From a virus: a stretch of DNA of 25,503 bases. Location of the stretch: IMG/VR virus record IMGVR_UViG_3300018416_000103, positions 1-25,503 of that record; one strand, written 5' to 3'. Numbering within the stretch: the first letter of the stretch is position 1; each line of letters begins with the position of its first letter. Below, piece by piece: positions 1-25,503 of the stretch. The translations under genes were made by a program, and so were the position numbers. The notes under the pieces are model-generated. The model searched no databases. It had not been told where the DNA came from and was given only the letters and a program-made list of their open reading frames with translations.

Positions 1-795
1 CAGATATTAAGAGCATTTGTTAAAAGTGCAAATGGTGTTATGCATGAAAAAAGAAAAGTAGTAGGACAATATGAGCAAACAGAATGGCCTACATTTAAAG
101 AAATAGATTCGCCTGTTGCTGTATGGGGTTGTTTAAGAGGTACAGAAGCAGTCATAGATGAAGCAGGTCAGAAAGAACAGGATTGGTATTTTTTTGACCA
201 CGCTTATGTTATGAATGAAGATAAACATAATGTAAACTTTAAATTAAAAGATAGAGTTTATAGATGTACTAAAAATGCACAAATAATAAATGAGATAGAT
301 GAATTATCTGATGATGATTATAAAAGAATAGAAAAGTATGAAGAACATATACAATTAGAACCTTGGAAAAAAGATGGTAAATATATTCTAGTATTTGAAC
401 CATCTGATTTTGCAAAGAGATGGTGGGAAGTACCTAACTGGACAGAAGATACTATTCAATTATTAAAAGATAATACAGATTTAGAAATAAGAATTAGAAA
501 GAAAAATAGTTTAGTATCATTTGAATCCGAGGTAAAAGGTGCAAAGGCAGTAGTAAGTTTACAGTCAGCGGCTGCTATACAGGCACACATATGGGGCATA
601 CCAGGTTATTGTGCAGAAATGTCAGCAGCTTATCCTGTATCACATAGTTTAGAAATGATAAAAAAAGGTTTAGATAGTATACAATATATACCTGATGATA
701 CAAGACAGAAATGGTTAAATAGTATACTTGCAAATCAATATACAATGACAGAGATTGCAGACGGCACTTGTTATAATAGACTTAAAGACAGATGA
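1..795 (+). CDS. GT-B-like glycosyltransferase-related protein, 5'-partial (paralogue A)
   Basis: The frame is open from the first base; the first ATG is at 40, but the codons before it (QILRAF..) resemble the start of the paralogue at 1333-2148 (EIFEAF..), so the gene probably begins outside the window. Shared blocks with that paralogue are a WG(C/L) motif near the start, a KYILVFEPS / KYVLVCPSS strand, a region rich in small residues before an H-x-W-G-(I/K)-P loop, and a C-terminal Q(Y/F)T(M/I)xEI(A/E)(D/N)GT. The late Ser/Ala-rich helix followed by a GIP loop resembles the nucleotide-sugar-binding half of GT-B enzymes, which is inference. No secretion signal is visible. It overlaps the next gene by 4 nt (ATGA). 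The role is probably sugar transfer to DNA or virion, or an unknown capsule-synthesis-like function; the family is not firmly recognised. Confidence 0.6.
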   Translation, partial: QILRAFVKSANGVMHEKRKVVGQYEQTEWPTFKEIDSPVAVWGCLRGTEAVIDEAGQKEQDWYFFDHAYVMNEDKHNVNFKLKDRVYRCTKNAQIINEIDELSDDDYKRIEKYEEHIQLEPWKKDGKYILVFEPSDFAKRWWEVPNWTEDTIQLLKDNTDLEIRIRKKNSLVSFESEVKGAKAVVSLQSAAAIQAHIWGIPGYCAEMSAAYPVSHSLEMIKKGLDSIQYIPDDTRQKWLNSILANQYTMTEIADGTCYNRLKDR

Positions 796-1349
796 AAGAC
801 CAAGATATGTTATATGGGCCGGTAGGGGCTCCTGATAATGATGAATGTTACACACCAGATTATGGTGTTGTACCAATATTAAAATATATTCCAAAAGATA
901 TTACAGTTTGGTGTCCTTTTGATAAAGAAGATTCTGAATTTGTAAAACTAATATCTAAAAATAATCCTGTTGAGTATTCTCACATTGATACTGGCCAAGA
1001 TTTTTTTGAATATGAACCTAAGCATTGGGATATTATAATATCAAATCCACCCTTCGCTAAAAAAAGATTGTTTTTTGAAAGAGCGTTATCTTTTAATAAA
1101 CCTTTTGCTTTAATTATGACCAATACTTGGTTAAATGATTCAGCACCAAAAAAATTATTTAGAGATAAAGATTTACAGTTATTAATGTTTGATAAAAGAA
1201 TGAAATTTATCCAACCAGATGGTAGACCTAATGAAAAGATTACTTTTAGTGTTAGTTATTATTGTTGGAATTTATTACCAAAACAAATTATTATGGAAGA
1301 TTTAAATATTAACGGTGGCACAGGTACATTAAATGAATTTATATCATAA
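792..1349 (+). CDS. Dam-like DNA N6-adenine methyltransferase-related protein
   Basis: A 185-aa protein with the features of short phage Dam-type proteins. It has an early E-C-Y-T-P (residues 18-22), a PFD strand at 42-44 in the place of the SAM-binding motif I region, and the catalytic-type motif S-N-P-P-F at 84-88, matching the (D/N)PP(Y/F) motif of N6-adenine methyltransferases. A classical FxGxG motif I is not obvious; this is usual for this short phage subgroup, where the equivalent strand reads xPFD. The likely reaction is transfer of methyl from S-adenosylmethionine to adenine N6 in phage DNA, protecting it from restriction. The start overlaps the stop of the upstream gene (ATGA), and its end overlaps the next gene by 17 nt, so the genes are translated as a unit. 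Activity and specificity cannot be read from the sequence. Confidence 0.7.
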   Translation: MKDQDMLYGPVGAPDNDECYTPDYGVVPILKYIPKDITVWCPFDKEDSEFVKLISKNNPVEYSHIDTGQDFFEYEPKHWDIIISNPPFAKKRLFFERALSFNKPFALIMTNTWLNDSAPKKLFRDKDLQLLMFDKRMKFIQPDGRPNEKITFSVSYYCWNLLPKQIIMEDLNINGGTGTLNEFIS

Positions 1350-2148
1350 GTTAGATTGGAATAAATGTTTATCTCACGAAATATTTGAGGCATTTAAGAA
1401 AGGTTGGCCTGAAACAGATGAAGAAGTCCATTTCTTTTGGGGTTTAGGCGGTAAGAATAGACCTGAAATTGCAGAGTGTATGAGATTAAATAAAAAATGG
1501 TTTATGATAGATGTTGGTTATTTTACAGAACAAATCACCAGATATCCTGAACCTAAAATTCACGATTACGATAAAACATATTTTAGAATATGCCATCAAG
1601 GTTTACACACAACAAGAGGTGCGATTGGTGGTACTCAAAGAATAAACGAATTAAAAAGTAAAGGTATTGATGTAGAGTTTAAGGGTTGGAAAACAGGTGA
1701 TTGTAAATATGTTTTAGTTTGTCCTTCATCACCACAAGTTACCAGAGAAATAAATGGTATGGAACAAGATGAATGGGTAAATGCAATAACATTAGAATTA
1801 CAAAAACATACAAAACTACCAATTGTTGTAAGAAACAAACCAAGACCTAATAATGAGTTTTGGGGAACAGATATAAAAGATAGTTTACAAGACGCTTCTG
1901 TTTTGGTAACAAACTTATCTCTAGCAGCTATTGACGCTGTACTAAATAAAACACCTGTAATTTGTGATGGCAGATATCACATATGTTCTCCAATTGCAAG
2001 TCATGAACCTAAATTTGTAAATAGACCAATGCGACCTGGTAGAAAAACTATGGATGAGTGGTTTAAATTTGTTACACAAAATCAATTTACCATACCTGAA
2101 ATAGAAAACGGTACGGCATTTGAGGTAATGAAGACACAATTGATATGA
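1333..2148 (+). CDS. GT-B-like glycosyltransferase-related protein (paralogue B)
   Basis: A 271-aa full-length paralogue of the partial gene at 1-795, with matching blocks in the same order: a WGLGG near residue 36, then KKWFMIDVGYF against DWYFFDHAYV, YVLVCPSS near residue 125, VVRNKP near 166, LSLAAIDAVLNKTPV near 195-209 and a C-terminal QNQFTIPEIENGT. The LAAIDA-x-L-x-K-T-P-V segment looks like the donor-binding end of GT-B folds (S-x-A-x-x-E-A-hyd-x-x-G-x-P). No export signal is seen. The ATG lies inside the methyltransferase gene, and the stop overlaps the next start (ATGATAA), so coupling on both sides is likely. It probably acts with its neighbours in glycosylation or modification. 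The assignment is inferred from pattern, not from a recognised family. Confidence 0.6.
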   Translation: MNLYHKLDWNKCLSHEIFEAFKKGWPETDEEVHFFWGLGGKNRPEIAECMRLNKKWFMIDVGYFTEQITRYPEPKIHDYDKTYFRICHQGLHTTRGAIGGTQRINELKSKGIDVEFKGWKTGDCKYVLVCPSSPQVTREINGMEQDEWVNAITLELQKHTKLPIVVRNKPRPNNEFWGTDIKDSLQDASVLVTNLSLAAIDAVLNKTPVICDGRYHICSPIASHEPKFVNRPMRPGRKTMDEWFKFVTQNQFTIPEIENGTAFEVMKTQLI

Positions 2149-2858
2149 TAAATTTTTGCTGTGTTTTTTATGGTCAAAAGTATGACCCAAAATATGTTCA
2201 AGTATTATATAATATGATACAAAGACATTTAACTGTGCCTCATAGATTTATTTGTTTTACCGACCATGTAAGATTACAAAAAATGATAGATGGTGATATC
2301 ATATGTAAACCTTTTCATTATCATAATTATCATGGGTGGTGGAACAAACTTCAATTATTTTCACCAGAGGCAGAACTAGAAGGTGTAAATTTTTACCTTG
2401 ACCTTGATGTAGTCATTTTAGAAAACATAGATAAGTTTATAACATTTAGTAAAGATGATGAATTTTCTATCACAAGAGATTTCAGTTATCCGACCAAAGG
2501 TTTTAATTCTAGTGTTATGAAGTGGAACAATTCAATAGAAACCGACCGTATCTGGAAACCATTTCTAAAAGATAAGACGGCACTAATGCAATTACAAGGT
2601 GACCAAAATGTAATATCTAAATTGACCACGGATGTAATATCAGATATGCCAAACCTAAAAGTAAAACCTAAACCAGCGGTAGTACCATATCCTGATGAAT
2701 GGACATTTTCATATAAATGGCACGACAGAATAGAACCTAGATTTCACAAAGGTAAATGGGATTTTACCAGATTAGAAGGTGCCTCAATATCTGTATTTCA
2801 CGGAACACCAAACCCTCACGAAGCACAACAAGATTGGGTCAAAAATAACTGGAAATAG
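2145..2858 (+). CDS. GT-A type glycosyltransferase
   Basis: A 237-aa protein with a clear GT-A layout: an N-terminal strand (residues 2-9), an ICFTD segment near 36-40, a WWNK motif at 65-68, and the metal-binding D-x-D in Y-L-D-L-D-V-V (D86/D88), followed by I-L-E-N-I-D. A GDQN motif near 153-156 and a C-terminal H-G-x-P-N-P-H complete a pattern common in GT8/GT32-like phage glycosyltransferases. It transfers a sugar from a nucleotide-sugar donor with a divalent metal; the acceptor (modified DNA base, virion protein or host surface glycan) cannot be told. It is the last gene of the left-hand modification block, and a promoter starts 4 nt after its stop. GT-A fold is confident, acceptor unknown. 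Confidence 0.8.
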   Translation: MINFCCVFYGQKYDPKYVQVLYNMIQRHLTVPHRFICFTDHVRLQKMIDGDIICKPFHYHNYHGWWNKLQLFSPEAELEGVNFYLDLDVVILENIDKFITFSKDDEFSITRDFSYPTKGFNSSVMKWNNSIETDRIWKPFLKDKTALMQLQGDQNVISKLTTDVISDMPNLKVKPKPAVVPYPDEWTFSYKWHDRIEPRFHKGKWDFTRLEGASISVFHGTPNPHEAQQDWVKNNWK

Positions 2859-2861
2859 GGC

Positions 2862-2890
2862 TTGACAAACACCTAGGATTTTGATATCCT
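2862..2890 (+). promoter_or_regulatory. Sigma70-type promoter P1
   Basis: TTGACA at 2862-2867, a 17-nt spacer and TATCCT at 2885-2890, just after the glycosyltransferase stop. Expected transcript start is near 2897. It shares the cTTGACA / TATCCT signature with six other promoters in the window. Confidence 0.85.
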
Positions 2891-2925
2891 CCAGATTGTG
2901 CAAAAAATGAACAATTTTAGTCAAA

Positions 2926-2940
2926 TGAGAATCATTCTCA
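2926..2940. promoter_or_regulatory. Fur-box-like perfect palindrome
   Basis: TGAGAATCATTCTCA is a perfect 7-1-7 inverted repeat. It matches the 7-1-7 architecture of Fur operators (TGATAATnATTATCA) with one symmetric change per arm, and resembles the TGAGAAT-type variants known in proteobacteria. It lies about 30 nt downstream of the P1 start and directly upstream of where the -35 of a TATCCT at 2967 would be. It could instead form a short RNA hairpin, but no T-run follows at once. Operator function is inference. Confidence 0.5.
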
Positions 2941-2966
2941 ATAAATTATTTTCAATTATTTTAAAA

Positions 2967-2972
2967 TATCCT
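2967..2972 (+). promoter_or_regulatory. Possible -35-less promoter (-10 element only)
   Basis: TATCCTTATAT at 2967-2977 is repeated exactly at 3029-3039, where it is the -10 region of P2. At 2967 there is no TTGACA at 17 nt; that position (2944-2949) reads AATTAT and is preceded within 3 nt by the palindrome at 2926-2940. This layout would suit an activator-dependent (middle-type) promoter, or it may be a remnant duplicate of P2. Confidence 0.3.
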
Positions 2973-3005
2973 TATATTTCAATGACTTGGAGAGGCAGAA
3001 AGTGC

Positions 3006-3034
3006 TTGACAAGTGTTTTTAACTATGGTATCCT
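3006..3034 (+). promoter_or_regulatory. Sigma70-type promoter P2
   Basis: TTGACA at 3006-3011, a 17-nt spacer, TATCCT at 3029-3034. Expected start near 3041, giving a leader of about 25 nt before the ATG at 3066 with GAGG at 3053-3056. Confidence 0.85.
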
Positions 3035-3065
3035 TATATCATAAACTAAAACGAGGTTATACACT

Positions 3066-3197
3066 ATGAAATTTGTACTATCAGACATCAAAAAAGGCTA
3101 TAAAATTAAGACAGTTATGAAAAGACACGATATATCAGCTACACTGGTTATGGCGTGTATGCACATAATACAAAGAAGTGCTGGAAGGTCTTTATAA
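3066..3197 (+). CDS. Small basic protein, unknown (43 aa)
   Basis: The ATG at 3066 follows promoter P2 by about 25 nt and a GAGG Shine-Dalgarno by 9 nt. The reading frame ends in TAATG, overlapping the start of the next gene, which supports both genes. The product is 43 aa, Lys/Arg-rich (KKGYKIK, KRH), with no motif recognised. It is the first gene of the P2 operon; early promoter-proximal small basic proteins in T4-like phages are often host-takeover factors, but nothing here shows that directly. Confidence 0.6.
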   Translation: MKFVLSDIKKGYKIKTVMKRHDISATLVMACMHIIQRSAGRSL

Positions 3198-3571
3198 TGA
3201 GAACTATGATAATGTCAGAAGAATGGCCAGGAAAAGATAACTGGATGAAAAAGAAACCTTTAGGTATGGGTGATTTATTGGGTCGTACATCAGAACGACA
3301 TTACAATAAACAAACTTGTATACAAAAAATACTTGATAATCTATCACCTAATGATGAATATAGTATAGCAAAAAATTTACCAATAGATATGTTATATGAT
3401 TTTAAAATACACTTTAAAGGTATGTTTAGAATTAGATATCGTGGTAAAAGTGATTACAATAGAAGGTATTTTAGAGCGCCTAATCATTGTCTACAAAAAT
3501 ATGCAACAAGTTTTGCAATTTATCCGAGAGATGATGAAGGAGTATTAATGATATTGAAGGAGAGTAAATAA
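3197..3571 (+). CDS. Conserved phage hypothetical protein
   Basis: The start chosen is the ATG at 3197 in TAATG with AAGG at 3184-3187, giving 124 aa; an in-frame ATG at 3155 would add 14 residues but lies inside the preceding small gene and lacks a better ribosome site. The product has a GMGDLLGRTS segment near residues 23-32 and a basic aromatic-rich middle (FRIRYRGKSDYNRRYFRAP). No signal peptide or membrane segment is seen. The stop overlaps the next start by one base (TAATG). Function unknown. Confidence 0.7.
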   Translation: MRTMIMSEEWPGKDNWMKKKPLGMGDLLGRTSERHYNKQTCIQKILDNLSPNDEYSIAKNLPIDMLYDFKIHFKGMFRIRYRGKSDYNRRYFRAPNHCLQKYATSFAIYPRDDEGVLMILKESK

Positions 3572-3819
3572 TGAATACAAATATGAAAAGAGAAATAATG
3601 AATATGAGTTTATCACAATTGAATGAATTACAAGATTTTATTCGTGATGTAAAAGTTATGTCCGCTAAAGCGTCAATAACAGAAGGTTCAAAAGTATATG
3701 TAGTTCAAAAGACTAAAAAAACTTTGGGTACTGTGTTAAAAATAAAAATAAAAAAAGCTGTTGTTGAGATGAATGGCACCAGATACAATGTACCATTATC
3801 AATGTTGGAGGCTGCTTAA
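3571..3819 (+). CDS. Small SH3/KOW-like conserved phage protein
   Basis: An 82-aa protein with a helical N-terminus (SLSQLNELQDFIRDVK, residues 12-27) and a C-terminal beta-rich part reading GSKVYVV..KTLGTVLKIKIKKAVVEMNGTRY. The second part has the look of a small SH3- or KOW-type barrel that could bind nucleic acid. Proteins of this pattern are widespread in T4-like cyanophages (from memory), where they have no known role. It is translationally coupled at both ends by TAATG junctions. Confidence 0.75.
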   Translation: MNTNMKREIMNMSLSQLNELQDFIRDVKVMSAKASITEGSKVYVVQKTKKTLGTVLKIKIKKAVVEMNGTRYNVPLSMLEAA

Positions 3820-4010
3820 TGAGTGCAATTAAAGAATATATGATGGACGAAGCTGAAGTCTTGGTCCATAAAATGAGTAAAAAAAATCTATCAGAAGAAG
3901 ACTTACATTTTCAATTTGAAAATATACTAACTAATGAACAAAAACAATGTTTAGCAATGTTAGGTGTTGAAGACAAATATGCTTTTGTAGAGGAAGTTAA
4001 CTATGAATAA
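3819..4010 (+). CDS. Small acidic protein, unknown (63 aa)
   Basis: Starts in a TAATG junction with a GGAGG about 10 nt upstream and overlaps the next gene by 8 nt. The product is acidic and helical, with SKKNLSEEDLHFQFENIL in the middle and no known motif. Function unknown; coupling to both neighbours makes it a real gene. Confidence 0.65.
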   Translation: MSAIKEYMMDEAEVLVHKMSKKNLSEEDLHFQFENILTNEQKQCLAMLGVEDKYAFVEEVNYE

Positions 4011-4323
4011 ATTTATTTTAAATGTGCTGGTTTTATTTTCTCTTATATTGTTTTCTTTTCCAGCACATTCTCAATCTTATGAAGAAGATGTTGGTTCTCA
4101 TATTATACGAGAAACAATATCAGGTAGAGATATAGACAAAGAGAGAATTATGGCAAATGAGTTAAGGCGAATAACACATCAACATACGATTGAGGTATTA
4201 GGAGTTTTAGCAGAACATTTACCTGCCGTCTTAAAAGGTTTACAGACGGAGTTAAAAATGAAAGCAGACTTAGAATATAAGTGTTCATTATTAGAGGGTA
4301 CAAAGTATCCGTGTGAGGAGTAA
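4003..4323 (+). CDS. Exported small protein with signal peptide
   Basis: A 106-aa protein with a typical Sec signal peptide: M-N-K then a hydrophobic core (FILNVLVLFSLILFSF) and a likely cleavage after A-H-S at residues 21-23. The mature part is helical and charged, with two Cys near the C-terminus (CSLLEGTKYPCEE) that could form a disulfide in the periplasm. Start overlaps the previous gene by 8 nt, with GAGG upstream. Likely acts in the host envelope; superinfection exclusion or lysis control are possible roles but not shown. Confidence 0.7.
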   Translation: MNKFILNVLVLFSLILFSFPAHSQSYEEDVGSHIIRETISGRDIDKERIMANELRRITHQHTIEVLGVLAEHLPAVLKGLQTELKMKADLEYKCSLLEGTKYPCEE

Positions 4324-4324
4324 A

Positions 4325-4558
4325 ATGACAATAGTAAAGAAAACAGAAAAAAATAAAATAGTTGTTGACCTAACAGGTCAAGACGGTAATGCATTTTGTT
4401 TAATCAAACTTGCAAGTGATTTATGTAAGAAACTAAATCGTGTGGGTGCTGATTTAAACTTTGATACAATATATAAAGATATGACCAATGGTGATTATGA
4501 AAATCTAGTTCAAGTATTTGATGATTACTTCGGTCATTTAGTAATATTAGAGAGGTAA
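4325..4558 (+). CDS. Conserved T4-like cyanophage-type small protein (DLTG..GNAF)
   Basis: The start is taken at ATG 4325 because GAGGAG lies 6 nt upstream; an in-frame ATG at 4313 would place the ribosome site inside the gene. The 77-aa product carries V-D-L-T-G-Q-D-G-N-A-F near residues 14-24, a motif common in small proteins of marine T4-like phages (from memory), and a C-terminal YFGHLVILE. It is soluble, with no assigned function. It sits 1 nt after the preceding stop. Confidence 0.75.
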   Translation: MTIVKKTEKNKIVVDLTGQDGNAFCLIKLASDLCKKLNRVGADLNFDTIYKDMTNGDYENLVQVFDDYFGHLVILER

Positions 4559-4561
4559 ATT

Positions 4562-4684
4562 ATGATATGGGTAGATATAATTGTATGGATTTTTAATTTG
4601 TCAGCAATTTATATTTTGATGAATTTAACCAGAATACACGATAGCTTATGTATGGTGTTTTCTAAAATAGATGAAAAATTATAG
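4562..4684 (+). CDS. Single-span membrane small protein (40 aa)
   Basis: ATG at 4562 with AGAGG 8 nt upstream, directly after the preceding stop. Residues 1-22 are hydrophobic (WVDIIVWIFNLSAIYILM), then a charged tail. Probably an inner-membrane small protein of unknown role, in the same operon as its neighbours. Confidence 0.55.
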   Translation: MIWVDIIVWIFNLSAIYILMNLTRIHDSLCMVFSKIDEKL

Positions 4685-4692
4685 GAGGTCTA

Positions 4693-5058
4693 ATGTTAAC
4701 GAGAGAAGAAATAAGAGAAGAATTTGAGGTTGCAAAACTAAAAGACACTACAAGAGGTAGAAATACCTATGTCAATCGTATTGCAATGATAGAAAAACAT
4801 ATGAACCAAGAAAAAGAAATGCCTGAGTTGTACGAACACTTAATATCAGAAAATGGTTTACCGTTATTTAAGTGGGAAGGATTATACAAGGCATATACTT
4901 CACCAGACCCAAAGGCGGCTTTTGGTGTATTAAAAATGGATAGTGAAAAAGATGTAAGAACAACAGAGCAAATGATAGATGATGTATCAGTAGAGGTACC
5001 AGTTGTACCAGAAGATGATGTATCAAAAGTAATAGGTGATATGAATGAAATACAATGA
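4693..5058 (+). CDS. Conserved phage hypothetical protein with acidic tail
   Basis: A 121-aa protein starting 8 nt after the upstream stop with AGGAGG at 4684-4689, a strong ribosome site. The N-terminal two thirds are helical and charged (LTREEIREEFEVAKLKD); the last 35 residues are acidic and Val/Asp-rich (SVEVPVVPEDD). No catalytic motif is recognised. It overlaps the DUF3310-type gene by 14 nt. A long minus-strand frame over the same DNA has no ribosome site and is a shadow. Confidence 0.65.
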   Translation: MLTREEIREEFEVAKLKDTTRGRNTYVNRIAMIEKHMNQEKEMPELYEHLISENGLPLFKWEGLYKAYTSPDPKAAFGVLKMDSEKDVRTTEQMIDDVSVEVPVVPEDDVSKVIGDMNEIQ

Positions 5059-5308
5059 AGACCAAATACTACAAGAGATAGGTACTTATATTCAAGGTAC
5101 CTATAATCAACACTATAGCACCACAAAAGATGGTATGCAAGTTCAAGATATGTTAAGACATCTTGATATAGATAAAGATTTCTGCCAGGCAAATGCAATA
5201 AAATATTTGTGTAGATATGGAAAGAAAGACGGAAAAAATCGTAAAGATTTATTAAAGGCGATACATTATATTGTATTGTTATTAGATAGTGAGGGTAAAA
5301 ATGATTAA
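5045..5308 (+). CDS. DUF3310-type protein (SaV-like)
   Basis: An 87-aa protein whose C-terminal half has the DUF3310 signature: F-C-Q-A-N-A-I-K-Y-L-C-R-Y-G-K-K-D-G followed by D-L-x-K-A-I-H-Y-I (residues about 46-77). The family is common in phages of many hosts and is sometimes called SaV-like or nucleotide-kinase-like without biochemical proof. The start lies inside the upstream gene (14-nt overlap) and the end overlaps the next small gene by 8 nt. Family assignment is good, function open. Confidence 0.8.
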   Translation: MKYNEDQILQEIGTYIQGTYNQHYSTTKDGMQVQDMLRHLDIDKDFCQANAIKYLCRYGKKDGKNRKDLLKAIHYIVLLLDSEGKND

Positions 5309-5396
5309 GTTAATAAGTAAATTAATAGCAACCACAGGTTTAGTAATCATCATATCTTATGTTGCATTATTAATTATGGATAAACTAGTGAGGTAA
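5301..5396 (+). CDS. Tiny membrane protein (31 aa)
   Basis: ATG at 5301 preceded by GAGGG with 5-nt spacing, inside the end of the DUF3310-type gene. The product is almost wholly one hydrophobic helix (LIATTGLVIIISYVALLI) with Lys on both flanks. It resembles the small membrane proteins that phages often encode, but too little is present to assign a role. Confidence 0.5.
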   Translation: MIKLISKLIATTGLVIIISYVALLIMDKLVR

Positions 5397-5399
5397 AAT

Positions 5400-5576
5400 A
5401 TGGCACACGAAGCGATAAAATTAATTGAAGTATTAAATGTTATAGAGGAAACTTTAGAATTAGAACCTGCTGGTCCTAATCGTAAAACCTTAATTGCATT
5501 TATACACGCTGTTAGAGATGAAGCTCAAGCAGAGGTAGACCAATTTGAGGAAGATATGGAAAAGGTGATACATTAA
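5400..5576 (+). CDS. Small acidic protein, unknown (58 aa)
   Basis: ATG at 5400 follows a GAGG site by 7 nt and the previous stop by 3 nt; the stop overlaps the next start in TAATG. The product is an acidic amphipathic helical protein (ELEPAGPNRKTLIAFIHAV; AEVDQFEEDMEK). No motif recognised. Confidence 0.6.
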   Translation: MAHEAIKLIEVLNVIEETLELEPAGPNRKTLIAFIHAVRDEAQAEVDQFEEDMEKVIH

Positions 5577-6040
5577 TGAAAGAATTTGATTACAATTTAG
5601 ATTACAAAAATTTAGATTTTTCACAACAGATTAACAGAAATTATTATCGTATAGGTCGTGGTGAGCAAGGAGTATTATTAGTTGAACCATATAAATCAGA
5701 TATTTGTAAAGTTTGGAAATTTGCAACCTTAGAACACGCTAAGGTAAGTGCCTCTACAATTTATGAAATGTTCCTAGGTTATAGAGATAGAAAAGATTTT
5801 ATTGGTATGGATATGTGCCGTAAATTTTTAGAAATGGGTTTTACCAGGTCTAGAAGATATGCTAATCATAAAGACGGTAAAAAATATGATGAAAATAGAA
5901 ATATCATACCACAAGAAAAAGACGCTTTGACATCAGAAAAAGCTTTGTGTGCCAGAGTATTTAAATCTGCCAGAGATATGGCGGTAGAAGACCCGATTTA
6001 TCAAAAAATGAGAAAATACTGGAGGGCAAATGAGCGTTGA
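5576..6040 (+). CDS. DUF4385-type protein
   Basis: A 154-aa protein with the pattern of DUF4385: F-D-Y-x-L-D-Y-K-N-L-D-F near residues 4-15, then Y-R-I-G-R-G-E-Q-G-V-L-L-V-E-P-Y near 24-39, G-M-D-M-C-R-K-F-L near 77-85 and the basic stretch R-R-Y-A-N-H-K-D-G-K-K near 93-103. The family occurs in T4-like phages and bacteria with no known activity. It is coupled to the preceding gene by TAATG and overlaps the next by 11 nt. Length is typical for the family as I recall it. Confidence 0.85.
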   Translation: MKEFDYNLDYKNLDFSQQINRNYYRIGRGEQGVLLVEPYKSDICKVWKFATLEHAKVSASTIYEMFLGYRDRKDFIGMDMCRKFLEMGFTRSRRYANHKDGKKYDENRNIIPQEKDALTSEKALCARVFKSARDMAVEDPIYQKMRKYWRANER

Positions 6041-6203
6041 AAAAAGATTATTAAAATTATTTAGAGAAGAAGTTGAAAACTATGGCTTAACACCTCATAT
6101 AAGGCGTGTATTAGAAGATGAAGAATATGCAGCTAAACAAGGTGGTGATAAACCAGATGTTTCAGTAGCAGAATTTGATGGATTTATGAAAAATGAAGAC
6201 TAG
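6030..6203 (+). CDS. Small protein, unknown (57 aa)
   Basis: ATG at 6030 with GGAGGG 3-8 nt upstream, overlapping the DUF4385-type gene. The product has a helical N-terminus (KRLLKLFREEVENYGL) and an acidic end. No recognised family. The strong ribosome site and overlap favour a real gene. Confidence 0.55.
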   Translation: MSVEKRLLKLFREEVENYGLTPHIRRVLEDEEYAAKQGGDKPDVSVAEFDGFMKNED

Positions 6204-6324
6204 AAACTTTGTACAAAAGTGGTTGAAACGGTTTTGTAAGTCCACCGTAGAGGTTGATAGAAAAAAGAGGGAAAAGCGTGGATATACTAAACATAAAAAA
6301 AGCGAAATAAAGCTTGACAAATGA
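6193..6324 (+). CDS. Possible small highly basic protein (43 aa)
   Basis: An ATG at 6193 inside the previous gene opens a 43-aa frame rich in Lys and Arg, with about 19 basic residues (for example RKKREKRGYTKHKK). It could be a small nucleic-acid-binding protein. The ribosome site is weak and the frame runs through the -35 of the next promoter, so it may be a chance frame. Confidence 0.35.
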   Translation: MKTRNFVQKWLKRFCKSTVEVDRKKREKRGYTKHKKSEIKLDK

Positions 6325-6342
6325 TTTATTTTCCTTTATCCT
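6314..6342 (+). promoter_or_regulatory. Sigma70-type promoter P3
   Basis: TTGACA at 6314-6319, 17-nt spacer, TATCCT at 6337-6342; expected start near 6349. The leader before the gene at 6418 holds a small inverted repeat ATTAC-5 nt-GTAAT (6356-6370), a possible site for the regulator it precedes. Confidence 0.85.
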
Positions 6343-6417
6343 ACCAGACAATAGAATTACTATGTGTAATAGTCGTGCAGACTTTAAATGCATATTTAAC
6401 TACAAATGGAGTATATA

Positions 6418-6735
6418 ATGGCAAGAAGAGCATTGAGTAAAACACAGAAGGTTCTGAACCTTCTATCAAAAGGTGAACCTGTATCTTGGAGAACACTAAG
6501 AAATAGGTTTGATTTAACATCACCAAGAGCAATGATTGATACTTTGAGAAGTAAAGGTCATATGATTTTTATCAATGAAACAAGCAAAGGCGTTACCTAT
6601 CGTATGGGTAAACCAACAAAAGCTATCTTAGCTGCTGGCGTATCAGAAGTTTTATTATCTGATAATGCAGACAAGACTATCGTAGCTGCTGGTATTAAAG
6701 CACTTTACGGTACACCTTACGCTTATAACTCTTAA
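6418..6735 (+). CDS. Winged-helix DNA-binding protein
   Basis: The start is ATG 6418, because GGAG at 6408-6411 sits 6 nt upstream; an in-frame ATG at 6406 overlaps that site. The 105-aa product reads MARRALSKTQKVLNLLSKG, then S-W-R-T-L-R-N-R-F-D-L as the recognition-type helix region, then T-S-P-R-A-M-I-D-T-L-R-S-K-G-H and a wing, followed by YRMGKPTKAI. This winged-helix pattern is shared with small regulators of marine T4-like phages (from memory). It is transcribed alone from P3 and ends at a strong hairpin terminator, so it is made as a monocistronic early message. It probably regulates phage or host transcription; the target is unknown. Confidence 0.8.
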   Translation: MARRALSKTQKVLNLLSKGEPVSWRTLRNRFDLTSPRAMIDTLRSKGHMIFINETSKGVTYRMGKPTKAILAAGVSEVLLSDNADKTIVAAGIKALYGTPYAYNS

Positions 6736-6743
6736 TTGAGGAA

Positions 6744-6768
6744 GGCGGCCTTCGGGCCGCCTCATTTT
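6744..6768 (+). terminator. UUCG-loop terminator
   Basis: GGCGGCC (6744-6750), TTCG loop (6751-6754), GGCCGCC (6755-6761): a perfect 7-bp GC stem closed by the very stable C(UUCG)G tetraloop, followed by TCATTTTAT. The only GC-rich run near here, 8 nt after the regulator stop. The T-tract is short. Confidence 0.85.
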
Positions 6769-6773
6769 ATATT

Positions 6774-6971
6774 ATGGATTTTCATTTAACAGGCGATAAA
6801 CAAGAATTTCTTATTCAACCTTTAACACAAAGGGCAAGAGATTTCATTTCAAATAACAAACAGATTTTTAAAATATTTAAGTTGAGAGAGCAACATTATG
6901 TATTATCAAACGAACACAAACAAAAACTATGCGAGCAAATCCGTGAGAGTGGTTTGGATTTTATTAATTAG
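6774..6971 (+). CDS. Small conserved hypothetical protein (65 aa)
   Basis: A 65-aa frame starting just after the terminator. It opens M-D-F-H-L-T-G-D-K-Q-E-F, a start seen in small proteins of related marine phages (from memory), and is helical after that. No good Shine-Dalgarno is visible before the ATG, and the end overlaps the next gene by 74 nt, so the boundaries are less sure than for its neighbours. Confidence 0.5.
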   Translation: MDFHLTGDKQEFLIQPLTQRARDFISNNKQIFKIFKLREQHYVLSNEHKQKLCEQIRESGLDFIN

Positions 6972-7401
6972 TTTATCATTAGGTGGTTGTATGGTCAATC
7001 GTACTCATATGGGTGCCATAGTTGGTGCTGGTTCTATGACCAATCTATGTTCAGGTGCTGACCAATATGTGATAGCAGGTTGTGCTTTAGTTGGTGCATT
7101 TGCTGGTGCTGAGATAATGTATAATAGTGATAGAGATTTACATAACAAAATATTTGTAGACCATTTAAATCGTGGACCAGAAGGTTCATCATATTCAAAT
7201 TGGCATAATGCTGAAACAGGAAATGGTGGTACAATACATATAACAAATTCATATACAGTTGGACCTATAAAATGTAAAGACTATAGTTCAACAGCAGACA
7301 TTACAAATTCTTGGCCTGTTGTAGGCACAAGTGTAGATAGAAATACAGTATTTGGCACAGCGTGTCAATTACCAGATGGACAATGGGTGGAGAAACCATG
7401 A
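6898..7401 (+). CDS. Glycine-zipper lipoprotein (17-kDa surface-antigen-like)
   Basis: A 167-aa outer-membrane-type lipoprotein. A hydrophobic helix ends in the lipobox L-S-L-G-G-C with the lipidated Cys at residue 31. After it comes a Gly/Ala-rich hydrophobic pair (GAIVGAGSM.. and GCALVGAFAGAEIM), a glycine-zipper pattern as in the rickettsial 17-kDa antigen family, and a C-terminal F-G-T-A-C-Q-L-P-D-G-Q-W that matches that family's ending. ATG 6898 has GAGAGAG 7 nt upstream, but a GTG at 6943 would give a more usual signal peptide with Cys at position 16 and less overlap. It ends in ATGA with the next exported protein. It is likely host-derived and placed in the host envelope during infection. 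Confidence 0.75.
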   Translation: MYYQTNTNKNYASKSVRVVWILLISLSLGGCMVNRTHMGAIVGAGSMTNLCSGADQYVIAGCALVGAFAGAEIMYNSDRDLHNKIFVDHLNRGPEGSSYSNWHNAETGNGGTIHITNSYTVGPIKCKDYSSTADITNSWPVVGTSVDRNTVFGTACQLPDGQWVEKP

Positions 7402-7778
7402 GAGCTATAGAATTGTGGATAGCATTTTTGATTGCATTTGTATTATTAGGTTATACAATAAAAGTAGCAAATGCAGGTGATGATATCCTTTACAGTAAGA
7501 TTAAGACAATAGAACCAGAAGATGTAAATGGTCAGTATTGCTTTACAAAAATAATAATAAAACAAAAAGGCGATACAATTGTCAAAGAAGAAATTTTGGA
7601 ATGTGCTGATGGTAGGAGAGGCATTGATACTCCAGGTTATTGGGAGTTATTTGCACAATTTTATTATCGTGATGTAAATGTTCCAGAATATTGTAGAAAA
7701 TACAGTAGGCCTGAACACGCTTTCAAATCATACGGTGAGGTATGTTTAGATAAGCAAGGCAAATGGGAGGTAAAATGA
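7398..7778 (+). CDS. Exported protein with signal peptide, Cys-rich
   Basis: The start is ATG 7398 in ATGA with GGTGGAGA upstream; an in-frame ATG at 7362 is inside the previous gene. The 126-aa product has a signal peptide with hydrophobic core LWIAFLIAFVLLGY and a likely cleavage after A-N-A (residues 25-27). The mature region has four Cys, suggesting disulfides in the periplasm, and a short Trp-Glu-Val ending. No family recognised. Coupled to the lipoprotein upstream and the small exported protein downstream, so the cluster is probably delivered to the envelope together. Confidence 0.65.
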   Translation: MRAIELWIAFLIAFVLLGYTIKVANAGDDILYSKIKTIEPEDVNGQYCFTKIIIKQKGDTIVKEEILECADGRRGIDTPGYWELFAQFYYRDVNVPEYCRKYSRPEHAFKSYGEVCLDKQGKWEVK

Positions 7779-7930
7779 TTAGAAATTTTATAATCATAGT
7801 TCTTTTAGTGTTTATTTTTACAGAACCAACAATGTCGGCTAGATTAGGTACTTTTATGGAAGAACATCAAGTGGTTGACCATCTGGTTTCTAGTTTAAAT
7901 AAACTTATAGATATAATACGAGGTGTATAA
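7775..7930 (+). CDS. Small exported protein (51 aa)
   Basis: ATG at 7775 in ATGA with GGAGG 5 nt upstream. Residues 1-21 form a signal-like hydrophobic segment (FIIIVLLVFIF) with a possible cleavage after M-S-A; the rest is an amphipathic helix (VVDHLVSSLNKLIDIIRG). The stop abuts the next start. Unknown role in the envelope cluster. Confidence 0.55.
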   Translation: MIRNFIIIVLLVFIFTEPTMSARLGTFMEEHQVVDHLVSSLNKLIDIIRGV

Positions 7931-8542
7931 ATGTTAAAATATATAATGGCAGTTGCATTTGTAGTTATGAGCGGTTGCTCATACAATAGTGCAATGTATG
8001 AAATAGTAAAAGAAGAAGCTCAAATGGTAAATAGTGTGCCTAAATGGTTTATGGCAGATTATACCGAGATTAAACAATGTGGTGAAGATAACAAAAACTT
8101 ATGTATCTTTGGTGCTGGCACATCTGTATCACCAGACTTAAATCTTGCAATTGAAAAAGCAAAGATGATAGCAAAGTCTGAATTAGCAGATATCATCAAA
8201 GGTGAAATGAATAAATCATCTAAACAGTTCATTACAGAAGTTGGCGAAACTCATAACAAGTCAGTTGTAGCTGAAGTTGAAAGTGTTTTAGTTAACACAA
8301 TCAAAGAAACACCAGTTCGTGGTTATGAAATCTTTGCTCAAGATGTTACCCAAACTACTAATGGGTACTATCGTGCATATGTTGGTCTTAGATTACCTAT
8401 GGGTGAATTAAATAAGATGTATCATTACACAGTTGATGAAGCTGTAAATGCATATGTAAGTAGGAAGGATGAAAAATCTCCAGGTCAAATGAGTTGGGAA
8501 GATTTAATGATTAAAGAAGATGAAGATAACAATATTCAGTAA
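7931..8542 (+). CDS. LPP20-like lipoprotein
   Basis: A 203-aa lipoprotein: residues 1-16 are a short signal with lipobox V-M-S-G-C (lipidated Cys16). The mature part has P-x-W-F near 37-40, then G-A-G-T-S and a long Ala-rich helix A-I-E-K-A-K-M-I-A-K-S-E-L-A-D-I near 72-87, followed by a strand Y-Y-R-A-Y-V-G-L. This resembles LPP20-type lipoproteins, a fold used in outer-membrane assembly and surface proteins. It follows the small exported protein with no gap and overlaps the glutaredoxin gene by 23 nt. Likely acquired from a bacterium; its job for the phage may be envelope modification or exclusion of rivals. Family call is moderate. Confidence 0.65.
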   Translation: MLKYIMAVAFVVMSGCSYNSAMYEIVKEEAQMVNSVPKWFMADYTEIKQCGEDNKNLCIFGAGTSVSPDLNLAIEKAKMIAKSELADIIKGEMNKSSKQFITEVGETHNKSVVAEVESVLVNTIKETPVRGYEIFAQDVTQTTNGYYRAYVGLRLPMGELNKMYHYTVDEAVNAYVSRKDEKSPGQMSWEDLMIKEDEDNNIQ

Positions 8543-8798
8543 AAACAATTGTCAGTATTGCACTAAGGCAAAAACTTTATTATCTAAATTAGATTTTGAT
8601 TATGAAGAAGTCAAGTTAGAAGACTTTGCTGATACTAAAGACTTTTTAAAAGAAATTGGTAAACAAGTTAGAACAATGCCACAAATTAAAATAGATGGTG
8701 AGTTAGTAGGCGGATATCATCAATTAGTAGAATTTTTTGATGATAAAGGTCTAGTTAATTTTAAAGGAGAGAAAGTTGAGCGAAGACAAGAAAGATAA
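8520..8798 (+). CDS. grx: Glutaredoxin
   Basis: A 92-aa glutaredoxin with the dithiol active site C11-Q-Y-C14 after a beta strand (KITIFSK), the cis-Pro motif T-M-P (residues 52-54) and the glutathione-binding G-G-Y (64-66). It reduces disulfides using glutathione and in T4-like phages serves as electron donor to ribonucleotide reductase. Here no reductase gene is in the window, and the neighbours are lipoproteins upstream and unknown genes downstream; the peroxiredoxin at 18568 is a possible but unproven partner. The start lies 23 nt inside the upstream gene. Confidence 0.93.
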   Translation: MKITIFSKNNCQYCTKAKTLLSKLDFDYEEVKLEDFADTKDFLKEIGKQVRTMPQIKIDGELVGGYHQLVEFFDDKGLVNFKGEKVERRQER

Positions 8799-9258
8799 TG
8801 TAATACAGTTTCCTGGTCTTAAAAAAGAAGAAAAGGAAATTGTGTTTCAAGCTGATGAAGGTTTTGGCACAGGTGAGTTAGAATTAAAACAAACTATGGA
8901 ATTTGTTGAGAGTTGTGTTGATGATTTATCAATTGCTTTAATTAAAAACTTTGTTGACATAGGTGTCAAGATAGAAAAACCAAAATTTTATGGTGATTTA
9001 GCAATGGTCGCTGAGATGATTAGAGTTTTACTATACAGAGATTTTGAAGTAAGCCATGTAGGTCAATCATTAGTTGATAAAATGATTACTATAAATTTTG
9101 ATGACCAAAATCAACCTATGCCAGTTTTAAATTACAGTAAAGTCATAGATAATGATGATGTAGAAAAAACAAAAGCGGAGGTTTTAAAAATGAGTGATAG
9201 TGAAAAACAGTTAGAATTAGATTTATTTCCAGGAGATGATGATGGCAAAAATAATTGA
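8776..9258 (+). CDS. Conserved phage protein, TTG start
   Basis: The start is TTG at 8776, chosen because AAAGGAGAG lies just upstream; no ATG occurs until residue 41. The 160-aa product has an N-terminal V-I-Q-F-P-G-L-K, a central helical region with FVDIGVKIEKPKFYGDLAMV and an acidic C-terminus (LELDLFPGDDD). Proteins of this look occur in T4-like marine phages with no known function. It overlaps the glutaredoxin end by 23 nt and the next gene by 17 nt. Confidence 0.7.
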   Translation: MSEDKKDNVIQFPGLKKEEKEIVFQADEGFGTGELELKQTMEFVESCVDDLSIALIKNFVDIGVKIEKPKFYGDLAMVAEMIRVLLYRDFEVSHVGQSLVDKMITINFDDQNQPMPVLNYSKVIDNDDVEKTKAEVLKMSDSEKQLELDLFPGDDDGKNN

Positions 9259-9439
9259 TGAATATGATACCTCAATAGATGAGCCTACTTGGGAAGAGTG
9301 GAGAGATATATGTTTTTTAGAAAAAGATAATCATCATAATGATGGTTGGACTATGCAGTTCTATCAAAAAGAATATGATAAGGCGTGTAAGATGATAGAG
9401 AAAGAAAATAAGAATAAACCTTTTGATGTAAAGAGGTAA
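9242..9439 (+). CDS. Small acidic protein, unknown (65 aa)
   Basis: Three consecutive ATG codons (9236, 9239, 9242); the third is chosen because AGGAG at 9231-9235 is 6 nt before it. The product is acidic and rich in Trp and Tyr (EPTWEEWRDICFLE; DGWTMQFYQKEYD). No motif recognised. Confidence 0.6.
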   Translation: MAKIIDEYDTSIDEPTWEEWRDICFLEKDNHHNDGWTMQFYQKEYDKACKMIEKENKNKPFDVKR

Positions 9440-9441
9440 CT

Positions 9442-9597
9442 ATGTGTAAGATTAAAGTAGCAAAAGATGATTATGAATTATTAGAAACTTGCATTAAGAC
9501 TGAGCAAGTACCAGCTAATGATATCGTTCAATACTTTTCAGACACAGATTTTTATAATTGGTATAAAGAGAGAAACTTTAACAATGATATTAGTTGA
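9442..9597 (+). CDS. Small conserved phage protein (51 aa)
   Basis: ATG at 9442 with AGAGG 6 nt upstream, two nt after the preceding stop, and overlapping the RNase H gene by 14 nt. The product begins MCKIKVAKDDYELLE and ends with a Trp/Tyr/Arg stretch (FYNWYKERNF). Similar short proteins sit before RNase H in related phages as I recall; role unknown. Confidence 0.6.
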   Translation: MCKIKVAKDDYELLETCIKTEQVPANDIVQYFSDTDFYNWYKERNFNNDIS

Positions 9598-10438
9598 TTT
9601 AAATCAAGTATTGATATCTAATTTTATGGCACAAACTAGAGGTCAGTCAGCACCTAATATTGATATTTTTAGACATATGGTTTTAAACTCAATCAGAGGT
9701 TATAATTTAAAGTTTAAAAAAGAATATGGTCAACAGATACTATGTGCCGATTCAGCAAATCCTTGGCGTAGAGAATTGTTTCCTAATTATAAGTATCAAA
9801 GAAAACAAGTTAGACTAGAAACTCAGGAAGTATCAGATAAATGGGATGATTTATTTGATGTTATTACAGAAGTAAAACACGAAATAGCAAAGAATTTACC
9901 ATACATGGTTTTATCAATAGACAATGCAGAGGCTGATGATATAATCGCCATTCTAGCTAGAGAGGCACACAATCTAGCAGAACCATGTATGATAATTTCA
10001 GGCGATAAAGATTTTATTCAGTTGCAAAAGTACGAAGTGGTCAAACAGTACAGTCCCATCCAAAAAAAGTTCGTGGGCACAGACATTGACCCTGTCGTAT
10101 TTTTGCACGAACAAATTATAAAAGGTGATAGGTCAGACGGTATACCAAATATACTAAGTGATGATAATGTATTTGTAACAGGTGAAAAACAAAAACCTAT
10201 CAATAAAAAAAGACTAGAGGAGTGGTCTAAATTAGACAACATACCTCTAGGCAGTATAACCAGATTAAATTATCAACGAAATAAGAAGTTGATAGATTTA
10301 GAAGAAATTCCAGTAGACATACAGGAAAATATTATAAATATGTACAGAAGCTATGAGATACCTAATAGGTCTAATCTATTACAGTATTTTATGGATAATA
10401 AACTGAAATCGTTAATGACAAATATAAATGATTTTTAA
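9584..10438 (+). CDS. rnh: RNase H / 5'-3' flap exonuclease (T4 Rnh type)
   Basis: A 284-aa FEN-family nuclease. Start taken at ATG 9584 (MILVDLNQVL), as the family begins with the metal-binding Asp (D5) in the first strand; the frame extends upstream to 9518 but those residues overlap the previous gene. Acidic metal ligands are D5, D56, E116-x-D118-D119, D141 and D143 in S-G-D-K-D-F, and D182/D185 in G-D-R-S-D-G-I-P-N. In T4 this enzyme removes RNA primers and flaps during lagging-strand synthesis with gp32. In T4 the gene is close to 33-59-32; here those lie about 8 kb downstream. Length is close to the T4 protein (305 aa). Confidence 0.93.
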   Translation: MILVDLNQVLISNFMAQTRGQSAPNIDIFRHMVLNSIRGYNLKFKKEYGQQILCADSANPWRRELFPNYKYQRKQVRLETQEVSDKWDDLFDVITEVKHEIAKNLPYMVLSIDNAEADDIIAILAREAHNLAEPCMIISGDKDFIQLQKYEVVKQYSPIQKKFVGTDIDPVVFLHEQIIKGDRSDGIPNILSDDNVFVTGEKQKPINKKRLEEWSKLDNIPLGSITRLNYQRNKKLIDLEEIPVDIQENIINMYRSYEIPNRSNLLQYFMDNKLKSLMTNINDF

Positions 10439-10452
10439 TAATGGAGTAAATT

Positions 10453-10968
10453 ATGGTTACACAAAACCCAAATCTAATTCCACCTAAACAGATGGAAGCT
10501 AGTATGTCCACATCCACATCTAGTAAACCACTTTTTAGTGAAATATTTACTAAAGTACACAATGCTAAAGTAAAAGCTAAAAAGATTGAAGTATTAAAAT
10601 CTTATGATACACCAGGTTTACGAAGAATACTTAAAGGTGCTTTTGACCCTAGAATTGTATGGGAGTTACCGCCAGGTACACCACCATATATGGCAAATGA
10701 GGCGCCAGCAGGTACACAACATACTTACTTAGAAAGTGAATCAAGTAAACTATGGCATTTTATTAGAGGTGGTGATGATAAGTTAAATAGAGTAAGAAAA
10801 GAAACTTTGTTTATTCAAGTATTAGAAGGTTTACACAAAGATGAAGCGGAAGTTTTAATTGGTGTAAAAGAGAAAAAGTTGAATAATATGTATAAAGGTT
10901 TATCGGAGTCCGTTGTAAAGGAAGCTTTTGATTGGGATGATAACTTTATGCAAAAAGAAAATAAGTAA
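10453..10968 (+). CDS. Conserved T4-like phage protein (DUF6433-like)
   Basis: A 171-aa protein with GGAG 7 nt before its ATG. After a variable 25-residue start it has L-F-S-E-I-F-T-K-V-H-N-A-K-x-K-A-K-K, F-D-P-R-I-V-W-E-L-P, an A-P-A-G-T-Q-H-T-Y-L block, W-H-F-I-R-G-G, and E-G-L-H-K-D-E-A-E-V-L near 130-140, ending in F-D-W-D. This pattern is strongly conserved among T4-like marine phages; the DUF6433 label is from memory. It directly follows RNase H, and a promoter starts 9 nt after its stop. Function unknown. Confidence 0.75.
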   Translation: MVTQNPNLIPPKQMEASMSTSTSSKPLFSEIFTKVHNAKVKAKKIEVLKSYDTPGLRRILKGAFDPRIVWELPPGTPPYMANEAPAGTQHTYLESESSKLWHFIRGGDDKLNRVRKETLFIQVLEGLHKDEAEVLIGVKEKKLNNMYKGLSESVVKEAFDWDDNFMQKENK

Positions 10969-10976
10969 AAAATTGC

Positions 10977-11005
10977 TTGACATTGATTTGAATTTGTCCT
11001 ATAAT
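10977..11005 (+). promoter_or_regulatory. Sigma70-type promoter P4 (consensus -10)
   Basis: TTGACA at 10977-10982, 17-nt spacer, TATAAT at 11000-11005: both hexamers perfect. The first in-frame ATG of the next gene (11004) lies inside the -10, so translation must begin downstream; expected transcript start is near 11012. Confidence 0.9.
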
Positions 11006-11018
11006 GGACAACAATATT

Positions 11019-11762
11019 ATGAATATAAAAGAAATAGTACAAACACCATACACAACAAATCCTAGATTTGCACCTATCAATGATGTGGTTTTAAAACCAT
11101 ATACAAATGACTACTATAACGAAAGAGAGTACGAGTATAATCATTTAGGTGCAGAAATCTATTTTGAATCCGACATTGCAAAAAAAGAATGTTTAGTTGA
11201 AAAAACATCTGAAGCTATGCAAATGTGGGAGTTACCTTTTGTAGACATAGAAGAATTTGGTCTTGAAATACCAGATGATGTTATTATTATGCATAAAGGA
11301 AAAGTTGAGGCGTGTTTTGTTGCAATGGCAAGTGGTTGGAATCCTAGTAAAGTTGCAGGTATGACACTATCAGAAGTTCACGAACCTGTAGCAGATAGTG
11401 ATATGTTAAGAAAAGCAAGTGAAGGTATTTGGCGTGCTATGACAAGTGGTAAATCATTTCATAGATACACCTGGGGGATATCACCATTAAGATATCTAAG
11501 TAATCACCCTCATTGGTCTAAACCTGATTTTGAATCATTAGATGATTTATATTTTAGAGTTGAACACGAAAGAACATTAACAATAGATGAAGATACGGCA
11601 GCTTTTTTCATTGATGTAACGGTGAAAAGGTTACCTTTTATCTTTCATTTAAAAAATGAATACAAGAATTTAATAAAACAATCAATCAATAGTATGAGTG
11701 GTAATGTATTAAAGTATAAAAATTTAGAGAAAGTTAAGAGGTTGATAAATGAGGCAAATTAA
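11019..11762 (+). CDS. DUF3445 heme-dependent oxidative N-demethylase-like protein
   Basis: The 247-aa product starts at ATG 11019, since the ATG at 11004 overlaps the promoter -10; no Shine-Dalgarno exists and the leader would be about 7 nt. The family pattern is clear: S-G-W-N-P-S-K-V-A-G near 105-114 (PSxWxPxxKxG in the family), L-S-E-V-H-E-P-V near 117-124 (xIHxPVP), H-R-Y-T-W-G near 148-153 (xRxNW) and F-R-V-E-H-E-R-T-L near 179-187 (RVERQTL), followed by A-A-F-F-I-D-V. Characterised relatives oxidise dimethylamine or similar N-methyl substrates using heme. The usual bacterial protein is longer (about 300 aa or more), so this is a compact version. No partner subunit is seen nearby. Confidence 0.75.
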   Translation: MNIKEIVQTPYTTNPRFAPINDVVLKPYTNDYYNEREYEYNHLGAEIYFESDIAKKECLVEKTSEAMQMWELPFVDIEEFGLEIPDDVIIMHKGKVEACFVAMASGWNPSKVAGMTLSEVHEPVADSDMLRKASEGIWRAMTSGKSFHRYTWGISPLRYLSNHPHWSKPDFESLDDLYFRVEHERTLTIDEDTAAFFIDVTVKRLPFIFHLKNEYKNLIKQSINSMSGNVLKYKNLEKVKRLINEAN

Positions 11763-12018
11763 AAAAATACCATACAAGTTTGTTCATGTATATTGGGAAG
11801 ATATTTCATCAGACGCTTCGTGGCGAACACTTGATGAAGTTAAGGCTGAAAATTTAGCTAGAAGTCTAAGTACAGGTTTTTTAATTAGTGATGAAAAAGA
11901 TGAACTTGTTAGACTAGTTAGTGATTTTAATTTTAAAGATGATGGTAGTATTTACGAATGTGGTAATTCTACAATAATACCAAAAAGTGTAATCACAGAA
12001 ATAAAGGAGGTAAAATGA
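11749..12018 (+). CDS. Small conserved phage protein
   Basis: An 89-aa protein overlapping the DUF3445 gene by 14 nt. It has V-Y-W-E-D-I-S-S-D-A-S-W-R-T near 14-27, S-T-G-F-L-I near 41-46 and S-T-I-I-P-K-S-V-I near 73-81, a small beta protein pattern (YWxDIxSDxxW..SxGxL..IPxxxV) widespread in phages. No function known. The stop overlaps the next start. Confidence 0.7.
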   Translation: MRQIKKIPYKFVHVYWEDISSDASWRTLDEVKAENLARSLSTGFLISDEKDELVRLVSDFNFKDDGSIYECGNSTIIPKSVITEIKEVK

Positions 12019-12284
12019 GTAAAGAAATTGATTTACATTTAAAAAAACAATTGTTAGAAACACCAAAGTATCTTAAAAAATATTTAAAAGATAATGAAGA
12101 CCATTCGCCAGGTATAACATATTATACTGGTAATTGGGGACAAGATTTACAAGATAATTTAACAGAAAGACAGGCAGAAAAATTGAGAACTCAAATGAGT
12201 AAGCTATCAGAAAACCTGGTTTTTGTATCAAGAAAACTACCTGGTAATATTGGTGGTTATCATTATATCGCCTATGTAAAATAA
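12015..12284 (+). CDS. Hypothetical protein (89 aa)
   Basis: ATG at 12015 with AAAGGAGG about 5 nt upstream, overlapping the preceding stop. The product is charged and helical at first (EIDLHLKKQLLETPKYLKKY) and Tyr/Gly-rich at the end (GGYHYIAYVK). No domain recognised; it is in the P4 operon between the DUF3445 gene set and the lysin. Confidence 0.6.
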   Translation: MSKEIDLHLKKQLLETPKYLKKYLKDNEDHSPGITYYTGNWGQDLQDNLTERQAEKLRTQMSKLSENLVFVSRKLPGNIGGYHYIAYVK

Positions 12285-12300
12285 CCAAAAGGAATATATT

Positions 12301-12915
12301 ATGGCAATCGTGAAAAAAACCCTTAATGTACTATATCAAATGATAGTGGGTGGTATATTTACAATTTCAATCTATACATTAGGAACATTTAATCCTAATC
12401 CAACAATAATAAAAGATATTATACCTGAACCTAGTTTTAGTTATAATAATGAAACTCAATTTGTGTATGCTCTTAGAGAATGTATAGACTTTCATAACTT
12501 ATCAACACCTTATGCTAAACAAATACCGACAGATATGATATTAGCACAAGCAATATTAGAAACAGGTTGGGGTGAAAGTAGAATAGCTCAAGAGGCAAAC
12601 AATTTATTTGGTATCAAGACCTTTAAAAATACAGTAAAACATATACACGCTGAAAAAGACAATAAAGTTATGTATAAAGTCTTTATTAATAAATGCGATA
12701 GTGTTAAATACTATATCGCACTATTGAATAATCATTCAGCATATGAAAACTTTAGAAAGGCTAGAAATGTTTACATCAAGAAAGGTATAAAACCAAACCC
12801 TTATCAATTAATTAAAACACTAGATAACTATTCCGAAACTGATGACTATGAGGATAGATTAAAGAATGTTTTAAAGACTTTAAAGAGATATACACCAGTT
12901 ATTGAATATAAATAG
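12301..12915 (+). CDS. Membrane-anchored glucosaminidase (endolysin-like)
   Basis: A 204-aa peptidoglycan hydrolase. Residues 8-30 form a hydrophobic N-terminal helix that could be a signal anchor (as in SAR endolysins) or a signal peptide. The domain from about 50 has I-P-T-D-M-I-L-A-Q-A-I-L-E-T-G-W-G-E-S-R (residues 75-94), with the likely catalytic Glu87, then N-N-L-F-G-I-K (100-106), the Bax/FlgJ-type glucosaminidase pattern. It would cleave the glycan backbone of the host wall. AAAAGGA precedes the start. A late-type TATAAATA lies over its stop and the next gene is a multi-span membrane protein, so the pair may act in lysis; this is inference. Confidence 0.85.
   Translation: MAIVKKTLNVLYQMIVGGIFTISIYTLGTFNPNPTIIKDIIPEPSFSYNNETQFVYALRECIDFHNLSTPYAKQIPTDMILAQAILETGWGESRIAQEANNLFGIKTFKNTVKHIHAEKDNKVMYKVFINKCDSVKYYIALLNNHSAYENFRKARNVYIKKGIKPNPYQLIKTLDNYSETDDYEDRLKNVLKTLKRYTPVIEYK
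12907..12914 (+). promoter_or_regulatory. Late-promoter-like TATAAATA
   Basis: A perfect T4-type late octamer 5 nt before ATG 12920, across the end of the lysin gene (Tyr-Lys-stop). The next gene has no ribosome site. The spacing is identical to that at 21829-21842. It may still be chance in so AT-rich a sequence. Confidence 0.45.
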
Positions 12916-12919
12916 TTAG

Positions 12920-13909
12920 ATGTTTTTAACTTATCTAACATTGATATCTGGAATAGCAATTTCCATTATAGCTGCTTCATACTCCATAATAGGGTTAGCG
13001 GCTTTATTTGCTGGCGCCACAACAGCTATTATTGCTATGGGTGGTGCATTAGAAGTTGGTAAACTTGTCATAGCAAGTTGGTTATATAGAAATTGGGACA
13101 ACAAACTATTACCAAAATCTATAAAATATTATTTGACAAGTGCTGTTGTTGTTTTAGTTTTTATAACTTCGGTAGGTATATTTGGGTTTTTATCTAAGGC
13201 ACATTTAGACCAAGTTGTACCAGAAAACAATAACATATTACAAATAGAAATTATTGATAAACAGATTGAACAAAGACAAAAGACAATTGACCGTTCACAG
13301 TTTCAATTAAATAAAATGGACGAATTGATTGAAACACAATCTAAAGAATCAAGTTGGTTTTCTAGTAGCTCACAAAGAGCGATTACAGAAAGAAATAATC
13401 AAAAAGAAGAAAGACTATCATTAGAAAAAACCATAGAAGAAAGTTTAAATAAGATAAACGAATTGACAGACAAAAAGTCTGGTATACAAACTGAACAATT
13501 AAAACTAGAGGCAGATTTAGGACCTATAAAATATGTTGCTGAGTTTATTTATGGTGATGAAGCAAAAGACCATTTTGATAAAGCAGTCAGAATTATTATC
13601 ATCATATTAATATTTGTATTTGACCCTGTAGCGGTCTTAATGTTAATATCAGCTAACATATCATTAAAACAAAGAGAGATAGAATTAGCAATTGAAAATG
13701 GTGACCCAATAAATGCCAATGAGGAAGTTGTAAAGATTTTGAATAAGCAAAAAAAGGTATGGAAAAAAGAACGAGAATACCAAAATTTTGTAAATTCCTT
13801 GTCAGATGAGGAATTAAAAGGTTTAAGTCCAGATGAAATTAGACTTAAAATGAACCAGATATGGGAATGGAATGAGGAAACAGATGAAAAATATAAGAAT
13901 AATGTCTAA
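12920..13909 (+). CDS. Membrane protein with periplasmic/cytoplasmic coiled coil
   Basis: A 329-aa protein: three hydrophobic segments in the first 95 residues (about 3-25, 27-55, 70-93), including M-G-G-A-L-E-V-G-K-L, then V-F-I-T-S-V-G-I-F-G-F-L-S-K-A-H-L. A long charged coiled coil follows (about 105-200, rich in Gln/Glu/Lys), then a fourth membrane segment (about 223-247: IIIIILIFVFDPVAVLMLIS) and a soluble C-terminal helical tail. The arrangement is conserved in marine T4-like phages (from memory) without a known role. No Shine-Dalgarno precedes the ATG. Position after the lysin suggests a lysis or envelope function, not proven. Confidence 0.8.
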   Translation: MFLTYLTLISGIAISIIAASYSIIGLAALFAGATTAIIAMGGALEVGKLVIASWLYRNWDNKLLPKSIKYYLTSAVVVLVFITSVGIFGFLSKAHLDQVVPENNNILQIEIIDKQIEQRQKTIDRSQFQLNKMDELIETQSKESSWFSSSSQRAITERNNQKEERLSLEKTIEESLNKINELTDKKSGIQTEQLKLEADLGPIKYVAEFIYGDEAKDHFDKAVRIIIIILIFVFDPVAVLMLISANISLKQREIELAIENGDPINANEEVVKILNKQKKVWKKEREYQNFVNSLSDEELKGLSPDEIRLKMNQIWEWNEETDEKYKNNV

Positions 13910-13916
13910 AAAAAGC

Positions 13917-13945
13917 TTGACATTTGCTTCATTTTCCGTTATCCT
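13917..13945 (+). promoter_or_regulatory. Sigma70-type promoter P5
   Basis: TTGACA at 13917-13922, 17-nt spacer, TATCCT at 13940-13945; expected start near 13952, leader about 22 nt with AGAGG before ATG 13974. Confidence 0.88.
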
Positions 13946-13973
13946 GGTTGTCAGATAACTAGAGGTATATATT

Positions 13974-14549
13974 ATGAATATTTTTGCATTAGATGAATGT
14001 CCTGTGAAATCTGCCGAAATGGCGTGTGATAAACATTGTGTCAAAATGATACTAGAAAGCGCTCAATTATTATGTTCAGTACATAGAGTTCTAGATGGTA
14101 CAGAGTATTATGATAAAACAGCAAATGGTCGTAAGATTAAAAGATGGCGTCATCCAGACCCTAAATTAGAAAAAGTTTTATACAAAGCAGGTTGGATAAA
14201 ACATCCATCTACAATATGGCTTATGGAAAGTGCATTTAATTATAACTGGTTGTACAGACATATGATGGCATTAAATGAAGAATTTAAAAAAAGATACTCA
14301 GGCAAAGACCATTTAGCAATTACTAAATTAAAAGACGCTTTGAGAAATCCACCAAAAAATGCACCTTTGAATAAAAAACCTACTTTACCTACACCCGCTA
14401 TGCCAGAAGAATGTAAAGTGCCAGGTGATACAGTTAAAAGTTATCGTAATTATTATGTAATGAAAAAACAAAGATTTGCTACCTGGAAGGCACCAGCAAA
14501 AATGCCAGACTGGTATAGCAAAGCAATTATAGTAGGGTATGTATCGTGA
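13974..14549 (+). CDS. Conserved phage protein (CDKHCVKM family)
   Basis: A 191-aa protein beginning MNIFALDECP, then the conserved C-D-K-H-C-V-K-M-I-L-E-S-A-Q-L-L (residues 18-33), H-P-S-T-I-W near 77-82, N-Y-N-W-L near 89-93, an R-N-P-P-K-N stretch and P-A-M-P-E-E, ending F-A-T-W-K. The family is common in T4-like and other phages; conserved Cys and His suggest metal binding or catalysis, but I know no proven activity. Expressed first from promoter P5. The stop overlaps the next gene in GTGA. Confidence 0.75.
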   Translation: MNIFALDECPVKSAEMACDKHCVKMILESAQLLCSVHRVLDGTEYYDKTANGRKIKRWRHPDPKLEKVLYKAGWIKHPSTIWLMESAFNYNWLYRHMMALNEEFKKRYSGKDHLAITKLKDALRNPPKNAPLNKKPTLPTPAMPEECKVPGDTVKSYRNYYVMKKQRFATWKAPAKMPDWYSKAIIVGYVS

Positions 14550-14785
14550 ATGAATTAGTATTAATAGGGAATGTAATTATTTTAGTTATAGCAATATTTT
14601 TTATGCTTTGGGCCGCTGTTTCTTTTAGTAAAGTAGGCGACCTGTTAAACAATATGTCTTATCATTTAGGTATGGCTAGAGATAGACTAGATGAAGTTTC
14701 TAGAGGTATGGACAATGTTGAAGAAAGGATAAATAATATTAGTGATAAAATAGAACATAAACATAATGAGTATAAAGGACATTAA
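14546..14785 (+). CDS. Single-span membrane protein with coiled coil, GTG start
   Basis: A 79-aa protein starting at GTG 14546, overlapping the upstream stop; the next ATG is out of frame. Residues 4-28 are a membrane helix (LIGNVIILVIAIFFMLWAAV), then a heptad-like charged tail (DRLDEVSRGMDNVEERIN) to the His/Lys-rich end. Unknown function. Confidence 0.65.
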   Translation: MNELVLIGNVIILVIAIFFMLWAAVSFSKVGDLLNNMSYHLGMARDRLDEVSRGMDNVEERINNISDKIEHKHNEYKGH

Positions 14786-14786
14786 A

Positions 14787-15002
14787 ATGAATATAAAAGA
14801 AACATTATTAGAAAGTATGGTATCTCACGCTAAAGGTGAAATACTAAAAGCAAAAGCAAATGTGCAAGTGTATCTAGATAACCCTGCTGGTATAGGTGAA
14901 CATCCAGATGTTGTAGCAGCTATGCAATCAGAGTTAGACAAGATATGTGCTAATGAGGAAAGAATAGACATCATTAACAAACACTTTAAATCGGACATAT
15001 AA
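14787..15002 (+). CDS. Conserved T4-like small protein (71 aa)
   Basis: The start is ATG 14787 with AAGGA 6-7 nt upstream, one nt after the previous stop; an in-frame ATG at 14766 overlaps that gene. The product has A-K-G-E-I-x-K-A-x-A-N-V-Q-V-Y-L-D-N-P-A-G-I-G-E-H-P-D near residues 15-42, a pattern kept in many T4-like marine phages (from memory). Role unknown. Ends in TAATG. Confidence 0.75.
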   Translation: MNIKETLLESMVSHAKGEILKAKANVQVYLDNPAGIGEHPDVVAAMQSELDKICANEERIDIINKHFKSDI

Positions 15003-15316
15003 TGCCAACCTATAACTTTCAAGATAAAGAAACAGGTGAAATTTTAGAAAAGGTAATGAAGATATCTGAAAAAGATACTTTTCTAAAAGATAACCCACAT
15101 TTAAAATCTATCATATTAGATGTTAATATTGTTGCTGGTCAAGGTCTAAGTGGCAATATTAAAAATGACGCTGGTTGGAAAGAGAATATGGCTAGAATTG
15201 CTGAAGCACATCCAAATAGTCCTTTAGCACAAAGATATGGTGAAAAGAAATCTATTAAAAAGATTAAGACTGAACAAGCAGTCAAGAAACATTTAAACAG
15301 AGTAAGAGGTAAATAA
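15002..15316 (+). CDS. Conserved T4-like protein, FmdB-like N-terminus without zinc cysteines
   Basis: A 104-aa protein starting M-P-T-Y-N-F-Q-D-K-E-T-G-E, like the zinc-ribbon FmdB family, but with no Cys. It continues with S-E-K-D-T-F-L-K-D-N-P-H-L near 22-34 and A-E-A-H-P-N-S-P-L-A near 67-76, then a Lys-rich tail (KKSIKKIKTEQAVKKHL). Widespread in marine T4-like phages (from memory); unknown function. Coupled to the previous gene by TAATG. Confidence 0.75.
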   Translation: MPTYNFQDKETGEILEKVMKISEKDTFLKDNPHLKSIILDVNIVAGQGLSGNIKNDAGWKENMARIAEAHPNSPLAQRYGEKKSIKKIKTEQAVKKHLNRVRGK

Positions 15317-15317
15317 T

Positions 15318-15707
15318 ATGGCAGATATACCTGATTATATGCGAGGTTTTGACCTTTCAGAAGATTATGGATTTACGCCTGTTAACAAGAAACCTACCGA
15401 GGTTCAAGAAAAGGTAGTTGTAGCTGAGAACTCAGAAACAAATATGGAACTTGCAAAAGTTAAATCTGATGTGTCATCAATAAAATCTATGATGAACGAG
15501 GTTATGCAAATAGTGGCAGAAAAAGAAACTATAACAAAAGAAGTTGCTGACGCTGACACACAAAAAAGATTCAAAGATATAGAAAAGGTAATATTACCAT
15601 TTCTGTATAATTTGAGTAAAAGCGATGAGCCATATATTCATTGGCCAAACAGAGGTCCAATTATCAAGGCTCAAATTGAGAAAGTCCTAAAACTAACTAG
15701 AGGTTAG
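15318..15707 (+). CDS. Conserved T4-like protein with C-terminal HWPNR motif
   Basis: A 129-aa protein: a variable N-terminus (MADIPDYMRGFDLSEDYGF), a coiled-coil-like middle (about 45-75) and a conserved end D-E-P-Y-I-H-W-P-N-R-G near 102-112 followed by I-x-x-Q-I-E-K-V-L. The ending recurs in T4-like marine phages (from memory). Function unknown. About 100 nt of non-coding DNA follows. Confidence 0.7.
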   Translation: MADIPDYMRGFDLSEDYGFTPVNKKPTEVQEKVVVAENSETNMELAKVKSDVSSIKSMMNEVMQIVAEKETITKEVADADTQKRFKDIEKVILPFLYNLSKSDEPYIHWPNRGPIIKAQIEKVLKLTRG

Positions 15708-15709
15708 TG

Positions 15710-15717
15710 TATAAGTA
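15710..15717 (+). promoter_or_regulatory. Possible late-promoter variant TATAAGTA
   Basis: Seven of eight bases match TATAAATA, beginning 3 nt after the stop of the preceding gene and 90 nt before the AlkB start. Weak on its own. Confidence 0.25.
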
Positions 15718-15730
15718 ATGTCTAATTTTT

Positions 15731-15750
15731 GTGGTACATTATTTGTACAC
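15731..15750 (+). other. Imperfect hairpin upstream of AlkB gene
   Basis: GTGGTAC (15731-15737) and GTACAC (15745-15750) pair with one bulged G and a 7-nt loop. It sits in the 99-nt gap before the AlkB-type gene; it could be a weak terminator (a T-run follows 15 nt later), an operator or an RNA element. Confidence 0.3.
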
Positions 15751-15772
15751 TTGATTTCTAGACATTTTTTTA

Positions 15773-15780
15773 AATAAATA
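15773..15780 (+). promoter_or_regulatory. Possible late promoter AATAAATA
   Basis: AATAAATA, seven of eight matches to the T4 late octamer, 26 nt before ATG 15807 with AAAAGGA in between. It would give the AlkB-type gene its own late transcript. The region is nearly all A/T, so chance is a real alternative. Confidence 0.35.
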
Positions 15781-15806
15781 TTTTTTTAACTTTAAAAGGA
15801 AAAGTA

Positions 15807-16892
15807 ATGATGAAAAAACTATCAATAAATGCTCGTTATTTTATTGCACCGTTGCTAATACTTGCAACATTATTTGGTGTGATAGCAGGTGGGCCTTGGG
15901 TTTGGACAGGTGTTGCTTTACTAGGTGTAGGAATTATTATTGATACACTTTTTACCAATCAAACTATGGGTGCTGGTTTTGATGAAGACGGAGAAACTAA
16001 CGCCAACCCACATTTACAAAATGCAGTAATGTACTTTATGTTACCTGTATTCATAGCATTACAATGTGCATTAGCATATCAGATTTACCACGGAATGGCA
16101 GGCGCTGAATTATTAGGTGCTGTATTGTCAACAGGTATTTTTGCTGGTATAGGTATCATCTATGGTCACGAACTAGCTCATACAAAAGGGTTCAGTTTCT
16201 TGATTGCAAGATGGATGATGGCATTATCTGGTTCAGCACATTTCTGTTATGCTCATGTTTATAATCACCATCTTGAATTAGGTTGTGAAGATGACCCAGC
16301 GACAGCACCACGAGGTCGTAGTATCTATGCACATTTAGCTAAGTCATATTTTGGTCAAAGTAAATTCTTGTATACAATGGAAATGCAAAGACTAAAAAGA
16401 TTAGGTGTGCCTTTCTTATCTTGGCAAAATAGATGGATAAGAGGATATGCAATGTCAGTACCAACAATAGCACTATTTTGGTTTGCTGGTGGTTGGTTAG
16501 GTGTAGCTTGTATGGCACTAATTTGGTTGATATCTAATTTTGAGTTAGAGGCACTAAACTATCTAGAACACTATGGTTTAATCAGAGAAAAAGGTTCGCC
16601 TATTGATTACAGACATAGTTGGGATAATTCAGCAATGTTTACAAGTTGGTTTTTCATAGAAATTGGTAGACAAGCTGACCATCACGATAGAGGTGAAACT
16701 CACTTTTGGGAATTAGATGAAGTAGGTGCTCCAAATACAGGACACGGATACTTTACTCTATTTGCATTAGCATTAATCCCACCATTATTCCACAAACTTA
16801 TGAAAAAAGAGTTAGCAAAGTGGGATGAAAACGAAGCTTCAGAAGGCGAGGCTAAAATCGCTAGAGAAATGAACGAGGTGGCAGGCTACTAA
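15807..16892 (+). CDS. alkB: AlkB-type alkane 1-monooxygenase-like di-iron membrane enzyme
   Basis: A 361-aa integral membrane protein with about six hydrophobic segments and the histidine boxes of the alkane hydroxylase family: H121-E-L-A-H125-T-K-G, H150-V-Y-N-H154-H155 followed by D-P-A-T-A-P-R-G-R-S-I-Y (very close to the DPASAxxGESIY of bacterial AlkB), the signature N-Y-L-E-H255-Y-G-L and R-Q289-A-D-H292-H293. Family members hydroxylate the terminal carbon of alkanes or related chains, using O2 and electrons from rubredoxin. Eight of the nine expected His are present; the first of the last box is Gln. No rubredoxin gene is in the window, so host electron donors would be needed. ATG 15807 is preceded by AAAAGGA; a second ATG follows at 15810. 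Substrate could also be a fatty or aromatic methyl group. This is not the DNA-repair AlkB. Confidence 0.9.
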   Translation: MMKKLSINARYFIAPLLILATLFGVIAGGPWVWTGVALLGVGIIIDTLFTNQTMGAGFDEDGETNANPHLQNAVMYFMLPVFIALQCALAYQIYHGMAGAELLGAVLSTGIFAGIGIIYGHELAHTKGFSFLIARWMMALSGSAHFCYAHVYNHHLELGCEDDPATAPRGRSIYAHLAKSYFGQSKFLYTMEMQRLKRLGVPFLSWQNRWIRGYAMSVPTIALFWFAGGWLGVACMALIWLISNFELEALNYLEHYGLIREKGSPIDYRHSWDNSAMFTSWFFIEIGRQADHHDRGETHFWELDEVGAPNTGHGYFTLFALALIPPLFHKLMKKELAKWDENEASEGEAKIAREMNEVAGY

Positions 16893-16898
16893 CCACCA

Positions 16899-16927
16899 TT
16901 GACAATTAAGTCCGTATCTGGTATAAT
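16899..16927 (+). promoter_or_regulatory. Sigma70-type promoter P6 (consensus -10)
   Basis: TTGACA at 16899-16904, 17-nt spacer, TATAAT at 16922-16927, 6 nt after the AlkB stop; expected start near 16934, with AAAGG before ATG 16959. It begins the exonuclease-gp33-gp59 set. Confidence 0.9.
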
Positions 16928-16958
16928 AACAGACTATAAAATATGAAAAGGTACAAAT

Positions 16959-17645
16959 ATGAGTGAATTTATACATAAAGATACGGACTTGTCTTTACTT
17001 CCAAATACAAAAGGCAAGAAAATAGAGGGATACAGATTTTACGATATAGATGGTCAAAATTATCCATCTGTTACATCAGTTTTAGGCATACGAAAAAAAG
17101 AAGGTTTACAGAAGTGGCGTGATTCAGTTGGTAATGAAGTTGCTAATTGGGAAATGAACAGAGCTGCTAGGCGAGGTAAATCGTTTCATAAATTAGTTGA
17201 ACAATATCTCAATAACGAAACACCTTCTATTAGAGATGTACTACCACTAGGTCTATTCAGGTTAGCAAAACCTTACATAGACAAGATAGAAAACATAAGA
17301 TTATTAGAACAAATTATGGTGAGCCCGAAACTCACGATTGCTGGTCAAGTTGATTGTGTTGCTGAATATAATGGTAAATTGTCCGTTATAGACTTTAAAA
17401 CAGCAAACAAAGAACGAATAGAGGACTGGATAGAAAACTATTTTTTACAATGTACTGCTTATTCATCAATGTACGAAGAAACATTTGGTGAGAAGATAGA
17501 ACAAATAGTAGTATTGTTAGCCGCTGAAGACGGCACAATGACTGCTTATGTAAAAGACCCACAAGACTATATGAAAGAATTAGTTTTAAGTATAGAAACA
17601 TTTTACAGGTCTGTTATGAAGGAGTTATTTGAACCTGCTAAATGA
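16959..17645 (+). CDS. PD-(D/E)XK exonuclease (Cas4/RecB/MGME1-like)
   Basis: A 228-aa nuclease with all parts of the RecB-type core: G73-K-S-F-H77 (GxxxH) followed by E81, G-Q-V-D132 in the second strand, D145-F-K147 (DxK) and Q164-C-T-A-Y168 (QxxxY). The N-terminus has Y-P-S-V-T-S-V-L near 35-42, as in MGME1-like single-strand exonucleases. It probably processes DNA ends in phage replication or recombination, close to gp33, gp59 and gp32. It is the first gene after P6, and its 3' end is followed by a structured non-coding stretch. Confidence 0.9.
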   Translation: MSEFIHKDTDLSLLPNTKGKKIEGYRFYDIDGQNYPSVTSVLGIRKKEGLQKWRDSVGNEVANWEMNRAARRGKSFHKLVEQYLNNETPSIRDVLPLGLFRLAKPYIDKIENIRLLEQIMVSPKLTIAGQVDCVAEYNGKLSVIDFKTANKERIEDWIENYFLQCTAYSSMYEETFGEKIEQIVVLLAAEDGTMTAYVKDPQDYMKELVLSIETFYRSVMKELFEPAK

Positions 17646-17664
17646 TAAATAGTATTTCCAGTTT

Positions 17665-17696
17665 GGCACTCTACCACGGCTAGCAAAGCGAGTGTC
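17665..17696 (+). other. GC-rich RNA hairpin 1 in gp33 leader
   Basis: GGCACTC (17665-17671) pairs with GAGTGTC (17690-17696), 7 bp with one G-T, enclosing an 18-nt loop with GCTAGC. Together with the hairpin at 17704-17731 it forms the most GC-rich non-coding patch of the window. It lacks tRNA features (no TpsiC arm). Confidence 0.5.
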
Positions 17697-17703
17697 GGGG
17701 TTT

Positions 17704-17740
17704 GGTATGTACCTGGCGCCAGAAACATACCCTAATTTTT
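17704..17740 (+). terminator. Probable terminator before gp33-like gene
   Basis: GGTATGT (17704-17710) pairs with ACATACC (17725-17731), with an inner CTG-GCGC-CAG hairpin, followed by CTAATTTTT to 17740. It would end transcripts from P6 after the exonuclease, at least partly. TATATAAT lies directly after it, 6 nt before ATG 17754. Confidence 0.6.
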
Positions 17741-17753
17741 ATATAATGAACTT

Positions 17754-17966
17754 ATGAACGCTAAACAATTTTCACTAAAAATAGAAGAAATCAAAAGACA
17801 AAGTGGCGATATGACCTACATGGACGCCGTTCTACACTTTTGTGATGAAAACAAGATTGACCCTGCTGAGGTTGGTAAACTTATATCAAAACCTTTAAAA
17901 GAAAAGATTACACTAGAGGCACAAGAATTAAATTTATTAGCTAAGACAGGTAAATTACCTATATGA
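17754..17966 (+). CDS. 33: Late-transcription coactivator, gp33-like
   Basis: A 70-aa protein with the pattern of phage late-transcription coactivators: M-N-A-K-Q-F-S-L-K-I-E-E near the start, T-Y-M-D-A-V-L-H-F-C-D-E-N near 20-32, L-I-S-K-P-L-K-E-K-I near 43-52, and E-L-N-L-L-x-K-T-x-x-L-P at the end. In T4, gp33 bridges RNA polymerase and the gp45 clamp to activate TATAAATA promoters, which occur in this window. Position directly before gp59, as in T4, supports the call. No clear Shine-Dalgarno precedes the ATG. It overlaps gp59 by 4 nt (ATGA). Confidence 0.78.
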   Translation: MNAKQFSLKIEEIKRQSGDMTYMDAVLHFCDENKIDPAEVGKLISKPLKEKITLEAQELNLLAKTGKLPI

Positions 17967-18571
17967 ATTATGACGGCTTTTATGTATACAGAAAATATTT
18001 GGCAATCAAATTACATTTTGATAAAGATGAATATAATTACCACGATTATGATGGTCATGTGCATACCAAACTTGAAACATTTACTAAGAGAAACGATAGG
18101 TACTTTTACCATAAGTTAAGTGTAAAATATAATCAAGATGAAATAGAAGATTTTTTAGTTGCAAACTTTGTAAAAAATAAAAAGATATGGTCAGGTAATT
18201 TATTAGAAAAAGAAGCACATGAAATATATTTACAACATAAAAAAAGAAAAGAAAGTAGCTCATACTGGTTTAAAGAGGATTGTGGTAGAATACGGAACGC
18301 TCTTGATATGGACAATTCTGAACCCACCAATGCTCTTATTGTTAATAATGGCCAGCATCCAACACTTTTACGATTTTGTATTGGAAATAAGATTGGTCCA
18401 GAAACGGTTTTAATTATGGATTTTCATTTAAATTTTATAAAAGATTGGGATAAAAACATTTCAGAAAATGTAATCTGGCCTGGTGTCAGAAAAAAACTAA
18501 ACAAATTTAAACCTTTTGTTAGGTTTAATGAAACAGAAACTAAACTGATATTGAAGGAGGTATTTTTATGA
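17963..18571 (+). CDS. 59: Replicative helicase loader, gp59-like
   Basis: A 202-aa protein of the size of T4 gp59 (217 aa). It starts F-Y-V-Y-R-K-Y-L-A-I-K-L-H-F, with Y-N-Y-H-D-Y-D near 24-30, K-R-N-D-R-Y-F-Y-H-K-L-S near 42-53, I-E-D-F-L-V-A-N-F near 61-69 and a later H-P-T-L-L-R-F block. These blocks match gp59 of marine T4-like phages as I recall them. gp59 loads the gp41 helicase onto gp32-covered forks. Coupled to gp33 upstream and to the peroxiredoxin downstream by ATGA overlaps. Confidence 0.85.
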   Translation: MNYDGFYVYRKYLAIKLHFDKDEYNYHDYDGHVHTKLETFTKRNDRYFYHKLSVKYNQDEIEDFLVANFVKNKKIWSGNLLEKEAHEIYLQHKKRKESSSYWFKEDCGRIRNALDMDNSEPTNALIVNNGQHPTLLRFCIGNKIGPETVLIMDFHLNFIKDWDKNISENVIWPGVRKKLNKFKPFVRFNETETKLILKEVFL

Positions 18572-19077
18572 TAACAGTCGGTGATTATATGCCAGAGTAT
18601 AGACTACAAGCTTGTCTACCTGATAATACAATTGGTGAGATAGACACATTATGCGAAAATCATAAATGGAGTGTTTACTATTTTTATCCAAAAGATTTTA
18701 CATTTATATGTCCAACAGAAATTAGAGAAATGGACAGACTAGTAGATGAACATTTAAAGGTAGTTGGTTTAAGTGGTGATAATGAATATTGCAAAAAAGC
18801 TTGGAAAGAATCAAATCCTATGATAAAAGATATTAGACATCCATTAGCTGCTGATTCAGGTTTACATTTATCAAGTGAATTAAATGCTGTTAGTGATGAA
18901 GGCTTATGTTTAAGAACAACAGTTATAACAGATGAAAATAATGTCATACAACACATTTCAATGAACGCTCTAGATACTGGTAGAAATGTTGATGAAATTA
19001 TTAACACAGTAAAAGCTTTAAAATCAGGTGGTCTAACTGCTTGTAATTGGAAACCAGGAGATAGTTTTGTTGGTTAA
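18568..19077 (+). CDS. ahpC: AhpC-type 2-Cys peroxiredoxin
   Basis: A 169-aa peroxiredoxin with F-Y-P-K-D-F-T-F-I-C48-P-T-E (peroxidatic Cys48 in the PxxxTxxC box), K-K-A-W (76-79), H-P-L-A-A-D (91-96), R116 in C-L-R-T-T and the resolving Cys159 in T-A-C-N-W-K-P-G-D. This is the AhpC/Prx1 layout, slightly short of the usual 185-200 aa. It reduces H2O2 and organic peroxides in the cytoplasm; its usual reductase (AhpF/AhpD or thioredoxin) is not encoded here. GGAGG is 8 nt before the ATG, and the start overlaps gp59 (ATGA), so it is made with replication proteins. A phage peroxiredoxin may protect against oxidative stress, possibly from the encoded oxygenases. Confidence 0.93.
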   Translation: MITVGDYMPEYRLQACLPDNTIGEIDTLCENHKWSVYYFYPKDFTFICPTEIREMDRLVDEHLKVVGLSGDNEYCKKAWKESNPMIKDIRHPLAADSGLHLSSELNAVSDEGLCLRTTVITDENNVIQHISMNALDTGRNVDEIINTVKALKSGGLTACNWKPGDSFVG

Positions 19078-19348
19078 AACCTTAGATTGGTACATAAAAT
19101 GGTTTGCTAGTATTGTGCTTATATTTGGTGCATATACAACAGCAATGAATATGTACCCATATAATATGTACTTTCAATTTACAGGCTTAACAGGTTGGTT
19201 AATTGTAGGTATTATGTGGCGAGATTGGGCATTGATAGTAGTCAACACTATTGGTTCATTAATATTATTAATAGGTATCGTAGATTATCATTTTTTTACA
19301 AATTGGATGTTGATAATATATGAGTATCAATTGGAGGCAAGATGGTAG
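19067..19348 (+). CDS. Small multi-span membrane protein, TTG start
   Basis: A 93-aa protein starting at TTG 19067 with CAGGAG 6 nt upstream, inside the end of the peroxiredoxin gene. Three hydrophobic segments are seen (about 12-28, 40-52, 55-80), with W-L-I-V-G-I-M-W-R-D-W-A-L near 44-56. Similar small proteins occur in marine phages and bacteria; function unknown. It overlaps the next gene by 7 nt. Confidence 0.7.
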   Translation: MLVKTLDWYIKWFASIVLIFGAYTTAMNMYPYNMYFQFTGLTGWLIVGIMWRDWALIVVNTIGSLILLIGIVDYHFFTNWMLIIYEYQLEARW

Positions 19349-19497
19349 AAGAATCAACATATAAAAAATATAACATCACACTTGATGGTAAAAAAACTTA
19401 TGTTTTTGCTTGTAAAAATTTAACAACAGCAGAGGCAACAAAAGATATAAAATCAAGATTTAAAGAAAGTAAGGTAACACAGGTAAAACCAGCATGA
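19342..19497 (+). CDS. Small basic protein, unknown (51 aa)
   Basis: ATG at 19342 with GGAGG 4-8 nt upstream; the stop overlaps the next start in ATGA. The product looks like a small beta-alpha domain (YNITLDGKKTYVFACKN then a helix TTAEATKDIKSRFKE). No family recognised. Confidence 0.6.
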   Translation: MVEESTYKKYNITLDGKKTYVFACKNLTTAEATKDIKSRFKESKVTQVKPA

Positions 19498-19700
19498 CAA
19501 ATTCTAAACATTTGTTACATAGAACACTTGATATTGGAAGTGGTCTGATACTATCAATCATAATACAATTGACAGTATTTCCATTTTATGGTATATACAT
19601 TGAGGTATGGGCTATGTTTCACCTTGCGATTATATTCATGGTCGTAAGTATTATAAGAAGTTATTTATGGTCAAAATACATTTTTAGGTACAAACAATGA
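19494..19700 (+). CDS. Small two-span membrane protein (DUF7220-like)
   Basis: A 68-aa protein with two hydrophobic helices (about 14-34 and 40-57), the motif L-D-I-G-S-G-L-I-L-S-I-I-I-Q near 12-25 and a basic end with S-I-I-R-S-Y-L near 52-58. This layout matches a small phage membrane family (DUF7220 label from memory). It is linked to both neighbours by ATGA overlaps. Function unknown. Confidence 0.65.
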   Translation: MTNSKHLLHRTLDIGSGLILSIIIQLTVFPFYGIYIEVWAMFHLAIIFMVVSIIRSYLWSKYIFRYKQ

Positions 19701-19924
19701 AAACATATATTCATGTAAATCAACATATCATTCGTGCTAACAAAAAGAACAACGAAAACAATCCTGTTTTAACTGTAAAACAAGGTAAGAAAAACACCTA
19801 TTGCCATGAGGTTTCAATAAAAGGACCTTCAACAGTAGTTTATAGTGGCAATGAAAAAACATTATTACCTTGTGGTGCAAGAGTAGCTGTAGTAACAGAG
19901 AGTGATGTAGAGTTTATTAGATGA
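19697..19924 (+). CDS. Conserved small phage protein (75 aa)
   Basis: A 75-aa beta-rich protein beginning M-K-T-Y-I-H-V-N-Q-H-I-I-R-A-N-K-K, with P-V-L-T-V-K, C-H-E-V-x-I-x-G-P-S-x-V-V-Y-S near 36-50, and C-G-A-R-V-A-V near 59-65. Conserved among T4-like marine phages (from memory), without known activity. ATGA overlaps at both ends. Confidence 0.75.
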   Translation: MKTYIHVNQHIIRANKKNNENNPVLTVKQGKKNTYCHEVSIKGPSTVVYSGNEKTLLPCGARVAVVTESDVEFIR

Positions 19925-20787
19925 ACAGAGTTTTTTGTATAGGTAATGGTGAAAGTAGACAAGGTTTTGATTTAGAACAATTACGACCTTATGGTAAAAT
20001 ATATGGTTGTAATGCCATCTATCGTGATTTTACACCTGATGTTTTAATAGCAGTTGACCACGGCATTGAACACGAAATATATCATTCTGGTTTAGCACAA
20101 AAGATACCTTGTTATTTTAGAAATTGGCAAAAAGTACCAGCTATGCATTATGAAATGATGGTCTATGGCAGTATAACAAATATAACAAGAGATGAACTAA
20201 AAGATTATTATGATTCTCATAGTGAAAATGAAAGAGGCGATTCTAAAGAATTTGTATTTCATGGTTCTAATTTAGAAGGTCTAGCAAAGATTATACAACA
20301 ACAAGAGGCACAAGGTAAGACAAGAGAAATAATACAAAAACAAATCAAACATTCTGGTATTCATGTATCGTGGATAAAAGAACCTGATATGTCTTATGAT
20401 GTAAGAGATGTTGTACCTAGTTACAGAGATTTAGGTTGGGCTGCCGGCGCTACAAGTGCTAGAGTGGCGGTAGATAGAGAAAAACCTGTTAAAGAGATTT
20501 TTATGATTGGTCATGACTTGTATAGTAAAACAGCTACAGTAAATAATATTTACAAAGGCACAAGACATTATGTAACACCTCAAAATTCACCAACACCATC
20601 TGATAATTGGATAACACAATGGAAAGCAATGTTCGTAGGTTATCCAGATATTCAGTTTTACAAGGTAAACGAGAAAGGTGCTGAGGGTGGCGATAATGTC
20701 AATAGGACTATACAAAATTGGCACGGTTGTAAAAATATTAAATACATTGACTACCAAACCATGCTTGACATTATTGAAAAAAAATGA
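19921..20787 (+). CDS. Conserved T4-like marine phage protein (288 aa)
   Basis: A 288-aa protein beginning R-V-F-C-I-G-N-G-E-S-R-x-G-F, then G-K-I-Y-G-C-N-A-I-Y-R-D-F near 25-37, A-V-D-H-G-I-x-H-E near 44-52, W-A-A-G-A-T-S-A-R-V-A near 173-183 and I-F-M-I-G-H-D-L-Y near 193-201. The G-N-G and G-x-N strands suggest a Rossmann-like fold, perhaps related to DUF115/MptE-type proteins. It is common in marine T4-like phages next to gp32, function unknown. The gp32 early promoter -35 lies within its last codons. Confidence 0.75.
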   Translation: MNRVFCIGNGESRQGFDLEQLRPYGKIYGCNAIYRDFTPDVLIAVDHGIEHEIYHSGLAQKIPCYFRNWQKVPAMHYEMMVYGSITNITRDELKDYYDSHSENERGDSKEFVFHGSNLEGLAKIIQQQEAQGKTREIIQKQIKHSGIHVSWIKEPDMSYDVRDVVPSYRDLGWAAGATSARVAVDREKPVKEIFMIGHDLYSKTATVNNIYKGTRHYVTPQNSPTPSDNWITQWKAMFVGYPDIQFYKVNEKGAEGGDNVNRTIQNWHGCKNIKYIDYQTMLDIIEKK

Positions 20788-20793
20788 TATCCT
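20765..20793 (+). promoter_or_regulatory. Sigma70-type promoter P7 for gp32
   Basis: TTGACA at 20765-20770 (within the end of the upstream gene), 17-nt spacer, TATCCT at 20788-20793 directly after its stop; expected start near 20800. Confidence 0.85.
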
Positions 20794-20806
20794 GTGTAAG
20801 AAAATG

Positions 20807-20814
20807 TATAAATA
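20807..20814 (+). promoter_or_regulatory. Late promoter TATAAATA for gp32
   Basis: A perfect T4-type late octamer between P7 and the gp32 start; expected start near 20821, so gp32 would be made both early and late. Confidence 0.65.
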
Positions 20815-20818
20815 GTAA

Positions 20819-20834
20819 TGTAGCGGGTGCTACA
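20819..20834 (+). promoter_or_regulatory. Hairpin in gp32 mRNA leader
   Basis: TGTAGC (20819-20824), GGGT loop, GCTACA (20829-20834): a perfect 6-bp stem. It is followed by 47 nt of A/T-rich, unstructured-looking leader with GGAG before ATG 20882. T4 gp32 represses its own translation by binding a structured element and then the unstructured leader; this layout is similar, though no pseudoknot partner for the loop is seen. Confidence 0.45.
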
Positions 20835-20881
20835 ATACAGAAATACAACAATATATTAATACGAAAATACGGAGTACAAAT

Positions 20882-21772
20882 ATGGATTTTGAATCTTTAA
20901 AAACATCCAATAGTGGTTTTGATAAACTTACAAAAGCACTAGAAGAAAACCTCAATCCTGAGGACCAACAAAACAAAAACAAATATCAAGATGACCGAAT
21001 CTGGAAACCAGAGCTAGATAAAACTGGTAATGGTTATGCAGTCATTCGTTTTTTACCAGCAAGTGAAGGTGAAGATATGCCATGGGTAAGAGTATGGTCT
21101 CATGCATTTCAAGGACCTGGCGGCTGGTTTATTGAAAACAGTTTAACAACACTAGGTCATAAAGACCCTGTATCAGAAGAAAACACAAGATTGTGGAACA
21201 CAGGCGTGGATTCTGATAAAGATATTGCTAGAAAAAGAAAAAGAAAGTTATCATACTATTCTAACATTCTTGTTGTTAGCGACCCAAAACATCCAGAAAA
21301 CGAAGGCAAAGTAATGTTATTCAAATTTGGTAAAAAAATATTTGATAAGATAACAGAAGCAATGCAACCTGAGTTTGATGATGAAACACCTATTAACCCA
21401 TTTGACTTTTGGAAAGGTGCAAACTTCAAACTAAAAATTAGAAAGGTTGATGGTTTCTGGAATTACGACAAGTCAGAATTTGAGGCTGTTTCCCAAATAA
21501 AAGATAGTGATGATGAAATCAAAACTATTTGGGGAAAACAATATCCTCTAAAACCTTTCCTTGACCCTAGTAATTTTAAAACCTATGATGAACTCAAAGA
21601 GAAACTGAATAGGGTGATTACAGGGACAGGAAACTCAGCAACAGCTGAAGATGTGGACCTCCCGCCTGAAACATCTACAGCAAAGTCTGAGAAAAGTCCT
21701 GTGAACGCTATGTCTGAGGCTAGTGATAGTGATGATACACTAGATTATTTTAGTAAATTAGCTCAAGAATAG
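20882..21772 (+). CDS. 32: Single-stranded DNA-binding protein, gp32-like
   Basis: A 296-aa gp32 homologue (T4 gp32 is 301 aa). It has an N-terminal cooperativity region, the core with R-I-W-K-P near 39-43 and A-V-I-R-F-L-P near 53-59, a basic R-K-R-K-R-K at 117-122, Y-Y-S-N-I-L-V-V-x-D-P near 125-135, N-P-F-D-F-W-K-G-A-N-F near 171-181, and an acidic C-terminal tail (SEASDSDDTLDYFSKLAQ) that in T4 recruits replication partners. There is no Cys at all, so the zinc site of T4 gp32 is lost. It coats single-stranded DNA and works with gp59 and RNase H. Single-gene unit: early and late promoters before it and a strong terminator after it. Confidence 0.95.
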   Translation: MDFESLKTSNSGFDKLTKALEENLNPEDQQNKNKYQDDRIWKPELDKTGNGYAVIRFLPASEGEDMPWVRVWSHAFQGPGGWFIENSLTTLGHKDPVSEENTRLWNTGVDSDKDIARKRKRKLSYYSNILVVSDPKHPENEGKVMLFKFGKKIFDKITEAMQPEFDDETPINPFDFWKGANFKLKIRKVDGFWNYDKSEFEAVSQIKDSDDEIKTIWGKQYPLKPFLDPSNFKTYDELKEKLNRVITGTGNSATAEDVDLPPETSTAKSEKSPVNAMSEASDSDDTLDYFSKLAQE

Positions 21773-21798
21773 TATCTCTCTCCGTTCATAGTAACTTG

Positions 21799-21827
21799 AA
21801 ACCCAGCGAGAAATCGCTGGGTTTTTT
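21799..21827 (+). terminator. Intrinsic terminator after gp32
   Basis: AAACCCAGCG (21799-21808), loop AGAAAT, CGCTGGGTTT (21815-21824), continuing into a run of T to 21827: a 10-bp stem and T-tract, a textbook factor-independent terminator. Confidence 0.93.
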
Positions 21828-21828
21828 A

Positions 21829-21836
21829 TATAAATA
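21829..21836 (+). promoter_or_regulatory. Late promoter TATAAATA
   Basis: Perfect late octamer directly after the terminator and 5 nt before ATG 21842. A start 6-7 nt downstream would place the transcript start at or on the ATG, so the mRNA may be leaderless. No Shine-Dalgarno is present. Confidence 0.75.
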
Positions 21837-21841
21837 ATAGT

Positions 21842-22393
21842 ATGCCAAGTATATTTGACACAATTAGTAATCAAAGAGGTGGACAACAAAAGTCTGCCAC
21901 CTGGTACAGAAACGCTGTAGCTTCTATTGCAGATAAAGTAACAGCAAGAAAGTTAATGAATCAAGGTCGTATTTTAGCTAGACCTTCTGCTGGTCGTTTA
22001 AACTTATTTTTTTACGACCCTAAGACTAAAGCTAAATTACCGTATTACGATACATTTCCTTTAGTCTTACCTTTAGAGGCAATTAAAGGTGGTTTTATGG
22101 GTATTAACTTTCACTATGTATCACCAATGATAAGATTTAGATTACTAAATCAATTACAAAGGTTTGCTACAAACAATAAATTTGATAGCACAACAAGATT
22201 AGATGTAGGATATACAAGAGTGGCAGGATTAGAAAGGGTAAAACCTACAATTAAAAAATATTTGTACAGTCATGTGCGTTCTGGTTTTTTAAGAATAGAC
22301 GCTAATGACGCTCCAACAGCAGTATATTTACCTGTTGAGCAATTTAAGAAACGAAGTGCAAGTTATGTTTACGGACAAAGTAGAGGTATATAG
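21842..22393 (+). CDS. 53: Baseplate wedge protein, gp53-like
   Basis: A 183-aa structural protein with A-T-W-Y-R-N-A-V near residues 19-26, L-F-F-Y-D-P-K-T-K-A-K-L-P-Y-Y-D-x-F-P-L-V near 55-75 and G-F-M-G-I-N-F-H-Y-V near 84-93. The YDPK...LPYYDxFPLV...GxNxHY pattern fits gp53-type baseplate wedge proteins of T4-like marine phages, and the next genes are baseplate genes too. It is the first gene after the gp32 terminator and a late promoter, marking the switch to structural genes. The exact T4 equivalence is from memory. Confidence 0.65.
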   Translation: MPSIFDTISNQRGGQQKSATWYRNAVASIADKVTARKLMNQGRILARPSAGRLNLFFYDPKTKAKLPYYDTFPLVLPLEAIKGGFMGINFHYVSPMIRFRLLNQLQRFATNNKFDSTTRLDVGYTRVAGLERVKPTIKKYLYSHVRSGFLRIDANDAPTAVYLPVEQFKKRSASYVYGQSRGI

Positions 22394-23427
22394 TGGCAAT
22401 ACTAAGAGGCGGAACTAGAATATTTGGGTCAGATGTAAGAATAGGATTATCTAGAGATAAGTCTTTAGAAAATGTAACTAATGACCCACGATTAAGACAA
22501 AAACCTGGTGGTGATAGACAATCCACTATGGGCAGATTTCATAGTTATGTAAGTGAAGCTGAGGGTATGGCTCGTAAATGTAAATTCTATACGAGTTTTC
22601 AATTACCAAAAGGTCATAACGGCATTGCTTCAGGATTTAATCCATTATATAACACAACACCACCTGTTGGCAGTAATCAAAAATTAGCGTCAGAGGTAGG
22701 TGAAGAAGGTATAGGATTTTCACAAGGTGCTCAATTAAGAGCTGTAGAAAGTCAACATAGAAAGCGTGTTCAAGCATTTTGTAAAGATATAACAATGCCA
22801 CCAAGAATGACAAAAATGACACCTCATCAAGTTTATGGACCTGCTAGACAAATGGTAACAGGAATGTCTATGGCAGATGAGCCTGTAACATTTACTGCTA
22901 CATTTATGTGCGATAAGTTTTTAAGAGAAAGAACATATTTTGAATTGTGGCAACAAGCAGGTATAAACACCAATTCATTTAATGTAAACTATTATGATGA
23001 GTATATATCACCAGTAGAGATATTTCAATTAGGTGGTTTTGAGGGTGCTCAAGAAAGAAATAGTATTACTTACGCTGTATCAATTTTAGATTGTTATCCT
23101 ACACAAATTGGTGAAATAACATATGCTTCAGCTGAAGACGCTCTAGTTGAATTTACAGTTACATTTGCATACAGATATTGGATTAATTATTTCATTGATA
23201 AAGCAGGACAGATACAAATAGGTGATTCAGACTTTAAATCGCCAGAAATAAAAGCAGGTGGTCCTTTAGGTGGTTTATTAGGTAATCTACCAGCACCATT
23301 AAGAAGAGCTGGGCGTGATGTGATTTCTGATTTGAAACGAAGATTGCCTATTGGCGATATTACAGGTGGTCGTGTATTCCCACCATTTAATATTGGTGGT
23401 GGATTTATCCCACCTATCAACATTTAG
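22393..23427 (+). CDS. Baseplate tail-tube initiator (gp48/gp54-like)
   Basis: A 344-aa protein starting at GTG 22393, which shares its first base with the upstream stop (TAGTG). The middle (about 130-280) resembles tail-tube-type folds: F-T-A-T-F-M-C-D-K-F near 167-176, F-E-L-W-Q-Q near 182-187, N-V-N-Y-Y-D-E-Y near 196-203, A-V-S-I-L-D-C-Y-P-T-Q-I near 226-237 and F-T-V-T-F-A-Y-R-Y-W near 252-261. This FxVTFxYRxW ending is typical of tube/initiator proteins in T4-like phages. The C-terminus is Gly/Pro-rich (GGGFIPPINI). It probably sits at the baseplate-tube junction; gp48 and gp54 cannot be told apart here. Confidence 0.72.
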   Translation: MAILRGGTRIFGSDVRIGLSRDKSLENVTNDPRLRQKPGGDRQSTMGRFHSYVSEAEGMARKCKFYTSFQLPKGHNGIASGFNPLYNTTPPVGSNQKLASEVGEEGIGFSQGAQLRAVESQHRKRVQAFCKDITMPPRMTKMTPHQVYGPARQMVTGMSMADEPVTFTATFMCDKFLRERTYFELWQQAGINTNSFNVNYYDEYISPVEIFQLGGFEGAQERNSITYAVSILDCYPTQIGEITYASAEDALVEFTVTFAYRYWINYFIDKAGQIQIGDSDFKSPEIKAGGPLGGLLGNLPAPLRRAGRDVISDLKRRLPIGDITGGRVFPPFNIGGGFIPPINI

Positions 23428-23435
23428 TATAAATA
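23428..23435 (+). promoter_or_regulatory. Late promoter TATAAATA
   Basis: Perfect late octamer directly after the previous stop, with a normal leader of about 20 nt and AGGAGA before ATG 23462. Confidence 0.75.
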
Positions 23436-23461
23436 GTATTAGTATATTATAGGAGAAGATT

Positions 23462-24178
23462 ATGGCATTACCTAAGGTGGAAACACCAACATATGAATTG
23501 ACTTTGCCTTCAGCAGATGTGGTGATAAAGTATAGACCTTTTCTAGTTAGAGAAGAAAAAATATTATTATTAGCACAAGAAGAAGGTAAACCTCAAGGTA
23601 TACAAAATGCAATTATGGATATTGTAAAATCGTGTACCTTTGATAGTTTTGATGTGGCTAAAGCGCCAATGTTTGACATTGAATATGTCTTTTTGAACAT
23701 ACGAGCAAAATCTGTGGGTGAAGTTCAAGAGATAAGAATATTATGTCCAGATGATAAAAAAACATATGGCAAGGTGGAAATTAATTTAAGTGAAGTTATG
23801 GTTCAAGTTGATGATGACCATACTAACAAAGTTATAATTGATAAAGCAAGGAATTTAGGTGTTGTATTTAGATACCCTTGTTTAGCAGATATGACTGATG
23901 AATTAGTGGACGCTAAAACTGACATCAATAACATTATGGACCTGATTATAAAATCTGTTGACCATATTTTTGAGGGTGATAAAATTTACCCAGCAAAAGA
24001 ATCAACAAAAGAAGAATTAAATGATTTTTTTAGTGATATGAATCAGGACAGTTTTGGGGAAGTTAAAAAGTTTTTTGAAACTATGCCAAGATTAAGGCAT
24101 GAAGTAGAAGTAGAAAACCCTAAAACTAAAGTAAAAAGTAAAGTTGTTTTATCAGGTGTAAATGATTTTTTCGTATAA
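23462..24178 (+). CDS. 26: Baseplate hub protein, gp26-like (0-frame product)
   Basis: A 238-aa protein of the T4 baseplate hub family: M-A-L-P-K-V-E-T-P-T-Y-E-L, then S-A-D-V-V-I-K-Y-R-P-F-L-V-R-E-E-K near 17-33, and helical later parts including P-C-L-A-D-M near 139-144 and N-D-F-F at the end. T4 gp26 has a similar size (208 aa). It is the first gene after a late promoter. Its last codons, TTT TTC, lie in the heptamer TTTTTTC (24166-24172), a -1 slippery site; shifting joins it to the frame that ends at 24357, so two products (238 and about 298 aa) are predicted. Confidence 0.82.
   Translation: MALPKVETPTYELTLPSADVVIKYRPFLVREEKILLLAQEEGKPQGIQNAIMDIVKSCTFDSFDVAKAPMFDIEYVFLNIRAKSVGEVQEIRILCPDDKKTYGKVEINLSEVMVQVDDDHTNKVIIDKARNLGVVFRYPCLADMTDELVDAKTDINNIMDLIIKSVDHIFEGDKIYPAKESTKEELNDFFSDMNQDSFGEVKKFFETMPRLRHEVEVENPKTKVKSKVVLSGVNDFFV
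24166..24172 (+). other. Predicted -1 programmed frameshift site TTTTTTC
   Basis: The heptamer fits X XXY YYZ in the gp26 frame (T TTT TTC). The 0-frame stop is at 24176-24178 and the nearest -1-frame stop upstream is the TGA at 24163-24165, so the heptamer lies inside the 10-nt window where a shift can link the frames. A weak stem (GCCT..CT at 24179-24186 with AGAGGC at 24198-24203) follows 6 nt downstream. Confidence 0.72.
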
Positions 24179-24357
24179 GCCTTGCTCATAACACTCTAGA
24201 GGCATATTACGAAGTTAATTTTGCATTAATGCAACACCATAAATATTCTCTAACAGAGATTGAAAATATGTGGCCATGGGAGAGAGAAATATATGTTGGG
24301 TTGCTACAACAATTTGTAAAAGAAGAAAACGATAGGATTAAAAAGGAGAGAGGATGA
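24166..24357 (+). CDS. Frameshift extension of gp26 (gp51-like, no own start)
   Basis: An open frame, -1 relative to gp26, of 61 codons after the slippery site. It has no ATG, GTG or TTG before the Met at its 20th residue, so it cannot start by itself near its beginning. The peptide begins R-I-S-L-A-H-N-T-L-E-A-Y-Y-E-V-N-F-A-L-M, then H-H-K-Y-S-L-T-E-I-E-N-M, P-W-E-R-E-I-Y-V and a charged helix (KEENDRIKKERG). The HHKYSLTEIExMxPWEREIY block is typical of a tail/baseplate assembly factor found after hub genes in T4-like phages (gp51-like is a guess). The natural reading is a gp26-extension fusion made by -1 frameshifting, as with tail assembly chaperones of lambda-like phages. Its stop overlaps the next start. 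Confidence 0.7.
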   Translation, partial: FFRISLAHNTLEAYYEVNFALMQHHKYSLTEIENMWPWEREIYVGLLQQFVKEENDRIKKERG

Positions 24358-24791
24358 TGATACCTATGGAATTATTGTCAATGTTGGCTAGTACGGTCCT
24401 TGGAGGCGTGCTATCTATCATGGCTCAAAAAGCAAAAGACGCCGCTGATAGAGAAAAAGCATTTATGGCAAGAGCCGATTTTGCAGCTAAACAAATTGAC
24501 AAAGCAAGAGATGTGCAAGACCCATTTACTAAAAATACTAGGAGATGGATTGCATTAATATCAGTAATTAGTATTTTAGTAATACCAAAACTAGCACCAT
24601 TTATAGACCCAACAATGCCAATCTATGTGGGTTATACTGAAACAGTAAGCTCAGGTTGGTGGATATTTGCTAGTGATTCAGATATGACACAATGGAAACC
24701 ATTAAGCGGTTTAGTTATAACACCACTTGATACCCATGTTGTCAGCTCAATAATCGGGTTATATTTTGGAGGTTCGCTAGTCCGTAGATAA
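24354..24791 (+). CDS. Membrane-associated protein, possible holin-like or virion protein
   Basis: A 145-aa protein; two adjacent ATGs (24354, 24357) follow AGGAGAGAGG. It has an N-terminal hydrophobic segment with G-G-V-L-S (about 5-24), an Ala/Lys helix (KAKDAADREKAFMARADFA), D-P-F-T-K-N-T-R-R-W-I-A-L near 55-67 running into a membrane helix (about 65-83), and a second hydrophobic segment near the end (GLVITP..IIGLYFGGSL). The plan resembles three-span holin-like proteins of gene-transfer agents, but also virion membrane proteins of marine T4-like phages. Lies between the hub and tape-measure-like genes, which argues for a structural role. Confidence 0.5.
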   Translation: MMIPMELLSMLASTVLGGVLSIMAQKAKDAADREKAFMARADFAAKQIDKARDVQDPFTKNTRRWIALISVISILVIPKLAPFIDPTMPIYVGYTETVSSGWWIFASDSDMTQWKPLSGLVITPLDTHVVSSIIGLYFGGSLVRR

Positions 24792-24793
24792 TT

Positions 24794-25503
24794 ATGGCAG
24801 AGATTGTTCTAGAAGAAGCAAGAGAAATTGGAACAGCGATAGCAGCTCCAATAAAAAGTATGTTGCCTGTACCTGTTGGTGCAGGTGGTATTCAACCTAT
24901 TGAGGGTGAAGTTATACCTGCTGGTTCTAGAATGCCTGCTACACAAAAAGATAGCCCATTAGCTCAAATGTTTAAACAATTTCTTGTAATGATTAAGAAG
25001 ATGATTGATAATTCTAAAGAACAAACAAAAGCAATTGAACAAAATACAGAAGAATTAAAAGACTTAGCAAAACCAGGAACGGAAAGAGACCCTGCTAAAG
25101 CTTTAGGTAAACAAGAGGTTGATAGACTAAGGAAAGAAAGAGAAGGCGAACTTAGAATGATGAAAGAAGCTCAAGATGAGTTAGATGAGATGAGCCCAGA
25201 AGAAGCTAGAGGTGAAAGAGGCGAAACATTAAAAAGGTCAATAGATACTAGAAAAGAAAATGTAGAAGGTCTTGAAAGGACTATCACAGACGCTGGTTTT
25301 GCAGTAGAAGAACTAAAAAAAGGTGTGGCTGAAATGAGTACACCTCTAGGTGATGTTTATAATGCTTTGGGTGAGATTGCATTATTACCTGATAAACTAT
25401 TTGGTGATACATTAAAAGCATTTGATAAGATAACAGGCAATATTTTTGGATTAAATGAAGCATATGAAAATATGAAAAAAAGTGTAAAAGGTCTTGTTAA
25501 AGA
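24794..25503 (+). CDS. Tape-measure-like structural protein, 3'-partial
   Basis: ATG at 24794, 2 nt after the previous stop; the frame stays open to the window end (236 codons). The product has a Gly/Pro-rich linker (PVPVGAGGIQPIEGEVIPAG, about 26-45), a helix S-P-L-A-Q-M-F-K-Q-F-L-V-M-I-K-K-M, and long charged coiled coil (about 75-175) rich in Glu and Lys with P-E-E-A-R-G-E-R-G near 136-144, then amphipathic helices. Position after the hub genes and the helical content suggest a tape-measure or gp29-type hub protein; only its N-terminal part is visible, so this is inference. No clear Shine-Dalgarno. Confidence 0.55.
   Translation, partial: MAEIVLEEAREIGTAIAAPIKSMLPVPVGAGGIQPIEGEVIPAGSRMPATQKDSPLAQMFKQFLVMIKKMIDNSKEQTKAIEQNTEELKDLAKPGTERDPAKALGKQEVDRLRKEREGELRMMKEAQDELDEMSPEEARGERGETLKRSIDTRKENVEGLERTITDAGFAVEELKKGVAEMSTPLGDVYNALGEIALLPDKLFGDTLKAFDKITGNIFGLNEAYENMKKSVKGLVK

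Follow-up and report, generated by a model that had tools for sequence, protein, structure and literature searches.

A predicted membrane di-iron oxygenase of the AlkB fold, from a marine QxxHH family nearer XylM than AlkB, in T4-like ocean phages

The stretch of DNA analysed here (25,503 nucleotides, positions 1 to 25,503 of the IMG/VR virus record IMGVR_UViG_3300018416_000103; hereafter the window) carries a gene for an integral-membrane oxygenase among T4-like phage genes, which raises the question of whether the enzyme is an alkane hydroxylase and what a phage would gain from it. A preliminary description called it a phage-encoded AlkB-type alkane monooxygenase. The coordinates, strand and length that it gave are correct: the open reading frame is intact, running from an ATG at 15807 to a stop at 16892 (361 amino acids), with a Shine-Dalgarno sequence upstream. 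The motifs that it quoted are also present, namely HELAHTKG (H121/H125), H150-VYN-H154H155, DPATAPRGRSIY (163-174) and NYLEHYGL (251-258), but its list of histidine boxes omitted the last one, R288-Q289-A-D-H292-H293, which departs from AlkB at a metal ligand. The features of the gene are as follows.

15794..15804, forward strand: Shine-Dalgarno sequence AAAAGGAAAAG, a good match, upstream of the oxygenase ATG
15807..16892, forward strand: membrane di-iron oxygenase gene, AlkB fold, XylM-like QxxHH family, 361 amino acids
16167..16181, forward strand: His box 1, H121-E-L-A-H125, invariant (alignment to 8sbb/8f6t)
16254..16271, forward strand: His box 2, H150-V-Y-N-H154-H155 (alignment to AlkB structures)
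16293..16328, forward strand: DPATAPRGRSIY motif, residues 163-174
16557..16580, forward strand: HYG motif, N251-Y-L-E254-H255-Y-G-L (Fe2 ligands E271/H272 in FtAlkB)
16611..16625, forward strand: R269-H270-S-W-D motif, the preceding stretch 14 residues long compared with 19 in rubredoxin-linked AlkB
16668..16685, forward strand: His box 3, R288-Q289-A-D-H292-H293, with Q289 in place of the Fe2 ligand His311 of FtAlkB

The GC content of the gene is slightly above that of its neighbours (0.378, compared with 0.322 for the window), and its GC3 of 0.244 is within range. Purifying selection on the oxygenase is strong (pairwise dN/dS of about 0.04-0.16 for pairs with unsaturated dS), which suggests that the viral enzyme is functional.

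The gene had been assigned to the phage, and this assignment is borne out by its surroundings. Genes of phage type do lie on its flanks (gp32, exonuclease, RNase H and tail-tube initiator), and the window is collinear along most of its length with Pelagibacter phage Mosig (EXVC030M). Three neighbours serve as landmarks.

15318..15707, forward strand: upstream neighbour, 129 amino acids, 65% identical to the Mosig gene at 113460-113846
16959..17645, forward strand: downstream neighbour, PD-(D/E)XK exonuclease (PHROG 298), 64% identical to the Mosig gene at 112134-112817
20882..21772, forward strand: gp32 single-stranded DNA-binding protein, a phage hallmark, 81% identical to that of the pelagimyophage Mosig

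Between its homologues of the 129-amino-acid gene and the exonuclease, Mosig carries a GH108 gene and no oxygenase, and a search of Mosig found no relative of the oxygenase; the oxygenase therefore appears to sit in a swappable slot. A few of the IMG/VR matches to the oxygenase (L020, L150) appear bacterial, and an assembly chimera or bacterial contamination might be suspected here too. The probability of this is negligible, however: the flanks of the oxygenase recur in L001-L005 and its upstream side in L024, all contigs of other metagenome records, the order gp23-oxygenase-tail tube is found in many other contigs, and about 200 viral contigs carry relatives of the gene. The chimera that the preliminary description named as grounds for rejecting its proposal is excluded by these shared flanks and by the synteny with Mosig. 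Two other genes of the window may be mentioned. A gene at 11004-11762 encodes an HODM_asu-like domain (PF11927, haem-dependent oxidative N-demethylase; E 1.9e-15), has relatives in 18 viral loci and is possibly a second, putative oxidative auxiliary gene; it was rejected as a functional partner of the oxygenase, being confined among 27 records to the window's own phage group. A peroxiredoxin (AhpC-TSA) gene lies at 18568-19077, where Mosig has no match.

The family of the enzyme is indicated only broadly by domain models. Pfam FA_desaturase, a superfamily-wide model, matches the oxygenase (E 3.5e-27), and NCBIfam and PHROGs assign it no family. At a cut-off of E 0.001, no solved structure is related to it except two of AlkB from Fontimonas (E 5e-30 and 1e-28), and a profile made from 41 family members finds the same two (E 1.7e-37 and 8.6e-37) and nothing else convincing. 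The predicted model (mean pLDDT 78.8, pTM 0.82) matches AlkB 8f6t with a Z score of 35.5 over 349 residues and 8sbb with a Z score of 32.2; Foldseek of the model against AlkB gives E 4.7e-13. Model confidence is low near residues 151-165, so the fine geometry of the active site is not drawn from it. No viral model with this fold was found in BFVD at E 0.001 or better. Placement among desaturases, which had also been named as a refutation, was checked and is not seen: the nearest relatives in both fold and sequence are by far AlkB, and the stearoyl-CoA desaturase SCD1 reaches a Z score of just 4.6, so acyl-lipid or acyl-CoA desaturases are not its closest kin.

The enzyme could nevertheless be a hydroxylase or desaturase that modifies lipids and remodels membranes during infection, as proposed for cyanophage desaturases. 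The Pfam superfamily match is consistent with this, phage lipid desaturases have been reported before (Roitman 2018, as cited in PMC11480375), and fabA and a CarH-like B12 regulator adjoin the nearest bacterial copies. The fold is nevertheless that of AlkB and not of SCD1 (Z 35.5 vs 4.6), the phage records searched, cyanophages included, hold no close relative of the oxygenase, and the FadL/TodX porin in bacterial operons points to a substrate that is taken up from outside and catabolised. A role in lipid modification is thus unlikely, though it deserves some weight.

Within the AlkB fold, the metal site and the docking surface separate the phage enzyme from known alkane hydroxylases. In FtAlkB, nine histidines and a glutamate hold two irons; Fe1 is bound by H137, H141, H167, H172 and H314, and Fe2 by H171, H272, H311, H315 and E271 (PMC10113152). 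In the alignment to AlkB structures the corresponding residues of the phage oxygenase are H121, H125, H150, H155 and H292 for Fe1 and H154, H255, Q289, H293 and E254 for Fe2. Eight of the nine histidines are therefore retained together with the glutamate, and the set of nine is incomplete. Glutamine occupies the His311 position in every one of the 85 viral relatives aligned and in 80 of the 83 bacterial ones, and all 11 reference enzymes have histidine there. A glutamine in place of a metal ligand of AlkB might mean that the phage protein is catalytically dead or a regulatory relative. There is very little likelihood of this, as the glutamine is common to nearly all bacterial relatives, which lie in intact operons, and the phage copies are under purifying selection. 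A QxxHH third box also occurs in active front-end desaturases.

The residues of FtAlkB that dock rubredoxin are R143, R148, R169, R215, R284 and R287, and this six-arginine surface is not found in the phage oxygenase. R148 is replaced by Phe, R169 by Tyr and R143 by Lys, R215 is kept as R198, and the loop that bears R284 and R287 is five residues shorter, with both arginines gone. The spacing from HYG to HSW is 14 residues in 85 of 85 viral copies, in XylM and in the Polaromonas and Hydrocarboniclastica enzymes, compared with 19 in three AlkBs. The oxygenase shares this short spacing with XylM but has QxxHH where an XylM-type third box has HxxHH. In the tree, the oxygenase clade lies closer to XylM and to ferredoxin-reductase-linked hydroxylases than to rubredoxin-linked AlkB, although long branches to the reference enzymes lower the certainty of this deep placement.

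These findings bear on the view of the preliminary description that the enzyme is a canonical AlkB alkane 1-monooxygenase supplied with electrons by host rubredoxin. The AlkB fold, eight of the nine histidine ligands and a FadL/TodX porin near several bacterial relatives are in keeping with it. The glutamine at the His311 position, the shortened docking loop, the loss of R148, R169, R284 and R287, the tree (long branches notwithstanding) and the bacterial neighbours, among which a ferredoxin or ferredoxin-reductase recurs and no rubredoxin was seen to do so, all argue against it and make it highly improbable. Accordingly, what stands of the earlier assignment is the AlkB fold and membership in the family of membrane di-iron histidine-box oxygenases. 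Membership in the alkane hydroxylase family as such does not stand, given the separate clade, the glutamine at one of nine metal-binding histidines and the missing docking loop. Judged from its sequence, the oxygenase is not a canonical alkane 1-monooxygenase and is best described as an AlkB-fold enzyme of a marine QxxHH family that lies closer to XylM than to AlkB.

The bacterial relatives suggest where the electrons come from. Their oxygenase genes are commonly followed by genes for a truncated globin, a glutathione S-transferase (GST)-like protein, a 2Fe-2S ferredoxin or ferredoxin-FNR reductase, and a membrane protein of about 70 amino acids; a FadL/TodX porin is also often near, and no recurrent rubredoxin was seen among the recurrent neighbours. 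In Polaromonas the ferredoxin-reductase and a related hydroxylase form a natural fusion of 752 amino acids. The family is rare, being found in 11 of 368 Gammaproteobacteria and 3 of 385 Alphaproteobacteria (even samples, with centre genomes included). The nearest cellular copies of the window's oxygenase are in marine Gammaproteobacteria of about 1 Mb that carry dsrA. All nine genomes nearest the window's clade have a ferredoxin-reductase, with the oxygenase elsewhere in the genome; in the five of the nearest genomes that were examined for this, the reductase is grouped with the GST-like and 70-amino-acid genes, away from the oxygenase. Beside the nearest bacterial copies (L026-L035 and the L044 region) there is a CarH-like MerR/B12 regulator, mostly divergent and with fabA behind it, for which light control is possible. 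At L086 and the Methylophagaceae loci, divergent genes for NorQ/CbbQ-type AAA and VWA proteins adjoin the oxygenase operon, as for enzymes that need maturation of a metal site.

In contrast to the bacterial genomes, where the 2Fe-2S and FNR reductase partner is beside the gene or elsewhere in the genome, the 24 viral records examined, mostly fragments, contain neither this partner nor any 2Fe-2S ferredoxin (Fer2) or rubredoxin domain. The reported absence of rubredoxin from the window is thus correct, but rubredoxin is not the donor to look for: its absence is expected because the docking loop is lost and the bacterial partners are a [2Fe-2S] ferredoxin or an XylA-like ferredoxin-reductase. 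Electrons from the host, as had been proposed, would accordingly come from these carriers, which are present in related cellular genomes and absent from the phage contigs examined. Since the oxygenase is carried apart from its electron-supplying partners, the phages probably rely on the infected cell for them. The phage genomes may encode an electron carrier outside the fragments examined; Mosig is annotated with a 2Fe-2S ferredoxin.

The carriers of the family also suggest a substrate, namely a small methylated or organosulfur compound (e.g. dimethyl sulfide) from whose oxidation carbon, energy or sulfur would be gained; the phage would sustain this oxidation in sulfur-oxidising or methylotrophic hosts. 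Among the carriers are Methylophaga sulfidovorans (L086) and marine Gammaproteobacteria with dsrA, dsrA is present in all nine genomes nearest the window's clade (and in 4 of 10 other genomes tested), and the GST-like and porin partners are compatible with such a compound. This is a correlation, however, and relatives also occur in SAR86, OCS116 and Porticoccaceae, while dsrA is absent from two SAR86 genomes and one Hyphomicrobiales genome tested and from M. sulfidovorans itself, so we regard this particular substrate as quite unlikely. The signals for the host disagree, with core genes nearest SAR11 pelagimyophages and the oxygenase nearest sulfur-oxidising Gammaproteobacteria. Such signals can disagree because phage cargo moves between phages, and the host may be without the cognate pathway. 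A related phage infects OM43 (PMC9004378).

The oxygenase is not peculiar to one phage. Three scans of IMG/VR, which overlap and include the few apparently bacterial matches, turned up 24, 198 and 221 stretches with a match. Relatives of the gene are carried by about 200 viral contigs and occupy at least six genomic positions, several of which adjoin capsid, neck or tail genes.

Context 1: the window's slot
Context 2: adjoining neck and tail-sheath-stabiliser genes
Context 3: between the major head protein and the tail tube (L016-L018, L106-L107, L153-L166)
Context 4: a region that also holds genes for a ribose-phosphate pyrophosphokinase (c17) and for a membrane protein without a Pfam family (c5) (L108-L149)
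Context 5: L021-L023/L157
Context 6: L151/L152/L160

A phylogeny of 83 sequences places the viral copies among gammaproteobacterial genes in several separate phage clades, scattered among the bacterial ones. Supported branches require at least five changes of label between virus and bacterium, with the doubtful L020 and L150 counted in. The window's clade (support 100/99) is sister to marine gammaproteobacterial genes (97/87). The tree suggests that several T4-like ocean phage lineages acquired the oxygenase separately. At residues 94-99, phage copies are without a loop of about 15-20 residues that joins two transmembrane helices and is kept in 48 of 51 bacterial sequences, with at least three separate changes on the tree. 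Genes resembling 5-aminolevulinate synthase (Pfam Aminotran_1_2; cluster c18) are common in oxygenase-bearing phages (L108, L111-L114, L117, L119, L123, L124, L129 and others); viral AlaS has been published previously (PMC11480375).

The signals upstream of the viral genes suggest expression late in infection. The window has one such signal.

15773..15780, forward strand: AATAAATA, an inferred T4-type late-promoter-like motif (7/8 to TATAAATA) upstream of the oxygenase

The T4 late-promoter core TATAAATA lies within 120 nucleotides upstream of 30 of 74 viral copies, compared with 7.7% of other forward genes at the same loci; as the upstream regions are related, the 30 amount to support from perhaps three or four lineages and not to 30 independent cases, and the window's own motif has one mismatch. 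Where the oxygenase gene lies between head and tail genes, late expression would be expected anyway. Directly after the oxygenase and before the exonuclease, at 16899-16927, there is a perfect sigma-70 consensus promoter (TTGACA-17-TATAAT with an extended -10, 12/12), which suggests that the two genes may be under separate control.

The explanation that best accommodates these observations, and one that we hold to be probable, is that the gene is an auxiliary gene for a QxxHH di-iron monooxygenase that uses host electrons and replaces or boosts a host membrane oxygenase late in infection. The term auxiliary metabolic gene, already used in the preliminary description, suits a putative metabolic gene that is on a phage genome, has cellular relatives and is under purifying selection. 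The gene product is predicted to be an active integral-membrane di-iron monooxygenase with the AlkB fold. In bacteria, the oxygenase would be partnered by a GST-like protein and by a [2Fe-2S] ferredoxin or ferredoxin-reductase, often also by a FadL/TodX porin, and would oxidise a small hydrophobic substrate. The phage would supply the oxygenase alone, often expressed late alongside virion genes, and its enzyme would draw electrons from the host ferredoxin or ferredoxin-reductase. The phage copy may thereby replace or boost a membrane oxygenase that, once the host is shut off, would otherwise be lost through decay, and a host catabolic route could then run on during virion production, as argued for phage PsbA, PmoC and AmoC. 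A bolder proposal, possible but doubtful, is that QxxHH enzymes form a new class of membrane di-iron monooxygenases, which would bind the second iron through a 3-His/Gln/Glu site and act on a substrate of their own (perhaps a small organosulfur or methylated compound). On this proposal the class is present in abundant marine sulfur-oxidising and heterotrophic bacteria and was captured by several T4-like phage lineages, which run an unrecognised ocean oxidation step late in infection.

The occurrence of the gene in about 200 viral contigs and at several unrelated genome positions suggests that the reaction is likely important for infecting common ocean bacteria. If the substrate were known, an O2-dependent oxidation would join photosynthesis and ammonia and methane oxidation among the processes run by phages. 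The cellular QxxHH oxygenase, with its ferredoxin-reductase and GST-like partner, is probably annotated automatically as an alkane monooxygenase or fatty acid desaturase, and marine alkane oxidation would be overestimated if QxxHH oxygenases were counted as alkB. Neither oxidation genes carried by phages nor phage desaturases are new in kind. A search of the literature on alkB in phages yielded no more than a review citing viral hydrocarbon-degradation genes (vHYDEG; Ru et al. 2023, J Hazard Mater 459:132299, as cited there) and one unrelated oil-exposure study, and a study of pelagimyophage genomes reported a stearoyl-CoA desaturase and, in its main text, no alkane monooxygenase. In the literature searched, the QxxHH family with its XylA-like partner appears to be undescribed as such, and the analysis found no characterised enzyme that belongs to precisely this subfamily.

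Among known systems, the vHYDEG and the cyanophage lipid desaturases (Roitman et al. 2018), as they are cited in reviews, are similar as viral hydrocarbon-oxidation genes and viral genes of the FA-desaturase superfamily, respectively. AlkB (FtAlkB 8f6t/8sbb and P. putida AlkB) shares the fold, eight of nine histidine ligands and the glutamate beside the HYG histidine, but the phage enzyme has Gln at the Fe2 ligand His311 and is without the docking loop and most docking arginines. XylM/XylA of the TOL plasmid pWW0 is likewise a membrane di-iron histidine-box hydroxylase with the 14-residue spacing, and its reductase resembles the N-terminal 2Fe-2S and FNR partner of the bacterial relatives; however, identity is only about 28%, XylM has His where the QxxHH family has Gln289, and the phage copy has no adjoining reductase gene. 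The Polaromonas pPNAP01 ferredoxin-reductase/hydroxylase fusion and its Hydrocarboniclastica relative are the best plasmid matches (about 36% over the core) and have the same Fd-FNR electron supply, but both have His in box 3 and are fused to or adjoin the reductase, and Polaromonas has alcohol/aldehyde dehydrogenase neighbours. Pelagibacter phage Mosig has a collinear core genome around the oxygenase position, with gp32 81% identical, but differs in its GH108 gene at that position. Phage PmoC/AmoC and cyanophage PsbA are phage copies of one labile membrane protein of a catalytic or energy chain for which the host supplies the rest. The present phages would similarly carry one membrane protein and rely on the host for the remainder, although the enzyme is a different one and here the whole catalytic subunit is carried.
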